64,000 nt of DNA from Spirochaetota bacterium (lineage in GTDB: Bacteria > Spirochaetota > Spirochaetia > Treponematales > UBA12059), in the NCBI GenBank assembly GCA_022703505.1, contig JAKLDN010000003.1:186001-250000 (forward strand), in the 5' to 3' direction. Made by a program: the position numbers and the translations under genes. Positions 1-64,000 of this stretch are shown one piece after another; position 1 is the first letter of the stretch, and every line of letters starts with the position of its first letter. Under the pieces are notes generated by a model, which was not told the DNA's origin, did no database searches, and was given only the letters and a program-made list of their open reading frames with translations.

Positions 1-1
1 G

Positions 2-700
2 GTCCTCTTCCACATCCTGGCCAAGCTGGGCTACCCCTGGGCCGCCAACCTCTACCATCTTTCCTACGGTCTGGTGAACCTGCCCGAGGGTCGGATGAAG
101 ACCCGGGAGGGCACCGTGGTGGACGCGGACACCCTCCTGGACTCCCTCCGGGAACTGGCTGTGGAGGAGATCGCCTCCAAGGGCCGGGAGGACGCGGTGG
201 GTGACATCTCGGAGACCGCGGAGAAGATCGCCCTGGGGGCCGTGCACTTCTACCTCCTCCAGGCGACGCCCTCCAAGGACATGATCTTCAACCCCAAGGA
301 ATCCCTCTCGTTCAACGGGGCCACGGGTCCCTACATCCAGTACATGGGCGCCCGGATCTCATCCATGCTCCGGAAACACGACTCCGGGGAGGGGAACGCC
401 CGGGGCGGGACCGTCCGGCCCGAACTCCTGGCGGGGGACGCGGAATGGGCCTTGATCCGCAGGATCGCAGAGTACCCGGAGGCCGTGGCCCAGGCCGCCC
501 GGGACTTCGACCCCTCGGCGGTGGCGACCTGTCTGTACGACCTGGCCTCGGCGTTCAGCCGGTTCTACCACGACAATCCCGTCCTGACCGCGCCGGACAA
601 GGATACGGCCGCGTCCCGCCTGGCCCTGGCCGCGGCGGCCCGGACGGTCCTGCGGAACGGGCTTTCCCTGGTGTGCATACCCTTCCTGGAGACGATGTGA
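2..700 (+). CDS. argS: Arginyl-tRNA synthetase, C-terminal part (gene begins upstream of window)
   Basis: The reading frame is already open at base 2 and ends at the TGA at 698-700, so about 232 C-terminal residues are present. Class I arginyl-tRNA synthetases attach arginine to tRNA-Arg in the cytoplasm. The segment GRMKTREGTVVDAD fits the region around the KMSKS-like loop of ArgRS, and the following helical part (GPYIQYMGARISSMLRK, then EYPEAVAQAARDFDPSAVA) matches the DALR anticodon-binding domain. The N-terminal catalytic HIGH motif lies outside the window. It is followed by a strong promoter for rplU rather than being in the same operon. Confidence 0.93.
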   Translation, partial: VLFHILAKLGYPWAANLYHLSYGLVNLPEGRMKTREGTVVDADTLLDSLRELAVEEIASKGREDAVGDISETAEKIALGAVHFYLLQATPSKDMIFNPKESLSFNGATGPYIQYMGARISSMLRKHDSGEGNARGGTVRPELLAGDAEWALIRRIAEYPEAVAQAARDFDPSAVATCLYDLASAFSRFYHDNPVLTAPDKDTAASRLALAAAARTVLRNGLSLVCIPFLETM

Positions 701-709
701 CGGCTACAA

Positions 710-739
710 TTGACATGAGGCGCCGTTCCATCGTATAAA
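710..739 (+). promoter_or_regulatory. Sigma-70-type promoter of the rplU-prp-rpmA operon
   Basis: A perfect -35 TTGACA (710-715) is followed after 18 bases by TATAAA (734-739). Transcription would start near 746, giving a leader of about 50 bases before rplU. It begins 10 bases after the argS stop. Confidence 0.8.
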
Positions 740-797
740 GTCACGCTCGCGGGAAGTGTTTACCGAGCCGTACCATACGAACATAGAGGTTATCCAG

Positions 798-1109
798 ATG
801 TACGCAGTCGTCGAAGTGAAGGGCAAGCAGTACCGGGCGGAAAAGGGCGCCAGCATCCGCGTGGATCGCATGGACGGCGAGAAGGGCCAGACGGTCACCC
901 TCGATTCCGTCCTCCTAGTGTCCGGCGAGACCGTGAAGGTCGGCGCGCCCTACGTTTCCGGCGCCTCGGTCAAGGCCGTGATCGCGGACCAGGCCAAGGC
1001 CGACAAGATCATCGTCTTCAAGTACAAGCCCAAGAAGGACTACCGCCGGAAGCACGGACACCGGCAGAGCTACACCCTGCTCCAGGTCGAGGATATCCTC
1101 GGGGCCTAG
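798..1109 (+). CDS. rplU: 50S ribosomal protein L21
   Basis: 103 residues, the usual length for bacterial L21. The N-terminus MYAVVEVKGKQYRAEKG and the C-terminal segment VFKYKPKKDYRRKHGHRQSYT are the conserved L21 signatures; L21 binds 23S rRNA. The start chosen is the ATG at 798, preceded by AGAGGT (785-790); an in-frame ATG at 756 would add 14 residues not found in the family. It leads the rplU-prp-rpmA operon, and prp begins 2 bases after its stop. Confidence 0.97.
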   Translation: MYAVVEVKGKQYRAEKGASIRVDRMDGEKGQTVTLDSVLLVSGETVKVGAPYVSGASVKAVIADQAKADKIIVFKYKPKKDYRRKHGHRQSYTLLQVEDILGA

Positions 1110-1111
1110 GG

Positions 1112-1453
1112 ATGATCGAGGTCCGGGCCCGGTTGGGGGAGGACGGCGTGCTCCGGCGCGTCGATTCCTCCGGCCACGCGGGAACGGATGCCGGCAGCGG
1201 GGACCTCGTCTGCGCCGCGGCCTCCGTCCTGCTGCGGACCGCCTACGAGGCCCTGGCCCAGGTCCCCGGGGTCCGGGTCGAGGGATCGGCCCCCGAGCCG
1301 GGGAAGCTTTGGTTCTCCCTGCGGGACTACCCGCCGGGAGGCACGGATCGATTGAGGGGTATCGGGGATTTCCTGCTGACCGGGCTGTCCGGCCTGGAGC
1401 GGGAGCACCCGGGTGCCTTGAAGCTGACAACGGAACGGCATTGGAGGGAATGA
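1112..1453 (+). CDS. prp: Ribosomal-processing cysteine protease Prp
   Basis: 113 residues, the normal size of the Prp (YsxB) family. The catalytic pair is visible: His22 in SSGHAG and Cys34 in [11 protein letters not shown], the same numbering as in Staphylococcus aureus Prp. In Firmicutes Prp removes an N-terminal extension from ribosomal protein L27. It sits between rplU and rpmA, the standard position, with only one base between its stop and rpmA. The adjacent L27 has no extension to remove (see rpmA), so the substrate in this organism is unclear. Confidence 0.93.
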
Positions 1454-1454
1454 T

Positions 1455-1697
1455 ATGGCTCACAAGGGCGTGAACGGCCGGGACTCGAACCCCCACCATC
1501 TCGGCATCAAGGCCAGCGGGAACTCCGTCGTGACCGCGGGCTCCATCATCGTGCGGCAGAGGGGCACCCACATCCACCCCGGCGAGAACGTCGGGATCGG
1601 CCGGGACGACACCCTGTACGCCCTGGTGGACGGACGGGTGACCTTCTCGGATCACCGCGGCCGCAAGTACGCCGGAATCGAGCCCGTCCAGGCCTAG
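1455..1697 (+). CDS. rpmA: 50S ribosomal protein L27 with a shortened N-terminus
   Basis: 80 residues. The core [34 protein letters not shown] and [14 protein letters not shown] is clearly L27. The N-terminus reads [12 protein letters not shown], whereas L27 usually has about five or six more residues there (MAHKKGxGSxxNGRDS type). This end normally reaches the peptidyl-transferase centre. The start is fixed: upstream in frame there is a TGA at 1425-1427 and no ATG, GTG or TTG between, so neither a Prp-cleavable extension nor a longer tail is possible. The SD is GGAGGG (1443-1448). Confidence 0.93.
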
Positions 1698-1752
1698 GGA
1701 CGGGAACGCGGCCCGGCGGCGCCCCTAGGGCGCCCGCGGGATTCGACTGGAG

Positions 1753-1788
1753 CCGCCCGCGGGGATAGAGCCGCGGGCGGTTTTTTTT
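1753..1788 (+). terminator. Rho-independent terminator after rpmA
   Basis: A perfect 10-base-pair stem CCGCCCGCGG (1753-1762) / CCGCGGGCGG (1771-1780) with an 8-base loop is followed directly by eight T residues (1781-1788). Confidence 0.93.
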
Positions 1789-1839
1789 CTACCAGGGGCG
1801 CCGGACGGGATGTATTCCGGGGCGCCGCGGAGGCACGGG

Positions 1840-3006
1840 TTGATCAAGTTCGCCGACGAGGCCGACATCACGGTATCCTCCGGCAAGGGCGGGAACGGCT
1901 GCATCGCCTTCCGGAGGGAGAAGTACGTTCCCCGGGGCGGTCCCGCGGGCGGCGACGGGGGACGGGGCGGGGACGTGGTCTTCGAGGTGCGCCGCAACCT
2001 GCGGACCCTGGCCCACCTCCGCTATCAGCAGACCTACAAGGCCCGGGGCGGCGAGGACGGCACCAGCCGGAACATGCACGGGTCCGACGGGGCCGACGCC
2101 GTCATCCCCATCCCCCCGGGCACCCTGGTCAAGGACGCCGAGACCGGGGAGGTCCTCCGGGACTTCACGGAGGAGACGGACCGCTGGGTTTTCCTCAAGG
2201 GTGGGAACGGGGGCTGGGGAAACACCCACTTCAAGACCTCCACGAACCAGGCGCCCCGGATCGCCCTGGACGGGAAGCCCGGGCGGACCGTCCGGCTCCG
2301 CGTGGAGCTCCAGCTCCTGGCGGACATCGGCTTCGTGGGCTTTCCCAACGCGGGCAAGAGCTCCCTCCTGGACCATTTCACGAACGCCCGGCCCAAGATC
2401 GCCCCGTACCCCTTCACGACCAAGATTCCCAACCTCGGGATGCTGACCGTGGACGACCGGGACATCATCCTGGCGGACATTCCCGGGATCATCGAGGGGG
2501 CCCACGAGGGGCACGGCCTGGGGATCCGCTTCCTCAAGCACATCTCCCGGGCCTCCGCCCTGGCCTTCCTGGTCGACCTTTCGGACGATTCCTTCCGGGA
2601 CGCGTTCCCGATCCTGCTCTCGGAGCTCCGGGAATTCTCCGCGGACCTCACGGCCAAGCCCCGGATCGTGGTGGGGACCAAGCTGGACCTCCCCGGAACG
2701 GCGGAGCGCCTCGCGGAGCTCCGGGCCGCCCTGCCCGCCGAGAGGGTCTTCGGCATCTCGGTCTTCAACCGGGAGGGCATCCCCGCCCTCAGGTCGGAGT
2801 TCCTGGACTTCGTGCTCGAAGCCGAGCGGGCCCAGGAGGCCGCCCGGGCAGCCTCCTCCGCCGAAAGGGAACCGGGGGCCGGCGGGGTCCGGGCGCCCGG
2901 AGCGCCGACGGCGCCGGATTCCAGAGTCCCCGGACCGGCGGAGACGGGTTCCCCCGGGCCGGGAACCGTCTGGACCGCCACGGCGGGCTGGAAGGACGGG
3001 GACTAG
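1840..3006 (+). CDS. obgE: GTPase Obg
   Basis: 388 residues from a TTG start at 1840, chosen because GGAGG (1829-1833) lies six bases upstream and because Obg proteins begin just before the KFxDEA motif; an ATG at 1810 would add ten unrelated residues. The glycine-rich Obg fold comes first (FRREKYVPRGGPAGGDGGRG), then the G domain with G1 GFPNAGKSS, the TTKIPNLGM switch, G3 DIPGIIEGAHEGHGLG and the G4-like GTKLDL. Obg binds the 50S subunit and acts in ribosome maturation and stress control. The last 60 residues are a Pro/Gly/Ala-rich tail in place of an OCT domain. Confidence 0.95.
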   Translation: MIKFADEADITVSSGKGGNGCIAFRREKYVPRGGPAGGDGGRGGDVVFEVRRNLRTLAHLRYQQTYKARGGEDGTSRNMHGSDGADAVIPIPPGTLVKDAETGEVLRDFTEETDRWVFLKGGNGGWGNTHFKTSTNQAPRIALDGKPGRTVRLRVELQLLADIGFVGFPNAGKSSLLDHFTNARPKIAPYPFTTKIPNLGMLTVDDRDIILADIPGIIEGAHEGHGLGIRFLKHISRASALAFLVDLSDDSFRDAFPILLSELREFSADLTAKPRIVVGTKLDLPGTAERLAELRAALPAERVFGISVFNREGIPALRSEFLDFVLEAERAQEAARAASSAEREPGAGGVRAPGAPTAPDSRVPGPAETGSPGPGTVWTATAGWKDGD

Positions 3007-3008
3007 CC

Positions 3009-3584
3009 GTGCGCCTCCTCATGTTCGGGGGGAGCTTCAATCCCGTCCACATCGGGCACCTGATCCTGGCCGAGGAGGCCCGCATCGCCCTGGGCTACAC
3101 CCACGTCGCCCTGGTGCCCGCCGCCCTCCGGCCCCTGAAGGATATCCAGGACGATCCCGGTCCGGAGGCCCGGCTGGCCATGACCCGGGCCGCCGCGGCG
3201 GACGACGATCGCCTCGTCGTCTGGGACGGGGAGATCCGCCGGGGCGGGCTTTCCTACACGATCGACACCATCCGGGAACTCGCCCGATCCTTCGAACTGG
3301 AGGGGAAGCCGGGTCTCCTGGTCGGGGACGACCTCTTGCCCGGCTTTTCCGAGTGGAGACAGGCGGACGCCCTTGCCCGGGAAGCCCGGATCGTCTGCGC
3401 CCGACGGGAGCGCGCGGACCGGGTGGCCTTCCCCTACGACCACGTCTACCTGGACAACCTCCTCATACCCGTCTCCTCCCGGATGATCCGGGAGCGGATC
3501 GCGGCGGGACAGCCTTACCGACGGCTGGTTCCCGATCCGGTCTGGCGCATCATCGAAGAAAACGGGTACTACCGCCGTGGATGA
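3009..3584 (+). CDS. nadD: Nicotinate-nucleotide adenylyltransferase
   Basis: 191 residues from a GTG start two bases after obgE. The nucleotidyltransferase motif GGSFNPVHIGHL is at residues 7-18 and the second substrate motif SSRMIRERI is near the C-terminus, as in NadD. The enzyme joins nicotinate mononucleotide and ATP to give deamido-NAD in the cytoplasm. nadC and nadB occur 3-5 kb away, so much of the NAD pathway is in this window. The end overlaps yqeK by 8 bases, implying translational coupling. Confidence 0.93.
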   Translation: MRLLMFGGSFNPVHIGHLILAEEARIALGYTHVALVPAALRPLKDIQDDPGPEARLAMTRAAAADDDRLVVWDGEIRRGGLSYTIDTIRELARSFELEGKPGLLVGDDLLPGFSEWRQADALAREARIVCARRERADRVAFPYDHVYLDNLLIPVSSRMIRERIAAGQPYRRLVPDPVWRIIEENGYYRRG

Positions 3585-4164
3585 ACCGGGTCTGGACGGA
3601 CTTCCGGAACGGTTGGAAGAGGCGGCGCGGAGTCTTCTGAGCCCCAACCGGTTCGAACACAGCCGGGGCTGCGCCCTTTTTGCCGCGGAAATCTGCGTCC
3701 GGTCCGGGATAGATCCCCGGAAAGGTTCGGCAGCAGGATGGGCCCATGACATGGCCCGGGGACTTCCCGAAGAACTTCAGGAGCGCCTGGCCCGGGACTG
3801 TCCCGTGCCCGTCCCGGTCAGCGTCTTCGCGAACCCGGTGCTCCTGCACGGCCCGGCCGCCGCGACCCTCCTGGCGCGGGATTACGGCGTCCGGGATCGG
3901 GACATCCTGGAGGCGGCGGCCCTGCACACGGTCGGTCGGGCGGACATGGGTCGCCTGGCCAAGATCGTCTGGGCCGCGGACAAGCTGGAACCCGGCCGGC
4001 GGCACGTGGACGACGCGCTCCGAGAACGATGCAGGGGGCTCGATCCGGATTCCCTCATCCTGGAAGCCCTGGAGGCGACCATCGCCTGGCTGGAGACCAG
4101 GGGCCGGGAGGTTGCGCCGGAGACCCGGGATCTGTACAATACCCTGCGAAAAGAGCGCGGATGA
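3577..4164 (+). CDS. yqeK: YqeK-family HD-domain hydrolase (probable Ap4A hydrolase)
   Basis: 195 residues from a GTG start inside the end of nadD. The HD-superfamily metal ligands are visible: His in RFEHSRGCALFAAE, the His-Asp pair in GWAHDMARGLP, then LHGPAAA and ALHTVGRADMG. YqeK proteins are symmetrical diadenosine tetraphosphate hydrolases that commonly follow nadD. The order nadD-yqeK-LytR-rsfS is the expected one. The ATG at 3581 is in another frame and is not the start. Confidence 0.88.
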   Translation: MDEPGLDGLPERLEEAARSLLSPNRFEHSRGCALFAAEICVRSGIDPRKGSAAGWAHDMARGLPEELQERLARDCPVPVPVSVFANPVLLHGPAAATLLARDYGVRDRDILEAAALHTVGRADMGRLAKIVWAADKLEPGRRHVDDALRERCRGLDPDSLILEALEATIAWLETRGREVAPETRDLYNTLRKERG

Positions 4165-5339
4165 AGCACGTTACCCTGGATAGAAGCTCCATTTTCCTGA
4201 TCCTGATCATCCTCTTCATCGCGGCCTGCGTCGGCTTCCTGTTGCTCCGACTCCGGGCGGATTCCCTGGACGAGGCCCTGAAAAACGACCGGATCCTCAA
4301 CATCGCCTTCGTGGTGGAGAGGGGAGGGAAGCCGGCCGCCACGGAGATCTTCCTCTATTACCCCATGAACCAGAGAGGGGCCCTGCTGGACGTGCCCGCC
4401 GAGACCGGGTTGATCCTCAAGTCCCTGAACCGGGTGGACCGCATCGAGGCCCTCTACGACCCCCAGAACCCCAAGGCTTATATTGAAGAAGTCTCCCGGT
4501 TGGTCGGGGCCCCCCTCCCGTTCCACATCATCCTCCGGGAATCGGGCCTGATCGAACTCGTGGACCTCCTGGACGGGCTTTCCCTGTTCATCCCCAACCC
4601 CGTGGACGCCCGGGGCCCCTCCGGCCGGGTCCTCCTTCCCTCGGGATCCGTGACCCTGGACGGGAGCAAGGTAGCCGCCTTCTCCTCCTGGTCCGATCCC
4701 GAGGCGCCGGAGTTGGAGCGGGTGGAGCGGCGCCAGCGTCTCCTGCAGGCCCTGCTGAAGCGGGTCGGGGAGAGGCGGGACTACGTGCTCTCCCCCGAGG
4801 TGTTCCCGGAGATATCCCGCCGGATGCGGACGAACATAGAGTCCGACGCCCTGTACCGACTGTTTGAGAGGATAGCGGATCTCGATGTGGACCGCCTGGT
4901 CACCCAGCGAATCACGGGGAACTACCGGTCCATGGACGGGGCGACCCTCCTCTTCCCCCATTATGACGGGAGCCTGGTCAAGGACATCGTGAAGCAGACC
5001 CTGAACGCCCTGGTGAACGCGGACAGCTTCGCGGTGGCGGACAAGGTGTTCACGATCGAGATCCTGAACGGCACCACCGTCCGGGGCCTGGCGGGAAAGA
5101 CCGCCGAGATATTCCAGAGTTTCGGGTACGAGGTGGGTTCCGTGGACAACGCGGAGACCCAGGACCTCGCCCGCACGGTCATCTACGACCGGTATTCCAA
5201 CGGCGAAGCGGCCCGCACCATCGGCAACGTGATCCGCTGCAAGAACGTGGTGCCCGGGGACGGCGGCCGGCCGGAGTCCTTCGCGGACTTCACGATCGTG
5301 TTGGGCCGGGATTTCAACGGGAGGTTCTGTGACGAATGA
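4161..5339 (+). CDS. LytR-CpsA-Psr-like membrane protein with LytR_C domain
   Basis: 392 residues; the ATG at 4161 overlaps the yqeK stop (ATGA). Residues 8-30 form one transmembrane helix (SSIFLILIILFIAACVGFLL), with the rest outside. The middle part resembles LCP proteins (phosphotransferases attaching polymers to the envelope), and the C-terminal segment FTIEILNGTTVRGLAGKTAE fits the LytR_C domain. Comparable genes lie between yqeK and rsfS in spirochaetes. I did not find the full set of LCP arginines and aspartates, so catalytic activity is uncertain. Confidence 0.8.
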   Translation: MKHVTLDRSSIFLILIILFIAACVGFLLLRLRADSLDEALKNDRILNIAFVVERGGKPAATEIFLYYPMNQRGALLDVPAETGLILKSLNRVDRIEALYDPQNPKAYIEEVSRLVGAPLPFHIILRESGLIELVDLLDGLSLFIPNPVDARGPSGRVLLPSGSVTLDGSKVAAFSSWSDPEAPELERVERRQRLLQALLKRVGERRDYVLSPEVFPEISRRMRTNIESDALYRLFERIADLDVDRLVTQRITGNYRSMDGATLLFPHYDGSLVKDIVKQTLNALVNADSFAVADKVFTIEILNGTTVRGLAGKTAEIFQSFGYEVGSVDNAETQDLARTVIYDRYSNGEAARTIGNVIRCKNVVPGDGGRPESFADFTIVLGRDFNGRFCDE

Positions 5340-5724
5340 TCATCTCTCCGAGGTCCTCGACTGCGCCCGGGTGTTGGCGGACCACAACGGCCAGGAAACC
5401 CTGGTCCTGGACCTGACGGAGCTCTCCCTCTGGACGGACTACTTCGTGATCACGACCGCCACCAGCTCCACCCACCTGGCCGGCCTGGTCCGGCACCTGA
5501 CGGAGCACCTGGCCGTCCGGGGGCTGGAACCCTCCCGGAAGCCCCGCCTGGCGGATGACGAGGAGTGGTGCCTGGTGGACGCCGGGTGGTTCGTGGTCCA
5601 CGTCATGAGCGTGCGGGCCCGGGGCTTTTACGAGCTGGAGAAGCTCTGGTTCCAGGCCAAGGCGATCTCCGTGCATCCTTCCGGGCCTGGGGCCCCGGCC
5701 GGAAACCCCACCGGGACGGCCTAG
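5329..5724 (+). CDS. rsfS: Ribosomal silencing factor RsfS
   Basis: 131 residues from a GTG start within the end of the LytR-like gene, with GGGAGG (5319-5324) upstream. The conserved Iojap/RsfS features are present: LVLDLTELSLWTDYFVITTA, then LADDEEWCLVDAGWFVVHVM and YELEKLW. RsfS binds L14 on the 50S subunit and blocks subunit joining under starvation. It closes the obgE-nadD-yqeK-lytR-rsfS operon. Confidence 0.94.
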   Translation: MTNDHLSEVLDCARVLADHNGQETLVLDLTELSLWTDYFVITTATSSTHLAGLVRHLTEHLAVRGLEPSRKPRLADDEEWCLVDAGWFVVHVMSVRARGFYELEKLWFQAKAISVHPSGPGAPAGNPTGTA

Positions 5725-5760
5725 GGGCCCGTTCCGGCAGCGGGAAAGGCCGCCGGGCAT

Positions 5761-5803
5761 AAAAAAGGAGCTTCCGGGCGGCCCTGAGGGCCTCCGGAAG
5801 CTC
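5761..5803 (-). terminator. Rho-independent terminator of the acidic-protein gene
   Basis: Inverted repeat GAGCTTCCGG (5768-5777) / CCGGAAGCTC (5794-5803), with an inner GGCCC/GGGCC stem. On the minus strand it is followed by six T (A at 5761-5766). It sits 20 bases beyond the stop at 5824 and could also stop rsfS readthrough weakly from the other side. Confidence 0.85.
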
Positions 5804-5823
5804 GGTATCGCGACGGGAATCCG

Positions 5824-6135
5824 TCACTCGTCGAAGTCGTCGTAGTCCAGGTCGTCCTCGTATTCGTAGTCGTCCCCGTTGGATTCCTCGTCGAAGTCGT
5901 CGTCCAGGTCCTCGTCGAAATCGTCTTCCTCGTCCTCGAAGTCCTCGTCCCCCTCGTCGAAGTCCTCGTCGTCGAGATCGTCGTACTCCTCTTCCTCCTC
6001 GAAGTCGTCCTCGTAATCCTCGTCGTACCCGTCCCCGAACCGGAGGAAGGGGTTGTCCGGGCTCGGGTCGAGGGGCTCTACGCCGAGGAGGGAAAGGTTC
6101 GGATCGAGCGCCGATTCGCCGTTGGACGGAGTCAT
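5824..6135 (-). CDS. Extremely acidic small protein of unknown function
   Basis: 103 residues. Residues 35-103 contain 49 Asp/Glu out of 69, spaced by single aromatic residues (patterns such as DDFEEEEEYDD), and there is only one basic residue (Arg32) and no lysine in the protein. No signal peptide or membrane segment is visible. The start has a good SD (GGGAGG a few bases upstream on the minus strand), the gene has its own promoter and terminator, so it is a real monocistronic unit. Such composition suggests binding to cations or to basic proteins, or DNA mimicry; that is inference. No family recognised. Confidence 0.8.
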   Translation of the reverse strand: MTPSNGESALDPNLSLLGVEPLDPSPDNPFLRFGDGYDEDYEDDFEEEEEYDDLDDEDFDEGDEDFEDEEDDFDEDLDDDFDEESNGDDYEYEDDLDYDDFDE

Positions 6136-6206
6136 ATCGTATTCCTCCCGAAGAATCCTTAGTTCCGCGTGATGAACGGGTTGCCGGACCGTGAAGCCAG
6201 AAAGGT

Positions 6207-6227
6207 ATGGTTCGGAACCATGGTTCC
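6207..6227. promoter_or_regulatory. Operator-like overlapping palindromes at the acidic-gene start point
   Basis: GGAACCATGGTTCC (6214-6227) is a perfect 14-base palindrome, and ATGGTTC-G-GAACCAT (6207-6221) is a second, overlapping one. They lie just downstream of the predicted -10, at about +1 to +20 of the acidic-protein transcript, a typical repressor position. Confidence 0.5.
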
Positions 6228-6233
6228 ATCGAA

Positions 6234-6263
6234 AATCTAAAAGAGACTTGTCGGTTCTGTCAA
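6234..6263 (-). promoter_or_regulatory. Promoter of the acidic-protein gene
   Basis: On the minus strand a perfect TTGACA (6263-6258) is followed after 18 bases by TAGATT (6239-6234). The leader would be about 90 bases long and begin inside the palindromes at 6207-6227. Confidence 0.65.
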
Positions 6264-6340
6264 CTACGTTTTCGAGATAAAAAGAAAAATACCGAAGGCG
6301 GACGGTTTCCGCCTAGTTCGCGGTTCCATATCGTTTTCCG

Positions 6341-6370
6341 TTGATCTTCGGGGGGTTCCGGGGCTAGGAT
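6341..6370 (+). promoter_or_regulatory. Probable promoter of nadC-nadB
   Basis: TTGATC (6341-6346), 18 bases, TAGGAT (6365-6370), then eight bases to the nadC ATG at 6379. This places the transcription start at or next to the start codon. The AGGA within the -10 could alternatively serve as a weak SD if transcription starts further upstream. Confidence 0.45.
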
Positions 6371-6378
6371 GGCTCACC

Positions 6379-7230
6379 ATGGACGATACCCATTTCGGTG
6401 CCCTCCTGGGCATGGCCCTGGAGGAGGATCTGGACGGCGCGGGGGACGTCACCTGCCGGGCCGTTTTTTCCGAGGGAGACCGCTGCGCGGCGGTCCTGAC
6501 GAGCAAGGATACCGGGATCCTCTGCGGGATCGAGCGGTTCCGGGAAGTCTTCCGGCGCGTCGATCCCTCGGCCGCGGTCGAGCTCCTGGCCGCGGACGGC
6601 GACCGGCTCTCCCCGGGGATGGAGGTGGCCCGGATCGAGGGAAAGACGAGGTCCATCCTGGAAGCGGAACGGACGGCCATAAACTTCCTGTCCTTCCTTT
6701 CCGGGATAGCCACGGCCGCCTCCGAGTACGTCCGCGCCGCCCGGGAAAAGGGAAAGGCCGTCGTCCTGGACACCCGGAAGACCCTGCCCGGCTACCGGTC
6801 CCTGTCCAAGTACGCCGTCCGGACGGGCGGGGGGGCCAACCACCGCATGGGGCTCCATGACATGGTCTTGATCAAGGACAACCATATCGACGCGGCGGGG
6901 GGGATCCCCCGGGCCGTGGAGCGGGTACGCGCCCGGTGGGGCCGAGAGTTCCGCGTCGAGGTGGAGTGCCGCACCGTTGAGGAGGTGCGCCAGGCCGTCG
7001 AGGCGGGCGCGGACGTCGTGATGCTGGATAACATGGACTTCGAGACGGCCCGCAGGGCCCTGGAACTCCGGGCACCGGGTGTTTCCTTCGAGGCCTCGGG
7101 AGGGATTTCCCTGGAAACCGCGGGCGCCTGGAGCGCCCTGGGGGTGGATTACATCTCCGTCGGCCGCCTGACCCATTCCGTACGGGGCTTCGACTTCTCC
7201 CTCACCATACGGAAGGAGGAGGCGCCGTGA
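6379..7230 (+). CDS. nadC: Nicotinate-nucleotide pyrophosphorylase (quinolinate phosphoribosyltransferase)
   Basis: 283 residues, standard length. Conserved QPRTase motifs are present: EEDLDGAGDVT, ERTAINFLSFLSGIAT, LDTRKTLPGYRSLSKYAV, GGGANHRMGLHDMVLIKDNH and the C-terminal VDYISVGRLTHS. The enzyme converts quinolinate and PRPP to nicotinate mononucleotide. It overlaps nadB by four bases (GTGA), so the two are coupled. nadA, which acts between them, is not in the window. Confidence 0.96.
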   Translation: MDDTHFGALLGMALEEDLDGAGDVTCRAVFSEGDRCAAVLTSKDTGILCGIERFREVFRRVDPSAAVELLAADGDRLSPGMEVARIEGKTRSILEAERTAINFLSFLSGIATAASEYVRAAREKGKAVVLDTRKTLPGYRSLSKYAVRTGGGANHRMGLHDMVLIKDNHIDAAGGIPRAVERVRARWGREFRVEVECRTVEEVRQAVEAGADVVMLDNMDFETARRALELRAPGVSFEASGGISLETAGAWSALGVDYISVGRLTHSVRGFDFSLTIRKEEAP

Positions 7231-8807
7231 GCTCCCGGCACGAGTCCTTCGACGTGATCGTGGTGGGAGCCGGGATCGCGGGGCTTTCCGCGGCCGTCCG
7301 GGCCGCGGAGGCCGGGGCCTCCGTATGCGTCCTCACCAAGGAGGCGGCGCCCGAGGAGTGCAACACCCGGTACGCCCAGGGGGGCATCGTCGCCCGGGGC
7401 GGGCCGGAGGACCCCGAACTCCTGGAACAGGACATCCTGGCCGCCGGTTGTTGGCTGAACAACCGGGAGGCGGTACGCATCGTCAGCCGGGAGGGTCCCG
7501 GGGCCGTGGAGGATCTTCTCCTCCGGAAGGCGCAGGTTCCCTTCCTGCGCAACGCGGAGGGGGAAGTGGACCTCACCCGGGAGGCCGCACATTCGATCCG
7601 GCGCATCTGGCACGTCAAGGATTACACGGGCCGCTCGATCCAGGAGTCCCTGACCGCCTATGTCCGGGGCATCCCCAACATCCATATCTTCACCTCCTGC
7701 ATGGCCGTGGACGTCATCACCAACACCCATCATTCCCGGGACGACTCCCAGCGCTACGCCCCCAAGCGGGCCTTGGGGGTCTATGTCTACGGGGAGAACA
7801 CCGGGGAAGTGGTCCCCTTCTTCGCTTCGGCGACCATCCTGGCCGCGGGGGGGATCGGCAACCTCTACCTCCATACCTCCAATCCCCCGGGGGCCACCGG
7901 GGACGGCGTAGCCATGGCCGAACGGGCGGGAGCGGAGGTCATCAACGCGGAATACGTGCAGTTCCACCCCACCATCCTCTTCCACCGGGACCTGAAGGGC
8001 TTCCTGATCTCCGAGTCCCTCCGCGGGGAGGGCGCCCGCCTCATGAACCGCAAGGGGGAGTACTTCATGGACCGGTACCATCCGGCCCTGAGGGACCTGG
8101 CCCCCCGGGACGAGGTTTCCCGGGCCATCTACTACGAGATGGAGCAGTCCGAGTCCACCTACGTCCTGCTGGACACCTCCCTGCTCAAGGTGGATCCCCG
8201 GGACCGGTTCCCCAGCATCCACGAGACCTGCCTGCGGGCCGGGATCGACATGACCCGGGATCCCATACCCGTGGTGCCCGCGGCGCACTACTTCTGCGGG
8301 GGCGTGAAGACGGACATGGAAGGGCGGACGACCATCCCGGGACTCTATGCGGCCGGTGAGACGGCCTGCACGGGGGTCCACGGGGCCAACCGACTGGCCT
8401 CGGTGTCCTTGCTGGAAGGCTTGGTCTTCGGCTTGCGGGCCGGAACGGCCGCGGCCGCCCTGGCCGACCGGCCCGGGCTGCCCCTGGTCCAGAGCATTCC
8501 GGACTGGGTCTTCCCGGCGGAAGAGGAGGCAGCGGATCCCATCCTCATCTACCACGATCTTTTGAACATCCAAATGACCATGTGGGACTACGCCGGGATC
8601 GTCCGCACCCGGAAGCGCCTGGCCCGGGCCAAGGCGGACCTGAACTACTTGGCCCACCGGGTGGACAGCTTCTACCGCCAGGCCCGCCTTTCCCGGCCCC
8701 TGTTGGAGCTTCGCAACGCCGTGGACACCGCTTCCCGGATCGTACGGGACGCGGAGGCGAACCCGAAGTCCTTGGGCTGCCATTACCTACGGGGATCGCC
8801 GGTTTGA
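7227..8807 (+). CDS. nadB: L-aspartate oxidase
   Basis: 526 residues from a GTG overlapping the nadC stop. The FAD-binding Rossmann motif VIVVGAGIAGLSAAVRAAEAG is at the N-terminus. The NTRYAQGGIVA segment and ESLRGEGARLMNRKGEYFM belong to the succinate dehydrogenase/fumarate reductase flavoprotein family, and HYFCGGVKTDMEGRTTIPGL with GVHGANRLASVSLLEGLVFG matches NadB. It oxidises aspartate to iminoaspartate, the first step of de novo NAD synthesis. Confidence 0.96.
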   Translation: MSSRHESFDVIVVGAGIAGLSAAVRAAEAGASVCVLTKEAAPEECNTRYAQGGIVARGGPEDPELLEQDILAAGCWLNNREAVRIVSREGPGAVEDLLLRKAQVPFLRNAEGEVDLTREAAHSIRRIWHVKDYTGRSIQESLTAYVRGIPNIHIFTSCMAVDVITNTHHSRDDSQRYAPKRALGVYVYGENTGEVVPFFASATILAAGGIGNLYLHTSNPPGATGDGVAMAERAGAEVINAEYVQFHPTILFHRDLKGFLISESLRGEGARLMNRKGEYFMDRYHPALRDLAPRDEVSRAIYYEMEQSESTYVLLDTSLLKVDPRDRFPSIHETCLRAGIDMTRDPIPVVPAAHYFCGGVKTDMEGRTTIPGLYAAGETACTGVHGANRLASVSLLEGLVFGLRAGTAAAALADRPGLPLVQSIPDWVFPAEEEAADPILIYHDLLNIQMTMWDYAGIVRTRKRLARAKADLNYLAHRVDSFYRQARLSRPLLELRNAVDTASRIVRDAEANPKSLGCHYLRGSPV

Positions 8808-8833
8808 CACGGAGGCCGTTCCCGTAGTATTGT
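8804..8833 (+). promoter_or_regulatory. Promoter of ispE, probably giving a leaderless transcript
   Basis: TTGACA (8804-8809) overlaps the nadB stop codon; 18 bases later is TATTGT (8828-8833), then eight bases to the ATG at 8842. There is no SD in the short gap. Confidence 0.6.
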
Positions 8834-8841
8834 GGCCCGCC

Positions 8842-9744
8842 ATGGTTAGGACGGTTGTCGTCGAGGCGCCGGCCAAGATCAACCTGCACCTCCAGGTGCT
8901 GGGCAAGCGGCCGGACGGGTTTCACGACATCCTCAGCCTGTTCCAGGCGGTTTCCTTGTGCGATACCCTGGACATTCGGATCCGGCCTTCCGGGGACGTC
9001 CGGGTCTTCGGGGAGTTCGACTGCCCGGAGCCCGAGAATACCATCCACCGGGCCGCGCGCTCCTTCCTGGCGGCTTCCGGCCGGCCGGAGGGCGCGGAGA
9101 TCCGCGCCGTCAAGCGGATCCCCGCGGGGGCCGGCCTGGGGGGAGGGTCCAGCGACGCGGCGTCGGTCCTCCGGGCCCTGAACCGGGCCTTCGGGGACAC
9201 GCTTTCCGGATCCGAGCTCGCCCGCCTGGCGGCCGGGATCGGATCGGACGTGCCGTTCTTCCTGGGCACCCCCTGCGCCGTGGTCGGCGGCCGAGGCGAG
9301 ATCCTGGAGCCCGCGGATGCCCGGCCGGATTACGGTCTGGTGATCCTTTTCCCGGGATTCCCGATCGGCACGGCCTGGGCCTACGCGGCGGTGGACGAAT
9401 CCCGGAAGGCGGCCCCCTCCGGGGGGGACGAGACCTGGGATTTCGGGCGGCTCCGGGAGGAGTACCGGAGGGATCCGGAATCCTGGACCTTCCGGAACGA
9501 CTTTTTCGATGCCCTGGCCCCGGGGAACGCGGAACTCCGTAGGGCCAAGCGGGCCCTGGAGGACGAGGGCGCCTCCTTCGCCGGCATGACCGGTTCGGGG
9601 AGCGCCTTTTTCGGCATTTTCGGATCGGAAACCGCGGCGGATAGGGCCGCGAGGAACTTGAACGAACGGGAGGGTGGCAAAGGCCGATGGAGCGCGGCAG
9701 CCGCGGCGCCGCTTGCGCGCATGCCGGTCCCGAGGTTACAATAA
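8842..9744 (+). CDS. ispE: 4-diphosphocytidyl-2-C-methyl-D-erythritol kinase
   Basis: 300 residues. GHMP-kinase features: N-terminal [23 protein letters not shown], the ATP loop [21 protein letters not shown], and the C-terminal [12 protein letters not shown]. The enzyme phosphorylates CDP-methylerythritol in the MEP isoprenoid pathway. The ATG at 8842 is chosen over the in-frame TTG at 8830, which would lie in the -10 of the gene's own promoter. No SD is present. Confidence 0.94.
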
Positions 9745-9814
9745 ATACTGCGTTTCCGCCCGCGAAAGCGGGGGCCCCGCCCGTGGGGGGATCCTCGTCA
9801 AGGAGAGGCATCGT

Positions 9815-10093
9815 ATGGAGATCACGGATATCCGCATCCGGAAGGTGACCAGCGAGGGGAAGCTCAAGGGCTATGTGACCGTGACGTTCGACGATTGTTT
9901 CGTGGTCCACAACGTGAAAGTGATCGAAGGCAAGACGGGAGTGTTCATCGCCATGCCGAGCCGCAAGACCCGGACCGGCGAGTACAAGGACATCGCCCAT
10001 CCGATATGCCCGGATTTCCGGCAGAAACTCCAGGACAAGATCCTGGACGCCTTCGGGAATCCCGAGAATTTCGAGGAGGAACCGGCCACATAA
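9815..10093 (+). CDS. spoVG: SpoVG family protein
   Basis: 92 residues, normal for Spo[34 protein letters not shown] and [21 protein letters not shown] are the family's hallmark segments. SpoVG proteins bind nucleic acids; in Borrelia SpoVG binds DNA and RNA and acts as a regulator. The ATG at 9815 has AAGGAG (9800-9805) upstream; a longer in-frame opening upstream overlaps ispE and lacks homology. tRNA-Gln and rplY follow. Confidence 0.95.
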
Positions 10094-10118
10094 GGCCCCT
10101 CCGGACCGCTTGCATCCG

Positions 10119-10190
10119 TGGGACGTCGACAAGTGGTAAGTCAGCGGGCTTTGGTTCCGCCATTCGCAGGTTCGAATCCTGCCGTCCCAG
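10119..10190 (+). tRNA. tRNA-Gln (TTG)
   Basis: A 72-base cloverleaf: acceptor TGGGACG/CGTCCCA, D stem GAC/GTC, anticodon stem GCGGG/TCCGC with loop CTTTGGT (anticodon TTG at 10151-10153), T stem GCAGG/CCTGC with loop TTCGAAT, discriminator G. The 3' CCA is not encoded. Confidence 0.95.
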
Positions 10191-10227
10191 TAACGGGTAT
10201 CCACCGTACCATCAAGGAGTATAGTAC

Positions 10228-10890
10228 ATGAGCCAGACATTGTTGACCGCCGTTTCCCGCCCGACCGCCACGAAGGGTCAGGTCCGCCGCCTGCGCGCGG
10301 AGGGCAAGCTCCCCGCGGTCATCTACAACCGCCACGGACAGTCCCGCCCGATCCTCCTGGACAGCGCGGAGTTCGCCAAGGCCGTGACCGGGGTTTCCGA
10401 AAGCACCATCCTCAAGCTCTCGATCGACGGCAAGACCACCGAAGCCTTCATCAAGGACCGCCAGGTCAACTGGCTCCGGGGAACCCTCCTGCACGTGGAC
10501 TTCTTCGAGGTCGAGCAGGACCGGGCCATCCGCGCGCACGTCTCCGTCCACCTCCTGGGCGTACCCGTCGGCGTACGGGAGGGCGGAATCCTGGAGGCCC
10601 CCGTCCACGAGGTCGAGGTCGAGTGTCTTCCCAAGGACCTGCCCGGCAAGATCGAGCTGGACGTCTCCAACCTCGGCGCCAACCACTCCATCCACGTCCG
10701 GGACATCAGTCTGCCCAACGTGCGGATCCTGAACTCCGGGGACCAGGTGGTCGCCCTGGTCAAGTTCGCCAAGGCCGAGGCCGCCCCCGCCGTGGAGGAA
10801 GCCGCTCCCGCCGAGGGCGAAGCCGCAGCCACCCCCGCGGCCGGTGCCGCTCCCGGAGCCGCCCCCGCCGCGCCGGAGAAGAAGGAGTAA
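10228..10890 (+). CDS. rplY: 50S ribosomal protein L25 (Ctc form)
   Basis: 220 residues, the long Ctc form with an N-terminal 5S-rRNA-binding domain (KGQVRRLRAEGKLPAVIYNRHG), a central beta domain (VHEVEVECLPKDLPGKIELD) and an Ala/Glu/Pro-rich tail (residues 178-220). AAGGAG (10215-10220) lies upstream of the ATG. tilS begins within three bases of its stop, in an unusual way (see tilS). Confidence 0.95.
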   Translation: MSQTLLTAVSRPTATKGQVRRLRAEGKLPAVIYNRHGQSRPILLDSAEFAKAVTGVSESTILKLSIDGKTTEAFIKDRQVNWLRGTLLHVDFFEVEQDRAIRAHVSVHLLGVPVGVREGGILEAPVHEVEVECLPKDLPGKIELDVSNLGANHSIHVRDISLPNVRILNSGDQVVALVKFAKAEAAPAVEEAAPAEGEAAATPAAGAAPGAAPAAPEKKE

Positions 10891-10892
10891 GC

Positions 10893-12368
10893 CTGAATCG
10901 GTCGACCCCGCCGGATTCCCAGCGGGGCAGCCGGCCGGCTTTCCGCCGGCGGGACCCGGTCGAGCGCCGCCTGGCCTCCTTCCTCGCGGAACGGGGCCTG
11001 GGCGGCGTTTCCGTCTTGGTCGCCTTCTCGGGAGGCTCGGATTCCACGGCCCTGCTCCTGGCCGTCGCGACGGTGGCGCCGGCCCTGGACATCACGGTCC
11101 GCGCCGCATGGGTGGACCACGGCATCCGCCCCGCCTCCGAGAGGGCCCGGGAGCGGAACTTCGTGGAAGCCCTGACAGCCCGACTGGGCATACCCTGCCG
11201 GATCACCGAGGCCCCCGAGGATCCCCTGGAAGCTCGGGCGGCCCGCTTGAAAACCAGCCTGGAGGCGGAAGCCCGGGACTTCCGGTACGCGGCCCTGAGG
11301 GCCGAGGCAGACCGGGCCGGTTGCCAGCGCATCCTCACGGCCCACACCCGGGACGACCAGGCGGAGACCCTCCTGGCCCGCATATTCTCGGGATCCGGGG
11401 CCGGAGGGCTGCGGGGGATTCCGGAGGACCGCCCTCCCTTCCTCCGCCCCTTCCTTTCCCTGCCCAAGGCGGCCTTGATCCGCTACCTGGAGGACAGGGG
11501 ACAGGACTGGCGGGAGGATTCCACCAACGCCGGGGATGACTACCAGCGCAACCGGATCCGTCGCCGTCTGATCCCGGCTGTGGAGAAGGCATTCCCGGGA
11601 TTCCGGAAGGCCCTGGCGGCCCTGGCGGAAAAGAGCCGCCTGGACGAGGACCTCCTTTCCGCCCTTTCCCGGTCCGAACTGCCGGCCTCGCGTTCGGAGG
11701 GACAGAGCTCCTTCGACGCCCGGGCTTTCCACGCCGCCCATCCCGCCCTGCGCCTGCGGGCCCTGACCGCGGAGGCCTCCCGTCTGGCCGGGCCGGGCCG
11801 CCGCGTTCCCTACGCCCTGCTGCGGGCCGCCGTCTTCGCGGACCCTGGTCAGCCCGGTTCCACGGCGCCCCGGATCCTGGCCCAGGGGACGGGACTGCGG
11901 TTTGCCGAGGAGGACGGCCGGATCCTCGTCACCCCGGTATCCGGGGGTGTAACCATTCCCGGCGGCTACTCGTTCCAGTTCGAACGCCCGGGAACCCTCC
12001 GAATTGATACGGGCGGGTCTTGTACGGTATACTTCCGCCCGGGATCCGCCGGACCCGCGGAGGGGACCTTCGAGTTTCCCCTGGTCGTCCGGTCCCGCCT
12101 TCCCGGGGACCGTATCGCGATCCGGGACGGCCGTAAGCCCCTGGACGAGCTCCTCGCGGAGTGGAAGGTTCCCCGGGAGTGGAGGGAGTACGTCCCCGTC
12201 CTGGAGGACCGGAGCGGGATCGTGGGGATCCTGGGATCCCGGGCGGGAGCCCGGGACAGGTACCGGCCGGGGCCGGCTTCCCTGGATGCTTCCGTCCCCC
12301 GCCTCGCCGTGGAAATAGAAGGAATAGGCCCCTTCCGATCGATAGAAAGGAGCGCAGAAGCGCCATGA
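10893..12368 (+). CDS. tilS: tRNA(Ile)-lysidine synthase, probable CTG start
   Basis: 491 residues from the proposed start. The PP-loop SGGSDSTAL (N-type ATP pyrophosphatase) and TAHTRDDQAETLLARIFSGSG, IRRRLIPAV and the C-terminal RLPGDRIAIRDGRKPLDELLAEWKVP identify TilS, which converts C34 of tRNA-Ile(CAU) to lysidine. No ATG, GTG or TTG occurs in frame between the rplY stop and the PP-loop, except a TTG that would remove all residues before it. CTG at 10893 has AAGGAG (10882-10887) five bases upstream and gives a normal N-terminus. The stop overlaps the ftsH ATG. Confidence 0.85.
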   Translation: MNRSTPPDSQRGSRPAFRRRDPVERRLASFLAERGLGGVSVLVAFSGGSDSTALLLAVATVAPALDITVRAAWVDHGIRPASERARERNFVEALTARLGIPCRITEAPEDPLEARAARLKTSLEAEARDFRYAALRAEADRAGCQRILTAHTRDDQAETLLARIFSGSGAGGLRGIPEDRPPFLRPFLSLPKAALIRYLEDRGQDWREDSTNAGDDYQRNRIRRRLIPAVEKAFPGFRKALAALAEKSRLDEDLLSALSRSELPASRSEGQSSFDARAFHAAHPALRLRALTAEASRLAGPGRRVPYALLRAAVFADPGQPGSTAPRILAQGTGLRFAEEDGRILVTPVSGGVTIPGGYSFQFERPGTLRIDTGGSCTVYFRPGSAGPAEGTFEFPLVVRSRLPGDRIAIRDGRKPLDELLAEWKVPREWREYVPVLEDRSGIVGILGSRAGARDRYRPGPASLDASVPRLAVEIEGIGPFRSIERSAEAP

Positions 12369-14230
12369 GCCCGGACAACGACAAGAATGAGCAACCCCCC
12401 AAACGGCCCCTGGACGGCCCCCCCCGGGGCAACCGGTTCGCCCTGATCCTCTTCATAGCCCTGATGGGGGCTTTTTCCGTGTTCTTCCTGACGGACCAGA
12501 AATCCTCGGTCAACGAGATCTCCTACTCCGCCTTCCTGTCCTATCTGGAACAGGGCACCGTGGAGGCCGTGAAGATCGTCGACCAGACGGAGATCGAGGG
12601 CAAGCTGAGGGGCAAGACCGGCAACACCGCCCTCTTCCGGACCCGGATTCCCTATACGGACCTGGACCTGGTGAAGACCCTCCGGGAGAGCGGCGTATCC
12701 ATCGAGGGCGCCGTCCGGGGGGTCAGCGTGCTCCAGGTCCTCCTGGAGACCCTTCCCTGGATCTTCGGGTTCTTCCTGATCTGGATGATGCTCCGGCAGT
12801 TCCAGGGGAACAACAAGGCCTTTTCCTTCGGCAAGAGCCGCGCCAAGCGGTACCTGGACGCCTCCAAGAAGACGACCTTCGAGGATGTCGCGGGCCAGAA
12901 GGAGGCCAAGTACGAGCTCACGGAGGTGGTGGACTACCTCAAGAACCCCCAGAAGTTCGTGAAGATGGGGGCCCGGATCCCCAAGGGCGTGCTCCTGGTG
13001 GGCATGCCGGGCACGGGCAAGACCCTCCTGGCCAAGGCCGTGGCGGGGGAGGCCAACGTCCCCTTCTTCCACATGTCCGGTTCCGACTTCGTGGAGATGT
13101 TCGTGGGCGTCGGCGCCAGCCGGGTCCGGGACCTCTTCGAGCAGGGCCGGAAGAGCGCTCCCTGCATCCTCTTCATCGACGAACTGGACGCGGTCGGCCG
13201 GACCCGGGGCGCGGGATACGGGGGAGGCCACGACGAGAGGGAGCAGACCCTCAACCAGATGCTGGTGGAGATGGACGGATTCGACACCAAGGACGGGGTC
13301 ATCATCCTGGCGGCCACGAACCGGCCCGACGTCCTGGACCCCGCCCTCCTGCGGCCCGGCCGTTTCGACCGGCAGGTGGTGGTGGCCATGCCGGACGTAC
13401 AGGAGAGGGAGCAGATCCTGGCCATCCACATGAACAAGATTCCCGTGGAGACGGGCACGGACGTGAAGCGCCTGGCCCGGGCGACCCCCGGCACCAGCGG
13501 GGCGGACCTTGCCAACCTCGTCAACGAGGCGGCCCTCTTCGCGGTGCGCAGGAACAAGTCTGTGGTGGGCATGGAGGATTTCGAGGACGCCCGGGACAAG
13601 ATCCTCATGGGGATCGCCCGGTCCAGCCTCTTCCTGACCGAGGAGGAGAAGCTGGCCACGGCCTACCACGAGGCGGGTCACGCCCTGGTGCACTACTACC
13701 TGGACCACACGGACCCTCTCCACAAGGTCACCATCGTGCCCCGGGGCAGGGCCCTCGGCCTGGCCCTGTCCCTGCCGGAAAAGGACACGTACTCCCACTC
13801 CGTTGCCCGGCTCAAGGACCGGATCGTCGTGTGCTACGGAGGATTCGCCGCGGAATCCATCGTGTACGGGGAGACCACGACCGGCACGGCCCAGGATCTT
13901 AGGCAGGCCACGGACATAGCCCGGAAGATGGTCTGCGAATGGGGGATGTCTCCGAAGATGGGCGCCGTGGCCTACGGCCAGGAGGATGAACCCATCTTCC
14001 TGGGCAAGGAGATCGCCCGTCACAAGGATTACTCCGAGGAGACGGCCCGGAACATAGACGCCTCCGTGCGGTCCATCCTGGACGAGGGAAGGGATCGGGC
14101 CCTTTCCATCCTCACCGATCACAAGGACCAGCTGGAAACCCTGGCCCGGGAGCTAATCCAGAAGGAGACCCTCCAGGACGACGCCATCCGGGTGCTGCTG
14201 GGATTCCCGGCCCGGGAGATCAAGGAGTAG
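12365..14230 (+). CDS. ftsH: ATP-dependent zinc metalloprotease FtsH
   Basis: 621 residues; ATG overlaps the tilS TGA. Two transmembrane helices (about 23-41 and 124-143) flank a small outer domain. The AAA module has Walker [19 protein letters not shown] (from residue 213; the usual second residue is Pro), Walker [12 protein letters not shown] and the SRH region [18 protein letters not shown]. The zinc-binding HEAGH is at 435-439. FtsH degrades membrane and short-lived cytoplasmic proteins. tilS followed by ftsH is a common arrangement. Confidence 0.96.
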
Positions 14231-14232
14231 CC

Positions 14233-16152
14233 ATGCGTCGCGCCATCGCGCCGGCGGTCCTGCTCTCGTGCGCTGCCTTCGCGTTTTCCCAGGCGCCGGG
14301 CTTTCCCGACCTGAACGTCCGCCAATCCGCCGCCCGGGCCGCGGTCGAGCGGGCCGTCCGCGCCCTGGAGGCCGGGGATGCCGAGGGTGCCCGGGAAGCC
14401 TCCGACGAAGCCCGGTACCTGGATCCCGGCAACTCCGACGCCCGGTACCTGCTGGCCGCCGCCGACCTTCGGGGCGGGCGGCCCACTCCGGAGGCGGAGG
14501 GCGAGCTCCGGACCGCCCTGGCCGGGGGGACCTTCCTCCGATACACGGCGGACGACGCCGCCCGGCTCCTGGCCCACATCCTGGTCCGGACCAAGAGGTA
14601 CTCCGAAGCCCTGGCCCTGGCATCGCGTCCGGGACTGGCGGGGGACTCGGACGCCCTTTACCTCCGGGTCCGGGCCCTTCGGTTCCTGGGCGATCCCGAC
14701 GCCTTCCTGCGGGCCGTGGACGCCGGCCTGGATCGTTTCCCCTCGGACGCCCGGATTCCCCGGGAGCTCCTGGCTTTCACGGCCCGGACCCCCCGGACGG
14801 AGCCCACGGCAGCCCGGGTGGGCCGCGTGGAGGCCCGGCTGGGCTACTACCGCTTCCTGGATCCGGAAATCCTGTCCCTCCTGGCCCCCTTCCGGCCGGA
14901 CCCGGAGGCCCGCCGGGACCTCATCCTGGAATACCGGGCCACGGGGCGGCGGAACCCCGCGGCGACGGTCCGGGCACTGGATCTGGGGATCCTGGACGAC
15001 GCGCAGGCGGTCACGGAATTCTTCGGATTCCCTTCCCTGTCCTGGGAGGACCTTCGGGACCTCCGGGGCTTCCTGCGCGGCCCGGAAGGCCGGGCCGCCT
15101 TCGCTTCCGCGTTTTCCGGCTATTCCGGGGTCCTGGGAAGCGACCCGGACGGCGACGGATACTTCGAGACCCGTTCGACCGTCCGGGACGGCGCCGTGGA
15201 ATCCTGGCTCCTGGACTTCGACCAGGACGGGCTGCCGGAACTCTCCCTCAGGTTCCTGGACGACCTTCCCGGGTCCGGCAGGATGACCCTGACGGGCGCG
15301 GAGACGGTGTTCGAGTACGGGGAGTATCCCTACCTGAACCGTGTGCTGTACCGGACCTCCTCGGGGGTGCGGGAATACCTGTTCTCCCCGGACGCCCTGG
15401 CCTTTCCGGCGGTGGAGCTCTTCGCGGGACCCGGACGGGGTTCGGGGGAGGGATTCGCGCCCCGGCGAACGGATGCGGCGTTTCCGACCGAGGCGGCCTG
15501 CGCCGCCGCTGCCTTCCGGGTGACGGCCCGCCCCGAAGATCGCGGGTCGCCCGTGAGCGTGACGGACCTGGATCGGGGCGTTCCCGTACGCGGCCGGATC
15601 CGCACCCCGGACGGACGGGACGGGATCCTGGTCTACCGGAACGGAATGCCCCAGTACGAACTGGCGGACATGGACGGGGACGGCCTGTACGAATCCCGCT
15701 TCCTGTACCCCCGGGACCCGAAGCGGGCGGCCTCCGGGACCGTGAGCTCACCCTATCGGTTCGAGGCGGATTTCAACCTGGACGGGGTCTTCGAGTACGC
15801 CGAGAACCTGACCTTCCCCTTCGAGCGGACCTGGGATTACGACGGCGACGGCCGCACGGACGCCCGCGCCACCGCCCTGGGCGACGGCGGCGAGCTGCGG
15901 GAGTTCTCCCGGCGCTTCGACGGCCGTCTGGATACGGCGGTCTTGGTCCGGGGCGGCCGGGTCCAGCGCGTGCTCCGGGCGGGCGTCGAACTGCCCCTGG
16001 TTCCGGACGCGGGGGGGGCCGTGCTCTGGGTGGGGCGCAAGCCCTTCGACTTCGGAACGGTCCTGCCCGAGCCGGGGTTCGGTCGGCGGGGGGCCGAGAG
16101 GTACCGGATCGTGCGGTTCGGAGACCAGATCCTGGCGGAGAGCGCGGAGTGA
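14233..16152 (+). CDS. Exported protein with TPR-like N-terminus and Asp-rich calcium-loop repeats
   Basis: 639 residues starting two bases after ftsH. Residues 1-20 are a signal peptide (cleavage likely after FAFSQA). Residues 30-260 are helical, Ala/Leu/Arg-rich with TPR-like periodicity (ALEAGDAEGAREASDEARYLDPGN). The second half has five EF-hand-type loops: DPDGDG (304), DFDQDG (328), DMDGDG (479), DFNLDG (513) and DYDGDG (535), each in a beta-rich context (xLYESRF, VFEYAEN). It is likely periplasmic or surface-exposed and calcium-binding (inference). It ends in a GTGA overlap with the HtrA-like lipoprotein. No named family recognised. Confidence 0.8.
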   Translation: MRRAIAPAVLLSCAAFAFSQAPGFPDLNVRQSAARAAVERAVRALEAGDAEGAREASDEARYLDPGNSDARYLLAAADLRGGRPTPEAEGELRTALAGGTFLRYTADDAARLLAHILVRTKRYSEALALASRPGLAGDSDALYLRVRALRFLGDPDAFLRAVDAGLDRFPSDARIPRELLAFTARTPRTEPTAARVGRVEARLGYYRFLDPEILSLLAPFRPDPEARRDLILEYRATGRRNPAATVRALDLGILDDAQAVTEFFGFPSLSWEDLRDLRGFLRGPEGRAAFASAFSGYSGVLGSDPDGDGYFETRSTVRDGAVESWLLDFDQDGLPELSLRFLDDLPGSGRMTLTGAETVFEYGEYPYLNRVLYRTSSGVREYLFSPDALAFPAVELFAGPGRGSGEGFAPRRTDAAFPTEAACAAAAFRVTARPEDRGSPVSVTDLDRGVPVRGRIRTPDGRDGILVYRNGMPQYELADMDGDGLYESRFLYPRDPKRAASGTVSSPYRFEADFNLDGVFEYAENLTFPFERTWDYDGDGRTDARATALGDGGELREFSRRFDGRLDTAVLVRGGRVQRVLRAGVELPLVPDAGGAVLWVGRKPFDFGTVLPEPGFGRRGAERYRIVRFGDQILAESAE

Positions 16153-17927
16153 GGGCCCGTTCCCTCCCGGCGGCCGCCCTTCTGGCGGCGGCCCTGTCCG
16201 TAGGCTGCGCCTCGGATCCGGCGCCCGCTCCGGCACCCCGGTACGAAAGCCTCAAGCTGGAGGCGCTGGAGAGGCTGGCGACCGAGGACCCCGCGGAGGG
16301 CATGGAGGCAGCCCTGCACCTCCGGGCCGGTTCCTCCATCCTGTCCGCGGATCAGCTGGAGGACTCCCTGCGGAGGTCCGCCGCCGCCCTGGTCCGCAGG
16401 TATGAGGCGAGCCTGGCCGCGGGAGATTTTTCCGCCGCCCGGGCGGACGCCCGGTCCCTGCGGTTCCTGTCGGAGGATCCCCGGACCGCCTCCGCGCTTC
16501 CGGCGGGTTTCTCCCTGGGCGTGTCCGACGCGGAACTGACCTTCCGCATGGCCGAACGGCTCTGGGGCGAAGGACGGGAAACGTCCGGCCTGCTCGTGTT
16601 CCTGGAGGCTTTGGACGCGGGGTACCGGGACCCGGCCTCCCTCCGGACCTTCGCGGAGCGGGCCCATGCCCTGGGCAACCGACAGGCGCTCAAGAGCATA
16701 GAGACCGTCGACCCCTCCGCCCTCACCGGAGAAGCCCGGACCTGGTCCTCCGGCACCGTCTCCATGGCCGAGATGCGCAGGGGCACGGTGACCATCTGGG
16801 TCAATCGGGGCATCCGGATCGCCCAGGGCATCGGGACCCCGGACCGGGGGATAGGCTCCGGCTTCTTCGTCGACCGCCGGGGCCATCTCCTCACGAACTA
16901 TCATGTCATCTCCAGCGAGGTGGATCCCGAGTACGAAGGCTATTCCCGGCTCTATATACGCCTGCCGGGCCAGACCACCGACCGGATACCCGCCAAGGTG
17001 ATCGGCTGGGACCGGGTGCTGGACCTGGCCCTGATCAAGGTGGACCTGGAGCCGCCCTATGTCTTCTCCTTCACCGGCCGCCGGGAGTTCGTCCCCGGGG
17101 ACCGGATCTACGCCATCGGTTCGCCCGTGGGGCTGGACAACACCCTCACGGCGGGGATCGTCTCCGCCGTCGGGCGCCGGTTCCTGCCTCTGGGCGAGGT
17201 CATCCAGGTGGACGCCGCGGTGAACCCCGGGAATTCCGGAGGCCCCCTCCTGGACGCGGAGGGGGAGCTCGCCGGGGTCGTCTTCGCCGGGCTGCCCCGG
17301 TACCAGGGCCTCAATTTCGCGGTTCCCGCCCATTGGGCGGTGCGGGTCCTGCCGGACCTCTACCGGGGCGGCGAGATCCGGCACCCCTGGCTGGGCATCG
17401 CGGCCTACGAGGGCCGGGAAGGGCTGGCCGCCATCTATCGCCATCCCGACGGCTCCCCTGCGGCTCCCGCCGCGGGCGAACTGGTCCGGATCGCGGGCAA
17501 GGCCTGCAAGACCCTGTCCGAAGCCCAGGCGATCCTCTTGTCCTACGATCCCGGGACCCTGGTTCCCGTGGACTATCGGGAGGGCGGTGAAGTCCGGCGC
17601 TCCTGGATCCTCCTCCGGCCCCGGCCGTTTTCTCCCGGTGAAACCGCGGTCCGGCGGGACCTCCGGGAACGCCTGCTCGCCCCGTTCTTCGGGATGGCCG
17701 TCACCGCCACGGGAAAGAACTCCTTCGTCGTCGAGCGGGTTCTTCCCGGTACGATCGCGGACGAGGCGGGGCTATCGGAGCGGGATCCCCTGGTCATCAA
17801 GGACATCGTGGTCAGCAAGGAAGACCGCGCCCTCCTCATGAGCCTCTACGTCAAGAAACGCAAGGCGGGCTTCCTGGAAAGCATCATCCAGATCGCCGCC
17901 ACCCTGGACCTCGATTCCTTCCTCTGA
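16149..17927 (+). CDS. HtrA/DegP-like serine protease lipoprotein
   Basis: 592 residues from a GTG start overlapping the previous stop. The signal peptide ends in lipobox LSVGC, so it is probably a lipoprotein. A roughly 200-residue helical, TPR-like region precedes a trypsin-like domain with His252 (TNYHVI), Asp292 (VLDLALIKV) and Ser363 (NPGNSGGPLL). A PDZ-like region (PWLGIAAYEG) follows, and a second one may lie at the C-terminus (VLPGTIADEAGLSERDPLVI). It likely acts in envelope protein quality control. Coupling to the Ca-loop protein suggests a shared role. Confidence 0.87.
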   Translation: MRARSLPAAALLAAALSVGCASDPAPAPAPRYESLKLEALERLATEDPAEGMEAALHLRAGSSILSADQLEDSLRRSAAALVRRYEASLAAGDFSAARADARSLRFLSEDPRTASALPAGFSLGVSDAELTFRMAERLWGEGRETSGLLVFLEALDAGYRDPASLRTFAERAHALGNRQALKSIETVDPSALTGEARTWSSGTVSMAEMRRGTVTIWVNRGIRIAQGIGTPDRGIGSGFFVDRRGHLLTNYHVISSEVDPEYEGYSRLYIRLPGQTTDRIPAKVIGWDRVLDLALIKVDLEPPYVFSFTGRREFVPGDRIYAIGSPVGLDNTLTAGIVSAVGRRFLPLGEVIQVDAAVNPGNSGGPLLDAEGELAGVVFAGLPRYQGLNFAVPAHWAVRVLPDLYRGGEIRHPWLGIAAYEGREGLAAIYRHPDGSPAAPAAGELVRIAGKACKTLSEAQAILLSYDPGTLVPVDYREGGEVRRSWILLRPRPFSPGETAVRRDLRERLLAPFFGMAVTATGKNSFVVERVLPGTIADEAGLSERDPLVIKDIVVSKEDRALLMSLYVKKRKAGFLESIIQIAATLDLDSFL

Positions 17928-17930
17928 GGC

Positions 17931-17958
17931 TTGTAGGATCCCGGGAATCCGTTATAGT
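17931..17958 (+). promoter_or_regulatory. Probable promoter of the chemotaxis operon
   Basis: TTGTAG (17931-17936), 16 bases, TATAGT (17953-17958), just after the protease stop. The -35 is weak and the -10 good. The operon's first gene starts at 17984 behind GGGAGG (17972-17977). Confidence 0.5.
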
Positions 17959-17983
17959 AACAATTACATCAGGGAGGTTCCGA

Positions 17984-18307
17984 ATGGCGAAGGATCCGGC
18001 CCCCCAGGAGCTCGCGCCGGTCGGCAAGCTGTTCATCGACACGGCCGCCGAACTGCGCGCCGCGCTGACCAAGGCCTTTTCCAAGAAGGGCTCCGTCCTG
18101 TTCCGATGGGACGGTGTCGAGGACCTGGACGTTCCCCTGCTCCAACTCCTGTACGCCGCCCGGGTGGAGGCTTCCCGGACGGGGAAGGAGTTCCATTTCA
18201 CCGGGATCGTCACGGATCGCGTGGCCAACCGCCTCTATTCGGCGGGATTCGTGTCGGTCATTCCGCTCTCCGGAGAAGAACTGGAATCCAACCTGGTGGG
18301 ATTCTAG
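17984..18307 (+). CDS. STAS-domain-like protein at head of chemotaxis operon
   Basis: 107 residues with the alternating beta/alpha pattern of a STAS domain (LFRWDGVEDLDVPLLQLLYAARVEASRTGKEFHFTGI...LYSAGFVSVI). STAS proteins are often phosphoserine-controlled partners of anti-sigma or signalling kinases. It begins 26 bases after the predicted -10 and ends 9 bases before cheA, so it is co-transcribed with the chemotaxis genes. A role as a regulator of the CheA pathway is an inference from position. The DS(S/T) phosphorylation motif is not obvious. Confidence 0.72.
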   Translation: MAKDPAPQELAPVGKLFIDTAAELRAALTKAFSKKGSVLFRWDGVEDLDVPLLQLLYAARVEASRTGKEFHFTGIVTDRVANRLYSAGFVSVIPLSGEELESNLVGF

Positions 18308-18316
18308 GAGGGGTCG

Positions 18317-20455
18317 ATGCTGGATAAGTTCAAGAGCAGCTTCCGGGAGGAAGCCGAGGAACTCCTGGGTCAGCTCGAGTCCACCCTCCTGGAGCTGGAG
18401 GACAGCCCTTCCGACGCGGAGCTGTTGAACGCCGCCTTCCGGGCCATCCACACGATCAAGGGTTCCGCGGGCATGTTCGGGTTCGACGAGATCGCCCGGT
18501 TCACCCATGACCTGGAGAACGTCCTGGACAAGGCGAGAGCCGGTAAGATTGCCATATCCCGGGAGTTCATCGATCTGGCCCTCCGGGGCCGGGACCACAT
18601 CCGCGGCCTCCTGTCTTCCGGGGATGAACTGACCGAGGACCTGCGCCGGACCACGGACGCCCTGGTGGAGGAATGCCGAGCCCTGGCGGCCGAAACCGAG
18701 GCCCGGAACGAAGCCTCTCCGGGCTCCCCCGGGGCCGCCGCGCCGGAACAGCCGGCGTCCGGAGCCCCCGGGGCGGCTTCCGAAGGCAAGCGGACCTTCT
18801 ACATCCGCTTCCAGCCGGGACCCGACATCTTCCGGAACGGCACCCGCGTGTTGTCCCTCCTGGCCGACCTCGCCGAGCTCGGGGAGGCGACCCTGGTTCC
18901 CCACGTGCACGACATTCCCCGCCTCTCGGAGATGGATCCTGAGAGGTGCTACTGCTACTGGGAAGGCTACCTGACCACGGAGTCGGACCGGAACGCCATC
19001 CGGGACGTCTTCATCTTCGTGGAAAGCGAATCCTCCCTGACCATCGAGGAGATCGAAGAGACCCGGATCAACGACTCCCGGACCAAGCGGCTGGGGGAAC
19101 TGCTGGTCCAATATCAGCACGTACCGCCCGAGGAGATCTCCAAGGCCCTGTCCTCCCAGAAGCGGCTGGGGGAGATCCTGGTCGAGAAGGGCATCATCTC
19201 CAAGGACGCCCTGGACACGACCCTGGCCGGACAGAACCACGCCAAGAAGATCCAGGACAAGGCCGCCGAGGCCGGGGGCGCCCTAGCGTCCGTGCGGGTG
19301 GCCAGCGAGAAGCTGGACCAGCTGGTGGACCTGGTCGGGGAGCTGGTGACCCTCCAGGCCCGCCTGGCGCGAACCTCCCTGGACCTCAAGGAGATCTCCC
19401 TGGCGGCGATCTCGGAGCAGTTCGAGCGGCTGATCGCCCAGCTCCGGGACAACACCATGAGCATACGCATGCTCCCCATCGGCAGCACCTTCAACAAATT
19501 CCGACGGGTGGTGCGGGACCTGTCCACGGAGCTCGGCAAGGAAGCGGACCTCCTGACGGAGGGCGCCGACACGGAGCTGGACAAGACGGTGATCGAGCGC
19601 CTGAACGATCCCCTGGTGCATATCATCCGGAACTCCCTGGACCACGGCATCGAGTCCCCCCAGGACCGGGAAGCGGCCGGAAAGAACCGGAAGGGGACCA
19701 TCCTCCTCAAGGCCCAGCATTCCGGGGCCCACGTACTCATCTCCGTCCGGGACGACGGGGCCGGCCTCAACGCCGAGGCGATCCGCGCCAAGGCCGTGGA
19801 ACGGGGCATCGTCGCCCCGGGGCAGGAGCTGACCGAGGCGGAGATCAACCAGCTGATCTTCCATCCCGGATTCAGCACGGCCAAGTCGGTGACCAAGGTT
19901 TCCGGCCGGGGCGTGGGCATGGACGTGGTCAAGCGGGAGATCGATTCCCTGGGCGGGACGGTGATGATATCCACCGAACGGGGCCGGGGCACCGAGATGA
20001 CCCTGAAGATCCCGCTTACCCTGGCCATCATCGAAGGACTCCTGGTGGCCGTCGGGGGCGAGTACTACGTGGTGCCCCTGTCCTCTGTGGACGGCTGCAT
20101 CGAGATTCCCAAGGAGGACCTGCGCAAGGTCGGGGAGCGCAGGATCATCCCGTACCGCGGGGACCTCTTACCCTTCGTGGACCTCCGGTCGTACTTCGAG
20201 GTCCCCGGCGAGACGCCCGACATCGCCCAGATCGTGATCGCGAACGCCCAGGATTCCCGTTTGGGTTTCGTCGTGGACAACGTCATCGGGGATTACCAGA
20301 CGGTGATCAAACCCCTGGGCAGGATGTACAAGGACGTGTCCGGGATTTCCGGCGCCACCATCCTGGGAGACGGGACCGTAGCACTGATCCTGGACGTGAA
20401 CCGCCTATCCCAGGCGGTCCAGGCGGAGTCCCAGCGCAAGGTGCAGGCGGGTTAG
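18317..20455 (+). CDS. cheA: Chemotaxis histidine kinase CheA
   Basis: 712 residues. P1 Hpt domain with phospho-acceptor His45 ([14 protein letters not shown]); a linker rich in Ala/Pro; a P2-like alpha/beta domain at about 157-250; then a 60-residue helical insert (about 256-315) holding two LGE(L/I)LV motifs; P3 dimerisation helix ([23 protein letters not shown]); ATPase domain ([16 protein letters not shown]-like [24 protein letters not shown]); and a C-terminal CheW-like P5 domain. It autophosphorylates in response to receptors and passes phosphate to CheY and CheB, both encoded downstream. Confidence 0.96.
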
Positions 20456-20458
20456 GTC

Positions 20459-21322
20459 TTGACCGCCGAGTCCGCTTCCGGCGCGTCGATCGCGCATCTG
20501 GCCTCCCTGGACGAGCGGGAATTCCGCAGGCTGGCCGCGTTCATCGAGAGGGAACTGGGCATCCGGATGCCCGATTCCAAGCGGGTGATGCTGGAAAGCC
20601 GCCTTCAGAAGAGGCTCCGCCTGCACGGTCTGGCCGGCTTCCGGGAATACGTGGACTACGTCTTCTCCGAGCAGGGATCACGGACCGAGATGATCAACAT
20701 GATCGACGCGGTCACCACCAACAAGACCGATTTCTTCCGGGAAGCGGATCATTTCGACTTTCTCCGGTCCCGGATCCTGCCCCGCATGGCGGAAAACGGC
20801 GCCGGGAGGGTCCTGAATTTCTGGTCCGCCGGCTGTTCCAGCGGCGAGGAGCCCTATACCCTGGCCATGGTGCTCGAGGACTTCCGGTCCGGATCGCCCC
20901 GGACGGATTTCCGCATCCTGGCCACGGACATCTCCACCCGGGTTCTGGAGGCGGCCCAGAGGGCGATCTACGACATGGAAAAGGCGGAGCCCATACCCTA
21001 CGAATACAAGAAGCGCTTCCTCTTCCGCAGCAAGGACCCGGACCGGGCGGAGGTCCGGATCCGCCCGGAGCTCAGGTCCAAGGTCGAATTTCGAAGGGTC
21101 AATTTCATGGACGACACCTATCCCGTGCCCTCCGGATTCGACACGGTGTTCTGCCGGAACGTCATCATCTATTTCGACCGCCCCACCCAGGAACGGATAC
21201 TCGGCCATATCTGCGCCCACATCCGCCCCGGGGGCTGGCTCTTCATCGGACACTCCGAGACCCTGACCGGGATGGACCTGCCCCTGCGCAGCGCCGCTCC
21301 GACCATATACCAGCGGGAATGA
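20459..21322 (+). CDS. cheR: Chemotaxis protein methyltransferase CheR
   Basis: 287 residues from a TTG start three bases after cheA. The N-terminal helical domain ([16 protein letters not shown]) is followed by the SAM-binding domain with [25 protein letters not shown] and [13 protein letters not shown]. It methylates receptor glutamates. Upstream in-frame ATG choices are lacking; the C-terminus HSETLTGM is as usual for CheR. Confidence 0.95.
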
Positions 21323-21339
21323 GAAGAGGTACGGAGAAT

Positions 21340-22416
21340 ATGGCCAAGTCGATCAAGGTCATGATCGTGGACGATTCCGCGGTCGTGCGGCAGACCCTGA
21401 AGGAAATCCTGGAGATGGACCGGGAGATCTCCGTGCAGGCGGTGGCCTCGGATCCCATCTTCGCCCTCAAGAAGCTGGAGACCGAGAAGCCGGACGTCAT
21501 CATCTCCGACGTCGAGATGCCCCGCATGGACGGCATCACCTTCCTGAAGACCGTCATGGAGAGGTACCGGATACCCGTGGTGATCTGCTCCAGCAAGACC
21601 GAGGAGGGCTCGGACAACGCCCTGAAGGCCATGGAGTACGGGGCGATCGAGATCATCCAGAAACCCAAGCTGGGCACCAAGCAGTTCCTGGAGGACAGCC
21701 GGGTCGAGATCTGCGACGTCGTCCGGGCCGCCAACATGTCCCGGCCCCAGGAGCGCCGTGCCCCGACCCGCGTCCCGGAGGTGAGCCAGAAGCTCACCGC
21801 GGACGTGATGCTCCCCAAGCCGGGCCCCGAGCGCGGCGCCCTGGAAACCACGGAGAGGGTCGTGGTGGTGGGCGCCTCAACGGGCGGGACGGAGGCCCTG
21901 AAGGAGTTCCTGGAGGCCCTGCCCGAGGACTCGCCGGGAATCGTGATCGTCCAGCACATGCCGGAGCACTTCACCGCGGCCTTCGCCCGCCGCCTGGACG
22001 GCCTCTGCCGGCTTACCGTGAAGGAAGCGGAGGACAACGACACGGTGATCCGGGGGCGGGCCCTGATCGCCCCGGGGAACCGGCACACGCTTCTCAAGCG
22101 GAGCGGGGCGCGGTACTATGTCGAGGTGAAGGACGGTCCCCTGGTCTGCCGCCACCGTCCCAGCGTGGACGTCCTGTTCCGGTCCGCCGCCCGGTACGCG
22201 CAAAAGAACGCCGTGGGGGTTATAATGACCGGCATGGGGGACGACGGCGCCCGGGGCATGAAGGAGCTCCACGAATCGGGGGCATACACGATCGCCCAGG
22301 ACGAGGCCACCAGCGTCGTCTTCGGCATGCCCAACGAGGCCATCAAGATGGGAGGGGTGGACCTGGTCCTCCCCCTGTCGAAAATATTCGAGGAAGTACT
22401 GCGCAGGACCCGGTAG
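21340..22416 (+). CDS. cheB: Chemotaxis response regulator protein-glutamate methylesterase CheB
   Basis: 358 residues from the ATG at 21340, with ACGGAG upstream. The receiver domain has VDDSAVVRQ, phospho-acceptor Asp in [12 protein letters not shown] and the Lys of QKPK. The esterase domain shows the catalytic Ser in GASTGG, His in [17 protein letters not shown], and Asp in [11 protein letters not shown]. It removes receptor methyl groups, counteracting CheR. Confidence 0.96.
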
Positions 22417-22440
22417 GGGCCGCGTGTCCAGGGAGGAGCG

Positions 22441-22809
22441 ATGGGCAAGAAGATTCTGATCGTGGATGACTCCACGGCGATACGCCAGAGCATCACCTAC
22501 ATCCTGAACCAGGAAGGCTACGAGACCGTGGAGGCCAAGGACGGCCTGGAGGCCTTCCAGATGCTCGAGGGTCTCGGGAAGCTGGACCTCGTGATCACCG
22601 ACGTGAACATGCCGAACATGGACGGGATCACCTTCATCCGGAAAACTCGGGAGCTGGCCGCGTTCAAGTTCGTCCCCATCCTCGTGCTCACCACCGAGTC
22701 CCAGGGGTCAAAGATGAACGAGGGCAAGGAGGCGGGGGCCACCGGCTGGATCGTCAAGCCCTTCAGCGCGGACAAGCTCCTCGGCGTGGTCAAGAAGGTC
22801 ATCGACTAG
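22441..22809 (+). CDS. cheY: Chemotaxis response regulator CheY
   Basis: 122 residues, a stand-alone receiver. Acidic pair in LIVDDSTAIRQ, phospho-acceptor Asp in LVITDVNMPNMDG, Thr in LVLTTES, and Lys in IVKPFSADKL. GGGAGGAGCG precedes the ATG. Phosphorylated CheY would act on the flagellar motor switch; no flagellar gene is in the window. Confidence 0.95.
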   Translation: MGKKILIVDDSTAIRQSITYILNQEGYETVEAKDGLEAFQMLEGLGKLDLVITDVNMPNMDGITFIRKTRELAAFKFVPILVLTTESQGSKMNEGKEAGATGWIVKPFSADKLLGVVKKVID

Positions 22810-22818
22810 GGGGCCGGG

Positions 22819-23307
22819 ATGGAGGAAACGTCGGGCCGCACGGGCGAGTACCTCTGCTTCTTCCTGGGCCAGGAACAGTACGCGGTGAACGTCTCCCGCG
22901 TGGAAGTCGTGCTGGAGATGCAGAACGTGACGCGGGTGCCCAAGGCGCCTCCCCACATGCGCGGCGTGATCAACCACCGGGGCAGCGTGGTTCCCGTGGT
23001 GGATCTCCGGATGCGGTTCGGCATGGGACCGTCCAAGCTGGCCGAGGGGACGAGCATCATCATCCTCCAGATCGAATACGGCGGGGACCTCCTGACCGTG
23101 GGGGTGCTGGCCGACGGGGTCCGGGAGGTGGTCAACCTGGACCCCGCGGACACCGAGAAGCCGCCGCGCCTGGGCAGCCGGCTGGACGAGGCGGTGATCG
23201 AGGGCATCGCCAAGCGGGGGGACGAGTTCGTCATCCTCCTCAACATCGACGAGGCGTTCCGGGAAGGAGTCCCCGGGACCGCCGTTCCGGCGGGAACGGA
23301 CCGGTAA
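22819..23307 (+). CDS. cheW: Chemotaxis coupling protein CheW
   Basis: 162 residues, a single CheW domain: EYLCFFLGQEQYAVNVSRVEVVLE, PKAPPHMRGVINHRGSVVPVVDLR and FVILLNIDEAF. It links receptors to CheA. It starts nine bases after cheY and the hybrid kinase starts nine bases after it, so the cluster is one operon. Confidence 0.95.
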   Translation: MEETSGRTGEYLCFFLGQEQYAVNVSRVEVVLEMQNVTRVPKAPPHMRGVINHRGSVVPVVDLRMRFGMGPSKLAEGTSIIILQIEYGGDLLTVGVLADGVREVVNLDPADTEKPPRLGSRLDEAVIEGIAKRGDEFVILLNIDEAFREGVPGTAVPAGTDR

Positions 23308-23316
23308 GGGAAAGTC

Positions 23317-24861
23317 ATGGCCGACGGAGCCGCCATCGTCATCGTCGAGGACGAGTTCATCGTCGCCCTGGACATCCAGCGGTACCTCGAGCGCAACGGG
23401 TACTCGGTCAAGGGCATCCTCCCGTCGGGGGAGGAGTTCCTGGACCGGGTCGAGGATCTCAAACCGGACCTGGTCCTCATGGACATCAAGCTGCAGGGCA
23501 AACTCGACGGCGTGGAGACCGCCGCCCTGCTGGCGGACCGCTGGGCGGTCCCGGTCATCCTGCTCACCGCGTACGCGGACGAGCCGACCCTGGCTCGCGC
23601 CAAGATCACCCAGCCCTTCGGGTACCTCCTGAAGCCCTTCAACGAGCAGGAGCTCCGGACCTCCATCGAGATAGCCCTGTACCGATCCATGATGGAAAAG
23701 CGCCTGCGGGAAAGCGAGCGGCTCCTGCGGCAGGCCCAGAAGATGGAGGCGGTGGGGCGCCTGGCCGGGGGCATCGCCCACGATTTCAACAACATCCTGA
23801 CCGCGATCCTGGGCTACGCCAACCTGCTCGGGGAGGAGGTCCACGGAAACCCCAAGCTCCAGGACGACGTCGAGGGTGTCAAGAAGGCGGTCAAGCGCGC
23901 GGAGGCCCTGACCCGTCAGCTGTTGGCCTTCTCCCGGCGCCAGCCCATGGAGCCCAAGGTGATCCAGCCCCGGGAGGCCCTGGACGAGATGCACCGGATG
24001 CTGGAACGGCTCCTGCCCGCGAACGTCCACCTGATCCTGCGCAACGGGGAGCGGCTTCCCTGCATCCGCATCGATCCCATCCACCTGGAGCAGATCATCC
24101 TCAACCTGATCGTGAACGCCCGGGACGCGATGCCCGAGGGCGGCCAGATCGAGGTCCGCCTTACGCCTTGCGGATTGGATTCCTCCCGGGCGGGTTCCTT
24201 GGAGCGCATCCCCGAGGGGTCCTACGTCGTACTGACGGTACAGGATACAGGAACCGGCATTCCGCCCTCGGATTACGAGAGGATCTTCGAGCCCTTCTTT
24301 ACCACCAAGGCCAAGGAGGGGGGCACCGGCCTCGGGCTGGCCACGGTGTACGGAATCGTCAAGCAATCGAACGGCTACATCGACCTCGAATCCCGGGTAG
24401 GGGAGGGCACGTCCTTCTCCCTGTACTTCCCGGGGGTCCAGTATGAGGCGGTCCGGGAATCCTCCCGGGAGCGGGAGGCCCGGGTCGACCAAGGGACCGA
24501 ATCGATCCTGGTGGTGGAGGACGACGACGAGATCCGGAGCCTCATGGAGCGGGCCCTGGCCCGCAGGGGGTATTCGGTGCTGACCGCGGCCCATCCCGGG
24601 GAAGCCATCCTGGTATCCGAGCGCCACGCCGGAAGGATCGACCTGATCGTGGCGGACATCGGACTGCCGATCATGAGCGGATCGGACTTGGTGAAGCGCA
24701 TGCGGACCGTCCTGCCGGGAGTGAAGGCCCTGTTCGTCTCGGGGTACCCCGAGAACGCCCCGGACCTGCCCGATTCCGCCTTCCTGCCCAAGCCCTTCAC
24801 GGAGGCGGTCCTGGCCGCCGCGGTCCGCCGGCTGCTGGATTCCCCGGCTGCAAAACCGTGA
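23317..24861 (+). CDS. Hybrid sensor kinase: receiver, histidine kinase, receiver
   Basis: 514 residues. An N-terminal receiver (IVIVEDEFIVALDIQRYL, Asp in LVLMDIKLQG, KPFNEQEL) joins through a coiled coil (MMEKRLRESERLLRQAQKMEAVG) to an HisKA domain with GGIAHDFNNILTAILGY, an ATPase domain (NLIVNARDAM, DTGTGIPPSDYERIFEPFFTTK, GTGLGLATVYGIV) and a C-terminal receiver (ILVVEDDDEIRSLM, Asp in LIVADIGLP, KPF). There is no transmembrane segment, so it is cytoplasmic and probably controlled through its N-terminal receiver. It is the last gene of the che operon, which suggests cross-talk with CheA/CheY. Confidence 0.9.
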   Translation: MADGAAIVIVEDEFIVALDIQRYLERNGYSVKGILPSGEEFLDRVEDLKPDLVLMDIKLQGKLDGVETAALLADRWAVPVILLTAYADEPTLARAKITQPFGYLLKPFNEQELRTSIEIALYRSMMEKRLRESERLLRQAQKMEAVGRLAGGIAHDFNNILTAILGYANLLGEEVHGNPKLQDDVEGVKKAVKRAEALTRQLLAFSRRQPMEPKVIQPREALDEMHRMLERLLPANVHLILRNGERLPCIRIDPIHLEQIILNLIVNARDAMPEGGQIEVRLTPCGLDSSRAGSLERIPEGSYVVLTVQDTGTGIPPSDYERIFEPFFTTKAKEGGTGLGLATVYGIVKQSNGYIDLESRVGEGTSFSLYFPGVQYEAVRESSREREARVDQGTESILVVEDDDEIRSLMERALARRGYSVLTAAHPGEAILVSERHAGRIDLIVADIGLPIMSGSDLVKRMRTVLPGVKALFVSGYPENAPDLPDSAFLPKPFTEAVLAAAVRRLLDSPAAKP

Positions 24862-24880
24862 TCGATGGATCTCGTTTCAC

Positions 24881-25034
24881 GGATTTTGACAGGATGAACA
24901 GGATCAAGAAGGATCAACAGGATAGGGTACGAAAGCGACCGGATGTCCTGTTGACGCATGCTTCGAAATCGAAATCGGAATAGTATCCTGTTCATCCGGA
25001 TCCCATCCTGTTCATCCTGTCCGGTTTTATCCTG
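24881..25034. repeat. Inverted ATCCTGTTCATCCTGTC-type intergenic repeats
   Basis: The gap between the convergent kinase and ABC genes holds GACAGGATGAACAGGAT (24888-24904) and its exact inverse ATCCTGTTCATCCTGTC (25005-25021), plus degenerate copies of the 7-9 base unit (AGGATCAACAGGAT; CCTGTTCATCC). The flanks also match loosely (GGATTTT / TTTTATCC). The pattern resembles the short CAGGAT/ATCCTG repeats scattered in many bacterial genomes. No T-run terminator is evident; the whole can fold as a long stem. Confidence 0.7.
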
Positions 25035-25043
25035 AAAACCTTG

Positions 25044-25754
25044 CTACCCCAGTATCAGCCGGTACAGCGCGGCCTCCACGTCGGATAGGTCCGCGGACCC
25101 GTATCTCCGGCGCTCCCGGGGCAGGAGAAGCTCCTTGCGATCCAGTATCCGGGCGGGCTTGTCCGAGAGCACCGTGACTATGTCCCCCAGGTACAGGGCC
25201 TCCTTCACCTCGTGGGTGACGAACACGACCGTCCGGGGATCCGCGGTCTGCAATTCCAGGAAGGCGTCCATGAGGCCCGTCCGGGTCCGGAGGTCCACGG
25301 ACTGGAAGGGCTCGTCCAGGAGGAGGATGTCCGCGGGATAGGCGAAGGCCCGGGCCAGGGAGACGCGCTGGCGCATGCCCCCGGAAAGCTGACGGGGCCT
25401 CTGGTCCCGGGCCTCGGAGAGTCCTACGCCCTCGAGGAACCGCAGGGCCCGCTCCCTGCGCTCCGGGACGCCGAAGGATGACCGCAGGACAAGCTCCACG
25501 TTCTCCAGGGCCGTCAGGGACGGAACCAGGCGGGGTTCCTGGAAGACATAGCTGAACCGGGCCTCCCCGAGGCCTCTTCGCTCGCCGGAGTCCGGCGGGA
25601 TCAGGCCGGACAGGATATGGAGCAGGGTGGTCTTTCCGCAGCCCGAGGGCCCCAGGATCGCGGTGACCTTCCTCTCCGGGAGGTCAAGGGAAAACCCGTC
25701 CAGGACGGGAAGGTCCCCGAAGGCTTTGCGGAGTTCAAACAGGGAGTAGGGCAC
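25044..25754 (-). CDS. ABC transporter ATP-binding protein, NitT/TauT type
   Basis: 236 residues. Walker A GPSGCGKTTLL, Q-loop VFQEPRL, signature LSGGMRQRVSLARAF, Walker B ILLLDEPFQSVD and H-loop FVTHEVKEAL. The VFQEPRLVPSLTALENV form is typical of the SsuB/TauB/NrtD branch. It overlaps the permease gene by 20 bases and ends the three-gene operon. The transported compound (for example a sulfonate, pyrimidine precursor or other small organic ion) cannot be read from sequence. Confidence 0.9.
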   Translation of the reverse strand: MPYSLFELRKAFGDLPVLDGFSLDLPERKVTAILGPSGCGKTTLLHILSGLIPPDSGERRGLGEARFSYVFQEPRLVPSLTALENVELVLRSSFGVPERRERALRFLEGVGLSEARDQRPRQLSGGMRQRVSLARAFAYPADILLLDEPFQSVDLRTRTGLMDAFLELQTADPRTVVFVTHEVKEALYLGDIVTVLSDKPARILDRKELLLPRERRRYGSADLSDVEAALYRLILG

Positions 25755-26517
25755 GGGCGGCCTTCCTTCGGAGGAGTTTGAACGCGGCGTCCGTCAGGGC
25801 GCAGAGCAGGATGCCCGCCAGGGTCCAGGCGAAGACCTCGGCGGTTTCCAGCTGGATCCGGGCTCCCTGCATCCCCGTTCCCAGGGCCCGGGCGGGCTGG
25901 CTCAGGACTTCCCCGGCCACGACCACCTTCCAGCAGAGGCCCAGGGCGCCGTGGGACGCGGAAGCGAGGTGGGGCGCCAAGGCGGGCACATAGATGGTCC
26001 GGATCCGGTCCCGCTTCCGCAGGCGGAAGAGCCGGGCCATCTCCAGGAGGCCCGGGTCCGCGGCCCCTACGCCCTGGCGGACATCCGCCACGACCACGGG
26101 AAAGGCCATGAGGACCGCGGCGAACACCGGTACCGCCCCGGCGGGAAACCAGATCAGGGCCAGTAGGATCACGGCCAGTACCGGGGTCGCCCGGATCACC
26201 GTCATGCCCGGGGAAAGGGCGGAGGCCAGGACCGGGGACAGCCCGACGGCCAGGCCCACGGCGACGCCCGCGGCCATGGTGATCCCGAAAGCCCCCAGGC
26301 CCCGCAGGAAGGTCCCCTCCAGTGCCGCCAGGAAGCGGGCGGTCGGGAAGAGATCCGCCGCGGCCCGGGCCACCCGCAGGGGGGAGGGAAGTACGATCTC
26401 CGAACCGATCGTCCGGGCGGCCAGTTCCCACAGCAGCAGGAAACCCAGGGCTCCGGCGGCCGCGGCCGCCGAACCGGGGATCCCCCGCGCCGCCTCAGCG
26501 CCTCGGGATTTCCGCAT
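25735..26517 (-). CDS. ABC transporter permease, NitT/TauT type
   Basis: 260 residues, about six hydrophobic helices (for example GALGFLLLWELAART and AVILLALIWFPAGAVPVFAAVLMAFPVVV). The EAA-loop region AADPGLLEMARLFRLRKRDRIRTIYVPALAPHL matches SsuC/TauC permeases. It overlaps the binding-protein gene by 23 bases and the ATPase gene by 20. Confidence 0.9.
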   Translation of the reverse strand: MRKSRGAEAARGIPGSAAAAAGALGFLLLWELAARTIGSEIVLPSPLRVARAAADLFPTARFLAALEGTFLRGLGAFGITMAAGVAVGLAVGLSPVLASALSPGMTVIRATPVLAVILLALIWFPAGAVPVFAAVLMAFPVVVADVRQGVGAADPGLLEMARLFRLRKRDRIRTIYVPALAPHLASASHGALGLCWKVVVAGEVLSQPARALGTGMQGARIQLETAEVFAWTLAGILLCALTDAAFKLLRRKAARALLPV

Positions 26518-27490
26518 AGAATCCCGAGTCCGGGAGCCGGCCCCCGATGGATTTGGGCTCGATGTTCAGGAAGACCGACAGCAGGGCCTCCACGTCCGCC
26601 CGGGCCTCGGGGGCGGGTAGGAAGAGGTAGGCGGACCTCGGGATGGCGGCGGCCGCCACGGCGGCCTTGAGTCCCAGGTCGTGCTTTTCCACCAGGGCTC
26701 CCGCCTCGGCGGGGTTCGCCTTGACCCAGGCGATGGAATCCGCGTAGGCGCCGAGGAGGGCCCGGACGGTGGCCGGGCGGTCCCGGATTACAGAATCCCG
26801 GATCACCAGGACGGACATGGGATACCCCGGGCGTCCGGTGGCCTCCCGCCAAAGCTGGTCCAGGGAGAAGGGGATCCGGGCCCGGGGGTTCCCCGCAAGG
26901 GCCTGGGTCGCGAAAGGTTCCGGCAGGACAGCCAGGGATATGCGCCCCGCCACCAGGGAAGCGGCGATCTCCGGGTAGGGAAGCCGGAAGGCGAGGGCGA
27001 GGTCACTGTCCGGATCCAGTCCCCGGGCTTCCGCGATCGTGCGGATCAGGTATTCCGGGGTGGCCCCCTGGCCGGCCACGTGGATCTCCCGGCCCCGCAG
27101 GTCCTCGAAGGACCGGACCTCGGGATCCGTGGTCACCACGGAGACCATGCCCATGCCGACCACGGCGGCCAGGCGGTAGGGCAGGCCCGAGGCGTACAGC
27201 TTGGCGGCCAGGTTGACGGGCAGGACCGCCGCGTCGAGCTCACCGGCCACCAGCTTGGCCGCCATGGCGTCCGCGGAGGGCACGGTTTGGAGCTCCAGGG
27301 AATCCCCCGCGGCGAGCTTGGGAGGGGCCTCGAAAACCCGGACCATGCCGATGCCCGTGGGGCCCTTCAGGGCACCGAGGCGCAGGACCGTTCCCGCCGG
27401 GGCTTCCCGGCCGCCCAGGGCCAAGGAGGGTAGGACCCCGAGGGCGGCCAGCAGGAACGAGGACATCGCTCGAGAGAATCTTAGGTTCAT
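26495..27490 (-). CDS. ABC transporter substrate-binding protein, NitT/TauT type
   Basis: 331 residues with a signal peptide (AMSSFLLAALGVLPSLALG). The fold pattern LRLGALKGPTGIGMVRVFE, VAGELDAAVLPVNLAAKLYASG, RGREIHVAGQGATPEYLIRT and RISLAVLPEPFATQAL matches the SsuA/NMT1-like family of periplasmic binding proteins. It is the first gene of the operon, with GCAGGAG before the ATG. A true lipobox is not seen. The ligand is unknown. Confidence 0.88.
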   Translation of the reverse strand: MNLRFSRAMSSFLLAALGVLPSLALGGREAPAGTVLRLGALKGPTGIGMVRVFEAPPKLAAGDSLELQTVPSADAMAAKLVAGELDAAVLPVNLAAKLYASGLPYRLAAVVGMGMVSVVTTDPEVRSFEDLRGREIHVAGQGATPEYLIRTIAEARGLDPDSDLALAFRLPYPEIAASLVAGRISLAVLPEPFATQALAGNPRARIPFSLDQLWREATGRPGYPMSVLVIRDSVIRDRPATVRALLGAYADSIAWVKANPAEAGALVEKHDLGLKAAVAAAAIPRSAYLFLPAPEARADVEALLSVFLNIEPKSIGGRLPDSGFYAEIPRR

Positions 27491-27507
27491 GGAATGCTCC
27501 TGCTAAT

Positions 27508-27536
27508 ACGATAAATAAATATCCAAATATCGTCAA
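27508..27536 (-). promoter_or_regulatory. Promoter of the ABC transporter operon
   Basis: On the minus strand TTGACG (27536-27531), 17 bases, TATCGT (27513-27508). The surrounding 60 bases are AT-rich against the local background. It is divergent from the mcsA promoter. Confidence 0.65.
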
Positions 27537-27579
27537 CGGAAAATGTTCCCTCGGCTATCCATTTTTCGACCCGATTGAG

Positions 27580-27585
27580 TATAGT
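27580..27585 (+). promoter_or_regulatory. -10 hexamer of mcsA-mcsB-clpC, seven bases from the ATG
   Basis: TATAGT (27580-27585) is followed by seven bases and the mcsA ATG (27593); no SD is present, so a leaderless mRNA is likely. A convincing -35 is not seen at the expected place. Confidence 0.45.
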
Positions 27586-27592
27586 TAACTGG

Positions 27593-28168
27593 ATGATATG
27601 CGATCGGTGCGGAAAGAGGGAAGCCTCCGTTTTCATACGCCGGGAAGGCTCGGGGGAGTTCTCCCTCTGCGCGGAATGCGCCCGGGAACAGGGCATCTCC
27701 GCCGAGGACGGACGCCTCCGGATCTCCCTGGAGGACCTCTTCTCCCCGCCACCGGAGAGCCCCGAGAGGCCGGGACGCCGGACGGTCTGCGCCACCTGCG
27801 GGATCCGGCTGGAGGAGGTCCGGAAATCCGGGCGCATCGGCTGTCCGGCCTGCTACGATTCCTTCCGGGAGGAATTGACCGCCTTCCTCCAGCGAAGGGG
27901 CCGCAAGGGACCCTATCGAGGCGCAGTTCCCAGGAGGTTCGCCGCCTTCGGAAAGCCGTCCGCCGGTCTTTCTCCCGCCGACGCGTCCGCCGTACCGGTC
28001 GGGACGGCCGGCCCGGAAACCCGGCACAATCCCGCGGCCGTCCGGGATCCCGGGCCCGCCCGGGAGGATCTGTCGGGACGGCTTCGGGACGCCTTGGACG
28101 CGGAGGATTACGAGTTGGCCGCCCGGCTCAGGGACCTCCTGCGGTCCCTCGGGGAGGAAGCGTCATGA
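27593..28168 (+). CDS. mcsA: McsA-like zinc-finger adaptor with UvrB/UvrC motif
   Basis: 191 residues from the ATG at 27593. Two zinc-binding pairs near each end of the first half, CDRCGKREA...CAECAREQG and CATCG...GCPACYD, and a C-terminal UVR motif (LRDALDAEDYELAARLRDLLRSL) match McsA, the activator of the protein-arginine kinase McsB and of ClpC. The linker of about 60 residues between them is Pro/Ala-rich. It overlaps mcsB (ATGA) and clpC follows. No CtsR gene is present at the head of the operon, unlike in Firmicutes. Confidence 0.86.
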   Translation: MICDRCGKREASVFIRREGSGEFSLCAECAREQGISAEDGRLRISLEDLFSPPPESPERPGRRTVCATCGIRLEEVRKSGRIGCPACYDSFREELTAFLQRRGRKGPYRGAVPRRFAAFGKPSAGLSPADASAVPVGTAGPETRHNPAAVRDPGPAREDLSGRLRDALDAEDYELAARLRDLLRSLGEEAS

Positions 28169-29235
28169 GCGGGCCCCTGGACGACTTTCTTTCCAGGCTT
28201 CCGGCGCCCGCCGGAGACGGGGCGGCGATCAACTGCCGAGTGCTTCTGCGCCGGGGCCTCGCGGAGCACCTCTTCCCGGGACGGGCGGACGAGGAGCAGG
28301 CCACCCGGACCTCGGAGGTGCTGGAATCCGCCCTGGCCGGCACGGGCCGGTTCGATATGCTCAAGCTGTCCCGGGCGGATTCCCTGGACCGTCGGGCCGC
28401 GGTGGAACGGGATCTGGTTCCCCAGTCCTACGCGGTCCGCGGAGGAGGCTTGCTGGCCTTCGACCGGGAGGGCTCCGCCTGGTGCACCGTCAACGAGACC
28501 GACCACCTGCGCCTTCGGGCGGAGGCCTCGGGGGCGGATCTGGCCGGGGCCTACCGAAGGGCTGCGGAGCTGGACGCCCTCCTGGCCGAATCCCTGGACT
28601 GGGCGTTCAGTCCGGACGCGGGGTACCTTTGCGCGGAGATCGCGGACTGGGGCACGGGACTCTCGGCCTCCGTGACACTCCACCTCCCGGCCCTGGCCAT
28701 GGCGGGGCTGGTGGATCGCGCCCTCCGGACGGCCCTGGATTCCGGACTCTCGGTGCACGGATTCTGGTCCGACGAGAGCGCCTCCTCCGGGGCCCTGTAC
28801 GAACTCGAGACCCCCCGGGGAGCCTGGACGGACGAGGAGTCCATCCTGGTGCGGCTGGGGGACGCGGTCGAACGCGTCGGCGCCTACGAAAAGGGCGCCC
28901 GGGAGGAGCTTCTGGCCCATGACCCCGAGACCCTGCGGGACGCCGTGTTCCGGGCCTACGGAACGGCACGGTACGCCCGGCGGATCGGCTACGACGAGGG
29001 GGCGGAGACCCTCTCCCGCCTCCGGTTAGGGGCGTGGGCGGGACTCATCGCCGGTCTGGAGGGACCCAAGGCTTCCCGGGGTTTCTACGGCTTGCGGAAC
29101 GCCCACCTGCTGAAGTACCTTGCGAAGGGGGACGCGCCCGTCGGGGACGGTCCCGATACCGTACGGATCGAGGAAGTCCGCGCCCGGGTTCTCCGGACCC
29201 TGGTGGAGGACGCGACCTTGGTGGAGGCTCCCTAG
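28165..29235 (+). CDS. mcsB: McsB-like protein, probably a degenerate arginine kinase
   Basis: 356 residues, full McsB length and alignable end to end by eye (VNETDHLRLRAEASG, GYLCAEIADWGTGLSASVTLHLPAL, VFRAYGTARYARRI, FYGLRNAHLLKYL). Residues needed for phosphoryl transfer in McsB are changed: SSRIRLARN-type is NCRVLLRRG (second Arg lost, residue 27 Leu); CPTNVGTGLRAS-type is EIADWGTGLSAS (Cys to Glu158, Arg to Ser167); VRGIYGEGSE-type is VHGFWSDESA (Arg to His198, catalytic Glu to Asp203). The C-terminal phospho-arginine-binding RDxxR-type motif is also not recognisable. It may be a pseudokinase acting as a ClpC adaptor. Confidence 0.8.
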   Translation: MSGPLDDFLSRLPAPAGDGAAINCRVLLRRGLAEHLFPGRADEEQATRTSEVLESALAGTGRFDMLKLSRADSLDRRAAVERDLVPQSYAVRGGGLLAFDREGSAWCTVNETDHLRLRAEASGADLAGAYRRAAELDALLAESLDWAFSPDAGYLCAEIADWGTGLSASVTLHLPALAMAGLVDRALRTALDSGLSVHGFWSDESASSGALYELETPRGAWTDEESILVRLGDAVERVGAYEKGAREELLAHDPETLRDAVFRAYGTARYARRIGYDEGAETLSRLRLGAWAGLIAGLEGPKASRGFYGLRNAHLLKYLAKGDAPVGDGPDTVRIEEVRARVLRTLVEDATLVEAP

Positions 29236-29236
29236 C

Positions 29237-31744
29237 ATGTTCAAAGGGTTGACCCAGCGCGCCCAGAAAATACTCTCCGTCCTGGCCCAGGAGGAAGCCA
29301 AGCGGTTCCACGCGGACCAGTTGGTTCCGGAGCACGTGCTCCTGGCCGTCCTTCGGGAAGGGGAGGGCATAGGCTACCGGGCCCTGCGGAGCCTCAAGAT
29401 CGACACCACGGAGATCCGCATCGAGCTCGAGAAGACCGCCTCCGGACGGAAGGGCGGGTTCATGCTGGGGGACGTGCCCCTGTCCCGCAGGCTCAAGTCC
29501 CTCCTGGAGACCGCCGCCGAGGAAGCCCACCTGGCAGGCTCCGAGTACATCGGCACCGAGCACCTGGTGATCGCCTCCGCCCGGGAGGGGGGCAGCGTGT
29601 TCGAGTCCCTCCTGGGCCGCTACGGGGTCTACTACGAGCAGCTCCGGGGGGCCGTCAAATACCTGACCGCGTCCCGGGAGGAGTCCGCGGCCCGGGAGGA
29701 ACGGACGGCCGCGCCGAAACCCGCCGCCCGGACCCCGCCCGTAGCCGGGACCGTCCGGACTCCCCTGCTGGACGAGTTCGCCCGGGACCTGACCGAGCTG
29801 GCGCGGGCGGACCGAATCGATCCCGTGGTCGGTAGGGAGCGGGAGATCCGCAGGGTCGTGCGGATCCTGGCCCGGCGGACCAAGAACAATCCGGTCCTGA
29901 TCGGGGAACCCGGGGTAGGCAAGACCGCCATCGTGGAGGGCTTGGCCCTCCGGATCGTCGCGGGGCAGATCCCCGACGCCCTGGCGGAAAAACGCCTTCT
30001 AACTCTGGACATGGCCTCGGTGGTGGCGGGCACGAAGTACCGCGGGGAGTTCGAGGAGCGCCTCAAGCGGATCATGCGGGAGATCGCCCAGGCCGGGAAC
30101 GTGATCCTCTTCATCGACGAGCTCCACACGGTCATCGGGGCGGGGAGCGCGGAGGGAACCATCGACGCCTCCAACATGCTCAAGCCCGCCCTGTCCCGCG
30201 GGGAGATCCAGTGCATCGGGGCCACGACCCTGGACGAGTACCGCAAGTACTTCGAGAAGGACGCGGCCCTGGAGCGGAGGTTCCAGTCGGTCCTGGTGGA
30301 GGAGCCCACGGTGGCCGAGACCGTGGAGATCCTGGCCGGGATCCAGGAGCGGTACGAACGGTTCCACGGGGTGACCTATTCCCGGGACGCCGTGGAGGCC
30401 GCCGCGGTCCTGGCGCACCGCTACCTGACCGAGCGCTTCCTGCCGGACAAGGCCATAGACCTCCTGGACGAGGCGGGGTCCAAGCGGAAGATCGAGAACC
30501 CCTCCCGGCCTCCGGAGCTCCCCCGGGTCGAGGAGGAGATCCAGCGCCTGACCGAGGAGAAGCTAGCCCTGGTCTCCACCCAGAACTACGAGCGGGCCGC
30601 GGAGATACGGGACTCCATCCGCAAGCTCAAGGCCCGGCTGGAGGAGATCCGCAATTCCTGGGGCGCTGACCCGGGGCGGGACCGTGCCCTGGTCACGGAG
30701 AGGGACCTGCGGGAGGTGATCTCGGAAATCACCGGCATCCCCCTGGACCGGCTGGAGGAGAGCGAGGCGGGCCGCCTCCTGGGCCTGGAGGAGGCCCTGC
30801 ATGCCCGGGTCGTGGGGCAGGAGGACGCGATCCGGGCGGTCTCCACGGCGGTCCGGAGGTCCCGGGCGGGGATCGCGGACCACCGTCGGCCCACGGGTTC
30901 CTTCATCTTCCTGGGTCCCACCGGGGTGGGCAAGACCCTGGTGGCCAAGACCCTGGCGGAGCGACTGTTCGGCACCGAGGAGGCCCTGATCCGGGTGGAC
31001 ATGTCGGATTTCATGGAGAAGCACAACGCTTCCCGCCTCGTGGGAGCCCCCCCGGGTTACGTCGGGTACGACCAGGGCGGGATGCTGACCGAGAAGGTCC
31101 GCCGGAGGCCCTACAGCGTCATCCTCTTCGACGAGATCGAGAAGGCCCACCCCGACGTCTTCAACCTCCTCCTGCAGCTCCTGGAGGAGGGGGAGCTCCG
31201 GGACAACCTGGGGCACACGGTCTCCTTCCGGAACTGCGTCGTCATCATGACCAGCAACGCGGGGACCCGGGACATAGCCCGGGGCAAGCGGCTGGGCTTC
31301 CACGCCGAGGATCCTCGGTTCGACCTGGAATCCGTCAAGGAAGCCGCGATGTCGGAACTCAAGCGGCAGTTCAATCCGGAGTTCCTGAACCGCGTGGACG
31401 AGGTCGTCGTCTTCCATCCCCTTTCCAAGGAACAGGCGGGAGCCGTCCTGGACCTGATGATCGCGGACCTAAAGAAGCGCCTGGCCGAGAAGGGCCTGGA
31501 CCTGGAGATCCGCAAGCCCGCCCACGACTGGCTGGTGGAGAAGGGGTACGACGCGACCTACGGGGCCCGGCCCATGCGCCGCCTGATCACCCGGGCCCTG
31601 GAGGATCCCATTGCCGCGGACATGATCGCGGGGAAGTACTCCCCCGGCTGGACGGTCCTGGCCGAGCTCAAGGGGGAGGAGCTGGTCGTCCGGCCCCGGA
31701 AGTCGCCTAGGCCCCGGAACGAGCCGGTGACGGCCCGTCGCTGA
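29237..31744 (+). CDS. clpC: ATP-dependent Clp protease ATP-binding subunit ClpC
   Basis: 835 residues. The N-domain ([21 protein letters not shown], twofold repeat) is followed by AAA1 ([29 protein letters not shown]), a short middle domain with a UVR-type coiled coil ([22 protein letters not shown]), and AAA2 ([38 protein letters not shown]). ClpC unfolds substrates for ClpP, encoded at 56672 in this window. The start follows mcsB by one base. Together with mcsA/mcsB it forms the arginine-phosphorylation-type degradation operon. Confidence 0.94.
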
Positions 31745-31851
31745 TCCCGGGATGTGCGCGCGGACCTCGGCTGGACGGGGCGGGCGCGCGCTCGCGGATC
31801 GCGGCACCGACGAACAGGCCGTTGGCAAGCTTCGAGTTTGTCTGCGCCCTG

Positions 31852-33291
31852 CTAGCCCTCGTCCGGCTCCTTGCCGATCAAGGAACGCAGGACGCGGAGC
31901 CGGTCCTCCCGCAGGGTGACGTGGAGGTTTTTTTCCTGGGTGGGGATGACCAGGCCTTTCGGGCCGTCCTTGGCCCTGCGGAGGTACTTGACCCGGGTGT
32001 AGTAGAGGTCCCCCTGGCCGGAGCTCCGGCCCTTGGAGTAGTAGAGGGCCAGGGTCCCCGCGTCCAGGAGGATCTCCAGGGGCACCGACTTCCCGGGCCG
32101 GTTCTTGACGAAGACATAGGAACCCGGCCAGTCCCGGGCATGCAGCCAGAGGTCGTTCCCCCGGACATGCCTGCGCAGGAGCTCGTCGTTCTCCTTGGCC
32201 GAGCGGCCCACCAGGAGAGTCCAGCCGTCCCGCTCCAGGGCGATGCCGGGGTAGGGACGTCGGGCTGCGGCCGCGGCCCTCCTGCGGGCCAGGAAGGCGC
32301 GCAGGGCGTAGGGGCTTTCCTCGGTCTCCAGGCGGACAGCCTCGGCCTCCAGGACCTCGAGGCGGCGCAGGGTCTCCGCCAGCTCGGCCCGGACGTCCGC
32401 CAGGCCCGAGCCCGCCTTCCGGTAACGCTCGTAGTAGGCCTGCGCGTTTTCCACCAGGGATTTCTTGGGGTCGATCCGGATGCGGATCGTCCCGCCTCCG
32501 TAGAAGTCCGGGGCCTCGAGGTACCCGCCCTCGGTGGACCCGGTCCCGACGCTGCCCATCAGGATGTCCCCGAGCTCCCGCAGGCGCTCCGCGTCCGCGT
32601 ATTCCGTCTCGGTCCGGCGTAGCTCCTCGATCCGGGCCTCCAGGGAGGCCCGCCGCCGGGCGAACCATTCCCGGACCTTGGCCAGGAGCTGGTCCCGGGA
32701 GAGTTCGCCCCGGCCCTGGGCGTAAAGCCGGTCCACGCGCTCGTTGAAGGTCCCGGGTCCGGGAATGTCCCGCACCTCGAAGGGCTTCTCCGGGGACGCC
32801 CCGGCCGGGGCCTCCTCGGGGCGGTAGACGCCTCCGGCGATCTCCCCCCGCTTGGGCTTGCGGGCCAGGGCGTCCACGATCGAGCCGGCATCGTCCGTCA
32901 GGATGAGGTTGGCGGCTCCGCTCCATAGCCGGGCGTACAGACGGTAGCGGACCGGATCCGGAGCTTCCGGATCCGCGGGGCCCCGGATGTCCAGGCGTAC
33001 GATCCGCTCGGCCCCCAGCTGTCGGACCGCCTCGATCCGTCCGTTGCGGATCCGGGACCGCAGGAGCTCCGCGAAGCGGAGGGGTTTCTCGCTCTTCGGG
33101 GCCGGGATGGAGGTGGAATGGATGCGGCAGGCCCCGTGGGCCAGGCAGACCAGCAGGTCCGTCGGACAGCCGGGCTTGTACAGGGAGAGGACCAGGGTGT
33201 CGTAGGCCGGCTGGACGACGCGCTGGATCTGGGCTCCGACGAGGTCCAGCTCCGAGAGGACGAGGTCGATCTCCTTATGGTTGAGGCTCAT
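31852..33291 (-). CDS. rqcH: NFACT-family RqcH-like ribosome quality control protein
   Basis: 479 residues. N-terminal NFACT-N (MSLNHKEIDLVLSEL), a coiled-coil middle (about 195-310) and a C-terminal NFACT-R domain with NDLWLHARDWPGSYVFVKN, DAGTLALYYSKGRSSGQGDLYYT and KGLVIPTQEKNLHV. RqcH binds stalled 50S-peptidyl-tRNA and adds alanine tails. The protein is somewhat shorter than Bacillus RqcH (about 570), mainly in the helix-hairpin-helix region, so activity in tailing is not certain. Confidence 0.85.
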   Translation of the reverse strand: MSLNHKEIDLVLSELDLVGAQIQRVVQPAYDTLVLSLYKPGCPTDLLVCLAHGACRIHSTSIPAPKSEKPLRFAELLRSRIRNGRIEAVRQLGAERIVRLDIRGPADPEAPDPVRYRLYARLWSGAANLILTDDAGSIVDALARKPKRGEIAGGVYRPEEAPAGASPEKPFEVRDIPGPGTFNERVDRLYAQGRGELSRDQLLAKVREWFARRRASLEARIEELRRTETEYADAERLRELGDILMGSVGTGSTEGGYLEAPDFYGGGTIRIRIDPKKSLVENAQAYYERYRKAGSGLADVRAELAETLRRLEVLEAEAVRLETEESPYALRAFLARRRAAAAARRPYPGIALERDGWTLLVGRSAKENDELLRRHVRGNDLWLHARDWPGSYVFVKNRPGKSVPLEILLDAGTLALYYSKGRSSGQGDLYYTRVKYLRRAKDGPKGLVIPTQEKNLHVTLREDRLRVLRSLIGKEPDEG

Positions 33292-33426
33292 CGTTTCCGG
33301 CCGCTCCGCGGCCGGATGGCACCCACGATCGCGCCGGGAGTGCGGCCGTCGGCGATGTTTCCGGATTGGAGCTTATATTCGTTACACGAACGCATCGGGT
33401 TTCCTGTTATCCATTCCTGTGGATCG

Positions 33427-33477
33427 CGGAACGCGAAGCGTTCCGTGCCGTAACTCCGAGCCGCGAGCGGCTCGGAG

Positions 33478-33481
<4 letters not shown>
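33427..33481. repeat. Two tandem perfect hairpins at the secA 3' end
   Basis: CGGAACGC-GAA-GCGTTCCG (33427-33445) and GTAACTCCGAGCCG-CGAG-CGGCTCGGAGTTAC (stems 33450-33463 and 33468-33481). The second overlaps the secA stop (TAA at 33480-33478). Both have GC-rich stems with no T-run, so they look like mRNA 3'-end stabilisers or REP-like elements rather than intrinsic terminators. The remainder of 33292-33426 carries nothing else convincing apart from a possible rqcH promoter near 33370-33390. Confidence 0.7.
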
Positions 33482-36255
<2,774 letters not shown>

Positions 36256-36261
36256 GGAGTT

Positions 36262-36291
36262 ACTGTATCCTCCGGGCGCGGAAGCGGTCAA
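36262..36291 (-). promoter_or_regulatory. Promoter of secA, close to the start codon
   Basis: Minus strand: TTGACC (36291-36286), 18 bases, TACAGT (36267-36262), six bases, ATG. A GGAGG lies in the spacer, 13 bases before the ATG, so a transcript starting here would lack it. Confidence 0.5.
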
Positions 36292-36344
36292 GAACGGGCC
36301 CCGCCGCGGCCTCGGCCGCGGCCAAGGCCGAGACTCCCGGGTGC

Positions 36345-36373
36345 TTGACGGAGGGACCCCGTTGCTTCACTCT
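36345..36373 (+). promoter_or_regulatory. Possible promoter of the 36381 lipoprotein
   Basis: TTGACG (36345-36350), 17 bases, CACTCT (36368-36373), seven bases, ATG. The -35 and the geometry match other genes here but the -10 matches consensus poorly. Confidence 0.3.
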
Positions 36374-36380
36374 AGGCGGG

Positions 36381-37607
36381 ATGAACTTCCTGAAATCGCC
36401 CCGAGCGAAGGTCCGGGCCGCCGCGATCCTCCTTTCCGTCCTGGCCCTGGGAGCCTGTTCCCGGTTCTCCGGCTCCGTCCGGGAGGTCCGGCGGGAATCC
36501 CTCTTTTCCCTGGGGTACGGCACCCTGGAGGACCAGCTGGACCTCTTCCGGGTGGAGGGGATGGCGCCTCCCGCCAAGACCCGGATCGCCATGCAGGACG
36601 GGATCTTCTTCCTGGCCAACGGGAACGGGGCCAAGGTCCTCACCCTGTCTTCCTTCGGGGACCTGTTGTCCATGGTCTACAACCCGGACCGGAATCCGGC
36701 GCCCATCGTCCTCTCCCCGTCGGAATCCCAGGCCTCCGGCCGCTTCGCCCGCCCCTATCCCTTCCTGTCCCCCGGGGAGATCGCCGTGGACTCCCGCAAG
36801 CACGTCTACGTGGAGGACCGCCTACCCCCGGACCGCCGGGCCTTCGACGCCGCCGCGAACACCTCCCTGGAGTACGTGGTGCTCCGCTTCTCCACGGACG
36901 GGAAGTTCATAGACTTCCTGGGCCAGGAAGGGATCGGAGGCACCCCCTTCCCGGTCATCTCGGGGATCTACGCCACCGCCCAGGACGACTGCGTGGTGCT
37001 CTGCCTGACCCGGGAGGCCTGGCTGGTCTACTGGTTCGACGCCCGGGGCATCCTGACCTCCACCGTGAGGATCCGCCGGGATTCCCTGCCCCTGCCGGAC
37101 GACCGGAACCTGGTGCCCTCCCTGGAGCGGATCTACCCGGACCCCGACGGGAACGGGATCTACCTGAAGGTCGACTACTACACCGAGTCCATCGACCCCG
37201 CCACCAAGACCCGCTCCGGGATCGTGTACGACCGGGCCTTCGTATACCGGATGGACCCCCGGACCGCGGCCTACACGGACCGCTGGGAGATCCTGCCCTA
37301 CGAGCCCCCCCGGGGCCGGGGGGAGGACGAGGCTCCTCCGCGGATCTGGGAGTTCCTGGGCGCCGCCCGAGGAAGGAACCTCTTCTTCACCACCACCGGC
37401 GAGGACGGGAAGACCTTCGTGGCCGTCTACAACGGGCCCGCCAAGTCCATGAAACGCTACTCCATCACCATCGAGCCCGAGGAACTCCAGTACACGACCC
37501 TCTACCTCTCCCCGGGCGGCATCCTCTGCGCCCTCATGGGCACCCGCTTCGAGGCCCGGGTGGTCTGGTGGCGCTTCGACCGGATCCTCTCGGGAGGCGC
37601 CCTCTGA
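36381..37607 (+). CDS. Conserved lipoprotein of unknown function, beta-propeller-like
   Basis: 408 residues. Signal peptide with lipobox LALGACS (Cys26), so it is probably anchored to a membrane. The rest is rich in short beta strands with repeating patterns (GEIAVDSRKHVYVEDR, LRFSTDGKFIDFLGQEG, IYATAQDDCVVLCLTREAWLVYWFDARG), suggesting a beta-propeller. Similar propeller-like lipoproteins occur in spirochaetes, but I cannot name the family. It is followed by nnr, whose start overlaps this stop. Confidence 0.8.
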   Translation: MNFLKSPRAKVRAAAILLSVLALGACSRFSGSVREVRRESLFSLGYGTLEDQLDLFRVEGMAPPAKTRIAMQDGIFFLANGNGAKVLTLSSFGDLLSMVYNPDRNPAPIVLSPSESQASGRFARPYPFLSPGEIAVDSRKHVYVEDRLPPDRRAFDAAANTSLEYVVLRFSTDGKFIDFLGQEGIGGTPFPVISGIYATAQDDCVVLCLTREAWLVYWFDARGILTSTVRIRRDSLPLPDDRNLVPSLERIYPDPDGNGIYLKVDYYTESIDPATKTRSGIVYDRAFVYRMDPRTAAYTDRWEILPYEPPRGRGEDEAPPRIWEFLGAARGRNLFFTTTGEDGKTFVAVYNGPAKSMKRYSITIEPEELQYTTLYLSPGGILCALMGTRFEARVVWWRFDRILSGGAL

Positions 37608-39100
37608 AACCCCTGGTGGCCGCGGCCCGGGCCGCGGACCTGGACCGGCGGATCCGGGAGGAGGCCGGGGTTCCCGAGGCGGCCCTGATGGAAAACGCCG
37701 CGGCCGGGATGGAAGCCGTCCTGGTATCGCGGGGGCTCGCGGGCGGAACCGTGACGGCCCTGGTGGGCAAGGGGAACAACGGAGGGGACGCCCTGGCCGT
37801 CCTCCGGCGCCTGGCCTTCAGGTCCGCCGGCGGCCGGAGGGACGGTCTTTCGGCCGTCCTCTCCTCCGGCGAGCCCGGGGGACTCGCCGGGCAGCAGCTC
37901 AAGGCGGCCCGGGCCTGCGGGACCCGGGTTCTCTCCTGGGACAGGGAAGAGCCCGCCTGCCGGGAACTCCTCGCACGGTCCTCCCTGATCCTGGACGGTA
38001 TCGCGGGTACGGGCCTGTCCGGCCCCCTCCGGCCCCGGGAAGCCGCCCTGGCGGAGGCGGCCGGATCCTGCGGCGCCGTGGTCGCGGCCGTGGACGTGCC
38101 CTCCGGATGCGGGGACGGGATCCCGCCGGGATCCCCCGTACTCCGGGCGGACCTGACCCTCTGCGTCGAGCCCTACAAAGTCTGCTTGTTCCGGCCCAAG
38201 GCCCGGCCCTTCGCGGGCGAGATCGTTCCGGTCTCCGGGGTCTTCCCCCGGGATTCCGGGGAGGAGTCCCCGATCCGCCTCCTGGAGCCCGGCGACCTCG
38301 CCGACCTGGTCCCCCCGCTCCGTCCGGAGGCCCACAAGTACCAGCGGGGGCATTGCCTGGTCTTCGCCGGGGAAGTCGGCACTTCCGGTGCCGCCGTCCT
38401 GGCCGCCCGGGGAGCCACCGCGGGTGGGGCGGGGCTCGTGACCCTCCATGTCCGCCCGGACATCTGGCAGGCCGCCGCTTCCTCCCTGGCCGGGGAGCTC
38501 GTGCGGCCCCTTCCACCGGACCCCGCGGACCTGGACCTGGGCAGGGCCCGCGCCGTCGTGGCCGGGCCCGGCTGGGGCCGGGACGGAATCGCGGCGGCCG
38601 TCCTCCGGAGGCTCTGGGACTCGCCCCTGCCCCTGGTCCTGGACGCGGACGCCCTGACCCTCCTCCGGGACCTGGACCTCCCGGCCCGCGTGTATCCTCT
38701 GGTCCTGACCCCCCACCCCGGAGAGGCCGAGCGCCTGTTCGGGCGCCCGGCGGCGGACTTCCTGCGGTCCCCGGAGGAAACCCTGCCGGACCTGTGCCGC
38801 CGATGGGGCGCCGTGGTCGTCCTGAAAACCCCGGTCACCTGGATCGCGTCCCCGGACGGCCGCTTCGCGGTCCACGACGGGATGGACGGGTCCCTGGCCG
38901 TGGGCGGAAGCGGGGACGTCCTGGCCGGGCTTTGCGGCGCCCTGCTGGCCCGCGGGCTGGGCCCCTTCGAGGCGGCCCGGGCGGCTGTCCTGGCCCACGG
39001 CCTAGCCGGGACCGAGGCCCGGAAGGCCCTGGGACACTACGGGGCGGAGGCCCTGCCCGGTTTCGCGGCGAAGGTCCTGGGAGGAATCCATGGTCAATAA
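37604..39100 (+). CDS. nnr: Bifunctional NAD(P)HX epimerase/dehydratase, probable CTG start
   Basis: 498 residues. The N-terminal epimerase domain has AALMENAAAGM and GKGNNGGDALAVLRRL; the C-terminal ADP-dependent dehydratase has HKYQRGHCLVFAGEVGTSGAAVLAARGATAGGAGLVT, LTPHPGEAERL and AVGGSGDVLAGLCGAL. The enzyme repairs hydrated NAD(P)H. CTG at 37604 (in a CTGA overlap with the lipoprotein stop) is preceded by GGGAGG (37592-37597) with six bases between; the next possible start, GTG 37616, is too far from the SD and cuts into the family's N-terminus. Confidence 0.87.
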   Translation: MKPLVAAARAADLDRRIREEAGVPEAALMENAAAGMEAVLVSRGLAGGTVTALVGKGNNGGDALAVLRRLAFRSAGGRRDGLSAVLSSGEPGGLAGQQLKAARACGTRVLSWDREEPACRELLARSSLILDGIAGTGLSGPLRPREAALAEAAGSCGAVVAAVDVPSGCGDGIPPGSPVLRADLTLCVEPYKVCLFRPKARPFAGEIVPVSGVFPRDSGEESPIRLLEPGDLADLVPPLRPEAHKYQRGHCLVFAGEVGTSGAAVLAARGATAGGAGLVTLHVRPDIWQAAASSLAGELVRPLPPDPADLDLGRARAVVAGPGWGRDGIAAAVLRRLWDSPLPLVLDADALTLLRDLDLPARVYPLVLTPHPGEAERLFGRPAADFLRSPEETLPDLCRRWGAVVVLKTPVTWIASPDGRFAVHDGMDGSLAVGGSGDVLAGLCGALLARGLGPFEAARAAVLAHGLAGTEARKALGHYGAEALPGFAAKVLGGIHGQ

Positions 39101-39638
39101 GGGACCCGAGATGAGGATTCCGGACGACGGGGGCGTCTCGGAGGACGGGATCCGGCGCCACTACAGCCGGGAGCGCCGGCTGGCCGGCGCATCCCCCGAG
39201 GTTCGGTGGCTGTCCCGGCAGTACGGGGCCAAGCGCCCGGGCATCCTGGGCTCCCTCCTGGCCACGGGCCCCCTCCGGTTCATGTTCTTCACCCTCCTTC
39301 TGTTCATGGCCGCGGGAGCCCTGCTCTCGTTCCTTTCGGGTCGGGAGGATTCCGGCGTCCTGGGGGGCAGCCTCTACAAGGCCGCGGCCTTCCGGTTCGG
39401 GGATTCCGCGTACATCACCGTCACCCGGACCGCCCGGAACGAGGCCGCCTACCAAGGGCCCCTGCGCCTGGCGGCCTACCTGGACGGCCGGCCCGCGGCC
39501 TCCGGGGACTTCACGGCGGGAGCCGTCCCCAAGGAGGAGTACCGGCTCACGGCTCCCTCCCCCGAGCCCGTGCGGAAGCTTTCCGTCCGGGTCGAGGCCG
39601 GGGGGCTCGCCCTCGAGCTGACGGCTCCGGTCAAGTAG
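39090..39638 (+). CDS. Single-pass membrane protein of unknown function
   Basis: 182 residues, overlapping the nnr stop by 11 bases, with GGGAGGAA upstream. A charged N-terminal 60 residues (cytoplasmic) precedes one transmembrane helix (FMFFTLLLFMAAGALLSFL, about 65-83) and an outer beta-rich domain (AAFRFGDSAYITVTRTAR...). No family is recognised. Position suggests co-transcription with nnr. Confidence 0.72.
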   Translation: MVNKGPEMRIPDDGGVSEDGIRRHYSRERRLAGASPEVRWLSRQYGAKRPGILGSLLATGPLRFMFFTLLLFMAAGALLSFLSGREDSGVLGGSLYKAAAFRFGDSAYITVTRTARNEAAYQGPLRLAAYLDGRPAASGDFTAGAVPKEEYRLTAPSPEPVRKLSVRVEAGGLALELTAPVK

Positions 39639-39669
39639 GGACCTGTCCGGACCGCCGTTCCGACTTACC

Positions 39670-39698
39670 TTGACCGGACCCGGGCTTTGGGTTAGATT
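39670..39698 (+). promoter_or_regulatory. Promoter placed seven bases from a leader ORF
   Basis: TTGACC (39670-39675), 17 bases, TAGATT (39693-39698), seven bases, ATG at 39706. The same geometry is seen at coaD. Confidence 0.6.
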
Positions 39699-39705
39699 GA
39701 ACGGG

Positions 39706-39738
39706 ATGAAGAACCACGGCCCGGGGGTTGCCGCATGA
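39706..39738 (+). CDS. Ten-codon leader ORF coupled to the downstream membrane protein
   Basis: ATG at 39706 begins MKNHGPGVAA and stops at the TGA of 39736-39738, which overlaps the ATG of the next gene (39735) as ATGA. The promoter geometry would put the transcript's 5' end at this ATG. Translation of the leader could deliver ribosomes to the downstream start, or the segment may only be a short leader RNA. No database support is possible at this length. Confidence 0.4.
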   Translation: MKNHGPGVAA

Positions 39739-40145
39739 TCCAATTCTATTTCCTCAGCGTCCTGCTGAACGTCCTGGGGGGCTACGCCCTCCTGATCCAG
39801 GGCGGCGGGGACAAGGGAACAAAATTCGACGGAGTGCGCAACTTCCTCAAGGACATGACCGTCCGCCTGGTCCTGGGCGTCCTGGCGGTCATCGTGGGCT
39901 TCTTCAAGCTCCTCACGGTCATGCGGGGGGACATCCCCATCGTGGGGGACTTCCTCCCGGCTCTGGCGGGCCTGGCCTCCGGGTTCTCGCTCCTCCTGGA
40001 GTTCTACCGCAGCAATTCCAACGTGACCACGGACACCCTGGAGCGCATGGACCGGATCTTCACCGCGAACCGCAGGATCGTGGGCATATCCTCCATGATC
40101 GTCGGCTTCGTCCACTTCCTCTTCGCCTCGGTCCTCTTCCTCTAG
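39735..40145 (+). CDS. Small multi-spanning membrane protein of unknown function
   Basis: 136 residues with about four hydrophobic segments (FYFLSVLLNVLGGYALLI, LVLGVLAVIVGFFKLLTV, FLPALAGLASGFSLLLEFY, MIVGFVHFLFASVLFL). No catalytic motif seen. The order membrane protein then Nudix hydrolase gives no functional clue. Family not recognised. Confidence 0.75.
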   Translation: MIQFYFLSVLLNVLGGYALLIQGGGDKGTKFDGVRNFLKDMTVRLVLGVLAVIVGFFKLLTVMRGDIPIVGDFLPALAGLASGFSLLLEFYRSNSNVTTDTLERMDRIFTANRRIVGISSMIVGFVHFLFASVLFL

Positions 40146-40150
40146 CCCCC

Positions 40151-40528
40151 ATGCCCGACTCCGTGGCGGGGATCGCCCTCCGGAACGGCCTCGTCTTCGT
40201 CGCCCGGCGCAGGCCCGGCGGGTCGATGGGCGGCAAGTGGGAGTTCCCCGGGGGGAAGCTCGAGCCCGGGGAGACCCCGGAGGAGACCCTGGTCCGCGAG
40301 TTCCGGGAGGAACTGGGCCTGGAGGTTCGGCCGGGCGCCCTGCTGGGGGAATCCGAGTTCGAGAACGAGGGAGTCCGCTTCCGCCTGCGGGCCTACCGGG
40401 TCGAGTTCGACGGCGAGCCCTCCTTCCTGGCGGAGCACCAGGACGTCCGCTGGCTGTCACGGACCGAGCTCGAGGACCTGGATTTGGCGCCCAGCGACCG
40501 GAGCCTGCTACGGTTTCTGCCGGGGTAG
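40151..40528 (+). CDS. Nudix hydrolase, MutT-like (8-oxo-dGTP diphosphatase)
   Basis: 125 residues. A complete Nudix box GGKLEPGETPEETLVREFREELGLEV (given here only as GX5EX7REXXEEXGX: from Gly at KWEFPGGKLE to REFREELGLE). GIALRNGLVFVARRRPGGSMGGKWEFPGG is typical of MutT. It would clean oxidised GTP from the nucleotide pool. It starts five bases after the membrane protein; no clear SD, so it may depend on coupling. Confidence 0.88.
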   Translation: MPDSVAGIALRNGLVFVARRRPGGSMGGKWEFPGGKLEPGETPEETLVREFREELGLEVRPGALLGESEFENEGVRFRLRAYRVEFDGEPSFLAEHQDVRWLSRTELEDLDLAPSDRSLLRFLPG

Positions 40529-40569
40529 GGCGGCGGGGCGCCGAAGAGCCGCCGGGCTCCGGGAAATCG

Positions 40570-41049
40570 TTACGAAGCCCGGGCGGGGGCCCCGGCGGGC
40601 TTCCGGGACCGCTTGAAGAACTCGCCCATCTCCTCGGCCACGACGTTGAGGCCCTGGACCCGATCCTTGATCAGCTTGACCGCCTGGTAGACCTCCAGGG
40701 CCCCGGCTATGGCGTCGGAGTTGACCGCCATCTGGGTGTCCCGGAGGGAGTCCGCTAGCTGGTTAACCTGGTCCAGTATGGGGACGAGGTCCTTGGAGAG
40801 CTCGCAGTCCCGCTTGAGCTCCGCGGCGTCGAAGATCCGGGGCAGGATGTCCGGATGGTCGTTGACCACGTTGTACGCCTTGTCCACGAAGGCCGTGTAG
40901 CCGTTGCCCGTCTTGAACAGGGACTGCACCTGGTCGGGCCGGAGGGTCAGCAAAAACCCCAGGCTCTTGCGCACCGAGGCCAGCTTGGAAAGGATGTCCG
41001 CCTTGACCTCGTCGGAAAGGACCGCCGAAACGAGATTCTGTCTAGCCAT
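40570..41049 (-). CDS. Conserved helical protein of unknown function
   Basis: 159 residues from the ATG at 41049, which has a strong AGGAGG SD; the longer ORF upstream is not needed. The sequence is almost wholly helical (VKADILSKLASVRKSLGFLLTLRPDQ, LPRIFDAAELKRDCELSKDLVPILDQVNQLADSLRDT). It resembles a widespread uncharacterised small helical family that shares the motif order K-G-AFV, P-F-x-A-E-K-D-x-E-L-x-L-x-P-I; I cannot name it. It is monocistronic and borders the defence island. Confidence 0.75.
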   Translation of the reverse strand: MARQNLVSAVLSDEVKADILSKLASVRKSLGFLLTLRPDQVQSLFKTGNGYTAFVDKAYNVVNDHPDILPRIFDAAELKRDCELSKDLVPILDQVNQLADSLRDTQMAVNSDAIAGALEVYQAVKLIKDRVQGLNVVAEEMGEFFKRSRKPAGAPARAS

Positions 41050-41159
41050 GAAAACCTCCTGATTTTTACTGCGACCTATACAGGACGAACCAGTACGGAG
41101 GCGCCCCGGCAGAGGTTGTGTCACACCAGGGGAAAGTGTACGACGGATAATGCGAGAGT

Positions 41160-41183
41160 GCTTGTAGACATTTGTCTACAAGC
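41160..41183. repeat. Perfect 11-base inverted repeat at island edge
   Basis: GCTTGTAGACA (41160-41170) and TGTCTACAAGC (41173-41183) around two T. It lies in the 245-base gap between the helical-protein gene and the island's last gene; no U-run follows. The rest of 41050-41294 shows no other signal. It may be the 3'-end hairpin of the island transcript or a boundary. Confidence 0.6.
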
Positions 41184-41294
41184 GGAGGTGGAGGTGGAGG
41201 GGGGAGGATGCCGAAAGAGAGAGGTTATTCCTTAAGATGCTGATCTGGCACCCGTTATCGTGAGGAGTATTGGGCGATAGTTGCCGTACAACCG

Positions 41295-42374
41295 CTAAAA
41301 CGCATCCGGAACAAGCTTCAGCCGGTTGATCGAATCGAATGCTGTGGAAAGAGCGGCATGTGTTTCCAGTACTTCCCGGGAATCCCAGCATCTCAGCTTG
41401 TTCTTGAGTTCCGGAAGTGTCGCAGCCTCCGCTTTTATTTTTTCAAGTTGCCGTTCATCGCTCACGGCGACAACCGCCTGTACGGCTGGATTCGAGAGAG
41501 AGCGGAGGAGGTTGAGCTGAAGGCTGTCAATGCTGCCCGAAGTCTGAACCTCAAATGCGTAGAGCACGCGCCCCATGTTACTGATCGAAGCCTCCCACAG
41601 AACATCGATGCGGGTACCCGTGGTAACGGTCTGTTCCGTGCTTGTCTTGAATCCAAGCCACGTCCCGATCTCGGCGATCTTGTCCCGTACTTCGTTATGA
41701 ACGAATACCTGATCTTGTTGATTCTGGGCACCTTGCGTTTGACTTTGAACGGCTGATGGGATAACCGGGGGGTTCTTTTCTTGAACGAGGTCCCAAAAGA
41801 AGTAATCAACGAAGAGCATATCCACATCTTCAAAACCAGCGTTGGAAAGCGCGTCTGCGACACTTGAAGCCAGGTGGATCAGTCGATCATAGAATGCGCC
41901 TATGATCTGATAGTCGTATCTCGGAAGACTTGTTTCCCCAAGGCGTTCGAGCGCTTCCTTGGCTCTGCGGTTCCAGACGGGGAAACGACTAGGATAGTAA
42001 TGGGCGAGCAGTTCGCTAACCATCGCCGGTCCTATCTGAGATACACAATCTCGAAACCTATCCCACCTAATTGCGACTGGAGCGTCGTCATAAAGAAGGG
42101 AGGCAAGGTTATCTCTAACGACTTCGAGTGTATTTTTCTCGATGATAAGATCGGTATAGTAGCGCTTATTACCCCAGATCAACATGGCCCAAAGCCTGGA
42201 AAGATATTCCTCAAGAGAATCGGCGTTGAGGGTGAGCAGGCGTGCACGATTCCATGCCTGGAACCATGCGACACGCTCGCTTCGCTCCTGGCGAGCCTGG
42301 CGATATTCCTCGGGATTCGTTATGGAGCGTTCCTTATATTCTTGAATGCAATGGTCAAGCAGTTTCTGATCCAT
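41295..42374 (-). CDS. Putative PD-(D/E)XK-type nuclease-like protein of a restriction island
   Basis: 359 residues from the ATG at 42374 (GGGGGTGA upstream; GTG at 42383 is an alternative). The N-terminal 190 residues are helical and Trp/Arg-rich. The C-terminal part has VRDKIAEIGTWLGFKTSTE then RIDVLWEAS and LYAFEVQTSGSID, the order of beta strands and Asp...Glu-x-Gln expected of a PD-(D/E)XK fold with Gln in place of the usual Lys. It is 52 bases downstream of hsdM on the same strand. Lower GC than the chromosome. No named family recognised; function in DNA restriction is inference. Confidence 0.6.
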   Translation of the reverse strand: MDQKLLDHCIQEYKERSITNPEEYRQARQERSERVAWFQAWNRARLLTLNADSLEEYLSRLWAMLIWGNKRYYTDLIIEKNTLEVVRDNLASLLYDDAPVAIRWDRFRDCVSQIGPAMVSELLAHYYPSRFPVWNRRAKEALERLGETSLPRYDYQIIGAFYDRLIHLASSVADALSNAGFEDVDMLFVDYFFWDLVQEKNPPVIPSAVQSQTQGAQNQQDQVFVHNEVRDKIAEIGTWLGFKTSTEQTVTTGTRIDVLWEASISNMGRVLYAFEVQTSGSIDSLQLNLLRSLSNPAVQAVVAVSDERQLEKIKAEAATLPELKNKLRCWDSREVLETHAALSTAFDSINRLKLVPDAF

Positions 42375-42435
42375 GTCGCTCACCCCCTGATTTATGCGAT
42401 AATTTGGTGCGGTCCCTTTCTGTCCTCTCTCCGCC

Positions 42436-44049
42436 TCACCCCGGCGGCAGTAGGGGAAGCCCCAGCTCTTTCAGGAATTCGTTGTGTTTGTCCTGGGCCG
42501 TCTTGATCTCGTCCTCGATACGGACCAGGTCGGAATGGACCGAGGCCAGGTCGATCTCGGGCTCCTCCTGGGCCGTGCTAATGTACCGGGAAATATTGAG
42601 GTTGTAGCCTTCCTCCGCTATGCGGCCCATGGGGACGCGCGCGGAATACCGGGCTTCCTCCCGGCGGTGCTGGTAGGTATCCACGATCTTTTCGATGTGC
42701 TCGTCGAGAAGCACGTTCTGCCGCTTGCCCTTCTCGAAGTGCCCGGCGGCGTTGATGAAGAGGATGTCGTCGGGCTTCTTGCACTTCTTGAGCACCAGAA
42801 CGCAGACCGGGATGCCGGTGGAATAGAAAAGGTTGGCGGGCAGGCCGATGACGGTGTCGATGTGGCCGTCCTTCAAGAGCTTGGTGCGGATTTTTTCCTC
42901 CGCTCCTCTGCGGAACAGGACCCCGTGGGGCAGGATGATGGCCATCACGCCCTGATCCGAGAGGTAGTGGAAGCCGTGGAGGAGAAAGGCGAAGTCCGCG
43001 GCGGACTTGGGGGCCAGGCCGTGGTTCTTGAAGCGCACGTCGTCGGCCATGTCCTCCTTGGGTTCCCATCGGTAGCTGAAGGGGGGATTGGCCACGACGG
43101 CGTCGAACTTGGGCATCCGGGCCGGGTTGGTCTCCCTCAGGAAGTCCCAGTCGTTGGTAAGGGTGTCGCCGTGGTAGATCTCGAACTCCGTGTCCTTGAC
43201 CCCGTGCAGGAGCATGTTCATGCGCGCGAGGTTGTAGGTGGTGATGTTCTTCTCCTGGCCGCAGATCCTGCCGATGCCGTGGGGACCCATCTGCTTGCGC
43301 ACGTTCAGGAGCAGGGACCCGGAGCCGCAGGCGAAGTCCAGGACGCTCCCGAGGCGGGGAACCTTGCCGGTCGCGGGCTCCTGGCCGTCCAAGGTGACAA
43401 TGCGGGAGAGGATGGTGGAGATCTGCTGGGGGGTGTAGAACTCGCCGGCCTTCTTTCCCGACCCGGCTGCGAACTGGCCGATCAGGTACTCGTAGGCGTC
43501 CCCCAGGGAGTCCACGTCGGTGGAGAACTCGGAAAGGCCCTTGGCGATCTCCTTTACGATGTCGCAGAGCTTCTTGTTCTTGTCGGCGTGGGTGCGGCCG
43601 AGCTTTTCGGAGCCAAGGTTGATCTCCGAGAAGAGGCCCTGGAAGGTGCTCTCGAAGGACTCGTTCTCGATGTACTTGAAGCCGTCCCGCAGGGTGTCCA
43701 GGAGGTCGGGGCTCTGGTCCCGGGCGAGGTTGGCGATGTTGGTCCAGAGGTGGTCCGGCTTGATCACGTAGTGGATCTTGCGCCGCATCTGCTTTTCGAA
43801 GTCCACGATGTCGTCGGGATTGTTCGCGTACCAGACCGCAAGCGGTACGCGCGGGTCGCTGGCGGGGATGGCGGGGTAGTCCCGGGCAAGCTCCTTCTTG
43901 GCCGCGGCCTCGTAGTTGTCCGAGAGGTAGCGCAGGAAGAGGAAGGACAGCATGTAGTCGCGGAAATCGTCCGCGTTCATCGCGCCCCGCAGTTGGTCCG
44001 CGATGGCCCAGAGGGTCTTGCCGAGTTGTTGGTGGTTATAATCGGTCAT
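42436..44049 (-). CDS. hsdM: Type I restriction-modification system methyltransferase subunit HsdM
   Basis: 537 residues from the ATG at 44049. N-terminal helical domain (LGKTLWAIADQLRGAMNADDFRDYMLSFLFLRYL), SAM-binding VLDFACGSGSLLLNV, catalytic N6-adenine motif VVANPPFSYRW and a C-terminal region with KKCKKPDDILFINAAGHFEKGKRQN. It methylates adenine at the site chosen by HsdS. It lies after hsdS and the ATPase gene rather than directly after hsdR. GC content here is back near the chromosomal level. Confidence 0.96.
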   Translation of the reverse strand: MTDYNHQQLGKTLWAIADQLRGAMNADDFRDYMLSFLFLRYLSDNYEAAAKKELARDYPAIPASDPRVPLAVWYANNPDDIVDFEKQMRRKIHYVIKPDHLWTNIANLARDQSPDLLDTLRDGFKYIENESFESTFQGLFSEINLGSEKLGRTHADKNKKLCDIVKEIAKGLSEFSTDVDSLGDAYEYLIGQFAAGSGKKAGEFYTPQQISTILSRIVTLDGQEPATGKVPRLGSVLDFACGSGSLLLNVRKQMGPHGIGRICGQEKNITTYNLARMNMLLHGVKDTEFEIYHGDTLTNDWDFLRETNPARMPKFDAVVANPPFSYRWEPKEDMADDVRFKNHGLAPKSAADFAFLLHGFHYLSDQGVMAIILPHGVLFRRGAEEKIRTKLLKDGHIDTVIGLPANLFYSTGIPVCVLVLKKCKKPDDILFINAAGHFEKGKRQNVLLDEHIEKIVDTYQHRREEARYSARVPMGRIAEEGYNLNISRYISTAQEEPEIDLASVHSDLVRIEDEIKTAQDKHNEFLKELGLPLLPPG

Positions 44050-44052
44050 CAA

Positions 44053-45132
44053 TCACTCCGCATGCAATACAAACTTGAATTGATCCATCAGTTTCCCAAG
44101 GATGTCTGAAAATAGCCTTTTATTATCTTCTACGAGTTCATCGGATTCGTACAAGTAAATGTTCTTGTGGCTAAGCGTATTGACGGTCTGCGAGTATGTG
44201 TCAGAATCCTCAACACCAATGACTTGAAGAACATGGCCAACCTTTCCTGTCCCCAGAAAAGAAGCCATATTTTCTAATACCTGTCGAAGCAATACAAAAT
44301 GATAAGATTTAACTTCATCCATATCTTGCGCTTGCTTTAGTATCTGAAGCAAGCGCAAGTGGTATAGGAAGACATCTTTTTTGCAAGTTTCAAGAGTTAA
44401 ATCGCCATGTTTGCTACTGAGAATCATGGGGCATGTATAACGTTTGTACTTATCACTTTTTTCCCCTTTTTGAAGGTAATCGAATAGGATCGAGAATAAG
44501 CCAATATGGTGTGTTGCTATAATTATCTTCCGTTTCTCATAGTACTCATCTATAAGGTCGAATAGCGTAGATGACGTAATGAAGATGTTGTGATCATCTA
44601 GGCTGGACACGGGGTCGTCAATAAATAAGTGGCTAGAATTTATATCCGCCCATCCTTCCACTTCAAATAGAGCTAAAAAGAAACACCACACAAATATACG
44701 TTCTTCTCCTCTTGAAATCTTAATCGAGGGAGTAGCAACATCAAGGTCGGAATTGGGAATGAAAAAAGAGATGGACTTGATGCCCTTCTCTACATCATCA
44801 TGCATGGTAAACTCGAAATCATACTTTGGTTTGTACGCTTTCAGTTTCTTTCGAATAATGCCTTCTGTTAGTGAAGAGTGAAATTTGCTAAGCGTGCTTG
44901 GCTGAACAATAAGTCGAGTATCTGCACCATTATTTTCTTCATCGTTGTTCCAGACGAACAAATCCTCGCTGTATGCGTTGTAATAAACCCCAGTATGTGT
45001 TCCGTCGGTCAGTTTCGTTTCGTTTTTGTACGCGACGGAAAGTTGTGTCTTTCCGACGGCATTGAACCCAAAAACCAGAATAATCTTTGCGTCACTCTGC
45101 TTAAGTAATGTGGCTATCTCTGGTAGGGTCAT
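44053..45132 (-). CDS. ABC-type ATPase linked to type I restriction genes; possible PrrC-like anticodon nuclease
   Basis: 359 residues, markedly AT-rich compared with its neighbours. Walker A GFNAVGKT (22-29), signature-like SRGEERIFVWCFFLALFE, Walker B with D-loop LFIDDPVSSLDD and H-loop IIIATHHIG are those of SMC/ABC-like NTPases, including the N-domain of PrrC and RloA/RloC. Near the C-terminus, LLRQVLENM places Arg283 and Glu287 four apart and LSH places His322 35 residues later, 37 from the end. T4-type PrrC nuclease has Arg320, Glu324 and His356 with 40 residues after the His. It sits between hsdS (ATGA overlap) and hsdM, inside a restriction operon as prrC does. It could instead be a non-nuclease RloA-type ATPase. 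Confidence 0.6.
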   Translation of the reverse strand: MTLPEIATLLKQSDAKIILVFGFNAVGKTQLSVAYKNETKLTDGTHTGVYYNAYSEDLFVWNNDEENNGADTRLIVQPSTLSKFHSSLTEGIIRKKLKAYKPKYDFEFTMHDDVEKGIKSISFFIPNSDLDVATPSIKISRGEERIFVWCFFLALFEVEGWADINSSHLFIDDPVSSLDDHNIFITSSTLFDLIDEYYEKRKIIIATHHIGLFSILFDYLQKGEKSDKYKRYTCPMILSSKHGDLTLETCKKDVFLYHLRLLQILKQAQDMDEVKSYHFVLLRQVLENMASFLGTGKVGHVLQVIGVEDSDTYSQTVNTLSHKNIYLYESDELVEDNKRLFSDILGKLMDQFKFVLHAE

Positions 45133-46454
45133 AGATTAACCTCCGAGAATGGAAATAGCTGTTGCATTAGCCCCTTCTTGTGGGTCTTGAAGGCTTCGAT
45201 TCTGTCGGTTCGGGCGGAGATCAGGTCGTCCAGGGAGGAGAGGCAGGAGGCGATGCGGTGTTGTTCGGGAATTGAGGGTACTGCTATCGAGAAATTTCCG
45301 ATCTTTTCAAGTGTGACTCTTGTGATAGCCTGCCCTGACATCGAATCTATGATCTGGGTCTGAAGGTAGTCAGATAAGACTGAGTGAAACAAGAACTCCT
45401 GGTCGAGCGAGTCTCGCTTTCCTCGTAGCACAGCAACGCTTGAAAGTAGGGAGAACTCGAAATCGAGAATATTAAGGGCGCAATTGCCTGTATTAGCGCC
45501 ATCCTTTGTCAGAAGGACGTCGTGCCATTGCACTGGGCAACGATTGTAAATTGCATTGTGTTCTTCTTCAGAAATGTATGAAACATTCGACAGATCAATT
45601 TTACCATTATGAATGTTTTTGGATGTGAGATAAGGCCGAGGGCCAATCTTCGTCTTTGGAGAGAAGTGCGTCCCGTCCATGATTGTTTCGCATAGTTCTG
45701 TTAGTTTGCCGTACTTCCACTCCCCCGCATCCCGGAACTCCGGGAACCTCAGCCATGGCCGGGTTTCGCCTTCCCGGGGGAAGAGGTTCCGCAGAAGCCC
45801 CTTCTTGTGGGCCTTGAGCGCGTCGAGTTTCCGGGTTTCGGCGTCGATCAGGTCGTCCAGGGAGGAGAGGCAGGCGGCGATTTTATGTTGTTCGGCCTTG
45901 CTTCTGGGGATCGGGAGGATGATTTTAGTAAGACGAGATGCCGATAGGCCTAAAACCTTTGCACCTTGCGATTCTTTTTGGATTTGAGTACGGATGTGTT
46001 TTGATTTGAAAAGGTAGGCACCAAATCCAATGACCAGGATGTCGTCGTTTGGTCGAGCTAGAATCGTATGTTGACCGGCAACGACACGTTCGCCATTCAA
46101 TCGAACAATTTCGATGCTTTTCCCGATGTCATCCATGTCTTCCGACGCATCGGCGAAAACAATATCACCCTCAACGCAGTCGTTATCAGGACGGAAACCA
46201 TCTAACGACTCCGTGGGATTAATGAATGGGACCGTCTCACAGGTAACATCAAAGAGTGTGGAAAACTTGGTATGGATGTCGCCATAGTGAATATTCTTAA
46301 CGATACCCTGATTGTAATTGAGTTGGTCGCGGGAAAATGAGTTGTTGCCTTTGAATGAGTACACCTCACTCATCCGCATTCCTGTCCACCCCTCTGCATC
46401 CCGGAACTCCGGGAAGCGAAGCTTGGGCGTGAGGCGGGGCTTGTCGTCGTTCAT
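45129..46454 (-). CDS. hsdS: Type I restriction-modification specificity subunit HsdS
   Basis: 441 residues from the ATG at 46454, with AAGGA upstream. Two target-recognition domains, each introduced by RFPEFRDA-W and each followed by the conserved helix EQHxIAxCLSSLDDLIxAxT...HKKGLxxxLFP. The first TRD (SEVYSFKGNNSFS...) and the second (LCETIMDGTHFSPKTK...) read different half-sites. TRD-coding DNA is AT-rich, the conserved regions GC-rich. Exact DNA repeats at the two conserved regions could allow TRD exchange. Confidence 0.94.
   Translation of the reverse strand: MNDDKPRLTPKLRFPEFRDAEGWTGMRMSEVYSFKGNNSFSRDQLNYNQGIVKNIHYGDIHTKFSTLFDVTCETVPFINPTESLDGFRPDNDCVEGDIVFADASEDMDDIGKSIEIVRLNGERVVAGQHTILARPNDDILVIGFGAYLFKSKHIRTQIQKESQGAKVLGLSASRLTKIILPIPRSKAEQHKIAACLSSLDDLIDAETRKLDALKAHKKGLLRNLFPREGETRPWLRFPEFRDAGEWKYGKLTELCETIMDGTHFSPKTKIGPRPYLTSKNIHNGKIDLSNVSYISEEEHNAIYNRCPVQWHDVLLTKDGANTGNCALNILDFEFSLLSSVAVLRGKRDSLDQEFLFHSVLSDYLQTQIIDSMSGQAITRVTLEKIGNFSIAVPSIPEQHRIASCLSSLDDLISARTDRIEAFKTHKKGLMQQLFPFSEVNL
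45219..45874. repeat. 29-base exact direct repeats within hsdS
   Basis: The same 29 bases occur at 45219-45247 and 45846-45874 (the CLSSLDDLI helix), and a 20-base exact repeat GCATCCCGGAACTCCGGGAA occurs at 45727-45746 and 46396-46415 (the FPEFRDA segment). They flank the TRDs in the same orientation. Confidence 0.9.
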
Positions 46455-46471
46455 CCTGGATCCTTGATTCT

Positions 46472-49400
46472 TCACGATTCGTACGCGCTCAGTCCGGATA
46501 TGTCGCGGCCCCCGACGCGCTTCTTGAGCAGGGGGACGAGATCCTCCATGAGGGCCAGCTCCGCGGCCCGGCGGTCCTTCCACGGAAGGCTCCGGGGCTC
46601 CAGGAGTTCCGTGAGTCGTTCCCCGTCGAAGACCCTGCGCTCCAGGATCGCGTCCGTGAAGGTCCGGAGGCGGTCGGGGGCAAGACCGTGCTTCCGGGCG
46701 AGGCCGGCGAGTTCCGCGGCGCGGCGCTCGTCCCGGAATCGGCGGTAGCCGGCCTCGATCTCCTTCTGATCCAGGCCCTGGCCGGCCCTGAGGGTGCGGA
46801 CGTAGTCGGCGATGGTGTCGCCCTCGTCCAGGAACTTGGCGTCCGCCTGAATGAGGCCGATGAGCTGGTCCCGGCTCATCTTCAGCTTGTCCGGGCTCTC
46901 GTTGGAGAACCGGGCGAGCAGGGCCATGATGTAGTCGTAGTCGATGTCCGCGGAAGCGAAGAGGACGAACTCGAAGTCTAGCTGGTCCGCGGCGCTCTCG
47001 CCGGCGGCGCCGTCCCGGTCCCGCTCGGCGCGGAGGCGCTGGGCGGTCTCCAGGTACACGCCCCGGAAGGCGTTGAGCCGGTCTCGGGGCAGGAGCCGCT
47101 CCACGGCGGCCTCGGCCTCGGGGGGGATGTCGGTGTACTGGTCCAGTTGGGTCTTCAGGCGCTGGACCTCCCGGAAGCGCTCGACGAAGGCCGCCCGGGC
47201 CTCGTCGCCCCGCAGGGCGGGGACGGACTCGGGCTCGGGCTTAAGCCCCTGGGATCGCAGGAAGTCGTCCAGCCTGCTAAGGGCGGCGGTGAGCTTCTCG
47301 ACCACCTTGGGCGCGGGCTCCACCAGCCAGATCTCCCGGGCCTTGGTGTCGCTCTCCACCCCGGAGAAGAGGACGATGGCCGCGTCCACGGCGGCCTGCT
47401 GCTGGCGGAAGTCGAGAATCTGGCCGTGGGGTTTTGCGGCGTTGAGCACCCGGTTGGTCCGGGAGAAGGCCTGGATGAGGCCGTGGTGCCGGAGGTTTTT
47501 GTCCACGTAGAGGGTGTTGAGATACTGGGAGTCGAAGCCGGTCAGAAGCATGTCCACCACGATGGTGAGGTCGATCTTCTCCCGGCCCCTGCGGGGGAGG
47601 TCGGCGTTGGGGAACTTCTGGTCTTTGATGCGCTTCTGGACGTCCTGGTAGTAGAGGTCGAAGTCCCCGAGGGAGTGGTTGGTGCCGTAGGAGGAATTGT
47701 AGGCCTCGAGGATGGAACGGAGGGCGGCCTTCTTGCGGTCCGGGTCCTTCTCGTTGTCGGCCTTTTCCTGGGGGAGGTCCTCCTGGAGCTGGCGCACGTC
47801 GGCGTCCCCGTCCGCGGGAGGGGAGAAGACGCAGGCGATCTTGAGGGGAACGAAGTCCGGATCCTCGACCCGGCGCTCGGCCTGGAGGGTTCGGAAGAGC
47901 CCGAAGTATTCGACGGCGTCGTCGATGGAGGCCGTGGCCAGGAGGGCGTTGAAGCGGCGCTGATGGGTGGCGGCGTCGTGCTTGTCCAGAATGGCCGCGA
48001 CGATCTTCTCCTTCTTCAACGTCTCACCCGGCTTGAGCTCCGCCTCGCCCTCGGGGCGGTAGTAGTCCACGTGGAAGCGCAGGACGTTCCGGTCCTCGAT
48101 GGCGTGGGTGATGGTGTACCTGTGCAGTTCCCGCTGGAAGGTGTCCACGGTGGTGCGGAAGGACGCCCGGTCGTCCTCGACCTGGACGCGGGTGGCGTTC
48201 TCCTCGAAGATGGGCGTGCCGGTGAATCCGAAGAGCTGGGCCCGGGGAAAGAAGTCCCGGATGGCCTGGTGGTTGTCCCCGAACTGGGACCGGTGGCACT
48301 CGTCGAAGATGAAGACGAATCGCTTATTCCGCAGGGGCTCCAGGCGCTCCGTGAATGTCTCGCGGCCGCGGTCGGCCCTCGGGCGGTTGCGCTTGCTGTT
48401 CTCGTCCAGGGCCAGGCCGAGCTTCTGGATGGTGGTGACGATGACCTTGTCCGCCTTGTCCTCGGAGAGCATGCGCCGGACCAGGGCGGCGGTGTTGGTG
48501 TTCTCCTCCACGCAGCCTTCCTGGAAGCGGTTGAACTCTTCCCGGGTCTGGCGGTCCAGGTCCTTGCGGTCCACGACGAAGAGGCACTTGTCGATGGCCG
48601 GATTGTCCTTGAGGAGGGTGGATGCCTTGAAGGAGGTGAGGGTCTTGCCGCTGCCGGTGGTGTGCCAGATGTAGCCGTTGCCGTTGTCCTGCTCGATGCA
48701 GTCCAGGATGGCCTGGACCGCGTAGATCTGGTAGGGCCGCATTATGAGTAGCTTCTGCTCGCTCTGGATGAGGACCATGTAGCGGCTGATCATGCGGCCC
48801 AGGACGCACTTCTGGAGGAAGCGGTCGGAGAAATCGTCCAGGTGGTTTACGGGCGTGTTGTCCGGATCGGCGAAGCGATAGACCGGGAGAAACTGTTCGG
48901 AGGCGTTGAAGGCGAAGTGCCGGGGGTTGTTGTTGGCGAAGTAGAAGGTCTCGGTTCGGTTGCTGACGATGAAGAGCTGGATGAAACACAGGAGGGTGCG
49001 GGTGTACCCGTTGCCGGGATCGCTCTTGTATTCGACCACCTGCTCCATGGCGCGGCGGGGGCTGACGCCCAGGGTCTTGAGCTCGACTTGGACCACGGGC
49101 ACCCCGTTGATGAGTAGCAGGACGTCGTACCGGTGGTGGCTGTAGTCCGTGTTGATGCGGAGCTGGTGGACGACCTCGAAGTCGTTCTTGCACCAGTCGC
49201 GGATGTTGACGAGAGTGTAGGACAGCGGGGTGCCGTCGTCCCGGAAGAAGTCGCTCTTTTCCCGGAGGACTTTGCTTGCGGCGAAGACGTCCGGGGTGAC
49301 CAGTTCGTCCAGGAGGCGCTGGAACTCGCCGTCCGTGAGGTGGACGCGGTTCAAGGCCTCGAACTTCCCGCGGAAGTTGAGCTCCAGGGCGGCCCGGTCG

Positions 49401-49570
49401 CGGATGTCCGGACGGTAGGCATACTTGAGCCCGCGCAGCTTCTCGATGAACGCAGTTTCGATGTCCTGCTCCCGGACGTAGAGGGGCTTGGAATCGGATC
49501 CCTGCGGGTAGGTCGCGTCAGAAGCTGGTTTCATGGAATCGTGGTTTTTATTCGATTCGGGATCCGACAT
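46472..49570 (-). CDS. hsdR: Type I restriction enzyme HsdR
   Basis: 1032 residues. N-terminal nuclease motif YDVLLLINGVPVVQVELKTLG (Asp...Glu-x-Lys), motor domain with HTTGSGKTLTSF (Walker A), FIFDECHRSQFGD (DEAH-like box) and FGFTGTPIFEENA, and helicase VVDMLLTGFDSQYLNTLYVDK. It translocates and cuts DNA lacking the HsdM mark. It ends 17 bases before hsdS and begins 19 bases after the SecB-like gene, all on one strand. Confidence 0.96.
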   Translation of the reverse strand: MSDPESNKNHDSMKPASDATYPQGSDSKPLYVREQDIETAFIEKLRGLKYAYRPDIRDRAALELNFRGKFEALNRVHLTDGEFQRLLDELVTPDVFAASKVLREKSDFFRDDGTPLSYTLVNIRDWCKNDFEVVHQLRINTDYSHHRYDVLLLINGVPVVQVELKTLGVSPRRAMEQVVEYKSDPGNGYTRTLLCFIQLFIVSNRTETFYFANNNPRHFAFNASEQFLPVYRFADPDNTPVNHLDDFSDRFLQKCVLGRMISRYMVLIQSEQKLLIMRPYQIYAVQAILDCIEQDNGNGYIWHTTGSGKTLTSFKASTLLKDNPAIDKCLFVVDRKDLDRQTREEFNRFQEGCVEENTNTAALVRRMLSEDKADKVIVTTIQKLGLALDENSKRNRPRADRGRETFTERLEPLRNKRFVFIFDECHRSQFGDNHQAIRDFFPRAQLFGFTGTPIFEENATRVQVEDDRASFRTTVDTFQRELHRYTITHAIEDRNVLRFHVDYYRPEGEAELKPGETLKKEKIVAAILDKHDAATHQRRFNALLATASIDDAVEYFGLFRTLQAERRVEDPDFVPLKIACVFSPPADGDADVRQLQEDLPQEKADNEKDPDRKKAALRSILEAYNSSYGTNHSLGDFDLYYQDVQKRIKDQKFPNADLPRRGREKIDLTIVVDMLLTGFDSQYLNTLYVDKNLRHHGLIQAFSRTNRVLNAAKPHGQILDFRQQQAAVDAAIVLFSGVESDTKAREIWLVEPAPKVVEKLTAALSRLDDFLRSQGLKPEPESVPALRGDEARAAFVERFREVQRLKTQLDQYTDIPPEAEAAVERLLPRDRLNAFRGVYLETAQRLRAERDRDGAAGESAADQLDFEFVLFASADIDYDYIMALLARFSNESPDKLKMSRDQLIGLIQADAKFLDEGDTIADYVRTLRAGQGLDQKEIEAGYRRFRDERRAAELAGLARKHGLAPDRLRTFTDAILERRVFDGERLTELLEPRSLPWKDRRAAELALMEDLVPLLKKRVGGRDISGLSAYES

Positions 49571-49589
49571 AGACAGCCTCGCTCCAATC

Positions 49590-50030
49590 CTACAGAAGCC
49601 AGGGAAGTGAAACCGGCGCCATACCCAGGCGGCTCATCCCGTCGTGCGCGTGCTGACGGAAGAGGGGCCAGAGGGTCCTTTGGATCTGTTTTTCCATGAA
49701 AACCTTTCGCACCTCTTCGTCGGCCCACAACTCCGTGAACGTCGGGAGATCGGTGACGCCGAATGCGATGATGAACCCGGATTCCTGTTTGAAGAACGGA
49801 GCATCCTGGAAGCTTACCGTAAGCTCGTATTTCATGCGAAACACCCTTGTATCCGGTATTGGAGCCAACGGGTCGTCCTGGGCAAAGGACTGCTTGCATT
49901 CGATCGTAAGGTTGCTTCCCGGAGCCGGCATAGGGCCGAGCGCCTCGGAGCGCAACAGCATAGGTTTGATATCCTGTAGAGTGATTGCGTGGAGGAATCT
50001 CGTCAGCCTGTCGTTGATGCCGCCGCTCAT
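49590..50030 (-). CDS. SecB-like chaperone of a toxin-antitoxin-chaperone module
   Basis: 146 residues (SecB is about 155). Features that fit SecB: VFRMKYELTVSFQDAPFFKQESGFIIAFGV, followed by EKQIQRTLWPLFRQHAHDGMSRLGMAPVSLPWL, which matches SecB's LFPYARE...RGGFPPLxLxP pattern. The ATG at 50030 overlaps the antitoxin stop (TGATG). In known tripartite TAC systems a SecB-like protein protects the antitoxin from degradation and helps it fold. Assignment rests on weak similarity plus context. Confidence 0.68.
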   Translation of the reverse strand: MSGGINDRLTRFLHAITLQDIKPMLLRSEALGPMPAPGSNLTIECKQSFAQDDPLAPIPDTRVFRMKYELTVSFQDAPFFKQESGFIIAFGVTDLPTFTELWADEEVRKVFMEKQIQRTLWPLFRQHAHDGMSRLGMAPVSLPWLL

Positions 50031-50737
50031 CACGCCGCTCCTTGGCTGTGGTTGGGTTGAACGACTGTCTTCGGAAGCTCCGTGGTCGTTTCGTCGGACC
50101 ATCGAGCCTCGATATACAACCGAGAATAGTCCTGAAAGGAGGCCGCGCCGACGTATATGGCAACTTGCTCCGGTATCGTACGGTCGTTGCGCTCGGCGCA
50201 GGCCTCGATCTTCTCGCGTTGGATCGGAGTGAGACATCCCGAAAGGGCGCCCAGCCCCGACCAGCGGAGCGCCGATCGGACGCCTTCGGACTCCTCGATT
50301 CGGCGACGCTGGATGGCTCCGATCCTGCCGGAGTTGATGTCGTACATCGCCTTGAACGTACAGGGGTCGGCGGCGAGTTTCAGAAGTAGACGATTGGCGG
50401 GGCCGGGCGGAGCCCCCTTCTCGTAGCTGTTCATGGTGAGCTCCCCGAACCCGAGGATGGCTCCGAAGGCCTTTTGGCTGGCGCCGTAGCGGGTTCGAAG
50501 AGCCACGAGGTCCGCGGGAGAAGGAGCCTCGTACAACAGGGCATACGCCTCGCGGGCGGCCTCGAGATTCTCGTCGAGCTGGCCGGGGGCCTCAAACTCG
50601 TCTCCGCAAGTGAGACAGCGCGAGTAGTGGGCGTTGAAAGAAACCTCCTTGCCCTTGATCGTCACCTGTTCAACCCGCTCGACGATCTCGATATCACGGG
50701 TTGTCCCGCAGCGAGAGCACGGCTGTCGATTACTCAT
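50030..50737 (-). CDS. MqsA-like antitoxin with zinc finger, HTH and C-terminal extension
   Basis: 235 residues from the ATG at 50737 (GAGGG upstream; it overlaps the toxin stop by 8 bases). Cys7, Cys10, Cys41 and Cys44 form an MqsA/YgiT-type zinc site. A helix-turn-helix follows at about 77-130 (LVALRTRYGASQKAFGAILGFGELTMNSYEKG). E. coli MqsA is 131 residues; here about 100 more residues follow. This size is expected if the tail carries a chaperone-addiction sequence as in TAC antitoxins. Likely represses its own operon at the palindrome 51111-51128. Confidence 0.78.
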   Translation of the reverse strand: MSNRQPCSRCGTTRDIEIVERVEQVTIKGKEVSFNAHYSRCLTCGDEFEAPGQLDENLEAAREAYALLYEAPSPADLVALRTRYGASQKAFGAILGFGELTMNSYEKGAPPGPANRLLLKLAADPCTFKAMYDINSGRIGAIQRRRIEESEGVRSALRWSGLGALSGCLTPIQREKIEACAERNDRTIPEQVAIYVGAASFQDYSRLYIEARWSDETTTELPKTVVQPNHSQGAA

Positions 50738-51059
50738 AATTGCCCTCATCATGAAACGACATCACGATACCGGCATCCCCATCGGTGTCGGTCCAGATCT
50801 TCAGCTTGATGTACAACAGAATCCCGTCTCCCGGTGGTGCCTGTCGCGTATACGGCTGATAAAAGATCATCACGTCTCCAGGCGACCCATCATCATCGGG
50901 CTCCGGCCCTTTGGCATAGTGCTCGGGCCTCAGATCTGCGATGATCTCGTAGGCGTCCTCCTCGCTAAGTCCTTCATCCAGCATGAATTCCTTTGTCTTA
51001 CGCCTGTTGCGGGGCTTCCAGGCGAGCTTTCGAGCCGCTAGAAGTGGCTTGAGGCGCAT
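50730..51059 (-). CDS. MqsR-like toxin (probable mRNA interferase)
   Basis: 109 residues from the ATG at 51059; a 120-residue version from the ATG at 51092 is possible, but that codon lies two bases from the predicted -10, upstream of the expected transcription start. The pattern KTKEFMLDEGLSEEDAYEIIADLRPEHYAKGPEPD, then ILLYIKLKIW and GIVMSFHDE, fits MqsR-like RelE-fold toxins, which cut mRNA. It is first in the operon, toxin before antitoxin as in E. coli mqsRA. Confidence 0.68.
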   Translation of the reverse strand: MRLKPLLAARKLAWKPRNRRKTKEFMLDEGLSEEDAYEIIADLRPEHYAKGPEPDDDGSPGDVMIFYQPYTRQAPPGDGILLYIKLKIWTDTDGDAGIVMSFHDEGNYE

Positions 51060-51094
51060 GAGGAATAGCTGGGTCGCGAGCGTTCCGCCCATTC

Positions 51095-51123
51095 AATATA
51101 CTCCCATTATCGGTATCGCGCAA
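51095..51123 (-). promoter_or_regulatory. Promoter of the toxin-antitoxin-chaperone genes
   Basis: Minus strand: TTGCGC (51123-51118), 17 bases, TATATT (51100-51095). Transcription would start about 51088. The region is AT-rich. Confidence 0.55.
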
Positions 51124-51128
51124 TACCG
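51111..51128. promoter_or_regulatory. Palindromic operator candidate of the TA operon
   Basis: CGGTAT-CGCGCA-ATACCG, 6+6 bases symmetric around a 6-base gap, overlapping the -35. This is where an MqsA-type autorepressor would bind. Confidence 0.55.
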
Positions 51129-51546
51129 GTATGTGGGCTCATTTGAAGAATCCATTCCTAGAAAGAATAGAAGTAATGAGTATACATAGATAGAACGGCA
51201 CCCTTGCTTTCATGGTTTTACCTTTTCTTGAGATGAAAACATGATAGCGAACTCCGGGGAAAAGACAAGATATCAATCCCCGGTGTTAACAATATGGTGG
51301 TCAATCATACCGTCTTTGATTGAAATATGGCTCCAACCTACGAGGGGGTAGCGGAGTCCACTGCAGCGCCCTTCAGGGCGCGAGGAGGACGTAGCAAGGG
51401 GGAGCCACGTCTGCAACCCCCGCCTTCGCCCTTTGGGCGAAGGCGGCGAACACGCGGAACCGGGCTTCCCGCAGCAGGCCCCGCGTTGCTTGAAGGATAT
51501 TCGACGCTTCCCGAGGAGCTCCGCCGCGGGTGCTACCCCGAAAGGT
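51129..51546. other. 418-base intergenic stretch with strong hairpins and no gene
   Basis: 51129-51325 is AT-rich and belongs in character to the island. 51326-51546 is GC-rich and structured: GCGCCC-TTCA-GGGCGC (51366-51381), an 11-base perfect stem CGCCTTCGCCC-TTT-GGGCGAAGGCG (51421-51445), and GGCTCC near 51329 pairing with GGGAGCC near 51400. No open frame here has family features, no T-run follows the stems. It may be a non-coding RNA or a degraded repeat. Confidence 0.5.
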
Positions 51547-51786
51547 TCAGCTGTCCGCCCCCGGCTGGTCGAAGAGGCCCAGTTCGGGCTTGTCCTCCGG
51601 GGCCGCGGGTTGGTTGAGGAGGATCTCCACCCGGCTCTCGATCTTGGCCAGGTCCCGCTCCAGGCCCTTGGAGAGCTTGATGCCCTCCTCGAAGACCGCC
51701 ACGGCCTCCTCCAGGGGCAGCTCGGGATCCCGGATCTTTTCGGAAAGCTCCTCCAGACGGCGCAGTCGTTCCTCGAACTGTTTCAT
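51547..51786 (-). CDS. xseB: Exodeoxyribonuclease VII small subunit
   Basis: 79 residues, the usual size. KQFEERLRRLEELSEKIRDPELPLEEAVAVFEEGIKL is the XseB signature: a helical hairpin. Exonuclease VII degrades single-stranded DNA. Its ATG overlaps the xseA stop (ATGA). Confidence 0.93.
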   Translation of the reverse strand: MKQFEERLRRLEELSEKIRDPELPLEEAVAVFEEGIKLSKGLERDLAKIESRVEILLNQPAAPEDKPELGLFDQPGADS

Positions 51787-52985
51787 GGCTCGGACTCCTC
51801 GATGACGGCCGCGGAGGCGCCGCGGGCGAACTGCAATGTGACCCGGTCCCGAGGGGATAGCTCCCGGGAGTCCCGGACGGCCCGCCCCGTGTCCGCACTT
51901 CGGACCACGGCGAAGCCGCGCGAAAGGACGGCCTGGGGGCTGGCCGAGGCGAGGGAGAGGCTGGCAAGGTCGAAGCGGTGGCGCGAGCGGACCAGGGAGT
52001 CCCGCATGCCCAGGACCAGGTCCTCCTTGAGGTCGTCGAAGCGCTGGAGCCGGGGCTGGAGGACGCGGCGGAACCGGAGCTCCAGGGACTCGGGGTCGAA
52101 TTGGTTGATCACCGCCCGGGTGCGCTCCAGGCGTCGGCGGACCTCCTCGGCCATGGACGAGCCCAGGGAGGCGGCCGTCTCGGCCAGGCGGCCCCGGCTC
52201 TCGGACACGAGCTCCGCGGCCGCGGAGGGGGTGGGGGCGCGGAGGTCCGCGGCGAAGTCCGTGAGGGCCCAGTCGATCTCGTGCCCCACGGCGCTGATAA
52301 CGGGGATCTCGGATTCCGCCACGGCCCGTACGACCTCCTCGTCCGAAAAGGCCAGGAGGTCCTCCAGGGAACCTCCCCCGCGCCCGACGATCAGGACCTC
52401 CGCCATGCGGTACCGGTTGGCGGTGCGGATCTGGCGGGCTATCTCGACGGGGGCGTCGGCGCCCTGGACCGCCGCGGGCAGGACGATGACCCGGATCCCC
52501 GCGTTCCGCCGGCCCAGGACGTTCAGGATGTCCCGGATTGCGGCCCCGGTGGGGCTGGTCACGACGGCCACGGTCTCGGGGAAGCGGGGGAGGGGGCGCT
52601 TCCGGTCCGGGTCGAAGAGTCCCTCCGCGGCCAGTCGGCGCTTGCGCTCCTCCAGGAGGGCCAGGATGTCCCCCTGGCCGGCCCGGACGAGGTTTTCGCA
52701 GACCAGCTGGTATTGGCCCCGGGCGGCGTACACGGACAGGGAGCCCTCGGCGCGGACCAGCATCCCGTCCGCGGGGGCGAAGTCCAGGCGGGAGGCGCGG
52801 CCCCGGAAGAGGACGGCCTGGAGCATGGCCTGGCGGTCCTTGAGGGTGAAGTAGACATGGCCGGAGCCCGCGGGCCGCCAGTTGGAGATCTCCCCCTCCA
52901 CGACGACCCCGGAGAAGCCGTCCTCCAAGACCCCCTTGATCAATTCGGTGATCTCGGAGACCTGGAAGACCTTGGGATCGCTCAT
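51783..52985 (-). CDS. xseA: Exodeoxyribonuclease VII large subunit
   Basis: 400 residues. N-terminal OB fold (VVVEGEISNWRPAGSGHVYFTLKDRQAMLQAVLF) and the catalytic core with VVTSPTGAAIRDIL, EVLIVGRGGGSLEDLLAFSDEEVVRA, IPVISAVGHEIDWALTDFAADLRAPTPSAAAEL. It is coupled by ATGA overlaps to lon upstream and xseB downstream. Confidence 0.96.
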   Translation of the reverse strand: MSDPKVFQVSEITELIKGVLEDGFSGVVVEGEISNWRPAGSGHVYFTLKDRQAMLQAVLFRGRASRLDFAPADGMLVRAEGSLSVYAARGQYQLVCENLVRAGQGDILALLEERKRRLAAEGLFDPDRKRPLPRFPETVAVVTSPTGAAIRDILNVLGRRNAGIRVIVLPAAVQGADAPVEIARQIRTANRYRMAEVLIVGRGGGSLEDLLAFSDEEVVRAVAESEIPVISAVGHEIDWALTDFAADLRAPTPSAAAELVSESRGRLAETAASLGSSMAEEVRRRLERTRAVINQFDPESLELRFRRVLQPRLQRFDDLKEDLVLGMRDSLVRSRHRFDLASLSLASASPQAVLSRGFAVVRSADTGRAVRDSRELSPRDRVTLQFARGASAAVIEESEP

Positions 52986-55447
52986 CCGGTCCCGTTCTTT
53001 CCCCGGCGGCGGGGGGCGGCGGGCGCGGGTTCCCGGGACCGGCCGGGCCGTACGGAGCGGCGGGATGCGGGACGGGACCGCTCCGCCAGCTGGGCCGGGA
53101 AGAGGGCCTTCAGGGCCTCCTCCACGGTGGAGACGAAGACGAGCTCCGTGTCCGCGCTCACTTCCTTGGGGACGTCGTCCATGTCCTTGCGGTTCCCCTC
53201 GGGCAGGAGGACTTTAGGTAACTTGTTCCGGTGTGCGGCCAGGAGCTTCTCCTTGACGCCGCCGATGGGCAGGACCCGGCCGGTCAGGGTGATCTCCCCG
53301 GTCATGGCGAAGCCGGGCAGGACGGGCACCCCCGTCAGGGCGGACAGGAGGGAGGCCGCCAGGGTGATCCCCGCGGAGGGTCCGTCCTTGGGGATGGCCC
53401 CCTCGGGGACGTGGATATGCAGGGTCCTGCGGCGGAAGTCCGCGGGGGAAAGGCCGAAGGCGGGAGCCCGGGCTTCGATGTAGGACAGGGCCGCCCGGGC
53501 GCTTTCCTTCATCACGTCCCCCAGGTTGCCGGTCAGGATGAGCTCGCCCTCCCCCTCGAAGGAGGAGGTCTCCACGGGCAGGAGGGTGCCTCCCATCTCG
53601 GTCCAGGCGAGTCCGTAGGCCACCCCGGGATTCGGATCCCGGTATACGAGGTCGTCGTCGTGGATGCGCTTCCCGAGGAGTCCCTGGATGCCCTTGGCGG
53701 TGACGGCGCAGGAGAACTCCGCGAGCCGGGAGGGATCCCGGGCGTAGCCCTTGTCCACCGCCTTCTGGGCGATCTTCCGGATCACGTGGGCGATTTCCCG
53801 CTCCAAGGACCGGACCCCGGACTCCATGGTGTAGTGGCGGATGATCTCCAGGACCGCGTCGTTCCGGATGGCCACCCGGGAGTCCGCAAGGCCGTTCTCC
53901 GCGAGCTGCTTGGGCACGATGAAGTGCCGGGCGATCTCCAGCTTCTCGTACTCGCTGTAGCCCGGGATCTCGATCACCTCCATCCGGTCCAGGAGGGGGT
54001 AGGGGACGTTGTGCAGGGAGTTGGCGGTGGTGATGAACATCACCCCGGAAAGGTCGTAGGGCACCTCCAGGTAGTGGTCCGTGAAGGTGGAGTTCTGTTC
54101 CGGGTCCAGGACTTCGAGCAGGGCGCTGGCGGGGTCTCCCCGGAAATCGCTGGACATCTTGTCGATCTCGTCCAAGAGGAAGACGGGGTTGACCGAGTCG
54201 GCCTTGCGCAGGGACTGGATGATCTTGCCCGGGAGGGCTCCGACATAGGTCTTCCGGTGTCCCCGGATCTCCGCCTCGTCCCGCACGCCCCCCAGGGAAA
54301 CCCGGACGAAATTCCGGCCCAGGGCCCGGGCCACGGACTTGCCCAGGGAGGTCTTGCCCGTGCCGGGGGCGCCCACGAAGCAGAGGATGGGGCCTTTCAT
54401 GTGGGCCTTGAGCTGGCGCACGGCGATGAACTCCAGGATCCGCTCCTTGGCCTTCTTCATCCCGTAGTGGTCCTCGTCCAGGATGGCCCGGGCACGGTCC
54501 AGGTCCCGGTTGTCCTGGGTAGCCGCGGACCAGGGCAGGTCCGCGATCCATTCGCAGTAGGTCCGCAGAACCCCGGCCTCGGGGGACAGGGGCTGGAGCT
54601 TCTGCAGGCGGGCCAGCTCCTTCCGGGCCTTGGCGACCACCTCCTCGGGAGGGGACTTGGACAGGATCTGCTTCTCCAGCTCCGCCTGCTCGCTCTCCTC
54701 TCCCTCCTTGCCCAGCTCCTTGTTGATCTCCTTGATCTGTTCCTGGAGGAAGTACTCCTTCTGGGAGCGGTCGATCCGGGCGCGCACCTTCTGGGTGATG
54801 CGCTTCTGGAGGGTGAGCTGCTCGTTCTCCAGGGCCAGGACGACGGCCAGGGCCTCCATCCGGTCCTTCATGGGGAGGATGGCCAGGAGCTCCTGCTTCT
54901 TCTCCGCGTTGACCTGGAGGGCGTGGGAGACGAGGTCGCAGAGGCGGCGGGGGTCCTCGGCCTTGTTGACAACCTGGACGGATTCCCCGGGTATCTTCTT
55001 GACCAGGTCCGCGTATACGGAGAAGTCCCGTCTTAGCACCTGGACCAGGGCGTCCGCGTCGGGCCCCTGGAAGTCATCCTCCGGAAGGGTCTCCACCAGG
55101 GCGCCCAGCCACTCCTTGCGGTACACGGTCTTCCGGAGCCGGGCCCGGGCTTCCCCCTCCACCAGGAGCCGGGAGCTTCCGTCGGGAAGCCGGACCTGCT
55201 GAAGGACGCGGGCAACGGTCCCGAACTCCTGGACCCGGATGTCCGGGGACTTGTCGTCGGGGGTGTCCTTGAGCATGGAGACGAAAACCCGCTTGTCCGC
55301 GGCCAGGGCCGCGTCCACGGCGCCCACGGAGAAGCGGGTCGAGGCGAACAGGGGGGCCAGGGCGTGGGGAAAGACGACCATGTCCCGGACGTAGACCAGG
55401 GGAAGCTCCACGGACTCCCTCGGCTTCAGGGAATCGAGAAGGCTCAT
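52982..55447 (-). CDS. lon: ATP-dependent protease Lon
   Basis: 821 residues. N-terminal substrate domain ([20 protein letters not shown]), coiled coil, AAA domain with [18 protein letters not shown] and FLLDEIDKM, and the protease domain with catalytic Ser691 ([12 protein letters not shown]) and the Lys of [13 protein letters not shown]. The C-terminus carries an Arg/Pro-rich tail ([16 protein letters not shown]). It degrades misfolded and regulatory proteins. It overlaps clpX and xseA by 4 bases each. Confidence 0.97.
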
Positions 55448-56697
55448 GCGCTCTTGGCCAGGACTTCCACCGAGGGCTTGCAGGTCCCCTCCACCACGTC
55501 CCGGGTCACAATGACCCGCTTGGCGCCCTCCAGGCTGGGTATGTCGAACATGATGTCCAGCATCATGGTCTCCACGATGGACCGGAGGCCCCGGGCCCCG
55601 GTCCGGCGCTTGATGGCCTGCTCGGCCACCGCGGCGATGGCGTCCTCCTCGAAGACCAGCTCCACACCGTCGATGCGCAGGGATTCCTGATACTGCTTGA
55701 TGATGGAGTTCTTGGGCTCCGTCATGATCCGCGTGAGATCCTCCAGGGTCAGGTCCTCGAGGTTGACCTGGATGGGCAGGCGGCCGATGAACTCGGGGAT
55801 CATGCCGTACTTGATCAGGTCCTCGGGATGGAGGTGGGTGAAGATCTCGTGGAGGTCCCGGTCCTTCCGGCCCTTGACCTCGGCCCCGAAGCCGAGGGCG
55901 GCCTTGGACACCCGGTTCTCGATCATCTTGTCCAGGCCCACGAAGGCCCCCCCGCAGACGAACAGGATGTTCGTGGTGTCGATCCGGAGGTACTCCTGCT
56001 GGGGATGCTTTCGTCCCCCCTGGGGCGGGACGTTGGCCACGGTACCCTCGATGATCTTGAGCAGGGCCTGCTGGACGCCCTCTCCCGATACGTCCCGGGT
56101 GATGGAGACGTTCTCGCTCTTCTTGGCGATCTTGTCGATCTCGTCGATGTAGATGATCCCGCGCTCCGCGGCGGAAATGTTCCCCCCGGCGTTCTGGATC
56201 AGCTTCAGCAGGATGTTCTCAACGTCCTCGCCCACGTACCCGGCCTCGGTCAGGGTGGTGGCGTCCGCGATGGCGAAGGGGACCTTGAGCTTCTTGGCCA
56301 GGGTCCGGGCGAGCAGAGTCTTCCCGGAGCCCGTGGGTCCGATCAAAAGGACGTTGGCCTTCTCGATCTCCACCCCGCCCTGGACCTTTCCGGAGTTGGC
56401 GATGCGCTTGTAGTGGTTGTAGACCGCCACGGACAGGACCTTCTTGGCGTATTCCTGGCCCACCACGTACTGGTCGATGTAGTCCTTTATCTCCCGGGGC
56501 TTGGGGACGTCCTCGGAGAAGTTGGCCGTCAGGTGGACGTCGTCCTCCGAGAGGATCTGGTTGCAGACCTGGACGCACTCGTCGCAGATGTACACCCCGG
56601 GACCCGCGATGAGACGCTTGGCGAACTCGGCGCTCTTCCCGCAGAAGGAGCACTCCCGCGTGTCGCTCCCGTTAGCTCCGCTCTTCGGCCTTGCCAT
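55444..56697 (-). CDS. clpX: ATP-dependent Clp protease ATP-binding subunit ClpX
   Basis: 417 residues. Zinc-binding domain CSFCGKS...[10 protein letters not shown], Walker [19 protein letters not shown], Walker [14 protein letters not shown], the ClpP-docking IGF-type loop region ([12 protein letters not shown]) and sensor-2 [10 protein letters not shown]. It feeds proteins to ClpP. It starts inside the end of clpP (26-base overlap). Confidence 0.97.
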
Positions 56698-57295
56698 GCT
56701 TCCTCCGCTCCAGGATCTTGTCCACCAGCCCGTACGTCAGGGCCTCCTCGGCGGACATGAAGAGGTCCCGTTCCATGTCCCGGGCCACGGTGTCCACGTC
56801 CTTCCCGGTGTGGCGGGCGAAGTATTCCACGGTGATGCGCTTCAGCCGGATGATTTCCCGGGCCTGGATGCTGATGTCCGACGCCTGCCCGGAGACTCCT
56901 CCCCAGGGCTGGTGGATAAGGACCCGGGAGGAGGGGAGGGCCAGGCGCTTGCCCGCGCTCCCGCAGGCCAGGAGCAGGGCCCCCATGGAGGAGGCCTGGC
57001 CCAGGCAGATGGTCTTCACGTCCGGCCGGATGTGCTGGATGGTGTCGTAGATGGCCAGTCCCGCGGTCACCGAACCCCCGGGGGAGTTGATGTACAGGTC
57101 GATGTCCTTCTCCGGATCCTGGCTCTCCAGGAACAGGAGCTGGGCCACGATCATGTCCGCGTTCTGGTCGTTGATCTCTCCGTCTATGAATACGATCCGG
57201 TCCTTCAGCAGGCGGGAGAAGATGTCGTAGGCCCTCTCGGTCAGGCCCGTCTGCTCCACCACGCTCGGGACCACGTAGATCATTTTTTCGTCCAT
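56672..57295 (-). CDS. clpP: ATP-dependent Clp protease proteolytic subunit ClpP
   Basis: 207 residues. Catalytic Ser in [14 protein letters not shown], His in [12 protein letters not shown], and Asp in the [11 protein letters not shown]-type region context ([22 protein letters not shown]). It serves both ClpX here and ClpC at 29237. The ATG has GAGGTG upstream and follows tig by 22 bases. Confidence 0.97.
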
Positions 57296-57317
57296 CCGTA
57301 CACCTCGCGGAAGTAAG

Positions 57318-58676
57318 TTACTCAGAATCCTTGAACAAGTCCACGAAGGCCGTCTTCTTGCCCTTCTTGACCTTGGCTTCCGCCAGGATCGCCTCCATGA
57401 GCTTGTCCTCCCGGATGCGGTCCTTCAGGTACTCCAGGGCGTCATGCTTCTTATATTCGGCTTTTACCTCGTCCACCGATAGGGAGCTCTCCTCCGCCAT
57501 CTTAGCGTACTCCCTCTCCTGGTCCTCCTCGGTGGCCTCGTACTTGCCTTCCTCGGTGAGTTTCTCCAGGACCAGGCGCGTGCGGATCGCCTTTTCGGCC
57601 GAGGGCCTCCACTCGTCGAAGATGGACTGGGGGGTCCTGCCGGTCATCTGGAGCAGCCGGGCCATCTGGCCCTCGTCCCCGCCGGTGGTCTGCTGGACGA
57701 AGTTCCGCCACCGCATGGCCAGTTCAGCGTCCACCATGGACTTGGGAAGTTCCGCCTCGGACCGGGCCAGGAGGGCTTCCACGATGGCCTTCTCCTTGAG
57801 CTGGCGCAGCCGGGCTTCCATCCTGCGCTCCATGTTCTTCCGGAGGTCCGCCTTGAGGTCCTCCAGGGTCTTGAACTTCTCGGAGACGTCCTGGGCCAGC
57901 TCGTCGTCCAGGTCCGGGAGCTTCTTGACCTTGATCTGCTTGACCTTCACGGAGATCCGGCGGGAGGTGCCGGCCAGGTCCTTGTTCTCGAAGTCCGCGG
58001 GGTAGGTCTTCTCGACGGTCTTCTCGTCGCTCTTCTTCATCCCGACCACGTCGTCGTCGAACTTGAAGAGGTTGTACCCCGTGCCGATCTCGAAGACGAA
58101 GTCCTCCCGCTCGCTGCCGGTCACGGTGGAGCCGTCCGCCGCGAGCTCCCGGTAGTCCACGGTCACGACGTCGCCCTTGGCGGTCGCGGCCTTGGAGTCC
58201 TTCTCCACCACGACTGCGTTCCGCTCCCGGATTTCCTGGAGTTCCCGGTCCTCGTCCGCCTTGGCGATGGACACCTGGGGAACCTCGATCTCGATACCCT
58301 TCCAGTCCCCGGGCTTGACCTCCGGGAAGACGTCGTAGGTGACGGAATAGGTGAAGTCCTTGTCCAGCTCGAACGCGGGATCCCCCTCCAGGGAGGGGCC
58401 GGAATAGGCCAGGGGCACCAGGGTCTCGCCTTGGAGGGCTTCCTCCACCCCCTTCTCCAGGATCCGGCCCATGGCCTCCACCCGCATCTCGTCCCCGAAC
58501 TTGCGCTCCAGGACGGCTACGGGGACCTTGCCCGTGCGGAAGCCGTCGATCCGGGCCTTCTTGGAGTACTCGGCCAGGAGGGCCTGGTATTCGGCGCGCG
58601 CCTCCTTTGCGCCCACGGTCACCGTGAGGCGGGCTGCGGAATCGGGAAGGCGCTCGATCTTCTTGCTGGCAATCAT
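57318..58676 (-). CDS. tig: Trigger factor (ribosome-associated chaperone)
   Basis: 452 residues from the ATG at 58676, with AAGAGGA upstream; an in-frame ATG at 58700 is less well placed. The ribosome-binding motif [16 protein letters not shown] (GFRxGKxP type) is near residue 47, followed by the FKBP-like PPIase domain ([41 protein letters not shown]) and the long helical arms. It leads the tig-clpP-clpX-lon-xseA-xseB operon, a proteostasis cluster. Confidence 0.96.
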
Positions 58677-58798
58677 GTGCGTATCCTCTTTTCCTGGCAT
58701 AGTATAGCAAGGAGGCGCCTAACGGAAGCCTCCGGTTCGAACCGGGACGCCGAAGCCCGACCGCGTACGGACGGGCGTCTGCGGTTCCGGGGAAAGGC

Positions 58799-58832
58799 AA
58801 AAAAAAGGCGATCCGAACGTATCCGGATCGCC
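58799..58832 (-). terminator. Rho-independent terminator after the tRNA cluster
   Basis: Stem GGCGATCCG (58807-58815) / CGGATCGCC (58824-58832), preceded on the plus strand by eight A (58799-58806), i.e. a U-run for minus-strand transcripts leaving tRNA-Gly. Confidence 0.9.
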
Positions 58833-58841
58833 TTCACCGTA

Positions 58842-58913
58842 AGCGGGAAACGGGAGTCGGACCCGCGACATCGACCTTGGCAAGGTCGCGCTCTACCACT
58901 GAGCTATTCCCGC
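58842..58913 (-). tRNA. tRNA-Gly (GCC)
   Basis: 72 bases. Acceptor GCGGGAA/TTCCCGC, anticodon loop with GCC between GACCT and AGGTC arms, T loop TCCGACT. No encoded CCA. Confidence 0.95.
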
Positions 58914-58953
58914 AAGTGCTTCCCATCCCTGTCCGCGGGCAACGACCCGCGTT

Positions 58954-59034
58954 TGCGAGAGAAGGGACTTGAACCCTCACGCCTTCCGGCACCAGATCCT
59001 AAGTCTGGCGTGTCTGCCATTCCACCACTCTCGC
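58954..59034 (-). tRNA. tRNA-Leu (TAG)
   Basis: 81 bases with a long variable arm, class II. Acceptor GCGAGAG/CTCTCGC, anticodon stem CCAGA/TCTGG with TAG in loop CTTAGGA, T loop TTCAAGT. No encoded CCA. Confidence 0.94.
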
Positions 59035-59107
59035 GCGCTTCCCGGGGGAGCGCCGTAGCGGTCGGTGCGGGACCGATCCGGCGATCACCGTTCCGTTCCC
59101 GTACCTT

Positions 59108-59180
59108 TGAGCCGCGCAGGGATCGAACCTGCGACCCGCAGATTAAGAGTCTGCTGCTCTACCAGCTGAGCTAGCGGCCC
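59108..59180 (-). tRNA. tRNA-Lys (CTT)
   Basis: 73 bases. Acceptor GGGCCGC/GCGGCTC (one G-U pair), anticodon stem CAGA/TCTG with CTT in loop CTCTTAA, T loop TTCGATC. Confidence 0.94.
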
Positions 59181-59191
59181 GTTCATTCAAG

Positions 59192-59265
59192 TGCGTCCGA
59201 CAGGAATCGAACCTGCGACCTACGGATTCGAAGTCCGTCGCTCTATCCAGCTGAGCTACGGGCGC
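59192..59265 (-). tRNA. tRNA-Arg (TCG)
   Basis: 74 bases. Anticodon loop CTTCGAA (TCG), D arm GCTCAGCTGGATAGAGC, T loop TTCGATT. The acceptor stem GCGCCCG/CGGACGC has a C-A mismatch at position 4:69. Confidence 0.92.
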
Positions 59266-59302
59266 ATATCCTACCGTCGTCGACCGGCGGCGTGGAGCCC
59301 AG

Positions 59303-59376
59303 GGTGGGTGACGGGTCTCGAACCCGCGACATCCAGATCCACATTCTGGTACTCTACCAACTGAGCTACACCCACC
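59303..59376 (-). tRNA. tRNA-His (GTG)
   Basis: 74 bases including an encoded G at -1 (complement of 59376) facing C73, the histidine identity pair. Acceptor GTGGGTG/CACCCAC, anticodon GTG in loop ATGTGGA. Confidence 0.94.
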
Positions 59377-59399
59377 GTGCGTTGCACTTGGTAGGCAGT

Positions 59400-59428
59400 A
59401 CAATGCCAAAACCCGCCGGGATTGTCAA
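59400..59428 (-). promoter_or_regulatory. Promoter of the five-tRNA cluster
   Basis: Minus strand: TTGACA (59428-59423), 17 bases, CATTGT (59405-59400), upstream of tRNA-His. The order of transcription is His, Arg, Lys, Leu, Gly. Confidence 0.65.
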
Positions 59429-59458
59429 GGGCCGATCCGTACTTTTCCGGCCGCCTTT

Positions 59459-60484
59459 TCATGCCCCTCCGCCGGCCCGGCCCTCGGGCGGGACGATGGG
59501 GATCGAGGCGCCGCACCTGCCGCAGGCGGAGGAGGCGGGGCCCGAGGGGACCAGGTTTTCCAGGGCCGTGCGGTAGCCCTCCCGCCGGACCAGGACCGCC
59601 CCGCACTCGGGACACCGGGTGTCCTCCGCCCCCGGGACGTTCCCCAGGTAGACGTAGCGGAGACGCTCCCGGGCTACCGCCGCGAGCCGCTCCAGGGTGT
59701 CCCGGGGGGTCGGCGGCAGGCGGTACTTGTACATGGGGCGGTAGGCGGACAGGTGCAGGGGAATGTCCGGGGAAAGTCCCGCCAGGAAGCCCGCGATCCC
59801 CCGCATGTCCTCGTCGCCGTCGTTCCGGCCCGGGATGACCAGGGTCGTGACCTCGAGCCGGGTCCTCTCCGCGGCCAGCCCGAGAAAGCCCTTCACCGTG
59901 TCCAGGTCCCCCCCCAGCTCAGAGCGGTACCATGCGGGGTCCCAGGCCTTGAGGTCCACGTTCGCGGCGTCCGTGCGATCCAGGATCTCCCGGGCGGGCT
60001 CCTCCCGGGCGTGGCCGTTGGTCACCAGGACGTTCGCCAGTCCCTCCGCCCGGGCCCGGTCCATGCAGTCCAGGACGTACTCCGCGTGGACCAGGGGTTC
60101 CGAGTAGGTGTAGGCGATCATCCCGCAGCCCGAATCCCGGGCGGCCCGGACGGCGTCGGCGGGGGAGAGGTAGTCCGAAGGCGCGTCGGGATCCTGGGAA
60201 ATGGTCCAGTTCTGGCAAAAGGGGCATACCAGGTTGCAGCCCGTGAAGCCGATGGAAAATACCCGCCCCCCCGGGCGGAAATGGAGGAGAGGTTTCTTTT
60301 CGATGGGATCCACGGCGGCCGAGGAGATCCGGCCGTAATACGGGAGCATAAGGACGCCCCCCTCGTTGCGGCGTACCCCGCAGATTCCCGCCGCGCCCGG
60401 GGGGATGGAGCAGCTCCGGTGACAGAGGAGACAGCGGACGCGCCCGCCTTCCCCGGCCTCCCAGAAGCGGCCCCGCCGGATCAC
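59459..60484 (-). CDS. AmmeMemoRadiSam-type radical SAM enzyme (PflA-like)
   Basis: 341 residues. Radical SAM cluster CNLVCPFC (CxxxCxxC), preceded by an N-terminal Cys-rich part (CLLCHRSCSIPPGAAGICGVRRN) and LLHFRPGGRVFSIGFTG. A C-terminal zinc-ribbon-like pair (CPECG, CGRCG) is also present. This matches the AmrS branch of the family, often encoded with Memo and AMMECR1 proteins; neither is within this window. Substrate unknown. Confidence 0.85.
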   Translation of the reverse strand: MIRRGRFWEAGEGGRVRCLLCHRSCSIPPGAAGICGVRRNEGGVLMLPYYGRISSAAVDPIEKKPLLHFRPGGRVFSIGFTGCNLVCPFCQNWTISQDPDAPSDYLSPADAVRAARDSGCGMIAYTYSEPLVHAEYVLDCMDRARAEGLANVLVTNGHAREEPAREILDRTDAANVDLKAWDPAWYRSELGGDLDTVKGFLGLAAERTRLEVTTLVIPGRNDGDEDMRGIAGFLAGLSPDIPLHLSAYRPMYKYRLPPTPRDTLERLAAVARERLRYVYLGNVPGAEDTRCPECGAVLVRREGYRTALENLVPSGPASSACGRCGASIPIVPPEGRAGGGA

Positions 60485-60485
60485 C

Positions 60486-60890
60486 TCAGCCCCGGGACCC
60501 GCCCGCGCTCCGGTCCCGGGAGCCCGGGGACGGCCGGGCGATCTTCAGGTCCGGGGAGATCCCGAAGAACCGGGGAGGGGTATCCACCTCGAAGGGCTCG
60601 TACCGGATCCCCACGCTCCCCCGGCGTATCCAGATCCGGACCCGGGGATAGCTCTCCCCGCTCTGGGTGACCGGGGAGGCCAGGTCCTCGGCGTGGACGA
60701 TGTCCCCGACCAGGAACTCGTAGACCCCGGGGTTCTCGGCGGAGGGGTCCCCCACCAGGACGATCTTGCCGTCGTCGTAGGGGTGCTTCCGGGGGGTTCC
60801 CGTGAAGGCCACCGCGTCCTGGGGCGGGGAGGATGTATACCTCTGGATCTCGAAGAAGGGCTCGCTTTCAAGGTAGTCGCGGATGCTCAC
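60486..60890 (-). CDS. Conserved small protein of unknown function downstream of lnt
   Basis: 134 residues from a GTG at 60890 with AGGAGG upstream, overlapping lnt by 23 bases. Predominantly beta: KIVLVGDPSAENPGVYEFLVGDIVHAEDL then RVRIWIRRGSVGIRYEPFEV. No signal peptide or membrane segment. The genes on both sides, lnt and a radical SAM enzyme, give no clear function. Not recognised as a named family. Confidence 0.75.
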   Translation of the reverse strand: MSIRDYLESEPFFEIQRYTSSPPQDAVAFTGTPRKHPYDDGKIVLVGDPSAENPGVYEFLVGDIVHAEDLASPVTQSGESYPRVRIWIRRGSVGIRYEPFEVDTPPRFFGISPDLKIARPSPGSRDRSAGGSRG

Positions 60891-62529
60891 GCCGGTTCCT
60901 CCTGGTCGAGATTCGTTCTTCCAGCACAAGTATAAGGGCGAAGAGCCCGGAAAGGAAGAGCGCGGCGTACCCGAACCAGTCCCCGTAGGTTGTATACACG
61001 GTATCCCGATCCTCCCGGAATACGGGGATTTCCAGGAACCGGCTCTCGGCCCGGAAGACCGGAAGCTCCGCCAGCACCTCCCCGTGGGCGCCTACCACGC
61101 AGGAGATGCCCCCGTTCGTGGACCGCACCAGGGTCCGGCGGTTCTCCACGGCCCGGAACCGGGCGGCCGCGAAGTGCTGGACCAGGGCTGAAACCGTCCG
61201 GGACCAGGAATCGTTGGTCAGGTTGACGAAGAAGTCCGCCCCGTCCCGGGCGAAATCCCGGCAGAGCCCCGAGAAGGCGTCCTCGAAGCAGATGGGGGCG
61301 GCGAAGCGGAAGGTCCGGCCGCCCGCGGTCGGCAGGTCGAAGAGGACCCGCTCGGTGCCGGGGGTCCAGCCTCCGGCACCCAGGCCGACGACCTTGTCCA
61401 TGAAGGCCCGGAACCACTCGTACTCCCAGAAGGGCACCCCCTCCGCGAAGGGGACCAGCTGGATCTTGCCGTACTGGTCCTCCAGGGACGCGTCCGGCCC
61501 CACCAGGATCACGGCGTTCATGAAGGAATAGGTCTCCCAGTCCACGGCCACGGGGGCTCCCAGGAGGAATCTCGTTCCCGCTTCCCGGAAGAAGGGCACC
61601 AGGGGGTCCGCGCCGGGATACCGGGAGTACTTGCGGAAGAATTCCGCGTACGGGGCGTCCAGGTTGGACTCGTTCCACAGGACGATGTCCGGCCGGCGGC
61701 CCCCCTCGGCGACGGCCCTGCGGGTCAGGTCCATGCAGGCCAGGAGGGTCCGCTCCTCCCCGTCGGTCCAGGAGTCCGAGTTCTGCTGGACCAGGACCGC
61801 GGCGATACGCCCCGCCTCGGGAACCGGGCGCGCCAGGCGGGCGTATCCGTAGGAGAGGACCGCGACGGCCGTCAGGGCCACCAGGGCCAGGTTCCCGACC
61901 CCCAGGGCCCGGCGGTCCCGTCCGTCCTCCGGCAGGGGCGTTGGAAACGTTGACCGGACTATCCGCGCCCGGGAGCCGAGGCCGACCGGGGGAATCCCGG
62001 CGATTTCCGCCAGGGAGGACCCGGACCAGGCCAGGAGGAAGGAGATACCGTACACCCCGGTCCGATCCGCGATCTGGATCAGGGGGAGGACCTCGTTCAC
62101 GCTGTAGGCCAGAAGGCCCCAGGGATAGCCCAGAAACCCCGTGGACTTGTAGAATTCCAGTCCCGCCCACAGGAGGGCGTAGGCCAGGGGGCGACAGACG
62201 CCTCCCCGCCGGAGCAGGAAGGAGAGCCAGAGGGCGAAGTGGGCGTACACGACGGCATAGGCCAGAACCGTGCTTCCCAGGGTCCAGACGGCGTAATCCT
62301 TGAAGAACCAGAGCCAGTAGGAGGAAAACCCGTGGGCCGCGGCCCCGTAGACGGCGCCCAAGGCCGCGGAGAACCCGTAACCCGGGGATGCGGCCAAGGC
62401 GAAATAGAGAGGCGCGGCGGCCAACCAACCCAGGGCGGGATTCCCCCGGGGAAAGAGTTCGTTCGGGACCGCGAGGGCCGTCAGCGCGCCACCCAGGAGG
62501 GCCAGGAGGATCAGGCTGCCGCGTTTCAT
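60868..62529 (-). CDS. lnt: Apolipoprotein N-acyltransferase
   Basis: 553 residues. Six or more N-terminal transmembrane helices (residues 1-210), then a nitrilase-like domain with catalytic residues visible as FAEGVPFWEYEWF region Glu, Lys of QYGKIQLVPF and Cys of APICFEDAFSGL, and a last helix (GYAALFLSGLFALILVL). Lnt adds the third acyl chain to lipoproteins, fitting the two lipoproteins in this window. No SD; a -10 lies eight bases upstream. Confidence 0.93.
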   Translation of the reverse strand: MKRGSLILLALLGGALTALAVPNELFPRGNPALGWLAAAPLYFALAASPGYGFSAALGAVYGAAAHGFSSYWLWFFKDYAVWTLGSTVLAYAVVYAHFALWLSFLLRRGGVCRPLAYALLWAGLEFYKSTGFLGYPWGLLAYSVNEVLPLIQIADRTGVYGISFLLAWSGSSLAEIAGIPPVGLGSRARIVRSTFPTPLPEDGRDRRALGVGNLALVALTAVAVLSYGYARLARPVPEAGRIAAVLVQQNSDSWTDGEERTLLACMDLTRRAVAEGGRRPDIVLWNESNLDAPYAEFFRKYSRYPGADPLVPFFREAGTRFLLGAPVAVDWETYSFMNAVILVGPDASLEDQYGKIQLVPFAEGVPFWEYEWFRAFMDKVVGLGAGGWTPGTERVLFDLPTAGGRTFRFAAPICFEDAFSGLCRDFARDGADFFVNLTNDSWSRTVSALVQHFAAARFRAVENRRTLVRSTNGGISCVVGAHGEVLAELPVFRAESRFLEIPVFREDRDTVYTTYGDWFGYAALFLSGLFALILVLEERISTRRNRREHPRLP

Positions 62530-62537
62530 CGGAAGGA

Positions 62538-62566
62538 ATAATACAGGGTGGGAGGGAAGTTTGAAA
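62538..62566 (-). promoter_or_regulatory. Probable leaderless promoter of lnt
   Basis: Minus strand: TATTAT (62543-62538), eight bases before the ATG; TTTCAA at 62566-62561 is a weak -35 (17-base spacer). Confidence 0.45.
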
Positions 62567-62574
62567 GGGTTAAA

Positions 62575-62646
62575 GGGTGAATGGGTGAATAGGTGAATGG
62601 GTGAATGGGTGAATGGGTGAATGGGTGAATGGGTGAATGGGTGAAT
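62575..62646. repeat. Nine tandem copies of the octamer GGGTGAAT
   Basis: Nine back-to-back copies; only the third differs (AGGTGAAT). At 62680-62709 the inverse ATTCAC occurs four times at 7-8-base spacing, so the arms can pair. The array lies between the divergent lnt and coaD promoters and touches the lnt -35. No other feature seen in 62647-62720. Confidence 0.95.
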
Positions 62647-62720
62647 AAGGAAGGCCGCCAGCGGGTTCGCAGTCCCTCCTATTCACGTATTCACGATTCA
62701 CATATTCACCTCCCGTTACC

Positions 62721-62749
62721 TTGACCGCCCGCTCCCGATGCTTTAGATT
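62721..62749 (+). promoter_or_regulatory. Leaderless-type promoter of coaD
   Basis: TTGACC (62721-62726), 17 bases, TAGATT (62744-62749), seven bases, ATG at 62757. Confidence 0.65.
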
Positions 62750-62756
62750 GCCAGCT

Positions 62757-63236
62757 ATGGTAAAGGCCGTGTTCCCGGGGTCCTTCGATCCCCCCACGTA
62801 CGGACACCTTAACATCATCGAGCGGGCACGGGGCATCTTCGAGGAGCTCTACGTGGTCGTGGCCGTGAACCGGGAAAAGAGCTACCTGTTCAGCCCGGAC
62901 GAGAGGCTCAGTCTGCTCAAGGACCTCCTCAAGGGCTATCCGAACGTCTCCGTACACCTCTGCGACACCCTGATCGTCGATTTCGCCCGGAAGTACGGCT
63001 GCCGGGTCCTCCTGCGGGGGGTACGCAGCGTCCCGGATTTTTCCTACGAGTTCGAGCTCTCGGTCATGAACAAGGGCCTGGACCCCGCCATCGAGACCTT
63101 CATCATGCCCACGGATCCTCGGTACTTCGTCCTGCGGTCCAGCGCGATCAAGGAATTGGTGGCCTTCAACGGAGACGTCTCCGGGATGGTCCCGCCCTCG
63201 GTGGCCATGGCCCTGAAGGGCAGGATTTCCCGGTAG
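62757..63236 (+). CDS. coaD: Phosphopantetheine adenylyltransferase
   Basis: 159 residues. Nucleotidyltransferase motifs [20 protein letters not shown] and [19 protein letters not shown] (ISSTxVKE-type), with [21 protein letters not shown]. It makes dephospho-CoA from phosphopantetheine and ATP. The ATG at 62757 is chosen since homology starts there and the upstream frame lies in the promoter. No SD; the initiation is likely leaderless. Confidence 0.95.
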
Positions 63237-63271
63237 CCTCTGCAATTCCGGCCGCCCCCGGCCGCTCCATC

Positions 63272-63300
63272 TTGACAAAATCCCCGGCCTCCGTTACGGT
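63272..63300 (+). promoter_or_regulatory. Promoter of rpmF-acpP
   Basis: TTGACA (63272-63277), 17 bases, TACGGT (63295-63300). The leader is about 43 bases and carries GAGG before rpmF. Confidence 0.65.
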
Positions 63301-63349
63301 TGCGAGTCGGTATCCAATTCGGACAATTCTACGGGAATGAGGTTTAGAC

Positions 63350-63535
63350 ATGGCTGTACCTAGATCAAAGACTTCGAAGGCCCGGACCAGCCGTCGGCAG
63401 TCGATCAATATGAAATTGACCGCTCCGGCCGTCGTGTCCTGCGGGAACTGCGGCAACCCCGTGCTGTCGCACCGCGTGTGCCCGAAGTGCGGTTTCTATC
63501 GCGGGCGTCAGGTTCTGACCCCCGAAACCAAGTAA
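63350..63535 (+). CDS. rpmF: 50S ribosomal protein L32
   Basis: 61 residues. MAVPRSKTSKARTSRRQS start and a complete zinc-type C-C/C-C set (CGNCGNPVLSHRVCPKCGFYRG), so it is the zinc-binding C+ form. It is followed by acpP 12 bases later, the usual rpmF-fatty-acid gene link. Confidence 0.96.
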   Translation: MAVPRSKTSKARTSRRQSINMKLTAPAVVSCGNCGNPVLSHRVCPKCGFYRGRQVLTPETK

Positions 63536-63547
63536 AGGAGCATTCAC

Positions 63548-63784
63548 ATGGACGAACTTTTCGCCAAGATCAAGAAAATCATCGCGGACAAGCTCGAGGT
63601 CGAGGAGGACAAGATCACCCTCGAGGCCAGCTTCCGCCAGGACCTCGGCGCCGACAGCCTCGACACCTACGAGCTGGTCTACGGCATCGAGGAAGAGCTC
63701 GGCATCACGATCCCGGACGAGAAGGCCAACGAATTCGAGACCGTCAAGGACGCCTACGAGTTCATCAAGTCCCAGATAAAGTAA
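63548..63784 (+). CDS. acpP: Acyl carrier protein
   Basis: 78 residues. The phosphopantetheine attachment Ser is in GADSLDTYELV; the rest is acidic (EEELGITIPDEKANEF) as in AcpP. AAGGAG (63534-63539) lies upstream. It carries growing acyl chains in fatty acid synthesis. Confidence 0.97.
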   Translation: MDELFAKIKKIIADKLEVEEDKITLEASFRQDLGADSLDTYELVYGIEEELGITIPDEKANEFETVKDAYEFIKSQIK

Positions 63785-63798
63785 GTTCCCTTCGCGCC

Positions 63799-64000
63799 GT
63801 GTTGTTCGGAACGAGCGGGCTGTCCCGCGAGCGTCGCGACCAACTCGCGGCATTCCAGAAGAAAATCGGGGTCCGGTTCAAATCCGTCGAGCTCTTGAGC
63901 CGGGCCCTGACCCACCGGTCCCGCACCAACGAGGACCCCTCCCGAAACGAGAACAACGAGCGACTCGAGTTCCTGGGCGACGCCGTCCTGGGCATGGTCG
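63799..64000 (+). CDS. rnc: Ribonuclease III, N-terminal part (runs off the window)
   Basis: The frame opens at a GTG at 63799 and stays open to the last base, covering about 67 residues. FKSVELLSRALTHRS and the RNase III signature NERLEFLGDAVLGMV are present, so the call is firm. RNase III cuts double-stranded RNA, including rRNA precursors. acpP followed by rnc is a common order. Confidence 0.92.
   Translation, partial: MLFGTSGLSRERRDQLAAFQKKIGVRFKSVELLSRALTHRSRTNEDPSRNENNERLEFLGDAVLGMV

Follow-up and report, generated by a model that had tools for sequence, protein, structure and literature searches.

The hsd-prrC operon and its occurrence in other genomes

The window, a stretch of 64,000 nucleotides from a spirochaete contig, carries on its minus strand a type IC restriction operon of four genes in the order hsdR-hsdS-prrC-hsdM (R-S-C-M). 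The product of hsdR (46472..49570) contains the nuclease motif D...ELK and an EcoR124_C domain (Pfam, E 3e-61), as is characteristic of type IC enzymes. It is followed by hsdS (45129..46454, ATG at 46454), which encodes two target-recognition domains, by the prrC homologue (44053..45132) and by hsdM (42436..44049), whose product has the NPPF motif. The prrC frame runs from ATG to TGA on the minus strand, the opposite strand being riddled with stops, and encodes 359 amino acids that form an ABC NTPase head (residues ~1-255) and a C-terminal HEPN-like nuclease domain (~256-359). The genes are tightly packed: hsdS and prrC share a 4-base ATGA overlap and the ATG of hsdM lies 3 bases past the prrC stop. 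HsdR, HsdS and HsdM have full-length domains, the type IC set is complete, and the restriction operon around prrC is apparently intact. An earlier note on this DNA had placed a candidate anticodon nuclease between hsdS and hsdM of a type Ic locus, and the arrangement found here is the one it described, on the minus strand.

The arrangement recurs widely. The genome loci used for comparison (L008-L087) are the best 80 of at least 570, found by N-terminal motifs only and retained as the best matches to a query led by the window protein. In 77 of these 80, prrC is immediately flanked by hsdS and hsdM; hsdR is upstream in 73 of those 77, the other 4 having none on the available stretch. The 80 loci span Pseudomonadota, Bacteroidota, Cyanobacteriota, Campylobacterota, Bacillota, Chloroflexota and others, and the order R-S-C-M is already known from the Klebsiella system PrrC170. 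The order M-S-C-R is found in the E. coli-type loci L003, L005 and L088. Within the family of the window host, a PrrC match is present in only 2 of 23 genomes; one same-family genome (G020, locus L006) and 'Spirochaetes bacterium GWB1_60_80' (L053) have identical PrrC proteins.

Two loci have unusual compositions. In Halomonas (L038:8001-11900) a single type I operon contains two different PrrC genes, one of clade C and one of clade B (clades as defined below). At the PrrC locus of a Klebsiella plasmid (L002:1943-5730) genes for a TrlF-family ATPase and for a protein with an RNA-binding domain are placed between hsdR and hsdS, and likewise in L106.

Motifs, clades and the proposed tRNA target

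The PADLOC PrrC model PDLC02360 matches the window protein from end to end (residues 2-356, E 4.3e-98, 326.8 bits), the next PADLOC families reaching at most 37 bits; the same model scores the E. coli-type protein L003:6905-8095 at 490 bits. The window protein and this E. coli-type PrrC share 30% identity over nearly the full length. Pfam recognizes AAA_13 over its cutoff (E 8.6e-12), and phmmer and profile searches against solved structures found no whole-protein relative. In an alignment of 94 homologues, fetched mostly via N-terminal motifs, lengths range from 350 to 456 amino acids with a median of 360.5. The proposal that 359 residues represent a compact form was consequently rejected, this being a normal length for the family, and by alignment the window protein is a full-length PrrC-family member.

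The motifs of a PrrC-type NTPase, as read in the earlier note (Walker A, D-loop and H-loop), are conserved in this alignment. Walker A is GFNAVGKT (residues 22-29, 45046..45069, minus strand as for all the following), with N24, G27, K28 and T29 invariant in the 94 homologues and Ala in 91 of them at residue 22, where the window protein has Gly. Residues 50-64 (44941..44985), YYNAYSEDLFVWNND, probably correspond to the 15-residue 'PrrC box', an assignment of our own; Y50, N52, A53, E56, D57, F59, W61 and N63 are kept in at least 93 of the 94 homologues. The ABC signature-like SRGEE (residues 140-144, 44701..44715) has S140, G142 and E143 in all 94. Walker B and the D-loop form LFIDDPVSSLDDH (residues 169-181, 44590..44628), of which LFIDDPVSSLDD covers residues ~169-180; D172, D173 and P174 are found in 94/94 and D179 in 93/94. 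The H-loop His208 (44509..44511) is also invariant (94/94).

In the C-terminal part, the catalytic Arg283 to Glu287 (RQVLE, 44272..44286) and His322 (44167..44169) align with R320/E324 and H356 of E. coli-type PrrC. The reference, L003:6905-8095, is a protein of 396 amino acids from an E. coli plasmid, annotated 'anticodon nuclease', with R320, E324, H356 and D287 at the exact published EcoPrrC positions. The spacings of 4 and 35 residues, with 37 residues past the His, were correctly read in the earlier note. R283 and H322 are present in all 94 homologues and E287 in 93, the remaining one having Asp. Since N-terminal motifs alone were used to find the 80 genome loci, their choice did not favour this conservation. 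Mutations in the triad abolish the activity of EcoPrrC (PMC3014915) and of RloC (PMC2610378).

The tree resolves three well-supported groups. Clade A comprises the E. coli type with M-S-C-R order (support 100/99) and clade B the Klebsiella/Synechococcus type with R-S-C-M order (100/98). Clade C, which includes the window protein, is split from A and B by a 100/100 branch; it holds 81 of the 94 homologues sampled, a share that reflects the best 80 of at least 570 loci matched by a window-led query and hence is no census. A signature RQxLEN surrounds the catalytic Arg and Glu in clade C, with Q284 in 81/81 and Asn at this position in the E. coli type.

By alignment, the region matching the tRNA-Lys recognition peptide of EcoPrrC (284-294) is KKDVFLYHL in the window protein (residues 251-259, 44356..44382), as against KYGDSNxxFSYHL in the E. 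coli type; in clade C the peptide is three residues shorter. His258 is invariant in this region (94/94) and the following Leu is retained, while the acidic residue at position 253 is moderately conserved in clade C (Asp 43/81, Glu 11/81). The EcoPrrC-type peptide is conserved only in a subset of homologues (PMC3014915); as it does not define the family, a shorter peptide does not exclude PrrC membership.

We infer that PrrC170 belongs to clade B from the bacterium that carries it, the order of its operon and its identity to EcoPrrC; the clade B protein L002 is 34% identical to EcoPrrC, and 35% is reported for PrrC170. The tested PrrCs whose position can be judged (EcoPrrC and PrrC170) thus fall in clade A and probably in clade B, the proteins of H. 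influenzae and S. mutans, also tested, standing outside that judgement; an experimental test of a clade C member was not found in the literature. With EcoPrrC in A and PrrC170 presumably in B, the substrate of clade C is not bracketed by them. The host genome encodes tRNA-Lys with UUU and CUU anticodons, the latter also within the window (59108-59180), and by analogy tRNA-Lys would be the best single guess for the substrate of the window protein.

It is possible, though we would not expect it, that the window protein is a PrrC-fold RNase directed at another tRNA or at several tRNAs. The recognition peptide three residues shorter than that of the E. coli type, the RQxLEN signature of clade C with its invariant Q284 in place of Asn, and the fully supported split from clades A and B, where the known tRNA-Lys cleavers sit or probably sit, would all fit such a change of target, and a review notes that substrates may vary because the recognition peptide varies among PrrCs (PMC3014915). 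However, PrrC170 targets tRNA-Lys (PMC11555353) although it is probably a clade B protein and would then be without the insert, and His258 and the following Leu are retained. More doubtful is the extension of this reading to the whole of clade C, a broad group with R-S-C-M order, RQxLEN and a shortened peptide, which might act on a substrate other than tRNA-Lys and form a distinct PrrC specificity class.

The C-terminal domain and the defence island

The spacing of the triad residues is weak evidence by itself, given that the bare pattern R-x3-E-x(30-51)-H occurs within the last 120 amino acids of 118 of 875 unrelated ORFs (~13%). This figure, together with the fact that Pfam yields only 'AAA domain', is what speaks for a generic ATPase, SMC/RecF-like, that assists the restriction enzyme and has the triad only incidentally. 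We consider this very improbable: the PrrC model spans the whole protein, and most of the C-terminal domain varies around a triad that is invariant. It is this conservation in homologues, and not the spacing, that raises the triad above chance; the close relatives keep R-x3-E...H, the absence of which the earlier note would have taken against its own reading.

Structure prediction further argues against a generic ATPase. The whole-protein model has a pLDDT of 89, and residues 1-260 match best the heads of Rad50 and SMC proteins (Z up to 12.9). As the fold search with the full model returned only ABC heads, the C-terminal 112 residues (248-359) were modelled alone, giving a predicted five-helix bundle (pLDDT 87, pTM 0.81). 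The eight PDB entries that align best with this bundle are all HEPN proteins (Z 6.6-7.5), followed by Csm6' (Z 6.3). These values are modest for a helical bundle (Z below 8, and Foldseek alone gives E ~0.8), and they agree with the published placement of PrrC and RloC in the HEPN superfamily (PMC3710099). The C-terminal part would therefore fold separately as a helical domain rather than being the tail of the ATPase fold, a case that the earlier note had raised against itself. HEPN toxins (PDB 7ae6, 2hsb, 8xdj) have a similar helical bundle (Z 6.8-7.5) but are stand-alone proteins, classically with an Rx4-6H motif, and less than 10% identical to the C-terminal domain. The classical Rx4-6H motif is absent from the window protein, in which the His lies 35 residues after the Glu.

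The G+C content (GC3 in parentheses) is 40.0% (0.43) for prrC, 50% (0.57) for hsdS, 62% (0.91) for hsdM and 65% (0.92) for hsdR. A value by far the lowest in the operon could indicate a decayed or inactive copy of the gene, yet the frame is open, the overlaps are correct and all motifs are intact, and low G+C is usual for prrC; decay is thus a very unlikely explanation. In each of the 75 loci with all four genes (from the best 80 of at least 570) prrC exceeds hsdM in A+T content, so that the direction of the difference is a family trait. The gap averages 7 points and reaches at most 19; that of the window, 22 points, is the largest. Across phyla and G+C ranges, prrC is also AT-richer than hsdS in 67 of the 75 loci.

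The operon is part of a defence island of ~11 kb (40536..51523) that is absent from two congeneric genomes, in which the flanks are collinear on both sides: sequences matching the window as far as 40515/40535 are followed there, after only ~20-130 bases, by sequences matching it from 51524/51565 onwards. The simpler explanation is that the island was inserted in the lineage of the window; it may instead have been lost in both congeners. At the island edges neither a clear target-site duplication nor long inverted repeats were found, direct repeats being 9 bases at most. The low G+C of prrC relative to hsdM and hsdR, pointed out in the earlier note, was confirmed. The separate acquisition of prrC deduced from it was rejected as stated, since AT-richness is general and the whole island appears to have been inserted. 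The island may nevertheless be a mosaic within itself, because the gap in the window (0.22) exceeds that of all other loci (maximum 0.19).

Other genes of the island flank the operon on the same strand. Upstream of hsdR lie an ORF of 146 amino acids (49590-50030), SecB-like by eye and without a Pfam match, a MqsA-family antitoxin extended by a long C-terminal stretch (50030-50752, TIGR03830 E 3e-20) and a MqsR-like toxin (50730-51092) with a sub-threshold Pfam match; the region 49590-51092 is possibly a toxin-antitoxin-chaperone set. Directly downstream of hsdM, a gene for a protein of 362 amino acids (41295-42383) has a 38% identical homologue also after hsdM in Bergeyella (L079:10797-11879), and further homologues away from restriction loci. 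The N-terminal part of this protein has a weak OGG-like match and its C-terminal part a nuclease-like D...E-x-Q motif by eye.

Relation to known anticodon nucleases and proposed mechanism

The window protein shares with EcoPrrC of the EcoprrI system (prrABCD) full-length homology, the triad, the ABC motifs and type IC linkage. It differs from the E. coli-type relative L003 in size and gene order and in lacking three residues of the recognition peptide, and the two are 30% identical. PrrC170 of Klebsiella quasipneumoniae, encoded in R-S-C-M order, gives protection from T1 and T7 and causes depletion of tRNA-Lys (PMC11555353). The order HsdR-HsdS-PrrC-HsdM, the ABC ATPase and the homology to EcoPrrC are common to both proteins. 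PrrC170, with the recognition region 'DTPFFHH', is likely of clade B, whose member L002 shares 34% identity with the window protein. Its tRNA-Lys depletion and phage defence are measured results; for the window system they are predictions.

RloC, a DNA-damage-responsive nuclease that excises the wobble nucleotide, also combines a Rad50-like ABC head with an anticodon nuclease domain bearing the Arg-x3-Glu...His triad (PMC2610378), but it is much larger, contains a coiled-coil with a CXXC zinc hook and seldom shows linkage to type I loci (PMC2610378), while the window protein has 359 amino acids, no CXXC in its translation, no coiled-coil insert in its model, a place in a type IC operon and a PrrC score of 327 bits as against at most 37 for the next PADLOC families; an RloC-type enzyme was rejected on architecture and deserves hardly any credence.

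Taking into account (i) the family match, (ii) the conservation in the alignment, (iii) the gene order shared by 77 of 80 loci and (iv) the predicted structure, which together support the core reading of the earlier note, the gene very probably encodes a PrrC-family anticodon nuclease of a type IC operon, acting by a mechanism that we take from its homologues. PrrC and PrrC170 serve as the models for latency, for the trigger, for the chemistry of the cut and for the abortive outcome. The prrC product would be made together with HsdR, HsdS and HsdM from the tight operon and kept latent in a complex with the restriction enzyme on DNA. A phage anti-restriction factor would disturb this complex, upon which the N-terminal ABC NTPase would change its state and release the C-terminal HEPN-like domain. 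Arg283, Glu287 and His322 would then carry out a metal-independent cut in the anticodon loop of the tRNA, 5' of the wobble base. Cleavage of the tRNA would stop translation and, with it, the infection.

The locus adds a clear PrrC system in a spirochaete that is probably of high GC. Moreover, the best-populated PrrC branch among those sampled has a fixed operon layout and a recognition region unlike that of the classical enzyme. Depending on the substrate of clade C, tRNA-Lys would be either the target of all PrrCs or one confined to the E. coli and Klebsiella branches.
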